Assembly: GCA_947446025.1 (NCBI GenBank)
Contig: CANFEY010000024.1
Location: 1-61,614 of the forward strand
Source: Bryobacterales bacterium
GTDB lineage: Bacteria; Acidobacteriota; Terriglobia; Bryobacterales; Bryobacteraceae
DNA: 61,614 bases
Direction: 5' to 3'
A program made the translations under genes and the position numbers. Under the pieces are notes generated by a model, which was given only the letters and a program-made list of their open reading frames with translations, did no database searches and was not told where the DNA came from. Shown here piece by piece: positions 1-61,614 of the stretch (positions are counted from its first letter, which is position 1; the number at the start of each line of letters is the position of its first letter).

Positions 1-464
1 ACGGTGCGGCCAAGGTTCATCCCTCATGGTGTCAGCCTCGTGTTTCGTCTTCTGGTATTTCAAATCGCGGCAACTCAAAAGAGGCCTCAACCGCCTACTC
101 TTCAGTTAGTTGCCGTCGGCGTGTCGCGCGTTAGCCGGACACTACTGGGAGCGTACATATGTCCGCGAGATTGGCTACCACCACCCGGTGTCTTAAGAAC
201 GGTCCGGAGAGAGTCGTTGGGAGGACCTGCGCGCTTGCCGACAGTGAGGCCCCTCCCGAGATCGTCAGCAGCACCGCCGTCAGGCTTCGAAGCCAAGTTT
301 TGCCCATGCGCCCCCCGCCGGTTCCTACCGGATTTGGTTAGTCTAGCGCAGAAAGCGGGTGGCAACCATCCCCCGAGTAGGCTGGTGAGTACCAGGGGAA
401 ATCCCCCTTTGGCGTCGGTGTATTCCCAAAGCAATGTGTGAGAGTTCTGTGGCAGAATCTGCAC
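1..464. other. Stretch without a recognisable gene
   Basis: I see no gene I can support here. Open frames exist on both strands, but their translations are rich in Arg, Pro and Ser and look like GC-rich noise. A short G4-A3T-C5-T3 hairpin at about 395-410 could be a weak terminator for something entering from the left. It lacks a long T run, so this is only a guess. Confidence 0.4.
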
Positions 465-914
465 ATGAATATCATGCGGATTCGGTTTGTAGTGGCAGTT
501 TGCCTGGCGGGGATTTTGCAGGCGCAGACGGCGGTGGATTACATCGGAGGGACCACCGCGGAGGTGCGCGCGGGCTCGTCCGGGCGGATTGAGTTGTCGG
601 ATGAGCGCTACTTCGCCTTTTACGCGGGCAAGGCGCAGTTGCGGGTGCCGTATGAGAAAGTGAACCTGCTGGAGTATGGGCAGCAGGTGGACCGCAGGCT
701 GGCGCTGGCGGTGGTGATTTCGCCGGTGTTTTTGTTGAGCAAGTCGCGGCGGCACTTCTTGACGGTGGGATACACCGATGAACGCGGCTTGCAGCAGGCG
801 ATGGTGTTCCGGGTGGACAAGAACTCGATCCGGGCGGCGCTGGTGGCGCTGGAGGCCCGGACGGGTTTGAACGTGCAATATCAGGATCAGGAAGCGCGCA
901 AGGCAGGGAACTGA
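465..914 (+). CDS. Secreted protein of unknown function
   Basis: About 149 residues beginning with a short basic and hydrophobic export signal (MRIRFVVAVCLAGILQAQ), so the product is probably periplasmic or envelope-bound. The rest is a compact alpha/beta sequence with a valine-rich hydrophobic patch near residues 85-100; I do not recognise a family. Starts at 465 (ATG) or 474 (ATG) are both possible and neither has a clear ribosome binding site. The next secreted-protein gene follows after 3 nt in the same direction, so the two are probably co-transcribed. Function unknown. Confidence 0.6.
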   Translation: MNIMRIRFVVAVCLAGILQAQTAVDYIGGTTAEVRAGSSGRIELSDERYFAFYAGKAQLRVPYEKVNLLEYGQQVDRRLALAVVISPVFLLSKSRRHFLTVGYTDERGLQQAMVFRVDKNSIRAALVALEARTGLNVQYQDQEARKAGN

Positions 915-917
915 AAC

Positions 918-1463
918 ATGCGGATTCTCATTCTAGCGGTGGTCTTGTTGGCGACGGCTCGGGCGCAGGAGTTGCTGGCGCTGAAGCGGGTCTATGTGGA
1001 GCGGCTGACGGGCGGCGAATCGGCCGATCAGCTGCGGGAGCTGATTATTGCCAGCCTGCACAACTCGAAGTTGTTCGTGTTGACGGAGGATACGGAGAAG
1101 GCGGACGCGTTCCTGCGGGGTGCGGCGGAGGACCTGATTTACACCGACCAATTTCAATCGGCGGATAGTCTGACGATGCGGGCATCCGTGGGGGCCGGGG
1201 CGCGTACGTCGACGTCCTCGGGCAGCCGGGCGAGCGGGGTCACCGTGGGCGAAAACGAATCGGTGAACATTCACGAGCGCAAGCATGAGGCAATGGCTTC
1301 GGTGCGCTTGGTGAATAAGGACGGGGACGTGATTTGGTCGACGACGCAGGAGTCCGGGGGCGCGAAGTTCCGGGGGGCCAGCGTGGATGTAGCGGAGAAG
1401 ATCACGCGCCAGCTGATGGCGGATTTTGCCATCGCTCGGCGGGCGGTGACGGAGCGGCAGTGA
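918..1463 (+). CDS. Secreted conserved hypothetical protein
   Basis: 181 residues with an N-terminal signal peptide ending near ARAQ (residues 1-16). The mature part opens with a strand-helix pattern (KRVYVERLTGG, then a helix and KLFVLTEDTEKADAFLRG) that resembles small periplasmic or lipoprotein domains which assemble at the outer membrane. I cannot assign a family with confidence. There is no lipobox Cys, so it is soluble rather than lipidated. A Ser/Thr/Gly-rich middle (about 95-115) may be a flexible loop. It is co-directional with the secreted gene 3 nt upstream. Confidence 0.6.
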   Translation: MRILILAVVLLATARAQELLALKRVYVERLTGGESADQLRELIIASLHNSKLFVLTEDTEKADAFLRGAAEDLIYTDQFQSADSLTMRASVGAGARTSTSSGSRASGVTVGENESVNIHERKHEAMASVRLVNKDGDVIWSTTQESGGAKFRGASVDVAEKITRQLMADFAIARRAVTERQ

Positions 1464-1486
1464 TAGGCTGGAGGCAGGGGAATGAC

Positions 1487-1801
1487 ATGGATCGTTTAGA
1501 CCGGATTGAGGGCATCCTGGAAAAGGTCACATATGACTCCGAGAAGTTCCAGCGGGATTTGGAGAAGATCAACCTTACGCTGGACAAAGCCTCCGCGTTG
1601 CAACATGAGATGGCGGCGCGCCAGCAGTATCACGATGAGGCGTTTGAACGCTTTGACGAGTGGAAGCGCGTCTTTTCGGAGAAGATGCTTGAGATCCAGG
1701 AGAATAGCGCCAGGGATGGCGAACACATCCGCGCACTGGTGCGCATCGCGGAGCTGCACAGCCAGCGGCTAGACGGAATCGAAGGCGGGCACGCGAGTTA
1801 G
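1487..1801 (+). CDS. Small coiled-coil protein
   Basis: 104 residues, almost wholly charged helix: MDRLDRIEGILEKVTYD, then long runs of Glu/Lys/Arg/Gln with heptad-like Leu, Ile and Met spacing, which predicts a coiled coil. No signal peptide or membrane segment. The start is supported by a strong ribosome binding site (GGAGG at about 1470-1474, with further purines up to the ATG). An upstream in-frame extension inside the previous gene is therefore unlikely. It could be a structural or scaffolding protein; no function can be assigned. Confidence 0.6.
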   Translation: MDRLDRIEGILEKVTYDSEKFQRDLEKINLTLDKASALQHEMAARQQYHDEAFERFDEWKRVFSEKMLEIQENSARDGEHIRALVRIAELHSQRLDGIEGGHAS

Positions 1802-1812
1802 CTAGGAAGTAC

Positions 1813-2175
1813 TTACGCGAAGCGCTTCAGCAACTGCGGCAGGTTTTGCGAAAACGCCGACCGCGCCAGGACCATGTCGCAACCGGCTTGTTGCGCGGCC
1901 TGTTTCAGCTCTCCCTGCACGTGGGAGATGAAGCCGATGAGGTTCACCGGCTTGGTGGCGGGGTCGGCTTTGAGCGCGGTGATGAGGCGGACCGGGTCAA
2001 TGGCCGCGCAGTTGAGGTCCAGCAGCATCACGGCGGGCGCCGTGCGGGCTTTATCGATGGCGTCGATTTCGCTTTTGACGAATTCGATGGCTAGGCCGGC
2101 GCGCTTGGCGGCGTCCAGGATCTTGACGGTGAAGAAGAGATCGTCCAGCACGCCGATGGCGCGGTTGTTGGGCAC
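1813..2175 (-). CDS. CheY-like receiver-fold protein
   Basis: 120 residues with the alternating strand-helix pattern of a response-regulator receiver domain: strand IGVLDDLFF, strand VMLLDLN carrying the candidate phospho-acceptor Asp, and strand VNLIGFISH. The Lys expected in strand 5 is not apparent and no output domain is present. It may be a single-domain regulator or a degenerate pseudo-receiver. It lies six bases after the DUF6152 gene and close to a CHASE histidine kinase on the same strand, which is suggestive as a partner but not proof. Confidence 0.6.
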   Translation of the reverse strand: MPNNRAIGVLDDLFFTVKILDAAKRAGLAIEFVKSEIDAIDKARTAPAVMLLDLNCAAIDPVRLITALKADPATKPVNLIGFISHVQGELKQAAQQAGCDMVLARSAFSQNLPQLLKRFA

Positions 2176-2181
2176 CCGGGG

Positions 2182-2580
2182 TTACTTCGCTTTACCGTCT
2201 TCGGCGTTGCCGGCGAGCACGCGGCGTCCACCGGGGAGGGTGACTTCCTGCGCATTGCCGGTGGTGGCGCTGAGGCCGGCGGAGACCTTGGACATTAGGC
2301 CCTTGATGGTGACGGGGTCGCCTTCCTTGAGCGAGTCGCGGTTCCAGCCGCCGCGGCGGAGGGCGTTGGGCGGACCGCCTTCAAACTGCCACTTGACGAC
2401 TTTGCCGTCGGTCCCTTTGACGTCGACGTAGATCCAGATGTGGGGGTTCATCCATTCGATCTTGGAAACGGTGCCGGTGACGGTGATGGGCTTGTTGCGG
2501 TCGAACTCGGCGTCGATGGAATGGTGGGCCACAAGCGGTGCTGCGGCTAGGATCGTGGTGAGGGTGAGGATTGCTCGCAT
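2182..2580 (-). CDS. DUF6152 family secreted protein
   Basis: 132 residues with a signal peptide (MRAILTLTTILAAAPLVA) followed by the HHSIDAEFDRNKPITVTG motif and a small beta-rich OB-like domain with WMNPHIWIYVDV. This pattern is typical of the DUF6152 proteins common in Acidobacteria and Proteobacteria. The ATG at 2580 follows GGAGATCACC, an acceptable ribosome binding site, and gives a clean signal peptide; in-frame codons further upstream do not. Location is probably periplasmic; biochemical role unknown. Confidence 0.75.
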   Translation of the reverse strand: MRAILTLTTILAAAPLVAHHSIDAEFDRNKPITVTGTVSKIEWMNPHIWIYVDVKGTDGKVVKWQFEGGPPNALRRGGWNRDSLKEGDPVTIKGLMSKVSAGLSATTGNAQEVTLPGGRRVLAGNAEDGKAK

Positions 2581-2611
2581 GGTGATCTCCAGTTCCCTGA
2601 TTTTAGCGCAA

Positions 2612-4420
2612 TTATGCTGCAAGGGCAGGATCGGAGGCGGAAGCCTCTTCAGACTGGAGTGGGAGCCATAGGGTAAACCAAAACGTGGAACCCGCGCCGG
2701 GCTGGCTATCGACACCGATTTCCCCGTCCATCATTTCGACCAGGCTCTTGCTGATGGCGAGGCCCAAGCCGGTGCCGCCGAAGCGGCGTGTGATGGAGGA
2801 ATCGGCCTGCGTGAACTTTTGGAAGAGCTGGGCTCGGGCTGTCTCGGGGATGCCGGTGCCGGTGTCCTCCACTTGAATACGGATTTGCGCTCGCCCACCG
2901 CGGGTTTCCACGCAGCGGGTGTGGATGGAAACGAATCCCTGCTGGGTGAACTTGAGGGCGTTGCCAGCCAGGTTGAGGAGAACTTGGCGCAGCCGGCCCT
3001 CATCGCCCACCAGGAGCGTGGGAGTCTCCGGGGCATGGCTGCACCGCAAGCTGACGTTTTTGGCGCTGGCTAGCGGGCCCAGCAAGGCCGCGACTCCGGT
3101 GGTCACGGTTTCCAGGTCAAAGGGTTCGGGGCGTAGCTCCAGACGGCCTGCTTCAATCTTAGAGAAGTCGAGAATGTCATTGAGCACGGTAAGCAGGCTG
3201 GTGGCCGAATCGTGCGCGGTCAGTGCCATATCCCGCTGATCGTCATTCATCGGCGTTTCGAGCAGCAGCCCTGTCATGCCGAGCACGCCGTTCATCGGGG
3301 TGCGGATTTCATGGCTCATGTTGGCCAGGAATTCTGATTTGGCACGGTTGGCCGCGTCGGCGGCGAGCAGGGCGCTGCTGAGGTCCTTGGTGCGGGATTC
3401 GACGAGCGCTTCCGCGCGGCTGCGGCTGGATTGCAGGTTGTATACAAGCAATGCAACGAACAAGGTCAAGAGCGCCGCGCATAGGCCGGCCGCCAGAGGG
3501 GCCCAGTGAGCACCCGGCGCGAATCCGGGCGCGCGATTCAATGCAAGTGTCCAGGTAGACCCGGCAAGAGAGAGCTGCACGCGGCGTTCGAAGGTAGCGC
3601 CGGCATTTCGAGCGGTTGCAGAGAAGACGGCGGTATTGGCACTGTCGGCGATGCGTATTTCCACTTGATCTCCCCAGCGTGCTTGGAGGGGCTTGAAAAA
3701 TTCGCCGGCATCGATGGCCACCAGAATCCATGCGCGCAATGCGCCGCGCCGCGCCGCGATGGTGGGCGGCGGCGCGCCGCCGTGATACACAGGTTGGAAC
3801 AGCAGGAATCCCCGCCGCGTGCCCGCGTTCGAGCCCGCCATCAGTACGGACGGTCCCAGTGTGGCTTCGCCTCGGTCGCGCGCGGCCTCGGCTGTCGCGC
3901 GGCGCACCGGATCTGCGCTCATGTCTAGTCCCACTACTGGCGCAGGCCGTCCCGGTTGCGATGGTTCTGCCGCCACCACTACAAAGTGATCCGCCGCACC
4001 GCTAGGCGGAACCACGCCCGGAGGCCAGCGCAACTGGAACCCTAGAATCCGCTGCTGGTACGCCTTCCTGAATGCCGGTAAATCGGAGTCCGCTACTGCC
4101 TCCATTACCGCCACGCCGGAGGTGCCTGCGAAGCGTTCGCGAATGCCCAGCGCTCCCACGTAGTCGCGCCATCCGTTCCAATCCGGGTCGCGTGCCGCCG
4201 CCCAATATCCCGCGCCTCCGCGCAGCGCGTTTTCGTAAGTGGTGAAGGAAAGGTGGATCTGATCCTGAATTCGTTCCACGATGCGGTCCAGCTCCGCCGC
4301 ATCGGAGCGCGCCCGTTCGCCGTTGAGTCCCAGATACAGCCATGCGCTCAGCACCCAGCCAAGGGCTACGATCGCAAGCGTCAGACGGTACCCTCGATTC
4401 GTCAGTTGCGCTGGGGGCAC
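2612..4420 (-). CDS. CHASE-domain sensor histidine kinase
   Basis: 602 residues from a GTG preceded by GGAGAAG. Order of parts: membrane segment (about 12-31), extracytoplasmic CHASE sensor domain (about 35-300), second membrane segment (about 306-328), a short coiled coil, a HisKA dimerisation domain with the phospho-accepting His370 in [12 protein letters not shown], and an HATPase_c domain with DTGTGIP and [10 protein letters not shown]. No receiver domain is attached, so it is an orthodox kinase signalling to a separate regulator. CHASE domains bind small extracellular ligands; the ligand here is unknown. It begins just downstream of the phosphoesterase gene (4440-5273) on the same strand. 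Confidence 0.85.
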
Positions 4421-4439
4421 AAGTCTTCTCCAAGGACTC

Positions 4440-5273
4440 TTATCGGCCTTTGGGAGGGTACTGATAGGGAATTTCACCCATGCCGACGTACTTGTGGTCC
4501 AGCTTGTGGGCCCGCACAATGACCAACCGCATGCCCGTGGGGTCGGTGCCAAGCGGGCGGCTGACGGGGCCGTTGGTGATGACTTCCAAGTCGCCATCCT
4601 TGCCGAAGGCGTTGCGGTGATAGTGACCCGCGAAGACGTAGCGGACGCCGGATTCCTTGAGCAACTTCAAGTAGCGCTGCCGCTGCGCCAGAGGGATGTT
4701 GAAGTACTGCGCAGGCTCGTCTGGTGTTTCGAGGAACCAGCTGTGATGCTGGAAGACGACGATGTGGCGCGCGCCGGAGGTCTTCGCTTTGGCGAGTTCT
4801 GCTGTCAGCCACGCCTCTTGTTCGTTGGCGATGGTCTGCACGCTGGTGGGCGAGGAGATGACACTGGAATCGAGCACGATGCCGTAGATGTCCCCTTGGC
4901 GGAAACTGTAGTAGTCGGCTCCGAGGGCCGCCCGGTAGGCGGCGACGGATTCCGGCGTCGGGTCGTTACCGACGTCGTGGTTGCCGGGGACAGCATAGAC
5001 GGGAATGGATCGGTCGATTTTCGCGGTGATGCGCTTGAATTCAGCGAGTTGGGCGGGGTCGCCCGGCTTGTTGATCAGATCGCCGCAGATGACCACGAAC
5101 TTGGGCTTCAGGCGGTTGATGTTGGCGACCGTGAATTCGTAGTTGGCGGTTTCCTGGCTGAAGTCGCCGTCGTTGGTGACGGCTCCGAATTGCGGGTCGG
5201 CCAGTTGGATGAAGAAGTCCTGCGCGTTCGCAACAGTCGCGAGCAGGGCGATGCAGAGGAGCCGGACGATCAT
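4440..5273 (-). CDS. Secreted calcineurin-like metallophosphoesterase
   Basis: 277 residues with a signal peptide (cleavage after VANA, about residue 18). Metallophosphoesterase metal-binding motifs are in order: LADPQFG (the usual DxH is here DPQ), [15 protein letters not shown], a His in VVFQHHSW, and FAGHYHRN. It should hydrolyse phosphoesters in the periplasm or outside the cell; the substrate is unknown. The start ATG overlaps the stop of the upstream hydratase gene as ATGA, so translation is probably coupled. The first motif is slightly atypical, but family membership is secure. Confidence 0.85.
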
Positions 5274-6046
5274 TCTATGGTCAGTTCTACCACGCCGACG
5301 GAGCCGAAGTCGGCCGTGACGCGATCGCCGGGACCGGCCAGGTATATATCGGTGGTCACGCCGGTGGTGATGAAGTCGCCGGCGCGCAGTCCCAGACCTC
5401 GGGCGTTGAGCGCGTTGGTCAGCCAAGTGAGTGCGTTGAGCGGGTGGCCCAGCACGGCGGCTCCGCTGCCTTCGTCCTTGAGTTGACCGTTGATGATCAG
5501 GCGGACCTTCTGCGCAGCCAGGTCGATGCCGCGCCAGTCGCGCACCAGCGGCCCGCGAATCCACGCTGCGTGGCACGCGTTGTCGGCGATCAGCGACGGG
5601 GTGCCGACGGTGGTCCAGGAATCAAAGCGGCTATCGACAACCTCAATGCCGGCCATGACGCCTTCGACGGCATCGGCAACTTGCTCCCGTGTGTAAGGCT
5701 CCGAAGCGGGGGGCAGGTCGCGAGCCATCTTGAATGCAAACTCGGCTTCCATCACCCGCATAAAGTATTGGCTGGATCGGATGCGGGCGGGGCTGTCCTG
5801 AGTGGTGGCGGAGAGCAGGCGGCCGAAGAACGGACTGTCCACGGAAAGCTGGCGCTGCGCGATTTCGTTGGTGCAGGCGATCTTGTAGCCGATCGCGGAG
5901 CCGCCGAAGTGGGCCAGCAGTTGCGGGATCACCTGGGTCTGCACTTCGTACGCCGCATCGGGCGTTTGCGGGCGGACGCCGACGGGCAATTCGGCGAGGC
6001 GCTGCATGTGAGTCCGCGCGTGGGCAAGGAGTTCGGAGGCGGTCAT
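5270..6046 (-). CDS. 2-keto-4-pentenoate hydratase family protein
   Basis: 258 residues matching the MhpD/2-oxopent-4-enoate hydratase family across the whole length: GYKIACTNEIAQRQL near residue 53, an acidic metal-binding stretch VMEAEFAFKMARDLPP, and GIEVVDSRFDSW. Members hydrate unsaturated 2-keto acids in meta-cleavage pathways, or decarboxylate related oxo acids. No other aromatic-degradation genes are nearby, so the real substrate is open. It is first in a short minus-strand run with the phosphoesterase, whose start codon overlaps its stop. Confidence 0.85.
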   Translation of the reverse strand: MTASELLAHARTHMQRLAELPVGVRPQTPDAAYEVQTQVIPQLLAHFGGSAIGYKIACTNEIAQRQLSVDSPFFGRLLSATTQDSPARIRSSQYFMRVMEAEFAFKMARDLPPASEPYTREQVADAVEGVMAGIEVVDSRFDSWTTVGTPSLIADNACHAAWIRGPLVRDWRGIDLAAQKVRLIINGQLKDEGSGAAVLGHPLNALTWLTNALNARGLGLRAGDFITTGVTTDIYLAGPGDRVTADFGSVGVVELTIE

Positions 6047-6073
6047 GAGACCGTATTATTTCACGAATGGAGG

Positions 6074-6796
6074 CTAGCCCACCTTGCGGCGGGCAAGCAG
6101 GTCGCCGATGCGTGCGGCGGAGCCTACCGAACTTTGGCTGGGGACAGGCTGCTGTGGCACGTCTCTCGTGGCCACGGGTTGCGGTTCAGGCTCGGCGATG
6201 ACCTCGGGCTCGGCTGGTTCTTCGGCGTCGTACCCTGCTAGCCCGGAGGGTTTGATCATGGGCAGCACCAGTGCTGGTAGAGGAGGATTCGCTTCCAAAT
6301 AATCCATGCCGGAGACTGTGATTTGCAGACTGCTCTTGTCGTCGGCCAGGACCAGTTCGCGCTGCTTCAGGTACCACAGCGCCAAGTTGAGTTCTTGCGT
6401 GGATGCCCCGAAGATGGCTTCCAAATGCCGCATGGAAAGCGCCGGGGTGAACGGCTTCGACCGCCGCCGGTCGTAGAGCACGCACAGCAGAGCGATGCGC
6501 AAGTGGGTATCGCGCTGATAGGCTTCAAAGAACGCCAGGCCGCTGAACTTGGGCCGGTCTTCTTCGCCTATGCCCTTGAGCTTATTGAAGTCGAGGCGCA
6601 GTTCGGGGTCAGAGAGGACTTCAAAAGCCAGCGTGACGGATTCGAATTTCTCCGGACTGGGGACTGCGCCCGTCGTGGGGTGATATTTCTCCGCGAGGCG
6701 TGCGTAGGCCACTTGGATGGCGTCCGATCCGGCCTTGTGATCGACCCCGAGGACTTCGTAGTGGTCTTGGAACTTCCCTGCTGCGGCTGAAGACAT
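6074..6796 (-). CDS. J-domain protein with altered HPD motif
   Basis: 240 residues. Residues about 10-75 form a DnaJ domain (DHYEVLGVDHKAGSDAIQVA, later FEVLSDPELRLDFNKLKG). The signature HPD, which is needed to stimulate DnaK ATPase, reads HPT (KYHPTTGA). The middle (about 80-165) is helical with WYLKQRELV, like a winged-helix-type fold, and the C-terminus is Pro/Glu-rich and disordered. It may bind partners without activating Hsp70. It is encoded alone between the hydratase and the VapBC pair, with 32 nt to the vapC stop. Confidence 0.75.
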   Translation of the reverse strand: MSSAAAGKFQDHYEVLGVDHKAGSDAIQVAYARLAEKYHPTTGAVPSPEKFESVTLAFEVLSDPELRLDFNKLKGIGEEDRPKFSGLAFFEAYQRDTHLRIALLCVLYDRRRSKPFTPALSMRHLEAIFGASTQELNLALWYLKQRELVLADDKSSLQITVSGMDYLEANPPLPALVLPMIKPSGLAGYDAEEPAEPEVIAEPEPQPVATRDVPQQPVPSQSSVGSAARIGDLLARRKVG

Positions 6797-6828
6797 GCAC
6801 CTTATCTATCGGCTGTTTTCACGCGTGG

Positions 6829-7272
6829 CTATAGGGGATTGCGGAGCAACAAACCGGGCATGCGGGAGAAGTCGCGGTCCGCGGACCAGATTTCCCGCAC
6901 GCCTGCAGCACGGCAGATCGCCGCGATGCGCGCATCGTGCACCCGTGGTCCCTTGGCGTCGCTGGCTTCCAAAATGGTTCGCAGATGCGCCCAATAGCGG
7001 ACCGCGTCAGGCCCGCCCCCTTCGCCCAACAAGCGCAATGAGGGGCTTTCCTTCCAATACTCGACCTGCTGGAGTGCATCGGCCATCGGAGTGGGAGGTT
7101 TGTAGATTTTCGGATGCGTGACGATCGCGAGGAATTCATGAATGCTGGGCCACGCGATGGCCCACGGCGTGTTACTCTCGGCCAATTGTTTCACGGCCTT
7201 CAGCGCGGGCGCATGAAACGGCGAATCGGCGCGCATCGAATACACCAGGATGTTGGTGTCGACGGCGATCAC
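6829..7272 (-). CDS. vapC: VapC-like PIN-domain ribonuclease toxin
   Basis: 147 residues of PIN fold. The first acidic residue is in VDTNILVYS (D5), the second in the SIHEFLAIV stretch, and the C-terminal acidic cluster in VHDARIAAICRAAGV and SADRDFSRMPGL. All catalytic acids expected for a metal-dependent RNase are present, so the toxin is probably active. The GTG start overlaps the antitoxin stop (GTGA), the standard co-translated arrangement. Likely role: a type II toxin that cleaves tRNA or rRNA when the antitoxin is lost. Confidence 0.85.
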   Translation of the reverse strand: MIAVDTNILVYSMRADSPFHAPALKAVKQLAESNTPWAIAWPSIHEFLAIVTHPKIYKPPTPMADALQQVEYWKESPSLRLLGEGGGPDAVRYWAHLRTILEASDAKGPRVHDARIAAICRAAGVREIWSADRDFSRMPGLLLRNPL

Positions 7273-7514
7273 TCCCGGTCCCCGCCTTGACCAGCATAGA
7301 TGAGTTCCCGGATGTCCGCCCAGTCACGTGGTTTGACCAATCCTTGGCCCTTGGTGGGAATGGTACGGAGGCGGAAGGGCTTCGAGGGAACCGTACCCGC
7401 GATGTAGGCACGCATCCCGCGCTCGAACACCTCGCGCATCGGCACTCCTTCGCGTGCGGCGACGGACTTCACCTGCCGCAGCGTTTCTTTGGAGATGTCG
7501 AGAGTTGTTTTCAC
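7269..7514 (-). CDS. vapB: VapB-like antitoxin
   Basis: 81 residues from a GTG with GGAG three bases upstream. A TTG start 36 nt earlier is possible but would begin only 7 nt from the kinase stop. The N-terminus VKTTLDISKETLRQVKSVAAREG is a ribbon-helix-helix DNA-binding domain; the C-terminus, rich in Arg and Trp (KPRDWADIRELIY), should wrap the toxin. It immediately precedes and overlaps vapC. It is expected to repress its own operon with VapC. Confidence 0.8.
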   Translation of the reverse strand: MKTTLDISKETLRQVKSVAAREGVPMREVFERGMRAYIAGTVPSKPFRLRTIPTKGQGLVKPRDWADIRELIYAGQGGDRE

Positions 7515-7556
7515 TGCTCCCAGGTTGCCATAAATACTGCCCGTGTACAACCGTGC

Positions 7557-10148
7557 CTACTTCACCTTGCGCCGCAACTCGTCGAGGAAGTTGAATAGGA
7601 TGGTGACGTGCGTATCCGGCTTCGCCCCGTCCGCCGGCTCGGCGGGGAGCACGGCGGCCATGCGCTTGCTGTCGGGATGCATCGTGTAGGTCCCGAGCAT
7701 TCCCTGGTCGGTGAGCACCACCTCGGACCACACTCGCGGACGCTCCGGCAGGAAGGCATCGCCCTTGGCCGCGTAGTCGACGGCCATGATCTTTTGTTCC
7801 AGTGACCGGAAGAACAGCGTCTTTCCATCGCGTCCCCACTCCGGGTGCGTGCCTCCGTTGCTCGAGATCTGCCATTGGCCTCCCCTGTCTGGAAACGGAC
7901 GCACGTGGACTTGATACGTTCCGGATTGGTTAGAGCTGTAGGCCAGCCAGCGCCCATCGGGAGAAAACGAAGGATAGCGCTCGTCCGCGGCAGTCTTGAG
8001 AAAGGTCTGGGGTTTTCCGGCTTTCAGCATGGCGCCGTCGTTTTCGATTGGAACCGTGAAGAGATGCCACTGACCGTCAATTACTTGCATGTAGGCTAGA
8101 TGTTTCCCGTCCAGCGATACGGACCACGGAAGTATGTTGGGTTGCGACGGGAGCAGCATCCGCGGCTGGCTGGCACCGTCAGATCGCGTCCAGAAAAGTC
8201 CTCCACTTGCGCGGTATAAAATGAACCGTCCATCCGGCGTCCACACGGGACCTTGCCCCTGGTCGGTGGTCAAACGGATGGATGTGTCCCGCTGCCATTC
8301 GTAGATCCAAATGTCGCTGCTGATTTCCACCGCGATTCGATTGCCGTCCGGCGAGAATTTTGGCCGGATCACGGATTTTGCCAGCAGCGGCGTCTTCTTA
8401 CCGGAGCCCTCCACCCAGATCAGCCGGTCCGATGCCAGGGCGCTCTCTCCGCGGCGGAACACCGCTGTTCCACTCGGGGAGACGTCGAACTGCACAGGCG
8501 CTTGAGCCGCAGTGCCTACAAGCACTCGATCCAGGACCGGTGTGGACTCGCCTTGCACTTCCAGGCGGCCGGCGTCGAAGCGGGTGGCGAAAAGGGATGT
8601 CCCACTCATGTAGAGCAAGAAGCCCAGACCATCCGAAGAGGCTACGTATCTTGGGTTATTGGAGTTGGGAGGGACCAGCAATTTACGGCTGTGTTCCGCG
8701 AACGTCACCCCCGTGATGCCGAGTGCGCTTGTGTTCGTTCCAGATGCAAACAGGACTGCCTTACTGCCCGGAAGAACCTGCGGCCAGAGCTGGTAGGAGT
8801 CCCTTAGCTCCGGCGGGAATGCGAGTTCCTCTTTCCCACTTGCAGCACTCACCCGATAAAGACTGCCGATGGGTTGCGGATTGTACAAGATGTTGCCGTC
8901 GTCACCCCAACTTGCGCCAAACTGATTGCCGGTTGTCGTAGCGAGGCTCACGACGGTGCCTCCCTCCACCGAAACCTTTTTCAATTGGGTCGCGGTGTTG
9001 AACCCGACCCACCGACCGTCGGGTGAAAAGAAGGGAGCACTGCCAGCGTCGGTTCCGGTGATCTCGCGACTTTCCGTTTCATCCAAGCGCCGCGTGAACA
9101 GCTTGTTCTCGGCCATCCAGACCAGCCGGGAACCATCCGGCGAGATCACGACAGTGGGTCCACGGCTCAAGTTCGCCGATGGGGGAGGAGTGAGTTCCAG
9201 GTCGAGCCGCACCAGCGGCTTCAGTTCGGGAGCCTTCGGCCAAAGCGCGAAAGCCGTGCCCACCAGCGCCAGCGTCAACGCTCCCACCGCCACTTTAAGG
9301 TAGGTCAGGCCCTTCGGCCTGACTGTTTCGGAATGACGGGCGGGAACGCCGGTCCCACCTTCCTCCCGCAGTAGCCTCCGAGCATCGCTGATCGAAGCCA
9401 GCCGATGCTTCCGGTCTTTCTCCAAACACCACCCGAGCAGCTTCCGCACCCGCTCAGGCGCAGCCGAAAGGTCAGGCTCTTTATTCAGCACCCCGCCCAA
9501 AATCTCAACCACCGTCTCTCCAGGGAACAACTTCTTCCCCGTCAGCACCTCATGCACCACCACGCCGAAGGACCAGACATCTGCCCGCTTATCCGCGACC
9601 TTCCCCTTGGCCTGTTCCGGCGACATGTACGCCGCGGTCCCCAGAATCGTCCCCTCGACGGTCCCGCCCATGGTGAGCGTGGGCGAATTTTCAGGGTCGT
9701 CAGCCACCGTGGGCTCCATCGCCTTGGCCAGCCCAAAATCCAGAATCTTGACGATGCCCTCGGGAGTGATCTTGACGTTGGCCGGCTTCAAGTCGCGATG
9801 AATGACGTTCTTCTCATGCGCTACTTCGATGCCGTCGATCAGTTGCTCCAGAATCGGCAGCGCGTCGGCGAACTCCATCGGACCCTTCAGGTCCGCGCCT
9901 TCCACGTACTCCATGACCAAGTAGTCCGGCCCGACGTCGTAGAGGTGGCAGATGTTGGTGTGGTTCAGCGAGGCAATGGTGCGCGCCTCACGCGTGAAGC
10001 GCTCACTAAACTTTTCGCCGGAAACTTTGATGGCCACGTCGCGATTCAGGCGCGGATCGTGGGCTCGATACACTTCGCCCATGCCTCCGCGGCCCACGAG
10101 GGCCAGGATGGTGAAAGGTCCGAGCTTGTCACCTTTTGACAGTCGCAT
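7557..10148 (-). CDS. Membrane Ser/Thr protein kinase with PD40 propeller
   Basis: 863 residues. The N-terminal kinase domain has the glycine loop GRGGMGEVY (20-28), Lys41 in VAIKV, catalytic HRDLKPAN (D119) and DFG (137-139), so it is catalytically intact. A juxtamembrane linker is followed by one transmembrane helix (about 283-305). The remainder carries repeated SPDG blades (FFSPDGRWVGFN, FSPDGRWLAYSS) of a TolB/PD40-like beta-propeller facing outward. This fusion is typical of Acidobacteria. The linker before the membrane helix is partly encoded by a hairpin repeat (9304-9323). A paralogue at 29507 is interrupted by a stop codon. Confidence 0.9.
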   Translation of the reverse strand: MRLSKGDKLGPFTILALVGRGGMGEVYRAHDPRLNRDVAIKVSGEKFSERFTREARTIASLNHTNICHLYDVGPDYLVMEYVEGADLKGPMEFADALPILEQLIDGIEVAHEKNVIHRDLKPANVKITPEGIVKILDFGLAKAMEPTVADDPENSPTLTMGGTVEGTILGTAAYMSPEQAKGKVADKRADVWSFGVVVHEVLTGKKLFPGETVVEILGGVLNKEPDLSAAPERVRKLLGWCLEKDRKHRLASISDARRLLREEGGTGVPARHSETVRPKGLTYLKVAVGALTLALVGTAFALWPKAPELKPLVRLDLELTPPPSANLSRGPTVVISPDGSRLVWMAENKLFTRRLDETESREITGTDAGSAPFFSPDGRWVGFNTATQLKKVSVEGGTVVSLATTTGNQFGASWGDDGNILYNPQPIGSLYRVSAASGKEELAFPPELRDSYQLWPQVLPGSKAVLFASGTNTSALGITGVTFAEHSRKLLVPPNSNNPRYVASSDGLGFLLYMSGTSLFATRFDAGRLEVQGESTPVLDRVLVGTAAQAPVQFDVSPSGTAVFRRGESALASDRLIWVEGSGKKTPLLAKSVIRPKFSPDGNRIAVEISSDIWIYEWQRDTSIRLTTDQGQGPVWTPDGRFILYRASGGLFWTRSDGASQPRMLLPSQPNILPWSVSLDGKHLAYMQVIDGQWHLFTVPIENDGAMLKAGKPQTFLKTAADERYPSFSPDGRWLAYSSNQSGTYQVHVRPFPDRGGQWQISSNGGTHPEWGRDGKTLFFRSLEQKIMAVDYAAKGDAFLPERPRVWSEVVLTDQGMLGTYTMHPDSKRMAAVLPAEPADGAKPDTHVTILFNFLDELRRKVK
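9298..9323 (-). repeat. REP-like palindrome inside the kinase linker
   Basis: On the minus strand GTCAGGCC, a 4-nt loop and GGCCTGAC form a perfect 8-bp hairpin followed by CTACCT. It encodes VRPKGLTYL just before the kinase membrane helix. The prmC gene has a similar hairpin with the same CTACCT tail at 22635-22660, so I read both as copies of one dispersed palindromic element tolerated in linkers. Confidence 0.5.
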
Positions 10149-10223
10149 AGGGTCCCAACTAGTTTACTCGATGCGCCAATCCACGGAACTTCGCCCGAGC
10201 CAACCGCGTATCATAGTGTGTAG

Positions 10224-11528
10224 ATGCGCTCTACTCCTAAAAAAGCCCGCCCTTCCAAAGTCCGCGATATCGAGCGCCAAGTCCTCCCCAACGGCATCCG
10301 CGTCGTCACCGAGCGCATGCCCGGGGTGCGTAGCGTGTCCGTCGGCATCTGGGTCGGCACCGGCTCACGCGAGGAAGCCGAGCACGAAGCCGGCATTTCC
10401 CACTTCGTCGAGCACATGGTCTTCAAGGGCACCAAGAAGCGTTCCGCTGAACAGATCGCCCGCTCCGTCGACTCCATCGGCGGCGGGCTCGATGCGTTTA
10501 CCTCAAAAGAAGTGGTCAGCTTCAACGTCAAGGTCCTCGACGAACATCTGCCGGAAGCCTTCGACATCGTCAGCGATCTGGTGCGCAATCCGCTCTTCGA
10601 TTCCAAGGATCTGGAGAAGGAAAAGGGCGTGATCCTGGAAGAGCTCAAGATGGAAGTGGATAATCCGGAGTACATGGCGCATGAACTTTTCTGCAACAAC
10701 TTCTGGAAGGGCCACGGACTGGGGCGCGCGATTCTGGGCACGCGCCAGACCATCCGCAGCTTTGATAGCAGCAAGCTAGATCGCTACTTCCGGGAGATTT
10801 ACTCGCCAGCGAACTTGCTAGTGACAGCGGCGGGTAATCTGAAGCACAAAGACCTAATGCGGCTCGCCGAGGACCACCTGGGTGATCTGAAGCCGCGCAA
10901 GGCCCGGGGCCTGGGCGCTGTTCCGTCGCCGCATGCGCCGTTGGTGTTCAAGGACCGCAAGACGGTGGAACAGGTTCACCTCTTTGTCGGCGTGCCTGCA
11001 ATTGCCATGCCCGACGAATCGCGTTTCGCCTGCTATATCCTCAACGCAATCCTGGGCGGCGGCATGAGTTCCCGGCTATTCCAGAACATCCGCGAGAAGC
11101 AGGGCCTGGCGTATTCCGTCTACAGTGAGCTGGCCCTCTATCGTGACGCGGGCTGCATGATTGTCTACGCGGGGACTTCGATGCGCACGGCGGAAAAGGT
11201 GATCAAGTCCATCGCCAACGAACTTCACGAAGCGGCGGTAAAGCGCGTCAGCGACGAAGAACTGCGGCGAGCGAAAGATCATCTGAAGGGGTCGATTGTG
11301 CTGGGCCTCGAAAGCACCTCGTCGCGGATGGCGAACTTGGCCCGGCAGGAAAGCTACTTCGGGCGCTTCATGTCCATGGATGAGATGCTGCAGCGCGTGG
11401 AGCAGGTGACCGCCGACGAAGTGCAGACTCTGGCGCAGCGGTTCTTCCAGCCGAAGCAGATTGCGGTGGCCATGCTGGGTCCGCTGGGCGGCTTCAAGGT
11501 GCGGCGGCAAGACTTACTGGTGCAATGA
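10224..11528 (+). CDS. M16 family zinc metallopeptidase
   Basis: 434 residues of the processing-peptidase type. The inverted zinc motif HxxEH is present at residues 60-64 (HFVEHMVFKGT), with further acidic residues of the third ligand region downstream (EELKMEVDNPEYMAHE). The C-terminal half is the second M16 domain (GLAYSVYSELALYRDAG). There is no signal peptide, so it is probably cytoplasmic and degrades peptides. It is divergent from the kinase at 10148, with the two promoters sharing about 75 bp. The following gene starts within its stop codon (ATGA). Confidence 0.9.
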   Translation: MRSTPKKARPSKVRDIERQVLPNGIRVVTERMPGVRSVSVGIWVGTGSREEAEHEAGISHFVEHMVFKGTKKRSAEQIARSVDSIGGGLDAFTSKEVVSFNVKVLDEHLPEAFDIVSDLVRNPLFDSKDLEKEKGVILEELKMEVDNPEYMAHELFCNNFWKGHGLGRAILGTRQTIRSFDSSKLDRYFREIYSPANLLVTAAGNLKHKDLMRLAEDHLGDLKPRKARGLGAVPSPHAPLVFKDRKTVEQVHLFVGVPAIAMPDESRFACYILNAILGGGMSSRLFQNIREKQGLAYSVYSELALYRDAGCMIVYAGTSMRTAEKVIKSIANELHEAAVKRVSDEELRRAKDHLKGSIVLGLESTSSRMANLARQESYFGRFMSMDEMLQRVEQVTADEVQTLAQRFFQPKQIAVAMLGPLGGFKVRRQDLLVQ

Positions 11529-12322
11529 AACGAATCCTACTGGCGTTGGCGTTCGCTGGGTTGTCGTTCGGGCTGGATATTTCCACGCTTACGCCGCGCG
11601 GCTATGTCAACGACTTCGCGGGCGCGCTCGACCCCGCCTCCGCCGCGCAGATTGAGACCTACTGCGCCAACGTGGAGCGGGCCACCGGTGCGCAGTTCGC
11701 GGTGGTGCTGGTCAAGTCGCTCGACGAGGACACGGTCGAAGACGTCTCGGTGCGGTTGTTCGAGAAGTGGGGCATCGGCAAAAAGGGCACCGACGAGGGA
11801 CTGCTCATTTTCTTCGCCATCAACGACCGCAAGAACCGCATCGAAGTCGGTTACGGACTCGAGCCCATCATCACCGACGGTCAAGCCGGTGACGTGCTGC
11901 GTTCCATCCGCCCCATCCTGCGGCAGGGCGACTACGCCGGAGCCATCTACACCGCGGTGCAGCAGCTCGGCGCCCGCATCGCCCAGGAAAAGGGCGTCAC
12001 GATTGATGGGCAGGCCCCGGTGCGGCAGCAGCGGGCACCCGGAATCCCGCCTGTGTTGATCATCGGGCTCATCTTTGCGGTAATCGGGATTCTCTCCGCG
12101 TTCGGCGGCGGACGCCGTGGAGGGGGGCCGGGCAGTGGCGGCGACATCCTGGCGGGTCTGATTCTCGGACACATGCTTGGCGGCGGCAGGCGCGGCAGCG
12201 GATGGTCCAGCGGCGGATTCGGCGGTTCCGGAGGCGGTGGCGGCGGCTGGTCCGGCGGTGGCGGCTTCGGAGGATTTGGCGGCGGCGGCTCAGGCGGCGG
12301 CGGGGCTTCCGGAGGTTGGTAA
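11525..12322 (+). CDS. TPM domain membrane protein with glycine-rich tail
   Basis: 265 residues. A signal peptide (MKRILLALAFAGLSFG) precedes an extracytoplasmic TPM (YgcG/Psb32-like) domain, about 28-165, with PRGYVNDFAGALD and a later EVGYGLEPIITD. A membrane helix (about 175-195) follows, and the C-terminal 70 residues are nearly all Gly and Ser, ending GGASGGW. This domain order is typical of TPM proteins encoded beside LemA, which lies two genes downstream. The start overlaps the M16 peptidase stop. Role unknown; photosystem II repair and phosphatase activities are known only for distant relatives. Confidence 0.85.
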   Translation: MKRILLALAFAGLSFGLDISTLTPRGYVNDFAGALDPASAAQIETYCANVERATGAQFAVVLVKSLDEDTVEDVSVRLFEKWGIGKKGTDEGLLIFFAINDRKNRIEVGYGLEPIITDGQAGDVLRSIRPILRQGDYAGAIYTAVQQLGARIAQEKGVTIDGQAPVRQQRAPGIPPVLIIGLIFAVIGILSAFGGGRRGGGPGSGGDILAGLILGHMLGGGRRGSGWSSGGFGGSGGGGGGWSGGGGFGGFGGGGSGGGGASGGW

Positions 12323-12339
12323 CGACGGGGAGGCTGGTG

Positions 12340-13047
12340 ATGAGTCCATTAGAACAATTAGTGCCGAAATTGGAAGCAGCCTTCAGCGGGCGGCTGGTGT
12401 CCGTGCTGCTGTATGGTTCGGCCGCGGCACCGGGACAGAGCGACAGATTTTCTGATCTCAACATCCTCTGCGTCCTCAAGGAAATTACGCCGCGCGAACT
12501 GGCGGACGGCGAACCCATCCTGCGCTGGTGGCGGGAACTCGGCAATCCCTCGCCGCTGCTGATGAGCGAAGAAGAAGTCAGCAACTCCGCCGACAGTTTC
12601 CCCATCGAGTTCCGCGACATGCAGCAGCGGCGGCGCGTGCTGTTCGGACCCGATCCCATCGCGGACCTGGTGGTACACGACACCCAATACCGCACCCAGG
12701 TGGAGCACGAACTCCGCAGCAACCTCCTCCGTCTGCGGCAAGGCGGCGCGGGCGTGCTGTCCGACTCCACGGCGCTGTTGTCCCTCTGCGTCGATTCGGT
12801 CTCGACGTTTTGCGTGCTCGGCCGTCACGCGCTGGCGCTGGCCGGAGTTACCCCGGCGGACGACCGGCGTAGGGTGGTGCGCCAGCTCGCGGAAACCATC
12901 CCCGCGGACATGGCGGCAATTGAATCCTTGCTCGACATCCGGGAATCCAAGAAAACGAGCGTGCCCGCGGCGGCGGAACTTTTTGCGCAGTATCTCGTTT
13001 CTATTGGTAGGTTGGTGGTATTCGTCGACGGCTTGAAACACGGATAA
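12340..13047 (+). CDS. Nucleotidyltransferase-fold protein, catalytic motif altered
   Basis: 235 residues; ATG preceded by GGGGAGG. The N-terminus holds the polymerase-beta-like signature VLLYGSAAAPGQSDRFSDLN. The GS is intact but the DxD pair reads DLN, so the second metal-binding Asp is replaced. The rest is helical and could bind a substrate or partner. It lies between the TPM gene and lemA, 17 and 21 nt from each, suggesting one transcript. It may be an inactive or modified transferase; partner and substrate unknown. Confidence 0.65.
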   Translation: MSPLEQLVPKLEAAFSGRLVSVLLYGSAAAPGQSDRFSDLNILCVLKEITPRELADGEPILRWWRELGNPSPLLMSEEEVSNSADSFPIEFRDMQQRRRVLFGPDPIADLVVHDTQYRTQVEHELRSNLLRLRQGGAGVLSDSTALLSLCVDSVSTFCVLGRHALALAGVTPADDRRRVVRQLAETIPADMAAIESLLDIRESKKTSVPAAAELFAQYLVSIGRLVVFVDGLKHG

Positions 13048-13068
13048 TAGGAAGCGCGGAGAACAAAC

Positions 13069-13635
13069 ATGAAAACAGGTTGGATCGTAGCGGGTGTGAT
13101 CGTTCTGGCGGCCCTGGTGATGGGCAGCAGCTTGATGGGATCGCGGAATGATCTGGTGACGCAGCGCGAGGAGTACCGCGGCGCGTTCAAGCAGGTGGAC
13201 GTCGATTTGCAACGGCGTTTGGATCTGATCCCGAACCTGGTGGAAACCGTCAAGGGCTTCGCGGCGCAAGAGAAATCGGTGCTGGAGTCGATCGCCAACG
13301 CGCGCGCGCAGATGGCGGGCGCGAAGACTCCGGCCGAGCGCATTGCTGGGAATTCGCAACTGGAAGGCGCGCTGAGCCGTTTGCTGGTGGTGGTGGAGAA
13401 TTATCCGCAGCTCAAGTCGAACGAGAATTTCCAGCGTTTGCAGGACCAGCTGGAGGGCACGGAAAACCGCATCGCGGTGTCGCGCCAGCGTTACAACAAG
13501 GCGGTGCAGACCTACAACACGAACATCGAACTATTTCCCAAAAACGTCGCTGCTTCCATGTTCGGCTTCACCCGTGAAGATGCGTACTTCAATGCCGACC
13601 CCGCAGCCAAGCAGGCCCCCAAAGTAGCGTTCTAA
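13069..13635 (+). CDS. lemA: LemA family protein
   Basis: 188 residues: one N-terminal membrane helix (about 4-22) then the long helical LemA domain with QREEYRGAFKQVDVDLQRR, LIPNLVETVKGFA and the conserved C-terminal YNTNIELFPKNVAASMFGF. LemA proteins sit in the inner membrane with the helical domain outside the cytoplasm; their function is poorly known, but they are often encoded with TPM proteins, as here. No oddities seen. Confidence 0.9.
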   Translation: MKTGWIVAGVIVLAALVMGSSLMGSRNDLVTQREEYRGAFKQVDVDLQRRLDLIPNLVETVKGFAAQEKSVLESIANARAQMAGAKTPAERIAGNSQLEGALSRLLVVVENYPQLKSNENFQRLQDQLEGTENRIAVSRQRYNKAVQTYNTNIELFPKNVAASMFGFTREDAYFNADPAAKQAPKVAF

Positions 13636-13785
13636 TGCCCGGCTGGCAGCTAGCCCAGATGAATGTGGCGCAAGCCCGCTGGGCGGCGGAGCGCGCGGAG
13701 ATGGCGGAGTCGGCTGCAGAGGTTGCGGGCGGAGGGGCCTGGGCCGGATGCGTTCACCTTTGCTTCGGTGTTTTATAGAGGATAA
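13635..13785 (+). pseudogene. Internally deleted DUF3291 remnant
   Basis: The first frame opens MPGWQLAQMNVAQARW, which matches the start of DUF3291 proteins. After about 30 codons the +1 frame continues as RLQRLRAEGPGPDAFTFASVF, which matches the end of the same family (xLRAxGPTPxAFTF). The middle (about 80 residues) is missing and the ends are out of frame, so I read it as an internally deleted gene. The ATG overlaps the lemA stop codon. Confidence 0.5.
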
Positions 13786-13789
13786 AATA

Positions 13790-13827
13790 TTGTCTTTTTG
13801 TAGCGAATTGTCGCTACAATAGATAAT
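13790..13827 (+). promoter_or_regulatory. hipBA promoter with palindromic operator
   Basis: A perfect inverted repeat TTGTAGCGA-ATTG-TCGCTACAA spans 13798-13819. A candidate -35 (TTGTCT, 13790) and -10 (TACAAT, 13815) flank and overlap it, so HipB binding would block polymerase. The -10 lies only 7 bases before the ATG at 13828 and no ribosome binding site is visible, so the transcript may be leaderless. The 19-bp spacer is longer than ideal. Confidence 0.65.
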
Positions 13828-14139
13828 ATGATAGCGACTTCATCCAAGAGTCCTGGAGATGTGCTCCAGGATCTCGCGGGTCGTTTCAAAGCCAAGCGCC
13901 TGGCCTTGAACCTAACGCAAGAGGGACTCGCGGAACGCTCCGGCGTGAGCTGGGGCTCGCTCAAGCGCTTTGAACGGACGGGTCTAATTGCGCTCGATGC
14001 TCTTTTGCGGCTCGCCTTGGTCTTGCACTGCCTCGATGATTTTGAGCAAGTCTGTGTGCCGCATGCCGCGGCTGAAACGCGGTCTTTGGATGAGATCCTC
14101 AGCGAACGCAAGCCGCGCCGCAAGGGCCGCATCAAATGA
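13828..14139 (+). CDS. hipB: HipB-like HTH antitoxin
   Basis: 103 residues with an XRE-type helix-turn-helix at about 15-70 (LAGRFKAKRLALNLTQEGLA and SWGSLKRFERTG) and a basic C-terminal tail ending ERKPRRKGRIK. It should bind the palindrome just upstream and neutralise HipA. The stop overlaps the hipA start (ATGA). The ATG directly follows the promoter -10 region. Confidence 0.85.
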   Translation: MIATSSKSPGDVLQDLAGRFKAKRLALNLTQEGLAERSGVSWGSLKRFERTGLIALDALLRLALVLHCLDDFEQVCVPHAAAETRSLDEILSERKPRRKGRIK

Positions 14140-15362
14140 ATTACACTCCGACGGACTTGCTGACGGTCTACTTGGCCGGGGCCGAACGCCTCAAAGTGGG
14201 GCGCTTGGCGGCTTGCAACCGGCAAATCCTGTTCGAGTATGATCCGGCCTTCGTCTCTTCAGGCATCGAGATTTCGCCCTTCAAACTGCCGTTGCAGCCA
14301 AGAGTCTCCGTCTGCCCGGATACGGTGTTCGGCGGCTTGTATGGCGTCTTCAATGACAGCTTGCCGGATGGCTGGGGGCGGCTGCTGCTGGATCGAACGG
14401 TGGAGCAATACGGGGTCAACCGGCATCAGTTGAGCTTGCTGGACCGCCTCGCGTATGTCGGTGAGCATGGCATGGGCGCGCTTGCCTACCAGCCTGACAA
14501 GAGCGCGACGCTGACGCCGGACACCCGTCACTTGGTTCTCGACCGGCTCGCGGAGGAGTCGGCGATCATGCTGGCCGGAGAGAACGAGGAAGTCTTTGAA
14601 GAACTGCTCCGCCTGAACGGTTCCTCGGCGGGTGCGCGCCCTAAGATTGTGGCGCAGGTGAGCGCTGACAGGAAGAAGATCATTCACGGCGAACAGGCGT
14701 TGCAGCCGGGCCACAGTCACTGGCTGATCAAGTTTGCGATGGAGCAAGAGGCTCGCGACGTTGGAAGGGTCGAGTACGCCTACAGCTTGATGGCCCGCGA
14801 CGCAGGGCTCGATATGCCGGAGGCGCATCTTTTCAAGACGAAGAAGCGGGCCTGCTTTGGAACCCAACGTTTTGACCGTCAGGGTGGGCAGCGGGTGCAT
14901 GTCCACAGCCTGTCGGGCTTGATCCATGCCGACCATCGGACGCCCAGCGTCGACTATGACACGGTGCTGCGAGTGACGCTGCTGTTGACCCAGAACATGG
15001 TCGCAGTGGAGCGGGCGTATGCACTGGCTTGTTTCAATGTTCTCGCGCATAACCGGGACGACCACGCCAAGAACATTTCTTTTTTGTTGACGGATCGCAA
15101 TGAGTGGACGCTTGCCCCGGTGTATGACTTGACGTTTTCCTTTGGGCCGGGGGGAGAGCAGAGCACAGTGGTGATGGGCGAGGGCCGCAGCCCCGGTATT
15201 GCGCAGCTGACGGCGCTCGGGAAGAAACACGGGCTTAAGAAGGCATCCGAAATCCTACGGCGTGTGCAGGGCGCGATTTCGAGGTGGGGTGTTCATGCGG
15301 ATGAAGCTGGCCTTGGTGATCGGTCCGCGAAGAGCATCGCCGCTTACTTTGTTGGTTCTTAG
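14136..15362 (+). CDS. hipA: HipA-like Ser/Thr kinase toxin
   Basis: 408 residues, the usual length. The N-terminal subdomain (VYLAGAERLKVGRLA, FSLP-like region FNDSLPDGWG) precedes the kinase core with GSSAGARPK, and the catalytic HNRDDHAKNISFLL holds the Asp and Asn of the active site, followed by the metal-binding Asp in YDLTFS. HipA kinases phosphorylate aminoacyl-tRNA synthetases or related targets and slow growth. All key residues appear intact. The stop codon overlaps tail-to-tail with the converging YbdD gene. Confidence 0.9.
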   Translation: MNYTPTDLLTVYLAGAERLKVGRLAACNRQILFEYDPAFVSSGIEISPFKLPLQPRVSVCPDTVFGGLYGVFNDSLPDGWGRLLLDRTVEQYGVNRHQLSLLDRLAYVGEHGMGALAYQPDKSATLTPDTRHLVLDRLAEESAIMLAGENEEVFEELLRLNGSSAGARPKIVAQVSADRKKIIHGEQALQPGHSHWLIKFAMEQEARDVGRVEYAYSLMARDAGLDMPEAHLFKTKKRACFGTQRFDRQGGQRVHVHSLSGLIHADHRTPSVDYDTVLRVTLLLTQNMVAVERAYALACFNVLAHNRDDHAKNISFLLTDRNEWTLAPVYDLTFSFGPGGEQSTVVMGEGRSPGIAQLTALGKKHGLKKASEILRRVQGAISRWGVHADEAGLGDRSAKSIAAYFVGS

Positions 15363-15526
15363 CAACACCGGCCGCGGCGGGATTTCGCCCGCCAGTGCTC
15401 ATCCTGGAACTCGCGCCAGGCGGTGGGGGAGTGCTCTACGCCGTGGGCTGTCAGAAAACGGCGGTACGCTGTCTGGTCAGAGAGTTCGTCCAGGATGCCG
15501 CGGAGGATCTCTAGCAGGCGCTTCAT
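15359..15526 (-). CDS. YbdD/YjiX (DUF466) small CstA partner
   Basis: 55 residues: MKRLLEILRGILDELSDQ, then YRRFLTAHGVEHSPTAWREF and the family-typical RCC ending. These small proteins are encoded directly after CstA/BtsT transporters and are needed for, or modulate, transport. The ATG overlaps the CstA stop (ATGA), so synthesis is coupled. Its stop codon overlaps the end of hipA by 4 nt in a convergent arrangement, with no terminator in between. Confidence 0.85.
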   Translation of the reverse strand: MKRLLEILRGILDELSDQTAYRRFLTAHGVEHSPTAWREFQDEHWRAKSRRGRCC

Positions 15527-17562
15527 AATTCCTCTGCTAGCTTGGTGGGCATGAACGGGGTTTCGGTGGTTTTCGAGGACTGGGTGCCGGAGAGGATGCC
15601 TAGCCAGACTCGGATGGAGTCTATTAGGATCAGCGCTACCAGGAAGAGGAACACTCCGGTTACGCCGGCGTCTAGTCTGGCGTTGAAGATCAGCGTCGCG
15701 GTGGTGGGACCTTGCACTCCGGCGGCTAGCGCGTTGGCCTGGGCCAGGAACCCAACAGCCGGCAACGGCGAAAAAATCTTCTGCCAGCCTGCCGTGAAGC
15801 AGACCACCACCAGCCACGCCAGCGGAAGGCACGTGATCCATATATATTTCGTGCCGTGCATCTTTAAGAGGATCGTCGTGGCAACACAAAGAGCAACCGC
15901 CGCCAGCAATTGGTTCGCGATGCCGAAGAGCGGCCACAGCGAATTGATGCCCCCCAACGGGTCCAGGACGCCTTGGTAGAGGAAGTAGCCCCACGCCGCG
16001 ACAATCACCGCGCTGGTCCCCAGCATGCCGGGTAACCAATTCGTCCGGCCGAGTTTGGGCGAGATGTGGCCCAGCAGGTCTTGCAGCATGAAGCGGCCGA
16101 CGCGGGTTCCGGCGTCGAGGGTGGTCAGGATGAACAGCACCTCGAACATGATCGCGAAGTGATACCAGAAGGCCATGACCGCTTGCCCGCCGCCGGTTTG
16201 CACGAAAATCTGCGCCATGCCGAGCGCAAGCGATGGAGCCCCGCCGGTGCGGTAGAAGAGGCTCTGCTCACCAACGCTGGTGGCTAGCGTGGACATCTCC
16301 GCAGTGCTGACCGGGAAACCCCAGTTCGAGATGGTGGCGACGGCGGCATCAGGGGTGGCTCCGACGATTCCGGCGGGCGAGTTGACCGCGAAGTAGACTC
16401 CGGGGTGCAGCGAAGCGGCGGCGATCAGCGCCATGACGGCCACGAAGCTCTCGAGCAGCATCGATCCATACCCCACCCCGTGCGCGTGCCGTTCCCGAGC
16501 CAACAGCTTAGGTGTAGTTCCCGAAGAGATCAGCGAGTGGAAGCCTGACACGGCTCCGCAGGCGATGGTGATGAAGCAGAAGGGGAAAATTTTCCCGGCG
16601 AAGATGGGGCCCGTGCCGTCAGTAAATCTGGTGAAGGGGGGCATTTGGAGCTCGGGGCGAAGGAAGATGATTCCGGCTCCGAGCATGACGACGACGCCGA
16701 GCTTGACGAAGGTGCTGAGGTAGTCGCGCGGGGCGAGCAGGAGCCAGACCGGCAGAGCGCTGGCGAAGAATCCGTAGATGATGAGCGCGAAACACAGCGC
16801 CAGGCCGGAGTAGGTGAACATCGGGGCCCAGGTCGCGGATTCACTGACGGCCTGTCCGCCAAAGATGCCCGCCATGATGAGCACGAAGCCGATCAGCGAT
16901 GCTTCGAGGACTTTGCCGGGGCGCCAGTAGCGCAGGTAGAGTCCCATGAAGATCGCGGTGGGCATGGTGGCGGCGATGGTGAAAGTCCCCCAGGGGCTGC
17001 CCTTGAGCGTGTTGACGACCACCAGCCCGATTACCGCGAGAAGGATGATCATGATCAGCAGGACGGTGATGAGGGCGGTGAAGCCGCCCACCTTGCCGAT
17101 CTCTTCGCGGGCCATCTGGCCCAGCGACTTTCCGTCGCGGCGGATGGAGCAGAAGAGGATGACGAAGTCCTGGATGGCTCCGCCGAGCACGCAGCCGACC
17201 ACGATCCACAGGAACCCCGGCAAGTAGCCGAACTGGGCGGCGAGCGTGGGTCCGACGAGTGGGCCGGGTCCCGCGATGGCGGCGAAGTGGTGGCCGAAGA
17301 CGATCCACTTGTTGGTGGGTTCGAAGTCGTGGCCGTCGCGGAGGCGTTCGGCAGGCGTGGCCCGGGTGTCATCAAGGGCCATCACCTTGGCGGCGATGAA
17401 GGCGGCGTAGAAGCGGTAGCCGATGAGGTAGGTGCAGACGGCGGCGACCACCAGCCAAGTGGAGTTGACCGGTTCCCCCTGGCTCTGGGCGATGACACCC
17501 ATGCAGACGGCGGCGGCGAGCGCGATGAGCGCCCATAGAATGCGTGCGAGGTTACGTGGCAT
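15523..17562 (-). CDS. cstA: CstA-type peptide/pyruvate transporter
   Basis: 679 residues with about 16 hydrophobic segments. Typical CstA motifs are present: TNKWIVFGHHFAAIAGPGPLVGP early in the chain and SGTTPKLLARERHAHGVGYG in the middle. The family imports peptides or pyruvate during carbon starvation. The ATG at 17562 places the start just before the first membrane helix; an upstream in-frame codon adds only 16 unlikely residues. Followed by its small YbdD partner. Confidence 0.9.
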   Translation of the reverse strand: MPRNLARILWALIALAAAVCMGVIAQSQGEPVNSTWLVVAAVCTYLIGYRFYAAFIAAKVMALDDTRATPAERLRDGHDFEPTNKWIVFGHHFAAIAGPGPLVGPTLAAQFGYLPGFLWIVVGCVLGGAIQDFVILFCSIRRDGKSLGQMAREEIGKVGGFTALITVLLIMIILLAVIGLVVVNTLKGSPWGTFTIAATMPTAIFMGLYLRYWRPGKVLEASLIGFVLIMAGIFGGQAVSESATWAPMFTYSGLALCFALIIYGFFASALPVWLLLAPRDYLSTFVKLGVVVMLGAGIIFLRPELQMPPFTRFTDGTGPIFAGKIFPFCFITIACGAVSGFHSLISSGTTPKLLARERHAHGVGYGSMLLESFVAVMALIAAASLHPGVYFAVNSPAGIVGATPDAAVATISNWGFPVSTAEMSTLATSVGEQSLFYRTGGAPSLALGMAQIFVQTGGGQAVMAFWYHFAIMFEVLFILTTLDAGTRVGRFMLQDLLGHISPKLGRTNWLPGMLGTSAVIVAAWGYFLYQGVLDPLGGINSLWPLFGIANQLLAAVALCVATTILLKMHGTKYIWITCLPLAWLVVVCFTAGWQKIFSPLPAVGFLAQANALAAGVQGPTTATLIFNARLDAGVTGVFLFLVALILIDSIRVWLGILSGTQSSKTTETPFMPTKLAEEL

Positions 17563-17663
17563 GACCTCAGAATATGATCGCGCAGATTGAGCAGGGGCGG
17601 GGTCAGGCAAGCCCTGGTCTCAATGTTGGGGACGGGATTCCGATAAGAGCGGTGGAGTTGAAT

Positions 17664-18860
17664 GTGTCTCAGCCTGGTCCACTGCGAATTCTTCTGATCT
17701 GTCCGGATGAGCCGCTGCGCGAGGATGTTGGCGCGGTCTTGGCGGAACTGGGGCGGGAGGTGGTGCTGAGCCATGCAGTGGCGGCGTACCCTTCGGGCGG
17801 TGACTTGGCACGCGCGTTGCGCACATTTTCACCACAGGTGGTTTTTCTGAGTTTTGAGCAGGTGGAGACGGCGACCGCAGTGATGCGGTTTCTGGAATCG
17901 GAGGCGAATGGGCTGCCAGTGGTGGGGCTATATGGGGTGGCGAATCCGGCTTTGTTGTTGCAGGCGTTGCGGGCCGGTGCGCGGGAGTTTTTGACTCGCC
18001 CGTTTGAGCGTGAGCAGATGGCCGGGGTCCTGCAGGCCGTTCGGGCGCTGCTGCGCAGCGCGCCGCTCGCTTATGCGGCGACGGAGCACATCTATTCCTT
18101 CCTGCCTTCCAAGCCGGGGGTGGGTACCAGCACGGTTGCTCTAAATATCAGTGCGGCGATGGCGCGGGAGCAGAACTTGAAGGTGCTGCTCACTGACATG
18201 GATTTGAGTTGCGGCATCATCCGCTTCCTGCTGAAACTGCCACAGGACTTGTCGATTGTGGATGCGCTAGCCCGCGCGGCCGAAATGGACACGACGCTTT
18301 GGCCGCAACTGGTGGCGCATCGTGATGGGATGGACGTTCTTCATTCCGGGGGCGTAAATCCCCAGGCCTTTATGGATACAACGCAGCTGCAGGGTCTGAT
18401 CGATTTTGCGCGGTGCAACTAAAACGCACTGTTTTTCGATCTGTCGGGCAACATGGAACGCCACTCGCTGCAGATCATGCAGGAATCAAAGTTGGTGTTT
18501 CTGGTCTGCAACCCGGAGCAAGGCTCCCTATTTCTTGCCCGGGAGAAGATCGAGTTCTTGCAGAGCATGGGTCTAGGGGACCGGGTATGGGTGATCTTGA
18601 ACCGGGCAGACCAGGCGCTGGCGATTCCCCAGGAAGGAGCGGAGGAATTCCTGGGTGTTCCAGTGGCGGCAAAGTTTTCAGACGATACCTTCTGGGTGCG
18701 CCTGGCGGAGGCCGGTGCCAGTTCCGTGGTCGGCAGCGGAAAAGGGAAGGCATCAAAACTGGCGCGGGAGTTTAGAGAGTTTTCGCGGGCGTTGATCCTG
18801 AATTCCCGGGGTGGAGGCGGGACGCCGGTTGACGAGGGATCGATGCTGGCGGTGGCCTGA
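17664..18860 (+). pseudogene. CpaE/TadZ-like ATPase interrupted by an in-frame stop
   Basis: The gene reads from GTG 17664 (GGAG six bases upstream) through a receiver-like N-domain (LRILLICPDEPLRE), a MinD/ParA-like ATPase with the atypical P-loop FLPSKPGVGTSTVALN, and a normal C-terminus. At codon 253 there is a TAA (18420-18422): the sequence gives RCN-stop-NALFFDLSGN where the intact neighbour at 18998 has RRNYEALVFDMSGN. One base change from a Tyr codon explains it; the frame is otherwise intact for 146 more codons. Two shortened proteins could in theory be made. Confidence 0.75.
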
Positions 18861-18997
18861 GGCAGCTTAGGGTGTTCGCCCGAGAGCAGCCTAGGTGAAA
18901 TCTCCGGGAAGTAAGGCGAGTTCCCGCCGCCAAGTCGGGCGGATGGAGGATTGTCCCATAGGGGGCAAAGCCGTAGGCTCGTATTGAGGACACAAGT
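18861..18997 (+). other. Leader region of the intact CpaE-like gene
   Basis: 137 bp without a gene. Two hairpins are visible: CCGCC/GGCGG with a 6-nt loop (18927-18942) and AGCC-GTA-GGCT (18969-18979), the latter within a GGCAAAGCC context. Some structured leader RNA is possible. GAGGA at about 18986 serves as ribosome binding site for the GTG at 18998. Confidence 0.35.
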
Positions 18998-20197
18998 GTG
19001 TTGAGGACCATCATCATTAGCCCAGAGCCGGGAATCGGGGAGCGTCTTGGGGAAGCCCTGTCGGGTTTTGACGGGGCGGTGCAGTTGTGCCGGGTTGTGG
19101 ACAAGTATCCCGATGGCAGTGAGCTGGCGCGGATTTTGCGGGCGCACGCGCCGGAAGTGATCTTTCTGAGTTTCGAGGATACTCAGCGCGCCGTGGCCAC
19201 TGTAAGGTATCTGGAATCACAAAGCGCAGGGCTACAGATTATTGCGTTCAACGCCGTTTGCGATGCCACTCACTTGCGCGAGAGCATGCGTGCGGGCGTG
19301 CGGGAGTTCCTCACGGACCCCTTTGATGAGGAGACGGTACGGGACGCTCTGCGCAACGTGAACATGCAGCTGCAGAAGAAGCCGCCGGTGTATGAGTCGA
19401 CGAATCAGATCGTGTCGTTCCTGCCATCGAAGGCGGGTGCAGGTTGCACCACCTTGGCGATGAACATTAGCGCGGCGATGGCGCGGGGCAAAGAGGGGAC
19501 GCTACTGCTGACGGACCTCGACCTGAACTCCGGTATGTTGCGCTTCCTGATGAAACTGGCGAACGAGTATTCGCTTTCGGACGCGGTGGAGATGTCGGCG
19601 GCGATGGACGAGAACATCTGGCCTCAGTTGATCACCTCCAAGTTCGGGATGGATGTTTTGCACGCCGGCCGGGTCAATCCGAATATTCGGGTGGAGCCGA
19701 CGCAAGTGCAGAGCCTGATCCAGTTCATGCGCCGGAACTACGAAGCGCTGGTGTTTGACATGTCGGGCAATCTGGAGCGCTACTCGATTGAAGTGATGCA
19801 GGAATCGCGGCGGGTGTTTCTGGTGTGCACACCGGAGATTCCATCGCTGCATCTGGCCCGGGAAAAGATGGGTTTCCTCAAGACGCTTGGCGTGGACTCC
19901 AAGGTGTCCCTGCTGCTGAACCGCGTGCAGAAGAAGCCTCCGTTTACAGTCGCGCAGGTGGAGGAACTGGTGGGTGCCACAGTGGCGGCCTCGTTCTCCA
20001 ACGACTACTTCGCAGTGAGCCGCGCCACGACGGCGGGCCAGGCTCTGGACCCGCAGTCGGTGATCGGGCAGCAATGCGCGGCGTTCGCGGCGGGACTTTT
20101 CGACCGGCGGCCACCGGTGGCCACGGGCGAGAAAAAAAGCAAGAAATTCCTGGAATACTTCAACGTCGGCGCGCAGCAGCTTGCATCGCAGGACTGA
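18998..20197 (+). CDS. CpaE/TadZ-like pilus-assembly ATPase
   Basis: 399 residues, complete. Residues 1-125 form a receiver-like fold (TIIISPEPGIGERLGEALSG, FDEETVRDALRNV). Residues about 135-380 form a MinD/ParA-type ATPase with the deviant P-loop FLPSKAGAGCTTLAMN, keeping the signature Lys, and LLLTDLDLNSGMLRF as switch region. In the CpaE/TadZ branch such proteins direct the Tad pilus secretion machine to its site. No other Tad genes are in the window. It follows a broken paralogue, a tandem duplication. GTG start with GAGGA upstream. Confidence 0.8.
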   Translation: MLRTIIISPEPGIGERLGEALSGFDGAVQLCRVVDKYPDGSELARILRAHAPEVIFLSFEDTQRAVATVRYLESQSAGLQIIAFNAVCDATHLRESMRAGVREFLTDPFDEETVRDALRNVNMQLQKKPPVYESTNQIVSFLPSKAGAGCTTLAMNISAAMARGKEGTLLLTDLDLNSGMLRFLMKLANEYSLSDAVEMSAAMDENIWPQLITSKFGMDVLHAGRVNPNIRVEPTQVQSLIQFMRRNYEALVFDMSGNLERYSIEVMQESRRVFLVCTPEIPSLHLAREKMGFLKTLGVDSKVSLLLNRVQKKPPFTVAQVEELVGATVAASFSNDYFAVSRATTAGQALDPQSVIGQQCAAFAAGLFDRRPPVATGEKKSKKFLEYFNVGAQQLASQD

Positions 20198-20258
20198 ACC
20201 CATTTCCATCGAAGGAGCGTGGCGAAAAGCCAGCCACGCTATACTTGAGATGGGAGCC

Positions 20259-21230
20259 ATGTCACCTACGCAGCTCAAACACTTTATCCGCAAGCAGGCA
20301 AGCCTGCAACTGATGGTCGCGATGGAAAGCGGCGAAGAGACCACGCTGGTGGGCGGGCAGGCCGTGCTCGAAGGCGTCATGATGCGCGCCCCTCACAGCT
20401 ACGCCATCACCGTGCGCAGGTCCAACGGCGAGTACGCCACGGACCAGCAGGCCATCCCCCGCATGTCGGAAAAGTATCCGATCTTCAAGTACCCCATTCT
20501 CCGCGGACTCGGCACGCTCGGCCAAGCCATGCAACTCGGCTTCAAGGCGCTCACCTTCTCCACGGACGTCATGATGCAGGAAGCCGACCCGGATATGAAA
20601 CAGAAGCCGGTGCCCGCGTGGTTCGGCATCATTCAGATGCTGATGCCGGTGGCCTTTTTCCTCTTTATGTATAAGTTCGTGCCGCTGTATCTGGCGGAGC
20701 AAATCGCCACCACGCGGCTCAGCATCAACCTGTGGGACGGCGCGATCCGCCTGCTGATCTTCCTGGCCTTCATGTTCGGTATTTCCAAGGTCAAAGATTT
20801 CAAGCGCATGTTCGAGTATCATGGCGCGGAACATAAGGTCGTCTTCAATTTTGAATCCGGCAAGCCGGTCAACACCGCCACCGCGCAATCTTTCACGACG
20901 TTTCATCCGCGCTGCGGGACAAGCTTCTTGATGGTGTTGATGATTCTGTCGATTGCCGTCTACGCGTTCCTGCCCATCGACGGCTTTGTGCCGAAGCTCA
21001 TCGCGCGGATCGTCGGATTGCCCTTCGTCATCGGCATCAGTTACGAACTCATCCGCTTTGCCGCGCGCAAGCCCGGGGCGCTGCTGAGTTTGATGACGGT
21101 TCCGGGGTTGCTGCTGCAGCGCATCACTACACAGCCGCCGGATGACAGCGAAGTCGACGTCGCCATCCGGTCCCTCAATGACGCCATGGAACTCGAAGCC
21201 AAACAGGGCGGCCAGCTCGTAATCGCGTAA
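20259..21230 (+). CDS. DUF1385 membrane protein
   Basis: 323 residues from ATG 20259; other in-frame ATGs at 20250 and 20313 are possible and none has a good ribosome binding site. The DUF1385 hallmark [19 protein letters not shown] is near residue 28. Several membrane helices follow and the conserved [13 protein letters not shown] and [10 protein letters not shown] motifs lie in the middle. Function unknown; the family is commonly encoded directly upstream of prfA and prmC, as here (14 nt gap), so a link with translation or envelope synthesis is inferred only from context. Confidence 0.85.
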
Positions 21231-21244
21231 ACAAGGACCCTTCC

Positions 21245-22324
21245 GTGCAATTTCAGAACAGACTCGAAGAAGTCGAACGCCGCTATGACGAATTGACGGC
21301 GCAGATGGCCGATCCCGCCGTCATCAGCGATTCCGCGCAATACCGCAAGGTCTCGAAGGCCCAGAGCGACCTGTTCGACCAGGTCACGAAGTACCGCGAA
21401 TGGAAGTTCGCCTACAAAAATCTCGCCGAAGCCCGCCTCATGCTGGCCGAGACCGACCCCGAACTCAAGGCGATGGCCCAGGAAGAAATCGCCCGCCTGG
21501 AGCCCGACCTTGCCCGTTATGAGGAAGAGTTGAAGATCCTGCTTCTGCCCAAGGATCCCAACGACGAGAAGAACTGCGTACTCGAAATCCGCGCCGGCAC
21601 CGGCGGCGATGAGGCCACGCTGTTCGCCGACGAAGTCTTCCGTATGTATCTCCGCTACGCCGAACTGCATCACTGGAAGGTGGAAATCACCTCGCAAAGT
21701 GAGTCCTCCGTCGGCGGACTCAAAGAAGTCATCGCCCTTATCAGCGGCGACAAAGTATACAGCCACCTCAAATACGAAAGCGGTGTCCACCGTGTCCAAC
21801 GAGTTCCGCAAACCGAAACCCAAGGCCGCGTTCACACCTCCGCCATTACCGTGGCTGTCCTGCCGGAAGCGGACGAAGTCGAAATCAAGCTCGAAGCCAA
21901 GGACGTCCGCGTCGATACGTTCTGTTCGTCGGGACCCGGCGGACAAAGCGTAAACACCACCTACTCGGCCGTCCGCCTGACGCACTTGCCCACCGGCACC
22001 ATCGTCAGCTGCCAGGACGAGAAGTCGCAGATCAAGAACCGCGCGAAAGCCGAGCGCGTGCTGCGCAGCCGCCTCTACGAGATCGAGCTCGACAAACAAA
22101 ACGCGGCCATCGGAGCCGAGCGCAAGAGCCAAGTGGGCAGCGGTGACCGCAGCGAGAAGATCCGCACCTACAACTTTCCGCAGAACCGCCTCACCGATCA
22201 CCGCATCGGCCTCACGCTGCACCAACTCGACCTAGTCATGCAGGGCAAGATCGAACAGATCATCGACGCGCTCACCACGCACTATCAGACCGAAAAGATG
22301 AAAGAGCAGAGCGAGGCCGCTTGA
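21245..22324 (+). CDS. prfA: Peptide chain release factor 1
   Basis: 359 residues, normal length. The catalytic GGQ sits in [20 protein letters not shown], and the N-terminal coiled domain and stop-codon recognition region are complete. It releases nascent chains at UAA and UAG. GTG start. Its TGA stop overlaps the TTG start of prmC, the enzyme that methylates the GGQ glutamine, so the pair is translationally coupled. Confidence 0.95.
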
Positions 22325-23139
22325 CGCTGAAGACCGCACTCCTCCAGGGCGTCAAGCTCTTGGGAGATGCCGGTATCATAGAGCCCCGCCTCACAGCCGA
22401 AGTTCTCCTAGCCCACGCCACGCAGCACGACCGCGTGTGGCTCACTGCGCATTCCGATGAAGAACTCATCGAGCTGTGGTGGATCCACTACGGCCGCTAC
22501 CTCCACCAGCGCCGCGAAGGCACGCCCACGCAGTACATCACCGGCAAACAGGAATTCTACGGCCGCGAATTCCACGTCACCCCGGACGTCCTCATCCCGC
22601 GCCCGGAGACTGAGCACTTGATCGAAGCGGCTTTGGCAGGCGAAACCGCCTGCCCTACCTCAATCCTCGATGTCGGCACTGGCTCGGGGGCTATCGCCAT
22701 CACCCTAGCGCTCGAAACCCAAGCCCAAGTGACCGCCACCGACATCTCCCCCGCCGCCCTCCGTGTAGCCGAAGAAAACGCGAGCCGCCTGGGAGCCGAG
22801 GTCAACTTCCAAGAATGCGACCTCATCCCCGAGGGCAGCAAGTTCGACCTGATCGTCTCCAACCCGCCCTACGTCGCCCTCACCGAGTCACTCCCCCGCG
22901 AAGTCCGCGACCACGAACCCCACCTCGCCCTCTACGCAGGCCAAGACGGCCTAGCCATCTACCGCCGCCTAATCCCCGCCGCCGCGCGAGCGCTCAACCC
23001 CGGCGGCCGCCTCATCGTGGAGATCGGCTCAACCCAAGCCGAAGCCGTCCGTGAGATGCTGAGTGCGTGGACGAACGTGCGTATCCTGAACGACCTCGCG
23101 GGCTTGCCGAGAGTGGCCACCGCACGTATTTCCACCTAG
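22321..23139 (+). CDS. prmC: Release factor glutamine methyltransferase
   Basis: 272 residues starting with TTG inside the prfA stop. The N-terminal helical domain ends near [13 protein letters not shown], and the SAM-binding motif [13 protein letters not shown] and catalytic NPPY (VSNPPYVAL) are intact. It methylates the GGQ glutamine of release factors. The interdomain linker (AGETACPTS) is encoded by a hairpin repeat. The end overlaps the start of dinB by 73 nt. Confidence 0.93.
22635..22660 (+). repeat. REP-like palindrome inside prmC
   Basis: GGCAGGCG-AAAC-CGCCTGCC forms a perfect 8-bp hairpin followed by CTACCT. It lies in frame in the linker between the helical domain and the SAM domain of prmC. 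The shape and tail match the element in the kinase gene at 9298-9323. Confidence 0.5.
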
Positions 23140-24353
23140 ACATGGACGCGTTCTTCGTCTCGGTAGAAGAACTCTTCGACCCCTCCCTCAAAGGCAAGCC
23201 CGTGGTCGTCGGCGGCAAGGCGGACCAGCGCGGCGTCGTCTCCGCGGCATCCTACGCCGCGCGCAAGTTCGGCGTCCACTCCGCGATGCCGCTGCGCACC
23301 GCGCACAAGCTCTGCCCGCAGGCAATCTTCGTCGAAGGCCACCGCGAGCGCTACAGCGAATACTCGCGACGTGTCTACGAAGTGCTGCAACGCTTCACGC
23401 CGCGTGTGGAGATGGCATCCATCGATGAAGCCTACCTCGACATGACGGGTACGGAGCGGCTGCATGGACCGCCGCTGGAGGCCGCGCACAAGTTGCACAA
23501 TGCGGTGACCGAGGCCACGAAGTTGAACTGCTCCATTGGCATCGCTACGTCGCGACTGGTGGCGAAGGTGTCCTCGGATCAGGCCAAGCCCAATGGTGTG
23601 CTGTGGATCGTGCCGGGGCAAGAGGCCGACTTCCTCGCGCCGCTCGACATCCGCAAGATTCCCGGCGTGGGCAAGGTGACTGAGCAGAACATGCACGCCT
23701 GCGGCATCCGCAAAGTGGGCGACCTCGCCAAGCTGGGCGCGGCGTTCGTGGAGCAGCGGTTCGGCCAGTGGGGACTGGCGCTGGCGGGTAAGGCGCGCGG
23801 GCTTGATGCAGGCGGGTGGTTCGACGGCGAGATCGGCGACGGGCACGACCCCAAGTCCGTCAGTCACGAACACACCTTCATGACCGACACGGCGGACGCG
23901 GATCAACTCGACTCCATGCTCACGAAGCTCTCTGAAAAAGTCGCCCGCCGGTTGCGGGACCATGGCGTGTTCTCGCGCACCGTGCAGATCAAGCTGCGTT
24001 ATTCGGACTTCACTACCTTCACCCGCTCGAAGACCCTCGACCACGCGACGCAAATCGACACCGAGCTAGCCGAAGCCGCCCGCGCGCTCTTCCACAAGTC
24101 CTGGACCAAGCAACCCGTCCGCCTGCTCGGCGTATACGCGCAGCAGTTCGAGGCGAACGAGGGCCAGACCAGCCTCATCGCCGAACCGCGCACCGACGGC
24201 TGGCGGAAGGCTCTGGCGGCAGTGGACAAGATCCGCGGCAAGTACGGCGACGACGGCATCGTGTCGCTTGCCGCGGGGATGTCTGCGCAGTTCCGCGCGA
24301 AGGTGCATGAGAACCCCGAGAATCTCCCCGGCAAGGAACCGGCCAAGAAGTAG
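23067..24353 (+). CDS. dinB: DNA polymerase IV (Y family)
   Basis: 428 residues. Palm motifs [15 protein letters not shown] and the catalytic SIDEAYLDMTG are intact; a helix-hairpin-helix (IPGVGKVTEQNMHACGI) and the little-finger domain follow. It carries out translesion synthesis. The metal-binding Asp25 lies before the first ATG (23142), so the gene must start upstream. The only in-frame candidate is GTG 23067, giving a 73-nt overlap with prmC. The overlap makes coupling with prmC translation likely. Confidence 0.9.
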   Translation: MDERAYPERPRGLAESGHRTYFHLDMDAFFVSVEELFDPSLKGKPVVVGGKADQRGVVSAASYAARKFGVHSAMPLRTAHKLCPQAIFVEGHRERYSEYSRRVYEVLQRFTPRVEMASIDEAYLDMTGTERLHGPPLEAAHKLHNAVTEATKLNCSIGIATSRLVAKVSSDQAKPNGVLWIVPGQEADFLAPLDIRKIPGVGKVTEQNMHACGIRKVGDLAKLGAAFVEQRFGQWGLALAGKARGLDAGGWFDGEIGDGHDPKSVSHEHTFMTDTADADQLDSMLTKLSEKVARRLRDHGVFSRTVQIKLRYSDFTTFTRSKTLDHATQIDTELAEAARALFHKSWTKQPVRLLGVYAQQFEANEGQTSLIAEPRTDGWRKALAAVDKIRGKYGDDGIVSLAAGMSAQFRAKVHENPENLPGKEPAKK

Positions 24354-24389
24354 CAAGGGACTGCCCGCATGACGCGCTCAGCTCAGGGG

Positions 24390-24980
24390 TTAGAACCGGA
24401 AAACCAAGCCGCCGCTGGCGACTACGTTGTGTTGGCCGCCGCGTAAGGAAGATAGGTTGAGGGCGGGCGAGCCAGTGTAGAAGTTACGCACTTCGCCGCG
24501 CACGGCGAACCACTTGAGGACGCGAATATCCACGCCGCCGCCGTATTGAAACGCTCCGCGCGTCAGGTGTCTGGGGGCGGGGTTCGCAGCTCCGGCTACG
24601 GTTGAGGTGCTCTGTTCGTACAGCGCGTAGCCGCCGCCGATGGCTGCATAGGGCTGAATGCGGCCGTTCGGATTGAGCTTCAGGCGGAGGCCGGGGGTGA
24701 TGTAGAGGCTGGCGAAGTCGCGGGTGAGGAATGAGGCTCCGCTGACTTGCCGCAGCGGGTTGGCCAGGAAGTGGACTTCCCCCGAGAGTGCCACGGCGCT
24801 GTTCCCCCAGAGCCGGTAGCCGTAGTTCACTTGCAGGGCCTTGCCGCTGGTGGTGCGGACGTTGACCGCGGTCTTGAGGTCGTTGGCGGTGCTGCCCAGC
24901 GTGAAGGCGAGTTCATGCTTCTGCGCCCAGGCCGGTGCGGCGAGCGCCAATAGTCCGAGTGCAATGAGTGTGCGTTTCAT
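24390..24980 (-). CDS. Outer-membrane beta-barrel protein
   Basis: 196 residues with a signal peptide (MKRTLIALGLLALAAPAWAQ). The rest alternates hydrophobic and polar residues in about eight strands and ends with aromatic GGLVFRF, the usual C-terminal signal for outer-membrane assembly. It fits the small OmpA-like barrel type. Ligand or partner unknown. Encoded 9 nt after the YceI-like gene on the same strand. Confidence 0.75.
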   Translation of the reverse strand: MKRTLIALGLLALAAPAWAQKHELAFTLGSTANDLKTAVNVRTTSGKALQVNYGYRLWGNSAVALSGEVHFLANPLRQVSGASFLTRDFASLYITPGLRLKLNPNGRIQPYAAIGGGYALYEQSTSTVAGAANPAPRHLTRGAFQYGGGVDIRVLKWFAVRGEVRNFYTGSPALNLSSLRGGQHNVVASGGLVFRF

Positions 24981-24989
24981 AGTCTCCTT

Positions 24990-25580
24990 TTAGTCGAGGC
25001 GGGTGGCTGAGATGGTGAAATTCAGCGTCATCTCGTCTTTGGTGCCGATGGCTCCGAGAATTGCCGAGGGCGGTTTTAGGTTATAGTCCGTCAGCTTGAT
25101 TTTGGCCGAGCCGTCCAGGCGCAGGCGCCCAGGGTCGGAGGCATTGAGCTGGACCGCAACCACGGCGGGCTTCGGGATGCCGCGGATGGTCAACATTCCT
25201 TGCGCTTCATATTTTCCGCTGCCCAGTTCGCGGATCGCGCTGCTGGCAAAGGTCATGGTGGGGTAGCGCTTCACCGCCAACATGTCATCGAAGGTGGTTT
25301 CCATGACCTTCTTCAGGTCGCCCGCGCTGACCCAGTCGTCCTTGCAGACGGCGCTGGCGGAGTCGATGGTCAGTTGAATCTGCGATTCGGTGGGCTTGGC
25401 GGGATCGAATTGGAGCGTCCCTTGATACTTCTCAAACAAGAACAGGTGCTTCTTTCCCCGGTACAGGCCGGTCTTCTCGACTGTCAGACTGAAGCGGCTA
25501 TCGGCGGCTGGGCGGACTTCAAACGAACCGGCCATAGCAACGCTGGAAAGGGCAAGGAGTGCAGCTAGCAGGATTCTCAT
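24990..25580 (-). CDS. YceI-like periplasmic lipid-binding protein
   Basis: 196 residues; signal peptide to about residue 17 (SVAMAG). The body follows the YceI lipocalin-like barrel pattern: FEVRPAADSRFSLTVEKTG, later MTFASSAIRELGSGKYEAQG and a final beta strand MTLNFTISATRLD. Relatives bind polyisoprenoids or other amphiphiles in the periplasm. It lies downstream of the phenolic-lipid operon, which is suggestive only. Confidence 0.75.
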   Translation of the reverse strand: MRILLAALLALSSVAMAGSFEVRPAADSRFSLTVEKTGLYRGKKHLFLFEKYQGTLQFDPAKPTESQIQLTIDSASAVCKDDWVSAGDLKKVMETTFDDMLAVKRYPTMTFASSAIRELGSGKYEAQGMLTIRGIPKPAVVAVQLNASDPGRLRLDGSAKIKLTDYNLKPPSAILGAIGTKDEMTLNFTISATRLD

Positions 25581-25607
25581 ATTGGTGAATGTACTCTCCC
25601 GTGTGTT

Positions 25608-26390
25608 CTATTCCTTCAGCTTGGCACGTTCGCGGGCGAACAGCGGACTTTCTGGGAACGCAACGGTAAGCTCCTTCATGAGACGGCTCGCGTCCTGGAA
25701 GCGTTTCTCCCTTATGGACACCAGGGCCAGCATCATCTTCGCGTAGGGACCCAGGTACAGTGCGTCGCGGGCGGCTTGGGCCAGTTGGCCCATGCCGCGC
25801 TGTTTGTTTCCTTGCAGGCCGCCGAACCATAACACCGCGCGCTTGTAGGAGGGGAGACAGGCCAGGATGTAGTTGGCGGCTCCCAGGGCCACGTAGCCGT
25901 CGGTGACGGAGGGCGCGGCGGTGAGCAGGCGGCGGGCGAACGCCTCAGCTTCACGGATGTGGCGGAGACTGTCGAGTTGGCGCTTCGTGATGAGCGCGGC
26001 GTAGTCGGCCTCCATGCCCGAGGCGAGGGCTAGGGCGAGCAAGGAGTTCGCCGTGCTGTCCGTGGCGCGCTTCCGGGCCAGGGCGCTGGCCTGTTCGAAG
26101 GCATTGCTTCGAGCCGGGTCCGCGGTGCTTTTGATGCCGCCCAGCAGGCGGTCGTCGTCGAGAAAGAACTCCGTTGTGAGCACGCCGTGGTGTTCAAATT
26201 CTTCAAACAGGTGGCAGGCGGCTTCGGCGGCGAAGCCCATGGGGTCGGCGGGATGGTCGCGCTGCCATGCCAGGAAAGCTGCGCGGGCATCGGCGAAGCG
26301 GAGGTGGTAGAGAAGATGGAACCCGGGAACCAGTCCGGGTGACTGGGCAAAGGCCGCAAGGGGCAGGCAAAGGAAGGTCCTACGCTTCAT
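25608..26390 (-). CDS. Tetratricopeptide-like protein of unknown function
   Basis: 260 residues with a weak signal sequence (MKRRTFLCLPLAAFAQS) and helical repeats through most of its length (FADARAAFLAWQRDHPADPMG, SLLALALASGMEADYAAL). The pattern suggests a TPR-type scaffold in the periplasm. The ATG overlaps the flavoprotein stop (ATGA), making it the last gene of the polyketide operon. It could organise the pathway, but I have no direct evidence. Confidence 0.6.
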   Translation of the reverse strand: MKRRTFLCLPLAAFAQSPGLVPGFHLLYHLRFADARAAFLAWQRDHPADPMGFAAEAACHLFEEFEHHGVLTTEFFLDDDRLLGGIKSTADPARSNAFEQASALARKRATDSTANSLLALALASGMEADYAALITKRQLDSLRHIREAEAFARRLLTAAPSVTDGYVALGAANYILACLPSYKRAVLWFGGLQGNKQRGMGQLAQAARDALYLGPYAKMMLALVSIREKRFQDASRLMKELTVAFPESPLFARERAKLKE

Positions 26391-27385
26391 GCGTTGCCTC
26401 CCGCGACGCCGAGCAGGCGCGAGAACAGGCCGGGAGCGTGGCTGAGAACCGTCAGCGCGGGGCGGAGCAGGGCGGGATACTTCGTGAGCGTGAGCACGCC
26501 CGCGGTGAGGCGGCGGTAGTCAGCGAGCATCGCCTCGCGCGCGCGGTCGAAGGCCGCGAGGTCGTCGATGTGTTGCGCGAGCAGTTCGGCGGAGAGCAGT
26601 GCTTGGGTGATGCCGCCGCCGGTGATAGGGTCGCAGTTGCCCGCGGCGTCGCCGAGCAGCGCGCATCCGGGGGCGTGGCGCTGTTTGGCTCGGACCGCGA
26701 GGGGAGCGGCTCCGCGAACCGGCTCGATGGGTTCGCCGAATCGCGGCGGGATGTGGGGCGCTTCGCCGAGCGCGGCGACTAGGCGCTGGCCCCCAGGGAG
26801 AGGCGTCACGTAGACTTCTTGCGGATCGTCAAGGTAGACGTTCACCCATTCCGCGGGCGGGCCGGGAAAGTGCCCGAGGAGGGCGTGGCGCTTGGTACGG
26901 GGCGAGGCATCCCAGCCGAGCTGGTGGCGCAGGATGGAGTTGGCTCCATCGGCCGCGATGGTCAGAGCCGCGCGGAAATCTTCACCGTCGGCGCGCACGC
27001 CTGCGATGCGGTTGTCCGCGAAGATCGGGCCTTCCACGTGCACGCCGGTGATCACTCGCACATTGGATTCACGGCGGGCGGCGTCGAGCAGCGCGGCATC
27101 GAGGTGGAGGCGGCGGATACCGAGTCCCATCTGGCGATGAGGGAAAGCTCCTTCGATGACGCGGCCTTCGTGGTGGTAACGGACGCCCTGGAAGGGCACG
27201 CCCTCCACATGGATACCCAGACGGCCAAGCGCGGCGACGCCTGCAGGCATCAATCCTTCGCCGCACGCTTTTTCGCGGGGGAACGTGGCGCGGTCCAGCA
27301 GGCGGACACGGTGGCCCCGTCGGGCCAAGCCGATGGCGGCCGCGCAGCCCGCGGGACCGGCTCCGGCGATGAGAATGCTGGTCAC
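26387..27385 (-). CDS. FAD-dependent oxidoreductase of the phenolic-lipid operon
   Basis: 332 residues from a GTG overlapping the upstream stop. The N-terminal Rossmann motif ILIAGAGPAGCAAAIGLARRG is followed by REKACGEGLMP and the second FAD motif CALLGDAAGNCDPITGGG. It is related to geranylgeranyl reductases and UbiH-like hydroxylases. In srsABC-type operons the third gene is a flavin monooxygenase that oxidises the alkylresorcinol ring; I infer the same role from its place after a type III PKS and an ICMT-type methyltransferase. Confidence 0.8.
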   Translation of the reverse strand: MTSILIAGAGPAGCAAAIGLARRGHRVRLLDRATFPREKACGEGLMPAGVAALGRLGIHVEGVPFQGVRYHHEGRVIEGAFPHRQMGLGIRRLHLDAALLDAARRESNVRVITGVHVEGPIFADNRIAGVRADGEDFRAALTIAADGANSILRHQLGWDASPRTKRHALLGHFPGPPAEWVNVYLDDPQEVYVTPLPGGQRLVAALGEAPHIPPRFGEPIEPVRGAAPLAVRAKQRHAPGCALLGDAAGNCDPITGGGITQALLSAELLAQHIDDLAAFDRAREAMLADYRRLTAGVLTLTKYPALLRPALTVLSHAPGLFSRLLGVAGGNA

Positions 27386-27942
27386 GGAAGAAACCTCGGG
27401 CGGCTGCCGAAGGCCGCTTGCCAGTCGGCATCTTGCTGCATGACGGATTCTTCCAGCGTCACCCGATTGCGCAGCACGAGCAAATGCAGCAGTGTGCCCA
27501 GCGCGGCCGTGATCCAAGCGGAATGGATCAGCGGGAGCGCGGCCATCTCCGCAAACACGGCGGTGTAGTTCGGGTGGCGGACCCATTGGTAGGGTCCGGT
27601 TGAGATCACGCCAAGGGCGGGGGACATCACCTGCACGTTCCAGCGCTGCCCAAGCGTGCGGATGACCCACCAGCGGGCGGCGTTCGCGGTGAGGAAGATG
27701 GCCAGCGCGGGGATGCCGAGCAAGGGAAGCCAAGCGCGGGGCAGCAGGAGCACTTCGAGCGCGCACCCACCGAGCATGCCGGCGTGGAGGGCCACCATCC
27801 AGATGTAGCCGGGTTCCGGGGCTTTCTGGCCGCCCGCGGAGGTGAGTTGGCGCTGGTTGTGGCGCGAATGGCGCAGTTCAATCAGGCGACCGGCGGCCAC
27901 CAGAGTCAGCAACGCTAGATAGAGTTGGATGCTCAGTTCCAT
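27382..27942 (-). CDS. ICMT-type membrane methyltransferase
   Basis: 186 residues from ATG 27942 (an ATG four codons earlier is less likely). Several membrane helices, then the SAM-binding signature of isoprenylcysteine carboxyl methyltransferases: GVISTGPYQWVRHPNY, with the last helix and a C-terminal acidic EESVMQQD. In phenolic-lipid operons such proteins (BpsB, SrsB) O-methylate the alkylpyrone or alkylresorcinol. It overlaps the polyketide synthase end by 10 nt. Confidence 0.8.
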   Translation of the reverse strand: MELSIQLYLALLTLVAAGRLIELRHSRHNQRQLTSAGGQKAPEPGYIWMVALHAGMLGGCALEVLLLPRAWLPLLGIPALAIFLTANAARWWVIRTLGQRWNVQVMSPALGVISTGPYQWVRHPNYTAVFAEMAALPLIHSAWITAALGTLLHLLVLRNRVTLEESVMQQDADWQAAFGSRPRFLP

Positions 27943-28985
27943 TGCAGCAGGCACATTTCCATACTGAAGCCGGGACCGAACGCCGCCAGCAGGCCGTGTT
28001 CGCCCGATTGCGGCGGGGGACCGGCGAGGAATTCCTTCATCACGAAGAGAACCGTGGCGCTGGAGAGATTGCCGTATTCCGAGAGCACTTTCCAGGAGGG
28101 GAGGGTTTGTTCCGGGAGGAGACCCATTTCCTCTTCGACGTACGCCAGAAGTTTTTGGCCTCCGGGATGCAGCAGGAAGAAGCGAAGATCGGCGCGCGCA
28201 AGTTGGTGGCGCTGCAGAAAGTCAAGCGTGACCGCGCCGATTTCAGCGCGGATCAGTTGGGGCACGCTACGCGAGAGCACAATGTGGAAGCCGGAACCCT
28301 TGAGGTCAAAGCCCATGGCGTCCAGCGAATCGGGGATGAGGTGGCTATGGGTGCCCACCACTTGCAGTCCGCGCGCGGGGCGTCCTGTGAGCACCGTTGC
28401 GGCGGCCCCATCACCGAAGAGGGCGCAGGAGACCAGGTTCGCAGGGGATGGGTCGTCGCGTTGGAGGGTGAGCGTGGGCAGTTCCACAGCCAGCAGCAGG
28501 ACGTTGGCATCGGGGAAGGCGCGCAGGTAGTCGGCGGCGCGGCCCAGGGCGGCGGCTCAGGCGGCGCAGCCAAGCTCAGTGATGGGCAGGCGTTTCACGT
28601 TGGGGCGGAATCCCATGGAGTTGATGAGGTACGCGTCCAGCGACGGGATCATGACGCCGGTGCAGCTGACGGTGATGAAGAGGTTGATATCCGCCGGCGT
28701 GAGGCCAGCGTGCGCAAGTGCGGCCTCGGCAGCTTGGCGGCCCAGGGCGATGGCGTGCGTCTTGTACTCGCAGCTGATTTGTTCCAAGGGCCGGGGCGTG
28801 ATGGTGTAGTCCAGCGGGAAGAGAAAGTGGCGCTTGCGGATGCGTGCGTGGTCGACGACGGAATGGATGCTTGCAAGACGGCGGTCGTCCAGGTTGAAGG
28901 CTTTTGGGAAATACGCCTTGACGTCATCGCTGGTGACGATGTTGGCGGGGACAGCGGTAGCGACTGAGAGAATCGTGGCAGGCAC
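27933..28985 (-). pseudogene. Type III polyketide synthase with a UGA after the active Cys
   Basis: Read through, the gene gives a full-length 350-residue chalcone-synthase-like enzyme. It starts at GTG 28985 with AAAGGGG upstream. The catalytic Cys140 (TELGC), the His in FFLLHPGGQ and the Asn in EYGNLSSAT are all encoded. Codon 143 (28557-28559) is TGA, where the family has the Gly-Gly of GCAGGAAAL; a single G-to-T change explains it. As written the protein stops three residues after the active Cys and cannot work. The rest of the operon is intact. A sequencing error is possible. Confidence 0.85.
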
Positions 28986-29055
28986 GGTGGACCCCTTTGG
29001 ATGCCGTGGAGCGGCGCGCGTATTCCCAGGGTAGCGGATAAAGGAGGCAGAGAAA

Positions 29056-29132
<77 letters not shown>

Positions 29133-29226
29133 GCATTGCCACTTCGGCAGATCTCAGGATACCACATGCGGTCTGTTCCGCAACTTTTCGTGCCGTCGCG
29201 GGCTTGAATATTTGGAGGTAGCGGCA

Positions 29227-29448
29227 ATGTTTCGGATGCTGATGATTGGACTGTTGATGGCGGGAATGAGCCTGGTGGCTAGCGCGGGGCCTCGGCAAGC
29301 TGTGCAGAGAGCTCAGATACGGCAAGGTGTGCGGGATGGATCGTTGACTCGGGCGGAGGCGGCGCGGTTGCGGGCTGGACTGGGTGGCAATCTTGGGCGA
29401 AACAGCCGCGCAATCCGGCGGCTCAAACGCAACGCACGGGTCCGTTAG
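29227..29448 (+). CDS. Small secreted basic protein
   Basis: 73 residues. GGAGG eight bases before the ATG supports the start. A signal peptide (MFRMLMIGLLMAGMSLVASA) precedes a short mature part rich in Arg and Ala (RQAVQRAQIRQGVRDG, LTRAEAARLRAG) that is probably helical. The EAARLRAGL pattern resembles short helical motifs found in periplasmic stress or metal-binding proteins, but no family is certain. Confidence 0.55.
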   Translation: MFRMLMIGLLMAGMSLVASAGPRQAVQRAQIRQGVRDGSLTRAEAARLRAGLGGNLGRNSRAIRRLKRNARVR

Positions 29449-29506
29449 TCGCCCAAGCCTCGCAAACTTGCGAACCGGGCGCACGTGCGCGATTCTATAT
29501 GGTGGA

Positions 29507-32029
29507 ATGGCATACACGCGCGGTGACCGGCTGCAACAGTACGAAATTTTGGGGGTCCTTGGTCGCGGAGGCATGGGAGAGGTGTACCACGCCCGCGACA
29601 CCGTCCTCGGCCGCGAGGTCGCCATCAAGGTCTCCTTCTCGCAATTCACTGCGCGCTTTAAGCGCGAGGCCGGCGTCATTGCGTCGCTAAACCATCCCAA
29701 TATCTGCACGCTATTCGAGGCAGGTCCCGACTACCTGGTCATGGAACTGGTCGAAGGCCCCACCCTTGCTGACCGCCTCAAGTCCGGACCCTTCCCAGTC
29801 GACGAAGCGTTAGAGATCGCCCGCCAGATTGCCGCCGCCCTCGAAGCCGCGCATGAGAAGCCGGTCATCCATCGCGATCTGAAGCCCGCCAACATCAAGA
29901 TCCGCCCGGACGGTCTCGTAAAGGTGCTCGACTTCGGCCTCGCCAAGAACCGCGAGCCGGACCCGGACAACGACGCCACCGTGACCATGGGCATGAGCGT
30001 GGCGGGAACCATCATGGGCACGCCTGCGTACATGTCGCCGGAGCAGGCTCGGGGGCTGGATGTGGATCGGCGCAGCGATATCTGGGCGTACGGCGTGCTG
30101 CTGTATGAGATGACCACCGGCAAGCGGCTGTTTGATGGGCCGACGTTGACGGACATCCTGGCGTCAGTGGTGGCGAAGGATGTGAGCTTTGACGATGCGC
30201 CGTCGAAAGTCCGGCGGCTGCTGCGCATCTGTGTGGAGAAGGACCCCAGGAAACGGCTGCGGGATATTGGAGAAGCTTGGCGGCATATTGGGGAGGAGCC
30301 TATTTCGGTTGCGGCCCCTGTGCCTGACCGCTCCCTCACGGTCGCGGCTCGGTGGGGGGCGGTTGCTGCTGCGGCGGTCTTGGCGGCTGTGGCGTGAGCA
30401 TTTGGTTGGATGGTGACGCATCCCGCTCCTGCGCCGCAGCTCACGCGTTTTGAAATCAACCCCCCAAAGGGAAGCACGCTGCCCATGGGGACGCCCGCCG
30501 TCTCTCCCGATGGACGGACGCTAGTCTACACCGTGACCGGATCGGACAACCAGACCCGCTTGCACGTCCGCTCGCTCGACACGTTGGAGACGCGCGCGCT
30601 GCCGGGTACGGAATCCGCCGTCCACCCCTTCTTTTCGCCCGATGGGCGCTCGGTGGCGTTTGTCGCGCGCAATCAACTGCAGCGGATTGATTTGGCGGGA
30701 GGGTCGCCGCAAGTCCTGATGAATGGGGTAACGGGTCCGTGGCACGGATCGTGGGGCAGCACGGGAACGCTCCTCGCACTTACGCCGGGTATTTCCCGAG
30801 TTCCGGCTTCCGGTGGAACCGTCGAACCGCTCTACGAGAACAGGAACTTTCCCTTCTTCCTGCGTGACGGCACACGCTTCCTGATGCGAGCGCTGGACGG
30901 CGAGAAGAGTTCCATCCAGTTGGGGACGCTGGGGTCGAAAGAGACGACGATGGTGCTGGATAACATCTTCAGTGCTCCGTTCATCGCGGCCTCGCCGGTT
31001 GGCGACTATCTTCTCTACCTGCGCGATGACACTCTCATGGCGCAGCCCTTCAATGAGGGGACGGCCAAACTCTCCGGCGAGCCGACAGTGCTGCTGGATA
31101 ACATAGCTCGCGTGGCCAGCCCCGCCTACATGCCCGCCGTGGGCGCGGGCGGAGGGACGCTCGCATTTCAGCGCGGTGGAGCGTTGGAGTACCTTCACCT
31201 GACTTGGTTTGACCGGACTGGCAAGCGTTTGAGCGACCTCACGAACCTCAACAATAGGCAGGTGGCGCTTTCGCCCGACGGGAAATTCGCAGCGTTTACA
31301 CGGACGGATGGGCCGAAGGTGGATATCTGGGTGACGGACCTGGCGCGTAACGTGACAAGCCGACTCACCTTTGGACCTGAGGTCCACGACAACCCCGTAT
31401 GGACTCCCGACGGGAAGCGTCTAGTCTATCGGAAGCAAGGCAAGGGCATCTTCGAGAAAGACGCGAGCGGCGCGGGCGAAGAGCGGCTGGTCATGACGGG
31501 AGATGCGTTGCCTGCTTCGTTTACTCCGGACGGCAAGTTCCTGCTCCTCCGCTCGCTGGGAAACCGTTTGTCGTTGTTGCCCATCACGGGAGAAATGACG
31601 GGGGACCAGAAGCAGGTGCCGGTGGGATCGGCAAATGCACCCACTGCGTCCGGGGTAATCTCACCGGACGGGAAATTCATCGCCTTCCATGCAGCGGAAT
31701 CGGCACGCTTCGAGGTCTACGTTCAACCTATGCCTCCCGCTACCGGACGTTGGCAGGTTTCGCAGAGTGGCGGCGCGATGCCCAGATGGAGGGCGGACGG
31801 CAAGGAGTTGTTCTTCCGTGGTCCCGCAGGGGAAACGATGGCGTTGGACGTGAAGCTGGGGGACACTTTCTCCGCCGGCATTCCACATGTGTTGTTCACC
31901 GGGCAGGGCACCACTGACGACTACGCCGTGTCGCCCGATGGGCAGCGATTCCTATTCCGTACCGCTGGGACCGCGGGCGATTCGCCCATTGTGGTCCTGC
32001 AGAACTGGTGGCTGGCGTTGAAGAAGTGA
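29507..32029 (+). pseudogene. Ser/Thr kinase with PD40 propeller, split by a UGA
   Basis: One continuous frame encodes an intact kinase domain (GRGGMGEVYHARD, VAIKV, HRDLKPANIKI, DFGLA), a membrane helix and a PD40/TolB-like propeller (FFSPDGRSVAFVA, ending VVLQNWWLALKK). Inside the membrane helix, codon 297 is TGA (30395-30397): VLAAVA-stop-AFGW. TGG (Trp) would restore an 840-residue protein like that at 7557-10148. As written a cytoplasmic kinase without sensor would be made. The propeller could restart at ATG 30410 but would have no export signal. Confidence 0.8.
30326..30343 (+). repeat. Short palindrome in the second kinase linker
   Basis: GACCG-CTCCCTCA-CGGTC lies in frame just before the membrane helix, encoding DRSLTV. 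It is in the same protein location as the hairpin in the other kinase, though its sequence differs. Confidence 0.35.
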
Positions 32030-32104
32030 GGCTGTAACGGAATCGGTGATGCGGTGGACAAGGCGGGCCTCCACGAGCGCGTAGTGGTGTCGGCCTGTGA
32101 GCGG

Positions 32105-32123
32105 GCCGGGCTGTGAGCCCGGC
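32105..32123. repeat. Intergenic hairpin
   Basis: GCCGGGCT-GTG-AGCCCGGC is a perfect 8-bp hairpin 76 nt after the kinase-propeller end, followed by GCAGGCAGGGTGCTTGCCCC. There is no T run, so a dispersed palindromic element is more likely than a classical terminator, although it could still stop transcription. The rest of the 173-bp gap shows nothing else. Confidence 0.4.
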
Positions 32124-32202
32124 GCAGGCAGGGTGCTTGCCCCACATTTTTGGTATTGTAGGGGGATAGATGTTGCCCAAGCGCCTTTCGGCCTCTTCCT
32201 GA

Positions 32203-33222
32203 ATGAGGTCGACCGTACAGATCAGCCGCGGCATTGAGTCCCTGTTCGGGACGCGTGATGAGAACGTTCGCCTGATTGAATCCGCCTTGAACGTGCGGGT
32301 ACAGTTGCGCACGGACGCGGTGGAGATTGAAGGCGCGGATGCGGCGGTGGTGCGCACCGGGCAGATTCTCAGCGACTACGCCGATTTGGTGGCCGAGGGC
32401 CAGGTTTTCACCAACGGCGACCTCAATAGCTTCCTGCGCGTAGTCACGGCCGATCCAGAAGCGTCGCTGCGCGGGTTGATTGAAAGCGGCAAGCAGCGCG
32501 CGTTCGGCAAGAAGCTGATTACGCCGAAGACAGTGATGCAGCGGCGCTACGTGGACGCCATTGAGCACTCTGACCTGGTGTTCGGTATCGGACCCGCCGG
32601 CACGGGCAAGACGTACCTGGCGGTGGCGATGGCGGTATCGGCGTTGCTGTCGAAGCAAGTCAGCCGCATCATTCTCACCAGGCCGGCGGTGGAGGCGGGC
32701 GAACGGCTCGGGTTCCTGCCGGGGACGTTGCAGGAGAAAATCGATCCGTACTTGCGGCCGTTGTACGACGCGCTGCATGAGATGGTGGATGTGGAGAAGG
32801 TCGAGAAACTGCTGGAACGCAACACCATCGAAATCGCTCCCCTCGCCTTCATGCGTGGCCGCACATTGAATGACGCCTTCATCATCATGGACGAAGCCCA
32901 GAACTGCACGCCCGAACAGATGAAGATGATCCTCACGCGGCAGGGGTTCAACTCGAAGATGGTGGTGACGGGCGATCCCACGCAGGTGGATTTGGGGGGC
33001 GGGCATCGCAGCGGCCTCGCCGAAGTGGTGGAAGTGTTGCGCGGCGTAGAGGGCGTGCAGTTCGTGCAGTTCGATGACCGCGACGTCGTGCGGCACCCCC
33101 TGGTGCAGCGCATTGTGCGCGCCTATGAGCGGTACAACCAACGGATTGGGGCGGACCGGCAGATGGCTCTGAAGTTGTCTGATCCCGCGGCCGCGGAAAC
33201 GAATGCCAACGTTACCAGCTAA
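32203..33222 (+). CDS. phoH: PhoH-like ATPase
   Basis: 339 residues. P-loop GIGPAGTGKTYLAVAMAV near residue 128 and Walker B FIIMDEAQNCT; the N-terminal KH-like part precedes them. PhoH proteins are ATPases linked to RNA metabolism. It heads the conserved phoH-ybeY-corC-era group, in which the genes overlap. Its end overlaps ybeY by 20 nt. Confidence 0.92.
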   Translation: MRSTVQISRGIESLFGTRDENVRLIESALNVRVQLRTDAVEIEGADAAVVRTGQILSDYADLVAEGQVFTNGDLNSFLRVVTADPEASLRGLIESGKQRAFGKKLITPKTVMQRRYVDAIEHSDLVFGIGPAGTGKTYLAVAMAVSALLSKQVSRIILTRPAVEAGERLGFLPGTLQEKIDPYLRPLYDALHEMVDVEKVEKLLERNTIEIAPLAFMRGRTLNDAFIIMDEAQNCTPEQMKMILTRQGFNSKMVVTGDPTQVDLGGGHRSGLAEVVEVLRGVEGVQFVQFDDRDVVRHPLVQRIVRAYERYNQRIGADRQMALKLSDPAAAETNANVTS

Positions 33223-33631
33223 GGCAACGCTGCTGTTTCAACATCCCACGCGCAGTGTGCGGCGGGGCGAACTGCGCCTGTTTTGGGAAGAGATGACGGC
33301 GTCGCTAGGTACCGCCACGTGCCTGATTACCACCGACGCGGAGTTGCGCAGATTGAATCGTGAGTTCCGCAAGAAGGATTACGCGACGGATGTTCTGTCG
33401 TTCCCGGGATCGCCGGGTGAGATCGCGGTTTCGTTTGACCGGGCCGCGGAGCAGGCGGCGGAGATGGGGCATCCGGTGGATGCTGAGTTGCGCATCCTGA
33501 TGCTGCACGGGCTGCTGCATTTGAGCGGCATGGATCACGAGACGGATTCGGGCGAGATGGCCAAGGCCGAAGCCGGGTGGAGAAAAAAGTTCAAATTGCC
33601 TGTAGGATTGATTGAACGGGCTCACGCATGA
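33203..33631 (+). CDS. ybeY: Endoribonuclease YbeY
   Basis: 142 residues, with the zinc motif HGLLHLSGMDHETD (HxxxHxxxxxH) and the upstream YATDVLSFPG typical of YbeY. It acts in 16S rRNA maturation and ribosome quality control. Overlaps phoH and, by 4 nt (ATGA), the CorC-like gene. Confidence 0.93.
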   Translation: MPTLPAKATLLFQHPTRSVRRGELRLFWEEMTASLGTATCLITTDAELRRLNREFRKKDYATDVLSFPGSPGEIAVSFDRAAEQAAEMGHPVDAELRILMLHGLLHLSGMDHETDSGEMAKAEAGWRKKFKLPVGLIERAHA

Positions 33632-34875
33632 TACTGCTACCGCTTACAATTGCCGCGTTCGTAATGGTGCTGCTGGTCACCCTGGTCACATGCATCCAGG
33701 TACTGTACCTGGAGTCTCTACGCATCCGCAGCCGCGAATTGCCGTCGCTCGAGTTCTTCAAGGAATCGATTGAGCCGAAGATCGGGCTGGAGACGGAGAA
33801 GGGCGCGCTGGCCTTCTCGCTGGTCAAACACTCGGGTCTCACCATCCTGGGCTGCCTGCTGCTGGCGATCACCTATGACAAGGCGTCCCTGGGAGAAGCG
33901 CTCATTGGCTCGGTCCTGATTGGATCCTTGATCGTACTGGTGTGCGCGCATCTGGTGCCGCAATTGATTTACCGCAAGAGCAACGGACACAGGTTGATGG
34001 TATTCGTCCCGGTGCTGAAGCTGGTGGCGGTGCTGGTGGGTCCGTTGACGTGGACGGTGGAGTTCATGCATTCGCTGTTCGGCCTGGATGGCGGGCAGGC
34101 GGCGGATGATTCACCGCACGCCGAAGAGCCGATCAATGCGCTGATCAATGCGGGCGAAGAAGAAGGCATCATCAAGGCGGATGACCGGGAGTTGATCCAA
34201 TCCGTGGTGGCGTTCGGCGACAAGACGGTGCGCGAGGTGCTCACGCCGCGGCCTCGGATTGTGGCGATTTCGGCGGATGCGAGCCTGGAAGAGCTGCGGA
34301 CGCTGGCGAAAGCCGAGCAGTATTCGCGCATGCCGGCTTACGAAGGCGACATTGATTCGGTGGCCGGATTCGTACACGTGCGCGATATGTTCGAATTGGA
34401 TGAGAGCGAACGGGCGAAGAAGTCGGTGCGGGATATTCTGCGGCCCATCCGCACGGTGCCCGAATCGAAACCGGTGAACGATTTGCTGCGCGAGATGCAG
34501 GAAGAAGGCGCGCATATGGCCGTAGTGGTGGATGAGTACGGGGCGACGGCGGGCATCGTCACCATGGAAGACATGGTGGAAGAAATTGTCGGCGAAATTC
34601 ACGACGAACATGAGCCGGAGCGGGACGCTAAGAAAGAAGCGGATGGAAGCTACGTATTGTCAGGGAGTTTCGACTTGGATCGGCTAAAGGAACTGCTGGA
34701 GTACGAGGTTCCTGAGGGCACTGAGTCCACCACGGTGGGCGGGTTGGTGACCGAGTGGCTGGGCCACGTGCCGCGCGTGGGCGAAGAAGCGCAGCGCGAT
34801 GGGCTGGTGATCCGCGCCATGGCGGGGAACGATTTGCGTGTAGACCGCGTGCGCGTATCGCGGGTCAGCGAATGA
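33628..34875 (+). CDS. CNNM/CorC (HlyC) family membrane protein
   Basis: 415 residues. The N-terminal DUF21 region has several membrane helices (MILLPLTIAAFVMVLLVTLV and others to about 150). A CBS pair follows (VLTPRPRIVAIS, MAVVVDEYGATAGIVTMEDM), then a C-terminal CorC_HlyC domain (SYVLSGSFDLDRLKELLEYE). Such proteins are tied to Mg2+ or Co2+ export. ATGA overlaps on both sides (ybeY, era). Confidence 0.88.
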   Translation: MILLPLTIAAFVMVLLVTLVTCIQVLYLESLRIRSRELPSLEFFKESIEPKIGLETEKGALAFSLVKHSGLTILGCLLLAITYDKASLGEALIGSVLIGSLIVLVCAHLVPQLIYRKSNGHRLMVFVPVLKLVAVLVGPLTWTVEFMHSLFGLDGGQAADDSPHAEEPINALINAGEEEGIIKADDRELIQSVVAFGDKTVREVLTPRPRIVAISADASLEELRTLAKAEQYSRMPAYEGDIDSVAGFVHVRDMFELDESERAKKSVRDILRPIRTVPESKPVNDLLREMQEEGAHMAVVVDEYGATAGIVTMEDMVEEIVGEIHDEHEPERDAKKEADGSYVLSGSFDLDRLKELLEYEVPEGTESTTVGGLVTEWLGHVPRVGEEAQRDGLVIRAMAGNDLRVDRVRVSRVSE

Positions 34876-35774
34876 GAACACGCCACGTCTCCGGGTTCGT
34901 TTCGATTCTAGGCCGACCGAACGCCGGGAAATCCACGCTGCTGAATGCGCTGCTGGGGACCAAGGTGGCGATTGTCGCTCCCCGGCCGCAGACCACGCGC
35001 AACGCGATTCAGGGAGTGCTCACCCGGCCGAACGCCCAGATCGTGTTCGTGGACACGCCGGGGATTCACAAGTCCACCACGATGCTGAACAAGCGCATGA
35101 TGGACGCGGTGCGCGCGTCGGCATCGGCGGACGTGGTGCTCTTCCTGGTGGATGCAACCGCACGTCCCAGCAGTGAAGACACGGACGCGCTCAGTTTGAT
35201 CAAGAAGCTGGAGGCACCGGCGATTGCGGTCCTCAATAAGGTGGATCTGGTCTCGCCGAAGCAGAAGGTGCTGGAGTGCATCACGCGCTACCAAGGGCTG
35301 CATGAGTTCGCCGCATTTGTGCCGATTTCCGCGCTGAAGGGCGATGGGCTCGACCTGCTGCTCAAGGAGATCATCCAGCGGCTGCCGAAGGGACCTGCGC
35401 TGTATCCCAAAGACTACTTGACGGATCAGCCGGAGCGTTTCCTGGCGGCGGAACTGATTCGCGAACAGGCGCTCCGGATGACGCGCGAAGAAGTGCCCCA
35501 CGCCGTCCACGTAATGGTGGAGAAGTGGGAAGACACGCCGAAGCTGATTCGCATCGCGGCCACGATTTACGTCGAACGCCCGGGGCAGAAAATCATTGTG
35601 GTGGGCGCGGGCGGTGCAATGTTGAAGCGCATCGGGTCCGCGGCGCGCGTGCAGATTGAAGCGATGGCGGGCAAGAAAGTGTTCCTCGAAACCTTCGTCA
35701 AGGTGCAGCCGAATTGGCGGGAAGATCCTGCGTTTCTGCAGGCCACCGACTGGCGCCAGACCAGTGGTCGATGA
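34872..35774 (+). CDS. era: GTPase Era
   Basis: 300 residues from ATG 34872, overlapping the previous stop. GTPase motifs are G1 GRPNAGKST, G3 VDTPG and G4 LNKVD, with a C-terminal KH domain (VVGAGGAMLKRIG) that binds the 3' end of 16S rRNA. Essential in 30S assembly. Neighbouring ybeY acts on the same RNA end, a known functional link. Confidence 0.95.
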   Translation: MRTRHVSGFVSILGRPNAGKSTLLNALLGTKVAIVAPRPQTTRNAIQGVLTRPNAQIVFVDTPGIHKSTTMLNKRMMDAVRASASADVVLFLVDATARPSSEDTDALSLIKKLEAPAIAVLNKVDLVSPKQKVLECITRYQGLHEFAAFVPISALKGDGLDLLLKEIIQRLPKGPALYPKDYLTDQPERFLAAELIREQALRMTREEVPHAVHVMVEKWEDTPKLIRIAATIYVERPGQKIIVVGAGGAMLKRIGSAARVQIEAMAGKKVFLETFVKVQPNWREDPAFLQATDWRQTSGR

Positions 35775-35796
35775 CGAAGTGGGGTATAAGTAAGGT

Positions 35797-36078
35797 ATGC
35801 GACTCGCTATTTTTCTGCTGTCCGCCGCGCTGCTGACAGCACAGGCGCCGGATCGTAAGGACGCCGTGATGCGCGACCAGGTCAGTATGGCGCTCACACT
35901 CGACTACGAAGTACGGGGCGGCGGGTTGCAAGTCACCGTGGATAACGGCACGGTTACCATGCGCGGTCTTGTGAAAGACGAGAAGGCTCGGCTGAAGGCG
36001 ACCAAGCTGGCGAAGAAGGTCAAGGGCGTCAAGTCCGTCGATAATCAGCTGCGCTTGCCCGATGAGAAGGTAAAGTAA
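35797..36078 (+). CDS. Secreted BON-domain protein
   Basis: 93 residues with a signal peptide (MRLAIFLLSAALLTAQA) and one BON domain (VTVDNGTVTMRGLVKDEKAR, later VKGVKSVDNQLRL). BON domains bind phospholipid surfaces; the protein is probably periplasmic and stress-related. It converges with the LOG gene, the two stops being adjacent. Confidence 0.85.
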   Translation: MRLAIFLLSAALLTAQAPDRKDAVMRDQVSMALTLDYEVRGGGLQVTVDNGTVTMRGLVKDEKARLKATKLAKKVKGVKSVDNQLRLPDEKVK

Positions 36079-36669
36079 CTAGCGCTGGTCGCGCTCGATC
36101 CACTTAGGAGTAAACGTGGGCGCGAAGGTATCCATGGCCTGCAGCAGCTTTGCTGCATCCGCATCCACCACAAGCGAGTCCAGGTGCTTCTGGCGGAGGA
36201 AACCCTCCTGCATGCCGTGCTGCACCATCGCGATCAGCGGGTCGAAGTAGGCAGCCACGTTGAGCAACCCAAGCGGCTTCTGATGCAACCCGAGTTGCGC
36301 CCACGTCCAGATTTCAAACAACTCCTCGAAAGTGCCTAGGCCACCGGGGAGCGCCATGAATGCGTCTGAGAGGTCTGCCATCATGGCTTTGCGCTCATGC
36401 ATGGAGTTGACGATGCGCAGTTCCGTGAGGCCCAGGTGCGCGACCTCGTGGCGGACTAGCGAATCCGGGATCACGCCGATGACCGTGCCTCCAGCGGCCA
36501 GACAGGCGTCGGCCAGCGCTCCCATGAGTCCGACGTTGCCAGCTCCATAGACCAGTCGAATGCCGCGTTCGGCGAGCATCCGTCCCACGCCGCGGGCGGC
36601 ATCGGTATATTCGGGGCGGGTGCCAAAATTGGCTCCGCAAAAGACACACAGGCTGTGGATGGCGGGCAT
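36079..36669 (-). CDS. LOG family protein (Rossmann-fold phosphoribohydrolase)
   Basis: 196 residues. FCGANFGTRPEY near the start and the catalytic MALPGGLGTFEELFE (PGGxGTxxE) define the TIGR00730/LOG family, which hydrolyses cytokinin nucleotides or other nucleoside monophosphates such as AMP. It starts 2 nt after the purH stop, so they are probably co-transcribed, in line with a role in purine salvage. Confidence 0.88.
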   Translation of the reverse strand: MPAIHSLCVFCGANFGTRPEYTDAARGVGRMLAERGIRLVYGAGNVGLMGALADACLAAGGTVIGVIPDSLVRHEVAHLGLTELRIVNSMHERKAMMADLSDAFMALPGGLGTFEELFEIWTWAQLGLHQKPLGLLNVAAYFDPLIAMVQHGMQEGFLRQKHLDSLVVDADAAKLLQAMDTFAPTFTPKWIERDQR

Positions 36670-36671
36670 GA

Positions 36672-38207
36672 CTAGTGGCGGAAGTGGCGAACGCCGGTGA
36701 ACACCATGGCGAGGCCGAGGCGATCGGCGGCGGCGATGACTTCCTCGTCGCGCAGGGAACCGCCCGGTTGAATCGCAGCCGTGATGCCGTGGGCGGCGGC
36801 TTGTTCAAGCCCGTCCGGAAACGGGAAGAAGGCATCTGAGGCGACGATGGCTCCATGGATTGGGAGCACAGCTTTCATTGCGCCCACCTTCACGGAATCC
36901 ACGCGGCTCATTTGGCCCGCGCCGACGCTGATCGTTTGTCCGGCTCGCGCGTACACGATGGCGTTGGATTTGACGTGCTTGGAAATTTTCCAACCGAACT
37001 CGAGCGCGGTCCATTCGGCTTCGGTAGGTTGGCGTTTGGTTGGGACCGTTGTTTCGGCACGGCTGAGGCGATGCACGTCGGCGGTCTGCGCGAGGAAGCC
37101 ACCCGTGATCGACTTGACCACCGTGTCCAGCGGTGCCGCAGTGACGCGCAACAGGCGCAGGTTCTTCTTGGCCGCCAAAATGGTGAGCGCGTGGGGCGCG
37201 TAGTCCGGCGCGGCGATGGCTTCGATGAACGTCTTTGAGACCTCGGTGGCTGTCTCCGCATCCACAAGTCGATTGAACGCCAACACGCCGCCGAATGCGG
37301 ATACTGGATCAGCCTCAAACGAGCGGCGGTAGCTTTCGGCCAGTGATGCGGACTCCGCGCAGCCGCAAGGGTTGGTGTGTTTGATGATGGCGGAGGCGGG
37401 CTGATCGAACTCCAGCACCAACTGCCATGCAGCGTCGAGATCCACCAGATTGTTGTAGGAGAGTTCCTTGCCTTGCAGCTGTTCCGCGCCCGCGATGCCG
37501 GTATTGCTGGTCGCGTAGAGAGCCGCGGACTGGTGCGGATTCTCGCCGTAGCGCAGGGAAAGCGTGCGCGGAGCGCGAATGTCCAGCGTGGCGGACAGTG
37601 TCTCGCCGGTGGGCGGGATCTGCGCCAGCCGGTTCGTGATGGCCCGGTCATAGCCGGCCGTTGTGGCGAAGGCAGCTTTCGCCAGACGCCAGTGGGTATC
37701 GGCGGAAAGCGTTGCGTCGTTGGACAGCAGTTCCTCAACGATGGCCGTGTAATCGGAAGCGGCGGTGATGACGGCGACGTCCTGCCAGTTTTTCGCGGCG
37801 GCGCGGATCATGGTGGGGCCGCCGATGTCGATGTTCTCAATTAGTTCTTCCAACGTGGCGTCGGCTTTCGCGGCGATCTTCTCAAACTCATACAGGTTCA
37901 CGCACACTAGATCGATGCGCGGGATGCCGTGTTGGGCGATGGCAGCCATGTGCTCGGGCTTGGAGCGCACGGCGAGAATTCCCCCGGCCACGCGCGGGTG
38001 CAGTGTCTTGACGCGGCCGTCCAGCATTTCCGGGAATTCGGTGACCTCCGCCACTTCCAGCAGCGGCATGACCCCAGCGTCCTTGAGCACCCGAAAGGTG
38101 CCGCCGGTGGAAAGAATCTCAATGCCGAGCGCCGACAGCGCGTGGGCAAATGCGACGATGCCGGTCTTGTCAGTGACGCTCAAAAGAGCACGTTCGATGC
38201 GAGCCAT
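36672..38207 (-). CDS. purH: Bifunctional AICAR transformylase/IMP cyclohydrolase
   Basis: 511 residues from ATG 38207. The N-terminal MGS-like IMP cyclohydrolase domain ([18 protein letters not shown]) and the C-terminal transformylase domain with [11 protein letters not shown] and the conserved RYGENPHQ are complete. It performs the last two steps of IMP synthesis. Divergent from the FAH-family gene, with a 41-bp gap. Confidence 0.95.
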
Positions 38208-38248
38208 AATTGGTGAGCTTTTATTGTCACATGTTACCCTCAATTCTT

Positions 38249-39064
38249 ATGCGTCTTGTGACATTTTCCCGAGCAGGGGCGAAGCCGGAAGCGGGCGTGA
38301 TCCGCGGCGAGCAGGTAGTGGGATTGGGTATGGACATGTTGTCCGTCTGCGCGCTGGCGAAGGTTCCAGAAGCTACGGGCACGGCCTACAATCTATCTGA
38401 AGTGAAGCTGATGGCTCCCGTGCCGCGGCCGCCGAAGATGATCTGCGTCGGACTCAACTACCGGGACCACGCGGCGGAGTCGCGGTCTGAGATTCCCACG
38501 GTGCCGACGATCTTCAATAAGTTCCCGAACGTTGTCATTGGACCGGGCGATCCCATCGTGCTGCCGAAAGCGTCCCGCAAGCCGGACTACGAAGCGGAAT
38601 TCGCTTTCGTGATCGGCAAGGGCGGGCGCAACATCCCGGCGGACCGCGCCATGGAACACGTGTTCGGCTACACCATCGTCAACGACGTCAGCGCGCGCGA
38701 CTTTCAGACGGCAACGACGCAATGGCTGATGGGGAAAACCTTCGACACGTTCTGTCCTATGGGGCCGTGGATTGTCACGCCGGACGAAATCGGCGATCCG
38801 CATGAGCTCGATATTTCGCTCGAAATCGGCGGCGAAGTCCTGCAAAAATCGAACACACGCGAGTTGGTGTTCCGGATTCCGAAGTTGATCGAGTATGTCT
38901 CTACCGCGGTCACGCTGGAATCGGGCGATGTCTTCGCCACCGGCACGCCCGGCGGGGTCGGTTTCGCACGCAAGCCTCCACGCTGGCTGAAACCGGGTGA
39001 GGAGACCATCGTCCGCATCAGCCGGATCGGCGAACTGCGCAATCCTGTAATCGCGGAAGTTTAG
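38249..39064 (+). CDS. Fumarylacetoacetate hydrolase family enzyme
   Basis: 271 residues. The C-terminal FAH domain has ICVGLNYRDHAAES, the metal-binding PDYEAEFAFVIGKGG and the end motif GDVFATGTPGGVGFAR. Members hydrolyse or decarboxylate beta-diketo or oxo acids; bacterial ones are often oxaloacetate decarboxylase/acylpyruvase-like. The 5-oxoproline or 2-oxo substrates are unknown here. It may act on products related to the hydratase at 5270, but they are far apart. Confidence 0.87.
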   Translation: MRLVTFSRAGAKPEAGVIRGEQVVGLGMDMLSVCALAKVPEATGTAYNLSEVKLMAPVPRPPKMICVGLNYRDHAAESRSEIPTVPTIFNKFPNVVIGPGDPIVLPKASRKPDYEAEFAFVIGKGGRNIPADRAMEHVFGYTIVNDVSARDFQTATTQWLMGKTFDTFCPMGPWIVTPDEIGDPHELDISLEIGGEVLQKSNTRELVFRIPKLIEYVSTAVTLESGDVFATGTPGGVGFARKPPRWLKPGEETIVRISRIGELRNPVIAEV

Positions 39065-39113
39065 CTTCCGGGTATCATGGGAAATACGTCTCTCGCGGGA
39101 GGCGCGCCACCCG

Positions 39114-41567
39114 ATGTCTAACTGGTTCAGAGATACGATACAGGCCATCCGTCAGGATGCCCGTTTCGGCGCGCGCATTTTGCTGCGCTCGCCGGGGCTG
39201 ACGTCGCTGGTGGTGCTGGCGCTGACCTTGGGAATCGGGGCGAACTCCGCGATGTTCAGCGTGGTGGACGCGCTGCTGCTGCATCCGCTGAGCTACGAAA
39301 ACCCCGAAGAACTCACCATCATTTTCGACCGCGATACGCGCGGCCAACTGCGCAGCGCATCGGCGGGCAACTTCATTGACTGGCGCAAGGCGAAGTCGTT
39401 CAGCGGACTCGCGGGTTGGGCTCCTTCGGTCTACGTGCTGGGCGGCGAACAGCCTGTGCAAGTGTTGGGCGCGCGGGTTACGGCAAACATTTTCGACGTG
39501 CTGGGCGTGCGGCCGTTCATGGGGCGCAAGTTCTTGGTGGGCGAAGACGGGCTGGACGGCAGCGCTACGGTAAGCAGGGTGGCGGTGATCAGCTACGGGC
39601 TGTGGCAGGACGCGTTCGGCTCAGACCCGAATATCATCGGGCGTGAAGTCCGGCTGAGTGAGAGCAAGTTCGCCATCATCGGAGTGATGCAGCAGGATTT
39701 CCAACTGTTCAACCGGCGGCACCAGATTTGGGTGCCTGCGGTGCTCGACGGAGCGAACCGCGATTACCACTATCTACAGGTGGTGGGGCGCAGGAAGGTG
39801 CCGATCGGTGAGGCACGCGGCGAGATGCTGTCCATTTCGCAAGCGCTGGCGGACGCCTATCCCACCGACAACCGGGGACGCGTTGCCCAAGTGGAAAGCT
39901 TCGAGGATTGGCTGGTGGACCGGCCGGTCCGTTCGCGCTTGATTCTGCTGCTGTCGGCGGTGGGCCTGGTGCTCTTGCTGGCCTGCAGCAACGTGGCGAG
40001 CCTTCTGCTGGCACGGTCCGCCAGCCGCAGCCGGGAGATTGCGCTGCGCGCTTCGCTGGGCGCTTCGCGCGGGCGCATCATGGGGCAGTTGCTGGTGGAG
40101 AGCCTGCTGCTGTCACTTACCGGCGGGTTGCTTGGGCTGTTGCTGGCGGGCGCACTGATTCAGGCGGCGCCCACGTTTGTTCCCGCAAGCGCGATTCCCA
40201 CCACAGCGCCGCTCCAGTTGAGCTTGACGGTCATCGGCTTCACTCTGCTGATTTCGTTGCTGACGGGCGTGCTCTTTGGGTTGGCTCCCGCAGTGGCGGC
40301 GTCCAAGCCGGACGTGCAGGAGGCGTTGCAGGACACCGCGCGCGGATCAACAGGCGGGCGGGGGCGGCAGTTCTTCCGGCAGGCCATGGTCACCATCGAA
40401 GTCGCAGTGGCGCTGATTCTGCTTTCCAGCGCGCTCTTGATGGTGAGCAGCCTGCAGAAGTTGGCGGCCGTGGACCTGGGGCTGAACATCCACAACGTGC
40501 TCACGCAAAGGATTTTCCTGCCGGTAACCACATACCCGGCGGAGCGGGCTTTGCAGTTCCACAGGCAGGCAATGCAGCAAGTGGCGGTGCTGCCCGGCGT
40601 CACCCAGGTGGCTATGGGAAGCAATTTGCCGCTCAGCCGCATCGGGATGCAGGTTCCGTTCGATCAAGAGAGCGCTCCGGTTCGCGCGATGGGGGAAATG
40701 CCGGGGGCCGGCTACACCACAGTGACGCCGGGTTTCTTCACGCTGTTGCGGGCACCCATGCGGGCGGGGCGGGAATTTGACGAGACCGATTCGGAGACTG
40801 CGCCCGGAGTCGTGGTGGTGAATGCCGCGTTCGCGGACCGGTTCTTCCCCAACGCCAACGTTCTTGGTCAACGCCTGCGCATGAACAAGCCGGCGCTGGG
40901 GACCAACGGCTTTGGCCCGACCGAGTACGTTCAAGTGGTGGGCGTGGTGGGCAACATGACGCTGGACGAAGTGGGCGCCCCGCCATTGCCGATTATCTAC
41001 GCGCCAGTGGCGCAGAACGTGTGGTCGACGGCGCATTGGATGACCGTGAAGACTTCGGGCGATCCGGTACGGCTCGCCCAGGCGGTGCGCGGCGCGATCA
41101 TGGCGCTCGACACGAATCAGCCACTAGACTCGGCTACCTCGCTCGAAGGAAGCTTCGCGGCGCAGTTCGCTGAACCGCAGTTTCAATCGCGATTGATGGG
41201 CGGGTTTGCGCTGCTGGCGCTGGGTCTGGCGATTGTGGGCATCTACGGGGTGAATTCGTACGCGGTGACGCAACGCCAGCGCGAAATCGGCGTCCGCATG
41301 GCGCTGGGAGCCACCGGGGGCAGCATCCTGCGCGACATCCTGGGCCGCGGCATGAAGCTGACCGCAGTGGGGATCGTAGTGGGCCTGGTGGGTGCCGTGG
41401 GGCTGAATTCCGTGTTGCGGAGCGCGTTGCTCGACGTGGGCGATGTTGAGATTGTCCCCATGTTGGGCGCGGCTGCTGTCCTAGCCGTGGTGGCCGCCGC
41501 CGCGTGTTACATACCAGCCCGCCGCGCCACGAAAATAGATCCCGCAATCACCTTGCGGAAAGAATAG
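39114..41567 (+). CDS. ADOP-type duplicated ABC permease
   Basis: 817 residues: two MacB_PCD plus FtsX units in tandem. An N-terminal ARILLRSPGLTSLVVLALTLGIGANSA-type helix is followed by a large periplasmic domain and three helices (about 265-400); the pattern then repeats and ends with the FtsX helices and TLRKE. This is the acidobacterial duplicated orphan permease. There is no ATPase gene beside it. Probably a MacB-like export or signalling protein; substrate unknown. Confidence 0.88.
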   Translation: MSNWFRDTIQAIRQDARFGARILLRSPGLTSLVVLALTLGIGANSAMFSVVDALLLHPLSYENPEELTIIFDRDTRGQLRSASAGNFIDWRKAKSFSGLAGWAPSVYVLGGEQPVQVLGARVTANIFDVLGVRPFMGRKFLVGEDGLDGSATVSRVAVISYGLWQDAFGSDPNIIGREVRLSESKFAIIGVMQQDFQLFNRRHQIWVPAVLDGANRDYHYLQVVGRRKVPIGEARGEMLSISQALADAYPTDNRGRVAQVESFEDWLVDRPVRSRLILLLSAVGLVLLLACSNVASLLLARSASRSREIALRASLGASRGRIMGQLLVESLLLSLTGGLLGLLLAGALIQAAPTFVPASAIPTTAPLQLSLTVIGFTLLISLLTGVLFGLAPAVAASKPDVQEALQDTARGSTGGRGRQFFRQAMVTIEVAVALILLSSALLMVSSLQKLAAVDLGLNIHNVLTQRIFLPVTTYPAERALQFHRQAMQQVAVLPGVTQVAMGSNLPLSRIGMQVPFDQESAPVRAMGEMPGAGYTTVTPGFFTLLRAPMRAGREFDETDSETAPGVVVVNAAFADRFFPNANVLGQRLRMNKPALGTNGFGPTEYVQVVGVVGNMTLDEVGAPPLPIIYAPVAQNVWSTAHWMTVKTSGDPVRLAQAVRGAIMALDTNQPLDSATSLEGSFAAQFAEPQFQSRLMGGFALLALGLAIVGIYGVNSYAVTQRQREIGVRMALGATGGSILRDILGRGMKLTAVGIVVGLVGAVGLNSVLRSALLDVGDVEIVPMLGAAAVLAVVAAAACYIPARRATKIDPAITLRKE

Positions 41568-41596
41568 CTGCTTTTGGTAAGATAGTAGTCACCTAC

Positions 41597-41670
41597 TGGG
41601 AGATCGTCTAATGGTAGGACAGCAGACTCTGACTCTGCTTATCGGGGTTCGAGTCCCTGTCTCCCAGCCA
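41597..41670 (+). tRNA. tRNA-Gln (CTG)
   Basis: TGGGAGA pairs with TCTCCCA. The anticodon stem GCAGA/TCTGC with loop CTCTGAC gives anticodon CTG, and the T loop is TTCGAGT. Discriminator G and CCA are encoded. The AbiE module begins 150 bp downstream, so this tRNA may have been an insertion point for it. Confidence 0.95.
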
Positions 41671-41820
41671 CTCCTTAATCTTTTCAATAACTTACGGGCT
41701 GTCCCATCCACAAGGATGCTGACCGTATCAATGCCAGCGCCAAGACCGTCCCATATCAAAATAAAATCGCCCAGCTGTCAATACCGTCCCTCAACGCCGG
41801 TCTGGCGGATGAATGAGTGC

Positions 41821-42726
41821 TCATTCCCAAGGTCCACCGGGCTTCCAAGAGGCGATGAACGACTTCCCGGCCAGGACGGTGGAAAGCACCGGAAGCGCGA
41901 ACTGCCGTATCTCGGTGACTAGTCGCGCTAGATCTCCAGAAGCTTCGCGGAAGCGGCTTCGATGCACAAATGCTCGCCATTGGACGACCCTGGCTGGATC
42001 ATCAGCGTACGCCTCGGTGAGTCCAATCGGCTCAGCTTCGATAGTTGTTCCTCTATGCCGGAAGGTCGCTACGATGGCCTTGGCCAAGAGTTCCTCTTCA
42101 AACGGATACATCCGGGATAGGAGGGCGAGGTCGTAGTAATCCTTCATGCGGCTGTTGAGTAAGCCGAGTTTGGTGAGAGCTTCCATCTTCTCCGCAATCA
42201 CGGTTTCCTTGGGATAGGCGAGAAGCACAGGCGCGGGGAATTCGAGTAGTGTTGGATACTCAACCTCTGTCGGCGCTGGGACAATGACGTCCCCAAAACC
42301 GATGTCGATCTGCATCGGAATTCGCGCTTTGGCAAGCGTCGCGTGGAACCTGATTCGAACGCCCTCGTAGTCCGCGTCCTCCTGGATTCTGCTCACTTCA
42401 ATCGACCCGCGATTGAAGTCGATTCCGTCTGGTTCCACGGGTAGTTCGCACACCGTGCTTACAAGCTCTGCGATGTGCTCCAACTCGTTACCCGTTCTCC
42501 CGGCGAGATCTATGTCCATGGTTGGCCGCGAGAGAGGTGCTCGCCATGCGGTCAGCAATAGAGCGCCCTTCAGAACGAACCGATCAGAGAACGGAGACTT
42601 CGCCAGACGATACAGGAATCGCTCCATGGCGAAGTACTGGAGGAGTTCCTGGAACGGACGGTCTTGGGCGCGAGATTGGTTGAGCAATCGCTGCCGGACC
42701 GAGGCCGCCACGTCGCGACCGCTCAC
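41821..42726 (-). CDS. abiEii: AbiEii nucleotidyltransferase toxin
   Basis: 301 residues from a GTG overlapping the antitoxin stop (GTGA). The nucleotidyltransferase core has FVLKGALLLTAW, then the acidic motif RPTMDIDLAGR, with conserved KETVIAEKMEALTKLG and KDYYDLALLSR, as in the DUF1814/AbiEii family. It is the GTP-using toxin of type IV toxin-antitoxin and phage abortive-infection systems. All key residues are present. Confidence 0.9.
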   Translation of the reverse strand: MSGRDVAASVRQRLLNQSRAQDRPFQELLQYFAMERFLYRLAKSPFSDRFVLKGALLLTAWRAPLSRPTMDIDLAGRTGNELEHIAELVSTVCELPVEPDGIDFNRGSIEVSRIQEDADYEGVRIRFHATLAKARIPMQIDIGFGDVIVPAPTEVEYPTLLEFPAPVLLAYPKETVIAEKMEALTKLGLLNSRMKDYYDLALLSRMYPFEEELLAKAIVATFRHRGTTIEAEPIGLTEAYADDPARVVQWRAFVHRSRFREASGDLARLVTEIRQFALPVLSTVLAGKSFIASWKPGGPWE

Positions 42727-43337
42727 AGCAGGGCCTCCAGATATGGCCGCATGACCTTTTGGACGCGATTGATCTGGGCGAACTTGGCGATGGCCTGAAA
42801 GTTCGGCTTCGGCGTGCGCTCTCGGTAAGTTCGAAGAGCCTCAATCGCGACGTCGAGTCCGATCTTGTTCCGGTACTTGAAGCAGTCGGCAACGGTCTTC
42901 TCTGGCGAATAGATCTGGACCATCGCATCGTCAATCGTAATGACTTCGATACCGGCGCTAAAGGATGGTTCGGAATACCAGAAGACGCGCAGCGGGATAC
43001 CATCGATCTTAGGGATCTGAGCATGGCTGGGAAGCGCCAGATCGATGGCATGAGGAACTTGGGTGGTCAGACCATGGTGAGCGAGCGCTGAGATCAGGCA
43101 GACGACCGCGCGCGGAATTCGAATCGCAATGGGGACCAGATCTGGGCTAGAGAGTGGCGGCGCGGTTGAGAGCCTGTAAAGACCGCGACCAACCTGTTCG
43201 ATTTCGCCCGAGTCCCGGAGAGCGTACAGCGTTCGGGGGTGAACGCCGAGCCGAATTACCTTGCTGGTGCGGAGCATGCCTCCGTGTTTAGTGAACACGT
43301 GGCGCGCTTTGGTCAGCACCGTATCAGTAGCCGTCAT
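42723..43337 (-). CDS. abiEi: AbiEi antitoxin
   Basis: 204 residues. N-terminal winged helix (HGGMLRTSKVIRLGVHPRTLY) for DNA binding; the C-terminal antitoxin domain has RIPRAVVCLISALAHHGLT, YSPEKTVADCFKYRNKIG and VMRPYLEALL. It neutralises AbiEii without a stable complex and represses the operon. An inverted repeat just upstream is the likely operator. ATG at 43337; extension further upstream is unlikely, as it would remove the promoter. Confidence 0.88.
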   Translation of the reverse strand: MTATDTVLTKARHVFTKHGGMLRTSKVIRLGVHPRTLYALRDSGEIEQVGRGLYRLSTAPPLSSPDLVPIAIRIPRAVVCLISALAHHGLTTQVPHAIDLALPSHAQIPKIDGIPLRVFWYSEPSFSAGIEVITIDDAMVQIYSPEKTVADCFKYRNKIGLDVAIEALRTYRERTPKPNFQAIAKFAQINRVQKVMRPYLEALL

Positions 43338-43350
43338 TGGATAGAACCTA

Positions 43351-43372
43351 CGGATAGTATATCTAATATCCG
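43351..43372 (-). promoter_or_regulatory. Candidate abiE operator and promoter
   Basis: CGGATA and TATCCG form an inverted repeat with a 10-bp spacer. A minus-strand -10 box (TATACT, 43356-43361) lies inside it, and GGATAG recurs at 43339. AbiEi antitoxins bind inverted repeats at their promoters in studied systems. Confidence 0.5.
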
Positions 43373-43579
43373 AGGATCCTATCCATGCGTCGTTATCGCC
43401 CAACTCGGGATCTTGCTTTGTAGCCTGGGCGACCATCGCAGTACAATGTTGTCAAGGGTGCATCCACGTCGCGTTTTGGGCCGCCATAGTTCTAAACGTG
43501 TCCAGGATGCCCAGCCAATCCTCAATTTTCGTCTCCGACCGCCCTTTCGTTCCGTCCTTTGTGGGAGTTGCAGAGTTCG

Positions 43580-43926
43580 CAGAAGTTTCTTCAACACTCC
43601 GTCGCTTGCGACCGCCGTGGGTTCATAGCGGTGATTCCAGAATACGGCGGTTGCTCCAGCGGCGTTTACCAGCTCGGTTAGGGCCCTTTCGGCCGGCCCA
43701 CGGCAAAGAATCAGTCGCGAGCCGCGTCTCTCAAGGTCGGCGGTGAGCGCCGCAAGCGAGCGGTGGAGCCACCAGCGTGAGGCCGCACCCGGGAACCATG
43801 GCTCTTCTTCCTCTGACGGCCAGATGAATACGGGAATGACCGGACCGCCGCGATCTACAGCGGCAGCTAGCGAGGGATTATCGGCGGCCGCAGGTCGTTG
43901 CGAAACCAAACTATCGAAGGCGTCAT
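43580..43926 (-). pseudogene. phr: Truncated, frameshifted DNA photolyase
   Basis: The start MTPSIVWFRNDLR is the opening of a photolyase. A one-base deletion about 14 codons in shifts to the frame DNPSLAAAVDRGGPVIPVFIWP, which continues through SRWWLHRSLAALTADLERRG to FWNHRYEPTAVASDGVLKKLL, then homology stops. Only the N-terminal antenna-binding domain remains; the FAD domain is absent. The ATG overlaps the DUF2062 stop (ATGA), so it was the last gene of the light operon. The AbiE module begins about 240 bp further on. Confidence 0.75.
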
Positions 43927-44393
43927 CTTGCGGCCACCTGCGCGCTGATAGACTGATGCAGTCGATACACCAAGGGCCTCAATAGCGCGTAGAGAATCGT
44001 TGCGCCGACCGCTCCCAACACTAGCCACACAGCCAGAGCATGCATTGTCACAACCCACAGGCTCCGAATTGTATTTCCGATGTCTGCGCGGATCATGGTG
44101 GCGACCGCTTCGAGCGAAATTGTTGAAGCATCCGCGCCGAACGCCCATGCGCCGCACTTGTAGAACGGGATCAAGAGAATAAGCTGGAGCGGATAGACCA
44201 GTCCGTTCACCAACTGGATCGCTGGGAGGTTCAGTCTGAGCATTACGGCGGCAAGGGTGCAGAGCAGAGTTGTCGAACCAAGCACGGGGGTGATTCCAAG
44301 AACAAGCCCAAGCGCAATGGTCAGGGCAATCTCTTTGGGCGATACGCCTTGCCGCAACAAATCGACGAACGGCTTCAGCCAGCGGCGCGCCAT
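43923..44393 (-). CDS. DUF2062 membrane protein
   Basis: 156 residues. GVSPKEIALTIALGLVLGITPVLGSTTLL is the conserved DUF2062 core, flanked by three to four membrane helices. Function unknown. It starts 4 nt after the TonB receptor stop and overlaps the photolyase remnant, so it belongs to the same transcript. Confidence 0.8.
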   Translation of the reverse strand: MARRWLKPFVDLLRQGVSPKEIALTIALGLVLGITPVLGSTTLLCTLAAVMLRLNLPAIQLVNGLVYPLQLILLIPFYKCGAWAFGADASTISLEAVATMIRADIGNTIRSLWVVTMHALAVWLVLGAVGATILYALLRPLVYRLHQSISAQVAAR

Positions 44394-44397
44394 GAAG

Positions 44398-46740
44398 CTA
44401 GAATCTCCAGTCGATGCCGATCAGCGGGAATAGGCCAATCTGCTTGTTCACCTGGATCTCATTGCTTCCGCGATTCCAGATGTAGCCAGCAATATTCTGG
44501 CGGTTGATGATGTTCTGAGCGCCAAAGAACACGCGCAGCGGATTTCCATGGTACGAGAACACTCTATCCACCCGAGCGTCAATGCGCCCGTAAGCTGGAA
44601 GCCGCACCGCGTTCACCTGATTCAAATCAAAGATGCCGCGCCGCTGGGACTGCGACGCGAGTACATCAAACGGTGTGTAAGGGCGGCCCGACAGGTAGGA
44701 AGCTCGCAGCGCAATTTCCCACTTCGCATTGAACCTGTATCCGCCTGTGAGGTTGAAGATGCGTGGGTAGTTGAAAGTAGCCGGTCGTTGAACTCCATCC
44801 AACCCCGCGTGGGTTGCCGAAGAAAATGACAGGTTGGTCTGCGCGTACCACTTTGCCGTGAACTTCTTCTCAGCGAATATCTCGAGACCCTGGGCTCGGC
44901 CACGCCCGGCGCTTGTCATTGGGAACAAGATGTCCCGGACATTGAATGTGTCGCCTAGATTCGCCAGGGACAGAGTGGGAAACTGAGTCGCCACTGGATA
45001 GTCCTTGTAATTCTTCCGGTAGACTTCCAAGGAGAAACGTAGCGTATCAGATGCGATGAATGTCAGCCCGGTTACGTAGTGGTCGGATCGAAAAGGCACG
45101 GCGCCACGGTTCTGTGGAAACGACGCTAGGAAGAGGAAGTACGGCTGTTGGTAGTAGGAGCCATAGCTTGCTCGCCAGGAGAGCTTTTGGGAAATCTGAA
45201 AACTAACTCCGGCCCGTGGGCTGAATCTTGTGGCACCCAGGTACCCGTAGTGGTCCAACCTTCCACCCCAAGTTAGATTGAGCCGTCGGCCATAGTTCCG
45301 GGTGCTCTGCACGTATGCGCCGGATTGCGAAGCCGAAAAATCGCGTCGCAGAGAAAATGGATTGAGTTCACGCTGCGGCGAGTACGGCGAATCCACGCCG
45401 AAGGGCGAATCCGTGTTGTAGCGGATCTGGAAAGACTTGTAGCTTCCGCCCGCTTGAAGCTTGCCTATCAAGGGAGCATACAGAGTAAGATCGTACTTCA
45501 CGGTGCCCTCGCCTTCGCGTGAATCTTCCGAAAACACGACGGGGCTGTTGGCGATGATGGAGTCAATGGTCGCCCCCGGCGTCAGAATCCTTCTCCTAAC
45601 CAGATCCTTGAGCGAAGTGTTCACGCTGGCCTGCGAGTACGTCACACCCAGCAGGCCGACGCCCCGTGCTCCGAACAACCGCTGCCAGTTGAAGCCGGTC
45701 GCATTCCGCCAACCGCTGTAACGGATATCGAAGTTCGCGACTTCTTCGTCGTTCTTGTTGCCTTCTTTTGCACCCAAGCGAATGCTGTCGACCGCAGCCA
45801 GGCTTGCAACCCAGATGCGATCTCGGGAAGTGAGATCGTAGAGTGCCTTGCCATTGAACGTGTAGGTCTTGGGGACGCCTCCGAAACCAAGGTCTTTTGT
45901 GAACAGGTCCAGGAAACTGCGGCGTGCTGAAATAACCCACGAACCGCGGTTCTTGCGGATAGGGCCCTCCAGAATGGTTCCGACGCCTGCGAAACCCAGC
46001 GTCAGACGACCCTGGAGGCGTTCGCGATTCCCTTCCCGCTGGGTGACCTGCAACACACTTGACGTGCGATTGATGAACGGCGCTGGATAGCCTCCGGTTA
46101 AGAAGCTGACGTCCTGGATCAATGCGGCATCTAGAATACCAACGGTTCCGCCCGCCGAGGCGAAGTTGGCGAAAGTGTTGATGTTCGGCACCTCGATGTT
46201 GTCCACGATGAACAGATTCTCGAGTGGGCTTCCGCCACGGACGATAATGTCGTTGCGGAAATCGTCCGCCCCGATTGCGACGCCGGGGAGCAATTGAACG
46301 TAGCGCGAAACGTCCTGCAGCGCTCCGGCGCTCTGATAGATTTCTCGCGACTGAACCAGGAACCCGGAGGTCTTGATTTCCTCGGGCTCGATGAAGACGG
46401 CTTCCGTCACGGTGATGGATTGTACTCCCGCATTGAAGTTCGGCAGTTTGATCTCGATGTTGGCTTCAAGCCCTGCCCGAACTTCGAGGTCACCGGTCTG
46501 CATGGCGGCCGCGCCCGCAAGAGATACGTTGAGCCTGTAGACGCCAGGTCGCAGATCTCGCAGACGGATTATTCCGTTCTCGTCCGAAGTCGCGCAACGG
46601 TCACTTTCCACGACGCAAGCCTGAATTCCAGCAGTGGGAAGACCCGCGCTATCTCGCACGAGGCCGGTAATCGTCCCGGTACCAGAGGTGTCCTGGGCAA
46701 CCAGCGAAAGAGAACAGATGAAGAGAGCAATGATCTTCAT
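44398..46740 (-). CDS. TonB-dependent receptor with CarboxypepD-reg domain
   Basis: 780 residues. Signal peptide (MKIIALFICSLSLVAQ), a carboxypeptidase-regulatory-like domain (GTITGLVRDSAGLPTAG, about 20-95), a plug domain (VQLLPGVAIGADDFRNDIIVRGG, about 130-230) and a large barrel ending with aromatic GIDWRF. It imports a ligand across the outer membrane using TonB energy; the ligand is unknown. It lies 5 nt after the ATP10-like gene in the light operon, which is unusual for a nutrient receptor. Confidence 0.88.
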   Translation of the reverse strand: MKIIALFICSLSLVAQDTSGTGTITGLVRDSAGLPTAGIQACVVESDRCATSDENGIIRLRDLRPGVYRLNVSLAGAAAMQTGDLEVRAGLEANIEIKLPNFNAGVQSITVTEAVFIEPEEIKTSGFLVQSREIYQSAGALQDVSRYVQLLPGVAIGADDFRNDIIVRGGSPLENLFIVDNIEVPNINTFANFASAGGTVGILDAALIQDVSFLTGGYPAPFINRTSSVLQVTQREGNRERLQGRLTLGFAGVGTILEGPIRKNRGSWVISARRSFLDLFTKDLGFGGVPKTYTFNGKALYDLTSRDRIWVASLAAVDSIRLGAKEGNKNDEEVANFDIRYSGWRNATGFNWQRLFGARGVGLLGVTYSQASVNTSLKDLVRRRILTPGATIDSIIANSPVVFSEDSREGEGTVKYDLTLYAPLIGKLQAGGSYKSFQIRYNTDSPFGVDSPYSPQRELNPFSLRRDFSASQSGAYVQSTRNYGRRLNLTWGGRLDHYGYLGATRFSPRAGVSFQISQKLSWRASYGSYYQQPYFLFLASFPQNRGAVPFRSDHYVTGLTFIASDTLRFSLEVYRKNYKDYPVATQFPTLSLANLGDTFNVRDILFPMTSAGRGRAQGLEIFAEKKFTAKWYAQTNLSFSSATHAGLDGVQRPATFNYPRIFNLTGGYRFNAKWEIALRASYLSGRPYTPFDVLASQSQRRGIFDLNQVNAVRLPAYGRIDARVDRVFSYHGNPLRVFFGAQNIINRQNIAGYIWNRGSNEIQVNKQIGLFPLIGIDWRF

Positions 46741-46745
46741 GAAGC

Positions 46746-47279
46746 TTATTGCTCCGGCAAGAGCTTGCGAATCTGGTGCGACAACTTGTTGTAAGGGGCC
46801 TCCTCGAAGGGCCCGGCGTGACGCCACACCACGTTGCCCTGCTGATCGAGCAATACAAGATACGCGAATTTCTCGTCCTTGACTCCGAGGCGCTGCTTCC
46901 AAGGTCCCGTGCCGCCATAAACAGTGATCACATTCTCGTGGTCCGATTTCGGAGTCCCGCGACGCATTCCGCCGTCGATGAACCATTTCGCCATGCGGGC
47001 CATCCCGCCGATCATGGGGATTTCGTAGAACGTTACCTGGGGAGTCTTGTCGAAGTCCCCGCGAAAACGTTTGGTCCAGGCTTCCACGGCGAATCGAGAA
47101 TCGTAGCTAAAACCGAAAAGCAGCAGGGCGACGCGCCCGGAAGCCGCGCCGGGCAGGGGCGCATCCCGGCCAGTGAGAAACTCGCCCTTCAATTCAGGCA
47201 GGCGTTCCCCTACTGTCATCACTCCATTTGCGGCAAAAGTCATCATAGAAGTTGCTAGCGCGAGCGAGAGTAGTTTCAT
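46746..47279 (-). CDS. ATP10-like thioredoxin-fold protein
   Basis: 177 residues; short signal peptide (MKLLSLALATSMMTFAANG). The pattern VALLLFGFSYDSRFAVEAW, then VTFYEIPMIGGMARMAKWFIDGGMR and LLDQQGNVVWRHAGPF, resembles the ATP10/peroxiredoxin-like group. No active-site Cys is seen in the usual place, so a chaperone role is more likely than redox. It overlaps the CFA-synthase-like gene by 4 nt. Confidence 0.65.
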   Translation of the reverse strand: MKLLSLALATSMMTFAANGVMTVGERLPELKGEFLTGRDAPLPGAASGRVALLLFGFSYDSRFAVEAWTKRFRGDFDKTPQVTFYEIPMIGGMARMAKWFIDGGMRRGTPKSDHENVITVYGGTGPWKQRLGVKDEKFAYLVLLDQQGNVVWRHAGPFEEAPYNKLSHQIRKLLPEQ

Positions 47280-48544
47280 GCGTGTGCCACCTTTTGGTGT
47301 TCTTGTTTTTCGGCAGTATCCGTCCAAGGCTCGCTGAAGAGCGGTTTGGGATTTGCGTTCTTAGTCAGCATCAATTGGACGTCGCTGATGCGCCGCTCCC
47401 GGAACGCGCCCTCGCAATAGGCCAGATAGTAGTCCCACATGCGGCAGAAGCGGTCGTCGAAACCCAGCTCGCGGACTTCCCGCATGGAGTCATGGAACCG
47501 GGCTCGCCATGCGGCTAACGTGTATGCGTAGTGCAATCCAATATCCTCGACGTCATATAGAGCGAGATGCGTCGATCGGACGAGCGACTTAATAATTTCT
47601 CCAATGGAAGCTAACTGGGCGCCCGGAAAGATGCGCCGCTGGATCCAATCGCTCTGCTTGCGGTAGGTGTCAAAACGATGTTCATTCATAGTGATCGCCT
47701 GCATTACCATGGACCCATCCGCCGTCAGCAGCCGGTCGCAGGCTGAGAAGAACGCGTCGTAGTATTCGAGGCCAACGGCTTCGAACATCTCGATGCTAAC
47801 CAGCTTGTTGAACGATCCGCGCAGATTGCGGTAGTCCTCCATCAGCAGAGTGATCCGCTGGCCAGCGTCTCCGGCGTTGGCGAATAACTGTTTTGCTTCG
47901 TCGTGCTGCTCGCGGCTGATCGTGGTCGTCGTGACGTTGCAGCCGTAGTTACGGGAGGCGTGCAGGGCGAACGCTCCCCAGCCGGTTCCGATCTCGAGGA
48001 CGCGGTCTCCCGGACAGAGACGCAGCTTGCGGCAGATGCGGTCGAGCTTCTCCACCTGCGCGTCTTCCAGCGAATCGCTGGCATTTCTGTAAACCGCACT
48101 CGAATAGACCATATTCCGGTCAAGGAACAAGCGGAAGAAATCATTGCTCAGGTCGTAGTGTGCCTGGATATTGCGCCTACTGCCCCTGAAGGTATTGCGG
48201 TTCAACCGGTATCGCATACGGTGGTAAAGGCGGTTGGCCATGGAAAGAAGCGGGTTCCCGCCTTCGAGTTCGGAGAGATTTCGTGCAGCCAGACGTACCA
48301 CGGCGACAAGGTCCGGAGAGGACCAGTCGCCATCCACGTACGAATCACCGGCCGCATCGTCACCGCCCCAGAGGACTCGCGAAAAGAAGCGCTCGTTGTG
48401 AATCGCAATCGAGGCCCGTAAGCCCGTATCCGCCTCCCCAAAGAGATAGGACCGTTCCGGGCAGATCACTTCCAGCGCACCATGGCGCAGATTTTCCAGC
48501 ATACGGAAGACGCTCTTCCGCGCAAAACTCATTTTCATGATCAT
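47276..48544 (-). CDS. Cyclopropane-fatty-acid-synthase-like methyltransferase
   Basis: 422 residues. The SAM motif VLEIGTGWGAFALHASRNYG is near residue 195, with the CFA-specific YDLSNDFFRLFLD before it and SIEMFEAVG after it. It transfers a methyl or methylene group to unsaturated phospholipid acyl chains. Related enzymes of photo-oxidative regulons (UfaM/CfaA types) build cyclopropane or furan fatty acids. Overlaps DUF1365 (ATGA). Confidence 0.88.
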   Translation of the reverse strand: MIMKMSFARKSVFRMLENLRHGALEVICPERSYLFGEADTGLRASIAIHNERFFSRVLWGGDDAAGDSYVDGDWSSPDLVAVVRLAARNLSELEGGNPLLSMANRLYHRMRYRLNRNTFRGSRRNIQAHYDLSNDFFRLFLDRNMVYSSAVYRNASDSLEDAQVEKLDRICRKLRLCPGDRVLEIGTGWGAFALHASRNYGCNVTTTTISREQHDEAKQLFANAGDAGQRITLLMEDYRNLRGSFNKLVSIEMFEAVGLEYYDAFFSACDRLLTADGSMVMQAITMNEHRFDTYRKQSDWIQRRIFPGAQLASIGEIIKSLVRSTHLALYDVEDIGLHYAYTLAAWRARFHDSMREVRELGFDDRFCRMWDYYLAYCEGAFRERRISDVQLMLTKNANPKPLFSEPWTDTAEKQEHQKVAHA

Positions 48545-49329
48545 TTGGCTACCTTCTGAATGGGCGGCCGTAATTTAGCCGGGTGCGTGAAGACGGGGAC
48601 TCGTTTCAAAAACAAACGCAGTGCCTGCCAATGGATGGTGCCGATCACTTTGGCGGTCATCCACGGATGACGAAGCAGCACCCTGCCGAGGCTCCGTGAG
48701 TTCCAGGGCTGCCAATCGAGCGCAAGGGTAGCATCAAAAAAGGGCTGCGCCTGTGGGCTTTGCTCGATTGTGTTCATATGAGCCACCAGCCGGTCCCCGG
48801 GTTCCGTCAGGACGAACTCGTAGTCCAAGTCCATCCCCATGAACGGAGACACGTGCATCGTCTTGGGGCAGCGGTAGCGTAGTGCGTTTACCGAGGGACT
48901 CTGGTTTTGGGGCGATAGCCAGTAATTGCGGCTCTCGCCAAAGGTGCTGTTCACTTCGGCGAGTACCGTATCCAAGTGACCACTGCGGTCATAGCAGAAG
49001 AAGTAGGAAATGGGATTGAAGCAGTAACCCAGGTAACGGAGATGCGTCAGCAGGAAGATTGGTCCATCGGCCAAAGGAATGCCGTGGGCACGAGCATCTT
49101 GCTGCACGCGCTCGCGCAAGGACCGCCGGGCATCTCCAAAGTGGTCTCGTTCCTCGAAGCTCGCCCAGTTGAAGCGGTTGTAGCTGGTCCACGGCGATTG
49201 CCCCATCAATTCGGGAATGCGGTCAATATCCAGCCAGGCCATGAAGAGCGAGTAAGTGAACTCGTGGTGGACCGGTTGAAACCGCCGGTGACGTAGGGTG
49301 CCGGTATAGAGCCCGGGTGCGGGAATCAT
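48541..49329 (-). CDS. DUF1365 family protein
   Basis: 262 residues from ATG 49329. Characteristic LYTGTLRHRRFQPVHHEFTY at the N-terminus, HLRYLGYCFNPISYFFCYD and NTFGESRNYWL in the middle. DUF1365 genes travel with CFA-like synthases and amine-oxidase-like flavoproteins in light- and singlet-oxygen-induced operons of many bacteria. Function unknown but probably in lipid modification. ATGA overlaps on both sides. Confidence 0.9.
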   Translation of the reverse strand: MIPAPGLYTGTLRHRRFQPVHHEFTYSLFMAWLDIDRIPELMGQSPWTSYNRFNWASFEERDHFGDARRSLRERVQQDARAHGIPLADGPIFLLTHLRYLGYCFNPISYFFCYDRSGHLDTVLAEVNSTFGESRNYWLSPQNQSPSVNALRYRCPKTMHVSPFMGMDLDYEFVLTEPGDRLVAHMNTIEQSPQAQPFFDATLALDWQPWNSRSLGRVLLRHPWMTAKVIGTIHWQALRLFLKRVPVFTHPAKLRPPIQKVAK

Positions 49330-50573
49330 GAGCAACGCACCCCCAAGGTCTCCGCTACACGCATGCCACTATGCACTCCATCTTCGTGGAAGCCGTAGAA
49401 CCAGTATGCTCCGCAGAAATGTGTTCGGTTCTTTCCACTGATTTCCGGCCAGCGTTCTTGGCTGCGAATGGCCGCCTGCGTGTACAGCGGGTGTTCGTAG
49501 ACCATCCGCCGCAACACCCGCCCCGGATCGATCGAGCCGTTCGCGTTCAAGGTGACGCAATAGTCCTCGGCCGTGTTGAGGGATTGCAACCGGTTCATGT
49601 GATAGGTGACAGTCACTTTGCCGGAATCACCCAGCAGGTAATTCCACGAGGCCCTTGCGGCTGGTCGCTTCGGTAACAGCGTCGCGTCAGTGTGCAAACA
49701 AGTCTCATTGCGGGTCGTAGTGAACGAGCCCAGTACATCGCGCTCTGGAGTTGTCGGATGTGCGAGCAGCGGCAAGATCTGATCTCCGTGGCACGCGAAC
49801 ACGACTTCATCGAATTGCTGGGCGGGCCTTTCCCGAAACTTCAGTGTCACACCCGAATCGCAACGCTCGACTGCGGAGATCGTCGTGTCCTGAGTAATCC
49901 GTTCCCGGAACGGTGCGGTTAGTCGAGCGAAGTAAGAATGACTGCCGCCGCGAATCACTTTCCACTGGGGATGGGTGTTGATTCCCAACATACCGTGATT
50001 CTGCATAAAGCGAACGAGCGTCGTTACGGGAAACTTGGGCACCACGTCAGGAGCCATGGACCACACAGCGCCCGCCATCGGGATCAGGTAGCGTTCCACG
50101 AATACCGGTGCGTACCGGCCCGCCTCAAGAAACGCTGCCAGGGTTACGCCATCTGCGTCCGGATCGTTCAGCACCTTGGGTGCCGAGTGATTGAAGCGCA
50201 GGATCTCACGCAAGAGAGTGTAGTGGCGCGGTGACAGGTAGTTGCTCTTCTGGGCAAAGAACCCGGCGAGGCCATGGCTGGAATACTCAAACGCTCCTCC
50301 GCGCTCGGTCACCGCGAAGGACATGTCGCTCGGCTGCGTCGCAACTCCCAGCTCCTCCATTAGCCGGCAGAAGTTTGGATAGGTCCGGTCGTTATGAACG
50401 ATAAAACCTGTGTCGACGGGAATCGGCCCGCCTTCAGAATCCACCATCACCGTATGCGTGTGGCCGCCAAGCCGGTTGTCTTTTTCAAAGACGTGGACTT
50501 CGTGTTTGCGGCTCAGGTAGTAAGCCGCGGAGAGCCCGGAGATCCCGGAACCGATTATGGCGATCCTCTTCAT
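49326..50573 (-). CDS. NAD/FAD amine-oxidase-like flavoprotein
   Basis: 415 residues. The FAD-binding RIAIIGSGISGLSAAYYLSR is at the N-terminus, followed by EKDNRLGGHTHT. The conserved VFACHGDQILPLL, GDSGKVTVTYHMNRLQ and a C-terminal FCGAYWFYGFHEDGVHSG are typical of the flavoprotein that accompanies DUF1365 and CFA synthases. It probably oxidises or desaturates a membrane lipid. Overlaps the desaturase stop and the DUF1365 start. Confidence 0.88.
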   Translation of the reverse strand: MKRIAIIGSGISGLSAAYYLSRKHEVHVFEKDNRLGGHTHTVMVDSEGGPIPVDTGFIVHNDRTYPNFCRLMEELGVATQPSDMSFAVTERGGAFEYSSHGLAGFFAQKSNYLSPRHYTLLREILRFNHSAPKVLNDPDADGVTLAAFLEAGRYAPVFVERYLIPMAGAVWSMAPDVVPKFPVTTLVRFMQNHGMLGINTHPQWKVIRGGSHSYFARLTAPFRERITQDTTISAVERCDSGVTLKFRERPAQQFDEVVFACHGDQILPLLAHPTTPERDVLGSFTTTRNETCLHTDATLLPKRPAARASWNYLLGDSGKVTVTYHMNRLQSLNTAEDYCVTLNANGSIDPGRVLRRMVYEHPLYTQAAIRSQERWPEISGKNRTHFCGAYWFYGFHEDGVHSGMRVAETLGVRCS

Positions 50574-51382
50574 GTGACCGCCTTGCGGAACGGCCGCAAG
50601 TCTTGCGCGATGCCCATCCAGCTCAGGACCTTCAGTGCCAAGTAGGTGATATCCAACTCCCACCAGCGCTCTCCCTGGCGGCAACTTCCAGGTGAGTGGT
50701 GATGATTATTGTGCCAGCCCTCGCCCAACGTGATGAGGGCTAGGCACCAGTTGTTGCGGCTTTCATCGGGAGTATCGAAGCGGCGCGTCCCCCACAGATG
50801 AGCCAACGAATTAATTGCGAAAGTGCAGTGGTACAGCAGGACGGTGGAAACGACGAAGCCCCACAAGAATGCGGGCCATCCGCCGAGGAGCGCCACGGTG
50901 GTGCCGAAGACAACAGTCGGAACCCAGTGATGCCGGTCCAGCCAACGAATTTCCGGGAACTTCAAGAACTCGGCCACCGCGCGCGTATCGTAATCGTCGA
51001 AATCGTTGGAGAGAATCCAGCCCACATGTGCCCACCAGAATCCGCGGCGATTGGGCGAATGAACATCGTGCTCCCGGTCTGATTCCCGATGATGCAGGCG
51101 ATGATGCGCCGCCCACCACAAAACGCCCTTTTGCGCCGAGCTCTGAGCCAAGAAGGCCATGGCGAATTGGGCCACTCGACCAAGCTTGTAGCTCCTGTGC
51201 CCGAAGTAGCGATGGTAGCCTGCCGTCACGCCGAACATGCGGATTGCGTAAGTTGCAGCCAGCCAGACCAGTAGGGACGCAGTCGGTGGAGTCCACCAAG
51301 CGCCCACTACGCCCGCGTGCAGCAACACAAAGAAAAGAACCGCTCCGAACTGGTACCGGACTCTCGATGGAAAGGCGTTCAC
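50570..51382 (-). CDS. Membrane acyl-CoA (fatty acid) desaturase
   Basis: 270 residues with four membrane helices and the three histidine boxes HRYFGHR, HRLHHR and HNNHHH that bind the di-iron centre. It introduces a double bond (delta-9 type) in acyl chains, which would supply substrate for the CFA-like methyltransferases. It is the first gene of the eight-gene light operon. The GTG start coincides with the predicted transcription start, so the mRNA may be leaderless. Confidence 0.9.
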   Translation of the reverse strand: MNAFPSRVRYQFGAVLFFVLLHAGVVGAWWTPPTASLLVWLAATYAIRMFGVTAGYHRYFGHRSYKLGRVAQFAMAFLAQSSAQKGVLWWAAHHRLHHRESDREHDVHSPNRRGFWWAHVGWILSNDFDDYDTRAVAEFLKFPEIRWLDRHHWVPTVVFGTTVALLGGWPAFLWGFVVSTVLLYHCTFAINSLAHLWGTRRFDTPDESRNNWCLALITLGEGWHNNHHHSPGSCRQGERWWELDITYLALKVLSWMGIAQDLRPFRKAVT

Positions 51383-51388
51383 AACTCA

Positions 51389-51467
51389 TTCTTAGCGGAG
51401 TTCCGCTCCGTTGTCAATGGGCTGTCCATGACAATGTCTTGACGTAGCTGACGGGCTCGGTTATGCT
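51389..51467. promoter_or_regulatory. Divergent promoters with CarH-like operator
   Basis: Minus strand: TTGACA (51412-51417), 17-bp spacer, TAAGAA (51389-51394), with the predicted start at the desaturase GTG (51382). Plus strand: TTGACG (51439-51444), 17-bp spacer, TATGCT (51462-51467), with the start 1-2 nt before the carH ATG. Between and over the -35 boxes, the minus strand carries ATTGACAA (51411-51418) and ATGGACAG (51422-51429), both matching the CarH half-site nTnnACAn at 11-bp spacing. A weaker third copy is at 51434-51441. The first overlaps the desaturase -35. Confidence 0.7.
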
Positions 51468-51475
51468 CAAACAGG

Positions 51476-52372
51476 ATGCAAACCAGTTATCCGATTCGCG
51501 CCGTAGCGAAAATCACCGGTCTCAGCCTGGACACGCTTCGCGCGTGGGAGCGGCGCTACCAAGCTGTCGTGCCGGAACGCTCTGATCGCGGCCGCCAGTA
51601 CGGCACGGCGCACATAGAGCGTCTGCTGATACTGAATCAGTTGGTGCAGAAAGGGCACGCCATTGGCGGAATCGCGTCGCTCAAGGATCAGGAATTGAAG
51701 AAGCTCCTCGCGCCGCCGCTCAATCGGACTCCTCGCGAACCTGAGCGGTCTGCCGACATCCTGGGTCCCGTTTTGGCCGCGATTGAGAGATTTGATTCTA
51801 GAGCTGCTGGTGATGAACTGTGTCGGCTGGCGGCCGCTCTTAGCCCCCGAGACTTGCTCTACCGTGTGGTTCTACCGCTCATGTATGAGGTAGGAACTCG
51901 CTGGCACGACGGCCAACTCGCTATCGCCCAGGAACATCTGGTCTCGCAACTGCTTCGCAATCTTCTGGGCAGCATGGTGGCGTTGTTCCGAACGTCCAAC
52001 CCCACGATGAAGATGGTTCTTGCAACACCCGCTGGCGAATCGCACGAGTTTGGCATTCTCGCTTCCGCAATGCTTGCATCCATGGCGGGCATCGAGGCGA
52101 TCTCGCTTGGAACGGATCTTCCCGCTCGCGAAATTGGCGCAGCCGCGCAACGCCTTTCCGCGACGGTGGTCTTGCTTGCGGTCACGGTAACCAACAAAAC
52201 CACGACGAAGGAGCTACGGGCGATTGCCGCCGCCATACCTGAGTCCACTGAGTTGTGGATCGGTGGAGCGGCCAGCGCCGAGCTCAATCTGTCCAAGCTG
52301 GGGAGAAAGACCCTTATATTGAAGGACCTTCCGGCGCTTGAAGACCAGTGCCGGAATTGGAGAAACCGATGA
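51476..52372 (+). CDS. carH: CarH/LitR-type B12-dependent photoreceptor repressor
   Basis: 298 residues. N-terminal MerR winged helix (YPIRAVAKITGLSLDTLRAW). The middle helical bundle has Trp143 and Glu153-His154 in the W-x9-EH motif (RWHDGQLAIAQEHL), which caps adenosylcobalamin. A Rossmann B12-binding domain has His190 in GESHEFG, the lower axial ligand in CarH. Spacing matches Thermus CarH (W131, E141-H142, H177). In the dark it should bind DNA as a tetramer; light breaks the Co-C bond and releases it. ATG follows the promoter directly. Confidence 0.9.
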   Translation: MQTSYPIRAVAKITGLSLDTLRAWERRYQAVVPERSDRGRQYGTAHIERLLILNQLVQKGHAIGGIASLKDQELKKLLAPPLNRTPREPERSADILGPVLAAIERFDSRAAGDELCRLAAALSPRDLLYRVVLPLMYEVGTRWHDGQLAIAQEHLVSQLLRNLLGSMVALFRTSNPTMKMVLATPAGESHEFGILASAMLASMAGIEAISLGTDLPAREIGAAAQRLSATVVLLAVTVTNKTTTKELRAIAAAIPESTELWIGGAASAELNLSKLGRKTLILKDLPALEDQCRNWRNR

Positions 52373-52695
52373 AGACGGCGCTTAAGATTCTGTTCGCTGG
52401 CATATTCCTGTGGATGACCGTGCTCACCATCCGCACCAGCCTTGCCGTCAGCCTTTGGGATGCCTGGGATTCGTATGCCGCCAACCCATGGGCGGTGGCA
52501 ACGCTCTATGACGCCTACTTTGGGTTCATCACTTTTTTCATTTGGGTAGCGTACAAAGAAAGCTCTCTCTGGTCCCGCATCGTGTGGCTGGTTCTGATCC
52601 TAGGTCTGGGGAACATCGCCATGTCGCTGTATGTCCTGATCCAGCTCTTCCGCTTGAAACCCCACGAACCTGCGGAGGCATTGCTGCGGAGATGA
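52369..52695 (+). CDS. DUF1475-like small membrane protein
   Basis: 108 residues with three membrane helices: KILFAGIFLWMTVLTIRTSL, YDAYFGFITFFIWVAYKES and IVWLVLILGLGNIAMSLYVL. The NIAMSLYVL and FFIWVAYKE patterns recall DUF1475 proteins. Function unknown. The ATG overlaps the carH stop, so it is made with the photoreceptor. Confidence 0.7.
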   Translation: MKTALKILFAGIFLWMTVLTIRTSLAVSLWDAWDSYAANPWAVATLYDAYFGFITFFIWVAYKESSLWSRIVWLVLILGLGNIAMSLYVLIQLFRLKPHEPAEALLRR

Positions 52696-53483
52696 ATGAA
52701 CAACTCACGATGGTGCTGATCGGCGGGGCAAGCGTGGCTGCGCTGATGCTGCTGCTCTGGTTGATCCATTTAGGAACAGGAAACGCCGCCATCGTGGATG
52801 CGGGCTGGGCGGGAGGCCTCGCTATGCTGGCAATTCTTTTCGCTGTTTTGGGTGAAGGCTACTGGCTTCGGTCGGTGATGATCGCTGGCATGGCAGGCAT
52901 CTGGGGATTTCGCCTTTCCATTTACCTGCTTGCGACCCGTATCATCGGGCATCCGGAAGAGGGCCGCTATCAAGAACTCCGACGCCAGTGGAAAACCAAT
53001 ATCTCTTTCAAGTTTCTGCTGTTCTTTGAATTCCAGGCGCTCTTGTGCGTTGTGCTCGCGGCCCCATTTCTCTTGGCGGTGCGCAACGCGACTCCCTGGG
53101 TCACACCGCTTGAGTGGATGGCTGTCGCCCTATGGACGCTGGCCATGGCGGGCGAAGCTGCTGCGGATGCGCAACTCAACAAGTTCAAGTCTGACCCGGC
53201 CAACAAGGGCCGCACTTGCCAAGTAGGACTGTGGCGCTACTCGCGCCATCCGAATTATTTCTTTGAATGGCTGATCTGGGTAGCCTTTGCGTTATTCGCC
53301 CTCGGATCCCCTGGCGGATACTGGGGACTGATCTCCCCTCTGCTCATCTTGTACTTCGTGCTTCGCGTGACCGGAATTCCAGCGACTGAGGCCCAAGCCC
53401 TTCGAACGCGGGGCGAAGAGTACCGCAGGTATCAAGAAACCACCAGCGCATTCGTGCCCTGGCCACCGAAGGAGGCGCGTTAG
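52692..53483 (+). CDS. DUF1295 membrane protein (steroid-reductase-like)
   Basis: 263 residues, about seven membrane helices, with the conserved C-terminal [18 protein letters not shown] and [16 protein letters not shown] of the DUF1295/3-oxo-5-alpha-steroid 4-dehydrogenase-like group. It probably binds NADPH and reduces a lipid double bond. DUF1295 is a standard member of light-induced lipid operons. Overlaps the previous gene (ATGA). Confidence 0.87.
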
Positions 53484-53490
53484 GACAGCG

Positions 53491-54567
53491 ATGCGGGCCA
53501 TTCCAGCCGAACAGAATATCGAGCAACCCAAGGCAGCTTGGTACGAACCCCTTGTCGAGCGCGATATGGTTCCGGACGCAGTCTTGCGGGCTGGGATACG
53601 CCGCCTGATTTCGCAGCGTCTCCGAGACGAGAACAAGGGCGGCCTAGAACTCCAGCAGGCTCACCTGACGAGCTACATCGAGCAGCTTAAGGCGAGTCCC
53701 ATCGCCATCCATGCGCGCGCGGCGAATGAGCAGCACTACGAAGTTCCCGCCGAATTCTTCGCCTCCGTGCTGGGGATTTACCGAAAATACAGTTGCTGCT
53801 ACTGGCAAGCGGGCGACACGCTCGACCAAGCCGAGCAACGCATGCTGGACCTCACCTCCGAGCGCGCGAGAATCGAGGACGGACATTCCATCTTGGATCT
53901 CGGCTGCGGTTGGGGAGCTTTCTCGCTCTACGCCGCCGCGCGTTTCCCGAGCAGCGCGGTGGTCGGCGTATCGAATTCAAACTCGCAACGCCAATATATA
54001 GAACAGCAAGCCCGCAATCGCGGCCTCACGAACCTCCGTATCGTCACGGCGAACATCAATGACTTCGATGCTGGCCACCAGTTTGACCGCATCGTGTCAG
54101 TCGAAATGATGGAGCACGTGCGGAACTATCAACTCCTGCTCCAAAGGATTGCGTCGTGGATGCGGCCACATGGATTGTTTTTTGTCCACATCTTCACTCA
54201 CTACCGTTTCGCCTATCCCTTTGACGTCCGCGATTCGAGTGATTGGATGGCCCAGCATTTCTTTACCGGCGGCCAGATGCCCAGCGACAATCTCCTGCTC
54301 TATTTTCAAGACGACGTAAAGATCCGCAATCATTGGGCGGTGAATGGCCAACATTACCAAAAGACCGCTGAAGCGTGGCTCGCCAACATGGATGAACACC
54401 GCCATGAACTACTGAGCCTCTTCGCGTCCGTGTATGGCCAGGCTGCTGCGCTGAAATGGTTGGTTCGCTGGCGCATCTTCTTTATGGCCTGCGCGGAACT
54501 GTGGGGTTATCGAAACGGCACGGAATGGATCGTTTCGCACTACTTGTTCGAGAGCGCAAGAGCATGA
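53491..54567 (+). CDS. Second CFA-synthase-like methyltransferase
   Basis: 358 residues with the SAM motif [20 protein letters not shown] near residue 133 and [15 protein letters not shown]. It is more distant from CFA synthase than the 47276 gene and lacks its N-terminal extension. The family sits in photo-oxidative-stress regulons with DUF1295 and may methylate unsaturated or furan-type fatty acids. Overlaps the SRPBCC gene by 4 nt. Confidence 0.83.
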
Positions 54568-55016
54568 AGTTTCATACCTTGCGGCGAGAACAGTGGATCC
54601 CGCGCCCTGTCCACGAAGTCTTCCCATTTTTCGCCGACGCCCACAACTTGGAGGCGATCACTCCGCCGTGGCTGGACTTTCGAATACTCTCCACTATGGG
54701 CAAGACAGTTTCGGAGGGGACGGAGATTCGTTACCGCCTGCGACTACACGGCCTCCCGATTCATTGGCGAACGGAGATCCGCCGCTGGGACGAGCCCAAC
54801 CGTTTCGTCGATGTACAGAGATCGGGGCCGTACAAACTGTGGCACCACACGCATCTCTTTGAGGCACACGGCGATCAGACCAAAATGATCGATGTGGTGC
54901 GCTATATCCTGCCGTTCGGGATACTGGGGAGAATCGTTCACGCGATCAAGGTCCAGGATGACGTGCGGAGGATCTTTGATTACCGGTCCCAGCGCATCGC
55001 CGAATTGTTTGAGTAG
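54564..55016 (+). CDS. SRPBCC (START-like) ligand-binding protein
   Basis: 150 residues; [20 protein letters not shown] then [19 protein letters not shown] is the classic opening of polyketide-cyclase/START-like proteins, ending with a long helix ([21 protein letters not shown]). It should hold a hydrophobic ligand in a helix-grip pocket. Last gene of the carH transcript. Confidence 0.83.
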
Positions 55017-55044
55017 AAGAAAAAGGCTCCCGCTTGCGGGAGCC
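55012..55044 (-). terminator. Intrinsic terminator of the fasciclin gene
   Basis: GGCTCCCG-CTTG-CGGGAGCC is a perfect 8-bp stem (55025-55044). On the minus strand it is followed by TTTTTCTT, the T run of an intrinsic terminator for the fasciclin gene. It lies between convergent genes and may also slow plus-strand transcripts. Confidence 0.85.
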
Positions 55045-55067
55045 CATCTACTGAACAGGAGACGCGA

Positions 55068-55535
55068 CTATTTCCCTGAGGGAAGAATCACTGTATCGAT
55101 CACGTGGATCACACCGTTGTCGGTGCTAATGTCCGTTTTGACCACTTGCGCGTTGTCCACCATGACCTTGCCGCCCATGGCCTGGATCTTGACGGTGCCG
55201 CCCTGCACGGTTTTTGCGCCCTTCATCTTGACGACGCTTTCTGCCATGACCTTTCCGGAGACGACGTGATACAGGAGGATGTCTTTCAATTTGGCCGGGT
55301 CTTTCAGCAGAGCATCGACTGTCCCGGCAGGCAGCTTGGCGAAAGCTTCGTCGGTCGGAGCGAACACCGTGAAGGGTCCGGCGCTCTTCAATGTATCCAC
55401 CAAGCCCGCGGCCTTGACGGCTGCGACGAGCGTGGTGAAGTTTCCGGCTGCAACCGCAGTGTCGACGATGTCGGCAGCAGAGGCGTGCATGCTTGCTCCA
55501 GCGAGCAGGGCTAGTACGGGTAAGAAATGTTTCAT
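55068..55535 (-). CDS. Secreted fasciclin-domain protein
   Basis: 155 residues; signal peptide ([20 protein letters not shown]) and one fasciclin (FAS1) domain with [25 protein letters not shown] and the C-terminal [16 protein letters not shown]1 proteins mediate adhesion or matrix contacts. AAGGAG upstream supports the start. It is often induced with photo-oxidative genes in other bacteria, which may explain its place inside this cluster on its own transcript. Confidence 0.9.
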
Positions 55536-55725
55536 TTTAATTCTCCTTGGTAATGGTTCTGACCGTTACGCAAGTGTGATGAACCCGTTTATCCTGTAGC
55601 CTCAATTTCTTTTTCGTTAGCAGGATCGCAAGGCCCGTGAAAACCAATGCGCCGATTGAACGACCGAGCGCATCAACAGTAAGGGAGTGAATATCACTGT
55701 GAGCCCGCTAGCGACCGTAAGAATC

Positions 55726-56292
55726 ATGTCTCCGGAACGTGTGGGCATCGGCTCGCACCTAAGGGATGTATTGGAACTCTTGGGCGAAGACCCAGCCCGC
55801 GAGGGTTTGGCGAGAACCCCGGAACGTTGGGAAAAGGCCATGGGCTTCCTCACCAGTGGCTCTCAGACCCGCGTGGAGGATTTGGTCAACGGGGCGCTCT
55901 TCGCGGTGAAGTTCGATGAGATGGTGCTGGTGAAAGACATTGAATTCTTTAGCATGTGCGAACACCATCTGCTTCCGTTTTTCGGCAAGATGCATATCGC
56001 TTACCTCCCGACGGACAGAGTGATCGGACTGAGTAAGATTCCTCGAATCGTGAATATGTTCGCGAGGCGTTTGCAGGTTCAGGAGCGATTGACCCAGGAA
56101 GTCGCGGAAGGGGTTGCAGGTGCCGTGGACCCTCGGGGCGTTGCAGTGATGTGCGAGGCAAGCCACTTCTGCATGATGATGCGCGGAGTTGAGAAGCAAC
56201 ATTCTTCCACGGTGACCAGCGCGATGTTGGGCGAATTCCGCGATAATAAGGCCACCCGAGACGAATTTCTCGCCCTTGTCAAACGCAGGTAG
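55726..56292 (+). CDS. folE: GTP cyclohydrolase I (FolE)
   Basis: 188 residues from ATG 55726; GTG starts at 55687 and 55699 are also possible. Zinc ligands are intact: Cys and His in [15 protein letters not shown] and the second Cys in SHFCMMMRG. It converts GTP to dihydroneopterin triphosphate, the first step to folates and pterins. A second FolE copy in light clusters is thought to supply the folate antenna of photolyase, although the photolyase here is broken. 12 nt upstream of the SDR gene. Confidence 0.93.
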
Positions 56293-56304
56293 AGAGAGAA
56301 GGCA

Positions 56305-57666
56305 ATGGAACCACTTATTCTAGTCACAGGCGCCACGGGCTACATCGGCGGACAACTGTTCAAGGCTCTACGTTCCAAAGGCTACGCTATCCGGTGCCTG
56401 GTGCGTCGGCCGCAGGACCTGATCGCTGAGGAACCTTCCGGGGTTGAGGTCGTAGTCGGTGACGTCCTAAAGATCGAGTCCGTGCAAGCAGCAATGGCCG
56501 GAGTGGACACAGCCTACTATTTAGTTCACTCGATGGCGTCGACCCAGTCCTTCGAGGTGCAGGACCGTGCCGCCGCACAGAACTTCGCCAACGCAGCCCA
56601 CCAGGCGGGCATTCGACGTATCATTTATCTCGGTGGGCTCGGGCAGGGCGGGGAGAAGCTCTCCGCACACTTGCGCAGCCGCCACGAAGTGGGTGAGATT
56701 CTCAGATCGACGGGTGTTCCGGTCGTCGAGTTCCGCGCGTCGGTGGTAATCGGACCGGGCAGTCTCTCGTTTGAAATGATCCGGGCTCTCGTCGAGCGCC
56801 TTCCGGTCATGATCGCTCCGCGCTGGGTCTCCGTGGCGGCGCAGCCAATCGCCATCGCCGATCTGACTTCCTACCTGCTAGCAGCCTTGGACTTGTCATT
56901 TAAAGGAAGCCGGATCTTCGAAATCGGAGGCTCGGATCAAGTGTCGTACGGAGGCCTCATGGAGGAGTACGCTCGGCAACGCGGGCTCCGGCGTTTCGTG
57001 ATCTCGGTTCCGTTCCTAACACCACGGTTGTCGAGTCTTTGGCTCGGATTGGTAACGCCGCTGTACGTTCGGGTTGGTCGCAAATTGGTCGACAGCATCT
57101 GCCATGCCACGATTGTTGAGGATCCGTCCGCTCTAACGGAATTCAAGATTCGACCCTGCGGGTTTCGCGAGGCCATTGCTGCAGCCCTAAACGCGGAGGG
57201 GCAACATCTGATGACGGATTCGCGGACTGTCCACACTAGCGCTTCTCCTACGGAAGCTTTCGCGGCGATCCGGCGAATTGGCGGCACTACGGGATGGTAC
57301 TACGCGAACTGGTTGTGGCAACTCCGCGGTTGGCTGGACAGCCTATTGGGCGGGGTCGGATTGAGGCGCGGTCGCCGAGATCCCGACTCGCTTCGCGTGG
57401 GCGACCCTGTGGACTTCTGGCGCGTGGAGTTGTTCGATCCCGGCCGCCTGCTACGGCTGGTCGCGGAGATGAAGCTCCCAGGCCGGGCCTGGCTAGAGTT
57501 CGAAGTCATGGGCGATTCCACCGGTTCTCTCATCCGGCAAACAGCTACTTTCGACCCGAAAGGCGTGCTCGGACGCGCCTACTGGTATTCCGTCTTTCCC
57601 CTGCACGAATTTGTTTTCGGCGGAATGCTCCGGGGCATTGCCGAAAGAGGCCGGATGGACCGCTGA
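56305..57666 (+). CDS. NAD(P)-binding SDR fused to DUF2867
   Basis: 453 residues. An extended SDR/NmrA-like Rossmann domain (VTGATGYIGGQLFKALRSKG, then AYYLVHSM) occupies the first 290; the rest is DUF2867, ending RGIAERGRMDR. These fusions occur with DUF1295, CFA and FolE genes in LitR/CarH-type clusters. It probably acts on a membrane lipid or quinone-like molecule. GAGAGAAGG precedes the ATG. Confidence 0.85.
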   Translation: MEPLILVTGATGYIGGQLFKALRSKGYAIRCLVRRPQDLIAEEPSGVEVVVGDVLKIESVQAAMAGVDTAYYLVHSMASTQSFEVQDRAAAQNFANAAHQAGIRRIIYLGGLGQGGEKLSAHLRSRHEVGEILRSTGVPVVEFRASVVIGPGSLSFEMIRALVERLPVMIAPRWVSVAAQPIAIADLTSYLLAALDLSFKGSRIFEIGGSDQVSYGGLMEEYARQRGLRRFVISVPFLTPRLSSLWLGLVTPLYVRVGRKLVDSICHATIVEDPSALTEFKIRPCGFREAIAAALNAEGQHLMTDSRTVHTSASPTEAFAAIRRIGGTTGWYYANWLWQLRGWLDSLLGGVGLRRGRRDPDSLRVGDPVDFWRVELFDPGRLLRLVAEMKLPGRAWLEFEVMGDSTGSLIRQTATFDPKGVLGRAYWYSVFPLHEFVFGGMLRGIAERGRMDR

Positions 57667-57668
57667 AC

Positions 57669-58103
57669 GTGCCCACATTCATCAAGAGTGTCCTCATTGC
57701 GGCGCCCCTTGAAACGGTGTTTGGATTTCATGAGCGTGAAGACGCGTTGCGCCTGCTAAGTCCACCGTTCCCACCAGTGCGGGTGCTCCGCAAGATGGGT
57801 GGGATTGAAGCCGGCTCGCAGGTGGAACTCCGGATTGGGCCGTTCCAATGGCTCGCTCTGCACACGGCTTACGAAAGGAATCGCTTGTTTGAAGACCGGC
57901 AGGTCGGCGGTCCATTCGCTGAGTGGGTTCACCGTCACGAATTTCAGCAAGTAGGTTCCACCACGCAATTGACCGACCGCGTGATGTTTCAACTGCCGGG
58001 GGGCGTGTGGATCAATTATCTATTTGGGTGGGCCGTGCGCCTGGGCCTGTATGAAATGTTCCGGCATCGGCACCGGGTGACCAAGCGATATTGTGAGATG
58101 TGA
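57669..58103 (+). CDS. SRPBCC family protein
   Basis: 144 residues from a GTG 2 nt after the SDR stop. FIKSVLIAAPLETVFGFHER opens a START-like fold, with TQLTDRVMFQLPGGVWINYLF in the last strands. A second helix-grip protein of the cluster besides the one at 54564; it probably carries or modifies a hydrophobic ligand made by the SDR. Confidence 0.78.
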   Translation: MPTFIKSVLIAAPLETVFGFHEREDALRLLSPPFPPVRVLRKMGGIEAGSQVELRIGPFQWLALHTAYERNRLFEDRQVGGPFAEWVHRHEFQQVGSTTQLTDRVMFQLPGGVWINYLFGWAVRLGLYEMFRHRHRVTKRYCEM

Positions 58104-58114
58104 GAAGGGATCCA

Positions 58115-58627
58115 ATGAAAACTCTGCTTAGTACTCTTCTGCTCGCGGCTACTCTTCCCGCCGCCGACAGTGTTCCACGGCCCGGCCAGACAGCTCCTGA
58201 TTTTACGCTTCCATCCCAAGACGGAAGCAAGGTCAGCTTGCATGACTTCAAGGGCAAGTGGGTGGTGTTGTACTTCTACCCGAAGGACGGGACCACCGGA
58301 TGCACGATTGAAGCCCACAATTTTCAACGTGATCTCCCGAAGTACGATCAAAAGCGCGCCGTTGTCGTCGGGGTCAGCGTGGACTCTACTGGTAGCCACA
58401 AGGAGTTCTGCGCCAAGCAGGGTCTCACGTTCAAGCTGCTGGCCGATTCCAAACGGGATGTGTCCCGTCAATATGGCTCGTTGACGAACCTGCTGGTCTA
58501 CAAGATGTCCTCGCGGAACACGTTCCTGATCAATCCGGAAGGCAAGATCGCCAGAGTATGGACCGGCGTCTCTCCGGCGAGCCATAGCGCGGAGGTGTTG
58601 GCCGCGCTATCGCAGCTTGCGCGCTAA
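58115..58627 (+). CDS. Secreted BCP/PrxQ-type peroxiredoxin
   Basis: 170 residues with a signal peptide (MKTLLSTLLLAATLPAA), then VPRPGQTAPDFTLPSQDG and the peroxidatic Cys in YFYPKDGTTGCTIEAHNF. It should reduce lipid or other hydroperoxides in the periplasm, which fits photo-oxidative stress. The second Cys of classical BCP is absent from the usual position (+5), so a 1-Cys or distant-Cys mechanism is likely (another Cys lies in HKEFCAKQG). Confidence 0.85.
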   Translation: MKTLLSTLLLAATLPAADSVPRPGQTAPDFTLPSQDGSKVSLHDFKGKWVVLYFYPKDGTTGCTIEAHNFQRDLPKYDQKRAVVVGVSVDSTGSHKEFCAKQGLTFKLLADSKRDVSRQYGSLTNLLVYKMSSRNTFLINPEGKIARVWTGVSPASHSAEVLAALSQLAR

Positions 58628-58752
58628 AAGTAAGTTTGCGCCGCCCGGACTTCCATGGACATCGGCAGCATACCCAGATATGCTTGAAAACAACCGGCAC
58701 AAAATAATGCGCCTACCCCGATGCCCGGGACATCCAAATCTCAGGAGAGCGA

Positions 58753-59328
58753 ATGAGCGCAATTTCGCTTGAAAAACAGGTTGCCGATTGGGACGTCACG
58801 GGCGTTGCGGGCGTCCTGGAACGCACTTCGACAGAATCTGGCGAACGGCTCGTGGACTTAGTCCAGGCCTCTCCGCTTTTGCTGGTTTTTCTCCGGCATG
58901 CTGGTTGCACGTTTGGCCGCGAGGCGGTAGCCGACATCGCCAGCTTGCGGGAGGAAATTGAAAGCAATGGCACCCGAATCGTCCTGGTGCACATGGGAGA
59001 TCGAGCTGGCATCGAGCAGTTGGTGAAACGGCATGGCTTCTCGGATGTGGATCGGATTTGCGACGCGAATCAGGAACTGTACCGCGCTTTTGGACTCAAG
59101 AAAGGTTCCTGGCAGCAACTTTTCGGCCCGAAAGTTTGGGTCAGGGGCTTGATGGCCGCGATTGGGCGAGGACATGGCGTCGGCCGTCCTTCCGCTGACG
59201 CCACCCAAATGCCAGGCGTGTTTTTCTTGGAGCAAGGGTTGGTCGCCAGCGCCTACCGCCACCGCAGTGCCGCCGACAGGCCATGCTACACGTCGCTATG
59301 CACAACGGATGACTCGCGCAATTTATGA
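58753..59328 (+). CDS. Peroxiredoxin-like (SelL-related) protein
   Basis: 191 residues of the AhpC/TSA-like SelL group. The usual redox motif GCxxCR is here GCTFGREA, so only one Cys remains in it. Elsewhere VLVHMGDRAGIEQLVKRHG and the C-terminal GVFFLEQGLVASAYRHR are typical. AGGAGAG lies 7-13 nt before the ATG. It overlaps the sigma-factor start (ATGA), so its level tracks with the sigma factor; it may sense rather than remove oxidant. Confidence 0.78.
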   Translation: MSAISLEKQVADWDVTGVAGVLERTSTESGERLVDLVQASPLLLVFLRHAGCTFGREAVADIASLREEIESNGTRIVLVHMGDRAGIEQLVKRHGFSDVDRICDANQELYRAFGLKKGSWQQLFGPKVWVRGLMAAIGRGHGVGRPSADATQMPGVFFLEQGLVASAYRHRSAADRPCYTSLCTTDDSRNL

Positions 59329-59930
59329 ACCTGCCTAGGCCATTGACGGAAATCGATGAGGCTGATCTGGTTCGGCTCGCACAGGCCCGCGATCAGGAAG
59401 CTTTTCAAGAATTGATGCTGCGGACGACGAGCGCGTCCATGCGCCTTGCCCTGTCGGTTGTAAAGAACCGTGAGGACGCCGAGGATCAAGTTCAGACGTC
59501 TTTTATGAACGCGTGGAAACGGATCAGTTCGTTTCATATGGAGGCGAAATTCTCTACATGGATGCGCACGATTGTCATGAACCAAAGCCTTATGCACCTG
59601 CGATCCAAGCGGCGTGCATCCCTCCAGCCTCTCGATGATGGGAGGGAGGATGGGATTGTCCTTGATCCCATCGACGTGCAACCCAGCCAAGAAACCACCC
59701 TCGGCCAACAGCAGCTCACGGTTCAGTTGCGCGAGGAGTTGCGCAGGCTGCCTCCCATTTTCTGGGAAGTCCTGGACCTACGAGATCTACAGGAGCTGTC
59801 TACCGAAGAAGTGGCCGCGCGCTTGGGTATCAGTGAACCCGCCGCCAAAAGCCGCCTTTCGCGAGCCCGCCAGATGCTGCGCCAACGCATGGAGCGTCAC
59901 GCTGGGCTCCGGTCTGCAAATGCTGTGTGA
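59325..59930 (+). CDS. ECF-family sigma factor
   Basis: 201 residues. Sigma region 2 (FQELMLRTTSASMRLALSVV, then EDAEDQVQTSFMNAWKRI) and region 4 (LRRLPPIFWEVLDLRDLQEL, then AARLGISEPAAKSRLSRARQ) are complete. No anti-sigma gene follows: it is the last gene of the cluster, so control may lie with the upstream peroxiredoxin-like protein or CarH. Probably transcribes part of the photo-oxidative response. Confidence 0.9.
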   Translation: MNLPRPLTEIDEADLVRLAQARDQEAFQELMLRTTSASMRLALSVVKNREDAEDQVQTSFMNAWKRISSFHMEAKFSTWMRTIVMNQSLMHLRSKRRASLQPLDDGREDGIVLDPIDVQPSQETTLGQQQLTVQLREELRRLPPIFWEVLDLRDLQELSTEEVAARLGISEPAAKSRLSRARQMLRQRMERHAGLRSANAV

Positions 59931-60227
59931 CGGTCGAGCTAACGTGAAGCCCTGAATCCGCCCCGAAAAAGACCGACGATGTCGAACCCTAGCCAGATGT
60001 TTCCATTAGAGCCTTTTTGAAAGCGCACAGGAATTCCGACCAGCCTCTCTTGTTGGGACAGGTTTCTCATAAAATTCAGAGCGAGAGAACCACGATCAAC
60101 CATCTGTGATCGTGAGAAACATGCCCTTTGTGTAGGATGAAATGGCAAAGGGGCCACGTCTGGGGGAACGGACTCCATACACGCGGCCCGCAACTTAGAC
60201 TCGGATCAGTGGCGGCAGCCGCGCTCG
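59931..60227. other. Stretch with no assignable gene
   Basis: A minus-strand frame at 59939-60193 would end in a strand-like pattern (LVGIPVRFQKGSNGNIWLG), but I cannot match it to a family and its start is weak. It may be a further gene fragment in this decayed region. Confidence 0.3.
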
Positions 60228-60231
60228 ATGG

Positions 60232-60468
60232 TCAACCCCTCCAACCTGCTCGATACGGCCGCAAGTCATCGTGAAGAAATTCCGCGTGCCCAGACTCTCG
60301 CGGAACTTTCTGAAGCGGCAACGCGATCAGGTTTCCGAAGCCACCTTTGGGCAGCTTGTCCTGATTGGGGAAGAAGCGGTCATAAGAGTCCAGGCCCAAC
60401 TGATGGCGCCGTTCCATTGTCCGTGTCAGAATTTGCGATCCCAGCCAACGGGCAACACCAGCAGGCAC
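60232..60468 (-). pseudogene. Fragment of a TOTE-type primase-polymerase gene
   Basis: The minus-strand frame contains GLDSYDRFFPNQDKLPKGGFGNLIALPLQ in about 30 residues, preceded by ARWLGSQILTRTMERR. This is the signature of the archaeo-eukaryotic primase domain in TOTE conflict systems and related helicase-restriction genes (usually SYDRFFPNQDTLPKGGFGNLIALPLQ). The reading frame stops soon after LRPYRAGWRG, where intact relatives continue (PYPDQW). The rest of the gene is absent on both sides. Confidence 0.65.
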
Positions 60469-60469
60469 T

Positions 60470-60872
60470 GGCCGCTCGAAGAATGCAGGAACTCAACAGG
60501 GAACATCGCTGGCGCGCACCAAGAGGTTCTCTGATCGACCTTGCGCCTGCTGGGCCAAGGCTTCGTGCCGCCAAGCAGATTGTCTGGCCCGAAAGCCAGT
60601 TTGTTATGAGCCTCGCCGGCGTTGATCACATCTTCACGCAAGCGACGCGAATCGTCTTTGCCCCAGATGTGCAGTTCAGGGTGGCCCCACCGAGAGTGCT
60701 TGCGTTGCTGAAGATCATCGCGTATCTCGACGAGCCCTATCGCAGGCAGAAGGATCTCGAAGACCTGCAACTACTCCTGTGGCGCTATGAGGCGGCGAGT
60801 GACCGCATCTTCGGCGACGAAATATTCGCTGCCGACATCGAGTTCGCCAACGCCTACCTCTTCGAAACCTGA
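60470..60872 (+). pseudogene. C-terminal part of an AbiEii-like nucleotidyltransferase
   Basis: The plus-strand frame reads GSLIDLAPAGPRLRAAKQIVWPE, then VRFRV-like region FAPDVQFRVAPPRVLALLKI and DEPYRRQKDLEDLQLLLWRYEA, matching the substrate-binding half of AbiEii-type transferases. The N-terminal GSxxD half is missing; upstream codons in this frame are antisense to the primase fragment. The boundary near 60470-60490 looks like a recombination join. Confidence 0.55.
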
Positions 60873-60914
60873 TGCAGTACAGTTCCACAGACATCTTCAA
60901 TCGCAACGCCGACG

Positions 60915-61214
60915 GCTGACAAGATCGATCTTACGTGGAACGGCACCTCAGTTGGCCATTGGGAAGACAACGTGTTCGTGGTCGACAGCAATGGGTTTGA
61001 CGACCGCACGTGGCTGGGATACCATCGAGCTCACGTTGACGCTCAGCGATCCGGAGACCTACACGCGTCCCTGGGTCAGCGACACAAAGATGTTCAAGAT
61101 TGACGCGAGAAGGCGAAACGGTGGGATGAGCAGATCTACTGCGTGCCCACTGAAGAGTACAAGTTCAATCAGCGCGTGCGCGACGAGGCCGGGGGGAAGG
61201 GCGCCGGGAAATGA
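60915..61214 (+). pseudogene. Decayed C-terminus of an acidobacterial hypothetical gene
   Basis: Three frames in succession give GTSVGHWEDNVFVVDSNGFD, then DTIELTLTLSDPETYTRPWV, then RWDEQIYCVPTEEYKFNQRV and RDEAGGKGAGK-stop. This is the end of a protein type common in Solibacter-like genomes (GFDDRTWL, then TIELTLT and EEYKFN). A deletion between the first two parts and a frameshift before the third make it non-functional. Confidence 0.5.
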
Positions 61215-61471
61215 CGAAGCAACTATTCGCGTCGTGCGCGCTCGCAAGCGTCGCCTTGATGGCGCAGGATCAGGCGGCGATCCAAGGACACATCGATCGC
61301 GCAAAGGCGGCAGCGGGTTGGAAGTTCGATATCGATGGGCAAGTACCGGAGCCAGGGACACGTGGTGGTTCGTTTTGGCGAAAATCACGACCTGCCGGGA
61401 TCCATCGCAAGATCGCCGCGGCCGTGCCCTCGTTTGCGCTGGTACCGCAGCTGGTCATCGGCACGATATAA
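61211..61471 (+). pseudogene. Possible truncated secreted hydrolase
   Basis: 86 residues with a signal peptide (MTKQLFASCALASVALMAQ) and QAAIQGHIDRAKAAAGWKFD, which resembles the N-terminus of secreted metallo-beta-lactamase-fold proteins of Acidobacteria. No metal-binding motif follows before the stop. The ATG overlaps the previous stop. Probably the start of a gene cut short; low certainty. Confidence 0.35.
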
Positions 61472-61614
61472 GCGCCGCTGACAAACTAGACCAGTAGACG
61501 CCGCGAGAGCGGCGTTACGGCGGAGAGAAAGTAGACCGCCGGGAAACTGGTTCCAGCAGACATTCTGTGTTTGTGGAACACCGGAGAGGTGTACACAGTG
61601 GAGTTATACGCGCG
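61472..61614. other. Window end, no gene seen
   Basis: GCGCCGC-rich sequence with a CGCCGC/GCGGCG hairpin (61500-61516). No coding frame that I can support. Confidence 0.4.

Follow-up and report, generated by a model that had tools for sequence, protein, structure and literature searches.

Can a single DNA site of a vitamin B12-dependent light sensor govern two genes that are read away from each other? This question is raised by a 93-bp gap (51383-51475) in a 61.6-kb stretch of Bryobacterales bacterium DNA (61,614 nt; contig CANFEY010000024.1 of assembly GCA_947446025.1), which we analysed as a whole and call the window. The gap separates a fatty acid desaturase gene on the minus strand (50570..51382, GTG start at 51382) from a gene on the plus strand for a carH-like MerR-B12 regulator of 298 aa (51476..52372, ATG start at 51476). 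The desaturase is the first gene of a divergent operon that continues on the minus strand with genes for an FAD/NAD oxidoreductase (49326..50573), a DUF1365 protein (48541..49335) and a cyclopropane-fatty-acid-synthase-type (CFA-type) methyltransferase (47276..48544). On the plus strand, genes 3′ of carH for DUF1475, DUF1295, a second CFA-type methyltransferase and an SRPBCC protein (52369..55016) are probably cotranscribed with it.

Our analysis identified the regulator as a divergent CarH-like protein. Its residues 5-278 align to the Thermus CarH structures 3whp and 5c8d (E 1e-24), and a MerR HTH is followed by a two-part B12-binding domain, which is the arrangement that defines class I LitR/CarH proteins. 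Two Pfam domains, PF13411 (MerR_1) and PF02607 (B12-binding_2), score over their cut-offs and PF02310 (B12-binding) slightly under (29.5 vs 32.1 bits). The best family match is the NCBIfam CarH equivalog NF052513, but the score of 106.5 bits is far below the cut-off (400), so that the protein is termed CarH-like here and is not an equivalog by this model. The signature described for light-responsive cobalamin domains (GxxW, EH, GxxH, GxxxP; PMC11796333) is complete in the window protein as GTRW, QEH, GESH and GTDLP, and a cobalamin adenosyltransferase gene is present in its own genome. The CarH identity proposed in a first-pass annotation of this DNA is therefore upheld in the sense of a CarH-like protein with residues that have been tied to adenosylcobalamin light sensing. 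Among 19 homologues whose genes bear the operator described below, GxxW-x9-EH is kept in 18 and GxxHxxG in 16. The nearest relative (G002) departs from the signature (GKRF, SESH, GPDLT) yet retains the operator, and a few others likewise keep it without parts of the signature. Such cases would suit the same repressor acting on the same site without B12 in some members of the clade, in the manner of CarA, and being relieved by another signal; in Myxococcus, B12-independent CarA and CarH share an operator (PMC8156234). Given the whole signature in the window protein and the adenosyltransferase in its genome, we consider this explanation improbable and continue with an adenosylcobalamin-dependent regulator.

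Within the gap, two minus-strand half-sites of the form nTnnACAn had been pointed out, and they are indeed present 11 bp apart (start-to-start) as ATTGACAA at 51411-51418 and ATGGACAG at 51422-51429. When both strands of the whole window were searched, TnnACA pairs at 11 bp were found only twice, the second one near 47684 inside the coding frame of the CFA synthase. What the first-pass annotation did not contain is a plus-strand half, composed of an incomplete inner pseudo-site, ATGACA (51428..51433), which has its central base in common with the inner minus-strand site, TGGACA (51423..51428), and an outer half-site, TTGACG (51439..51444), which is one base off TnnACA and covers the carH -35. 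The minus-strand pair is thus the better half of a putative inverted CarH-type operator of 35 bp (51411..51445), a reading based on sequence and on conservation in relatives. With extents set by the published nnnnTnnACAn repeat, its tandem sites span 51411-51421 and 51422-51432 on the minus strand and its inverted site spans 51435-51445 on the plus strand. The two inner sites overlap by 9 of 11 bp and therefore at most three non-overlapping domains fit, which we infer to be placed on these three sites in a two-plus-one occupancy.

TnnACA half-sites in an 11-bp register that overlap a promoter element are what characterises CarH operators and are found here; one-strand arrays of three or four tandem repeats, as in the Thermus/Bacillus type, are not. 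An exact triple of TnnACA in 11-bp register occurs nowhere in the window's own genome, the window having two, on the minus strand, and degenerate third repeats are permitted in published CarH operators (PMC9304148). The dyad is weak in the window's own copy, with 9/16 pairs matching, and is exceeded elsewhere in the window, where 12 pairs match. We rejected significance of the dyad from the window alone, and the symmetry therefore rests on the comparison with relatives.

This comparison comprised 151 genomes, a phylum sample of 396 genomes and one named MAG, Acidobacteria sp. RBC033, which are not independent of one another. The carH upstream regions of relatives share TTGTCAAnnnTTTGTCCATGACAAAnnnTTGACA, ungapped in the close ones, where 51411-51445 as a whole takes the form of a single ungapped inverted operator. 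Conservation in nine close loci, expressed as mean majority frequency, amounts to 0.84 across the 35 columns of the operator vs 0.48 and 0.46 in the flanks. Among 186 window stretches of 330 bp, the operator-bearing one differs from the consensus pattern at 2 positions and all others at 8 or more. In the whole genome of the window, the pattern (≤3 mismatches) was found at one place only, the operator, and the reversed control nowhere; regarding a wider regulon, no second place was found in this genome with the stringent pattern. In the genus, 6/23 genomes contained the pattern, exactly the 6 with a strong CarH homologue (E 5e-108 or better), and the reversed control was found in none of the 23. 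In the phylum sample the pattern was present in 20/396 genomes, namely in 16/64 with CarH (E ≤ 1e-20) vs 4/332 without (Fisher p 1e-10). Each of these four (G519, G348, G514, G236) holds a single match in one direction with 3 mismatches, and the reversed control matched 2/396 genomes (G162, G198). CarH gene number is two each in G516 and G357 and usually one in the others. On a 7.2-kb contig of G516 (C217) the operator precedes the lipid operon and no carH was detected; G343:C9 resembles this arrangement but sits at a contig end.

The 11-bp register was also counted in a wider set. In the regions preceding 58 CarH homologues, a set that includes 3 near-duplicates, the Thermus control and 2 Bacteroidota loci, same-strand TnnACA pairs cluster at two spacings, 11 bp (49 pairs) and 22 bp (12 pairs), all remaining spacings between 6 and 33 bp having 0-2; shuffles that preserve base content only gave a mean of 0.4 and a maximum of 3 pairs at 11 bp. 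The half-site observation is more than chance. Inverted offsets were counted in 52 loci, from which the near-duplicates, Thermus and Bacteroidota loci had been dropped, with shuffles of the same kind. Offsets of 16 and 27 bp were found in 17 and 15 of these loci and the next highest in 6. Because 19 of the 52 had been selected for matching the pattern (≤3 mismatches), the 33 others are given separately: in these, offset 16 occurs in 4 and offset 27 in 3, which does not stand out, as 0, -9 and 24 also reach 4. A fixed inverted phase outside the pattern-bearing clade thus finds no support in these 33 loci.

Inside the clade the operator has a polarity. From 26 loci supplied, we counted the 16 in which a desaturase or oxidoreductase start lies within 90 bp. 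Loss of the half-sites in related genomes had been named beforehand as the outcome that would count against the proposal; both lipid-strand half-sites, the outer TTGACA (51412..51417, minus) and the inner one, are complete as TnnACA in 16/16. The opposite inner site is complete in none of the 16, and the opposite outer site in 12, the window not being among them. The central base, which was left free in the search pattern to which the outer sites belonged, is T on the lipid strand in all 16 loci; seen from the carH side, 17 of 19 operators have an A there and the other 2 (L074, L078) a T. Intact lipid-strand half-sites next to a never complete opposite inner site are also what one would expect if CarH bound the lipid-strand tandem pair only, as a short tandem operator, with the inverted half being merely the carH -35 and carH being repressed sterically. 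However, the ACA of the opposite inner site and the TTGAC of the opposite outer one are conserved as much as the remainder, which for the inner site is not accounted for by promoter function alone, and we regard this alternative as rather unlikely compared with one inverted operator. A different layout was observed in two further loci (L091 and L095, from G466 and G531), in which two or three tandem half-sites on one strand upstream of carH stand opposite a tandem pair on the other strand about 50 bp away, as if there were a separate operator for each divergent promoter.

Both ends of the operator coincide with promoter elements. A consensus promoter scan of 51250-51650 revealed two promoter-like sites and no other (shuffle average 0.1). 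On the plus strand it recovered the carH promoter TTGACG-17-TATGCT facing away from the desaturase, as annotated before, with the -10 at 51462..51467, 8 nt before the ATG. On the minus strand the TTGACA -35 of the desaturase promoter was found again, while spacer and -10 were returned as TTGACA-18-AAGAAT, shifted by one base from the annotated TTGACA-17-TAAGAA; the -10 lies at 51388..51394 in either version and the desaturase GTG follows 5-6 nt past it. Each outer half-site thus coincides with the -35 of one divergent promoter. The overlap over the desaturase -35, which had already been described, is conserved. As the inverted half covers the carH -35, repression of carH by its own product, previously put forward as a possibility, becomes very likely. 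The coincidence with two -35 elements also raises the question whether the likeness to an operator might reflect two back-to-back sigma-70 promoters only, or whether some other regulator might use the site, CarH binding here being predicted. The inner half-sites are conserved though they are not promoter elements. Another regulator is disfavoured, since operator presence follows CarH across genomes, and the register agrees with that reported for CarH. We therefore judge this explanation very improbable and retain CarH as the candidate regulator.

A -10-like box 6-9 nt before the start, with no room for a leader, is taken to indicate a leaderless transcript, and the distances in front of both genes correspond to this. 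The spacing is fitting for two leaderless or near-leaderless mRNAs with predicted transcript starts. Across relatives this part of the first-pass annotation applies to a majority of loci: the carH start lies 6-9 nt past the -10 in 10/17 loci with carH adjoining the operator and not in 7, and the divergent gene start lies 5-11 nt past the -10 in 12/16 and not in 4, with the top hexamer at a spacing of 16-18 bp taken as the -10, several of these being poor, and carH starts set in frame with the window protein. Leaderless genes have been described as having a TA-like signal some 12 bp ahead of the start, and were predicted to average 13.3% in three Acidobacteria genomes (PMC3160421), so the leaderless kind as such is already known there. 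In two loci, L103 (G516:C276) and L111 (G252:C2), an ATG about 8 nt past the carH -10 is out of frame with carH and begins a very short frame that perhaps encodes a leaderless upstream peptide, and carH itself starts 18-28 nt past the -10. In two other loci (L112, L113) carH is separated from the operator by further genes, which in L113 are an SDR-like frame and one resembling a small membrane protein, so that carH may come later in the transcript there.

The divergent operon gives an indication of what might be regulated. The Rhodobacter pathway to a methylated furan fatty acid uses UfaM (a SAM methylase), UfaD (with an NAD-FAD domain) and UfaO (DUF1365) (PMC7380195). The window's methyltransferase is UfaM-like by type, its oxidoreductase UfaD-like by domain type and its DUF1365 domain that of UfaO, a likeness at the level of protein and domain type. 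By this analogy, we infer that the operon serves synthesis of a furan or methyl-branched fatty acid. The former label, desaturase operon, is correct in that a desaturase heads it, but it looks more like a furan-fatty-acid operon. In 22 neighbourhoods (the window and 21 loci), the gene adjoining the operator is a desaturase in 7 and an oxidoreductase in 9, and in 6 there is no window-like lipid gene beside it. Elsewhere in the window, a fasciclin gene (55068-55535) is found about 3.6 kb from operator and carH; genes 72-76% identical to it adjoin operator and carH in L110 (G132) and L119 (G379). The carH operon is followed at 55687-57666 by genes for GTP cyclohydrolase I (folE) and an SDR-like protein, and folE also figures among the genes that light induces in Pseudomonas (PMC9758184). 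On another contig, two adjacent genes of the squalene/phytoene-synthase family (L122 and L123; G000:C37:12962-14577) possibly serve hopanoids. Carotenoid control was considered and rejected: these synthase-family genes are on another contig, pattern matches are confined to the window and nothing points there.

Taken together, we think it fairly probable that dark CarH with adenosylcobalamin represses both divergent promoters from one inverted operator and that light relieves this repression. In the dark, CarH with adenosylcobalamin would form an oligomer, by analogy a tetramer, with two DNA-binding domains on the lipid-strand tandem half-sites and a third on the carH-strand inverted half-site. 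The bound domains would cover the -35s of both promoters and exclude RNA polymerase from each. Light would break the Co-C bond and the oligomer would fall apart, whereupon two (near-)leaderless transcripts would start, leftward for the desaturase and the ufaD-, ufaO- and ufaM-like genes and rightward for carH and the downstream lipid genes. The likely output would be membrane lipids altered to counter photo-oxidation, and carH would repress itself. The more specific proposal, that a single dark oligomer on a two-plus-one operator locks two leaderless divergent promoters and that a B12 photoreceptor directly controls furan-fatty-acid synthesis, is put forward tentatively and is less likely than not. 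The locus points to a B12 light sensor on a membrane-lipid operon, and not on carotenoids, in Acidobacteria, where lipid genes under predicted dark repression may protect against light damage. It would represent a conserved CarH operator design beyond the tandem-repeat models, and with two promoters and two start codons within about 95 bp it is attractive as a compact two-way green-light switch.

Literature matches listed for these topics were judged by title and start of abstract, with most subscription journals outside the scope; among them we found neither an inverted CarH operator nor B12-CarH control of ufa genes. Published CarH operators are built from 11-bp repeats in tandem, of which there are three or four, or a smaller number accompanied by degenerate copies (PMC9304148). 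The Thermus thermophilus locus on pTT27 (L100), which served as control, is similar in its homologous MerR-B12 protein, its TnnACA sites in 11-bp register, a -35 inside a repeat, a divergent gene beside carH and a carH -10 (TACCCT) 6 nt before the ATG, close to the short spacing in the window. The Thermus likeness claimed initially extends to the half-site type but not to the layout: in Thermus three tandem repeats are all on the carH strand, no pair or inverted repeat was found on the other strand, and the partner operon encodes phytoene synthase and photolyase instead of lipid genes. Myxobacterial CarH operators also have 11-bp repeats including degenerate ones, the divergent crtI-carH of Sorangium indicates that one site may control two divergent promoters, and inverted repeats were noted at the Myxococcus promoter. 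There, inverted repeats were first proposed for CarA and later set aside for direct repeats; unlike in the window, the sites were footprinted as direct repeats with inverted repeats judged not to be the recognised element, and the targets are carotenoid genes (PMC9304148). Rhodobacter ufaM-ufaD-ufaO encodes the same types of protein, a SAM methylase, a desaturase with NAD/FAD domain and a DUF1365 protein. In contrast to the window, where the operon lies at a CarH-type operator, furan fatty acid accumulates in Rhodobacter on loss of chrR, and the first gene of the operon in the window clade is that of a membrane desaturase (PMC7380195). The class II LitR proteins PplR and PmlR2 of Pseudomonas are also LitR/CarH-family repressors, with ufaM and folE among the light-inducible genes; they differ in being without a full B12 domain and in binding TGTACA-N12-TGTACA, and in P. 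mendocina the light signal comes from a LOV protein (PMC9758184).
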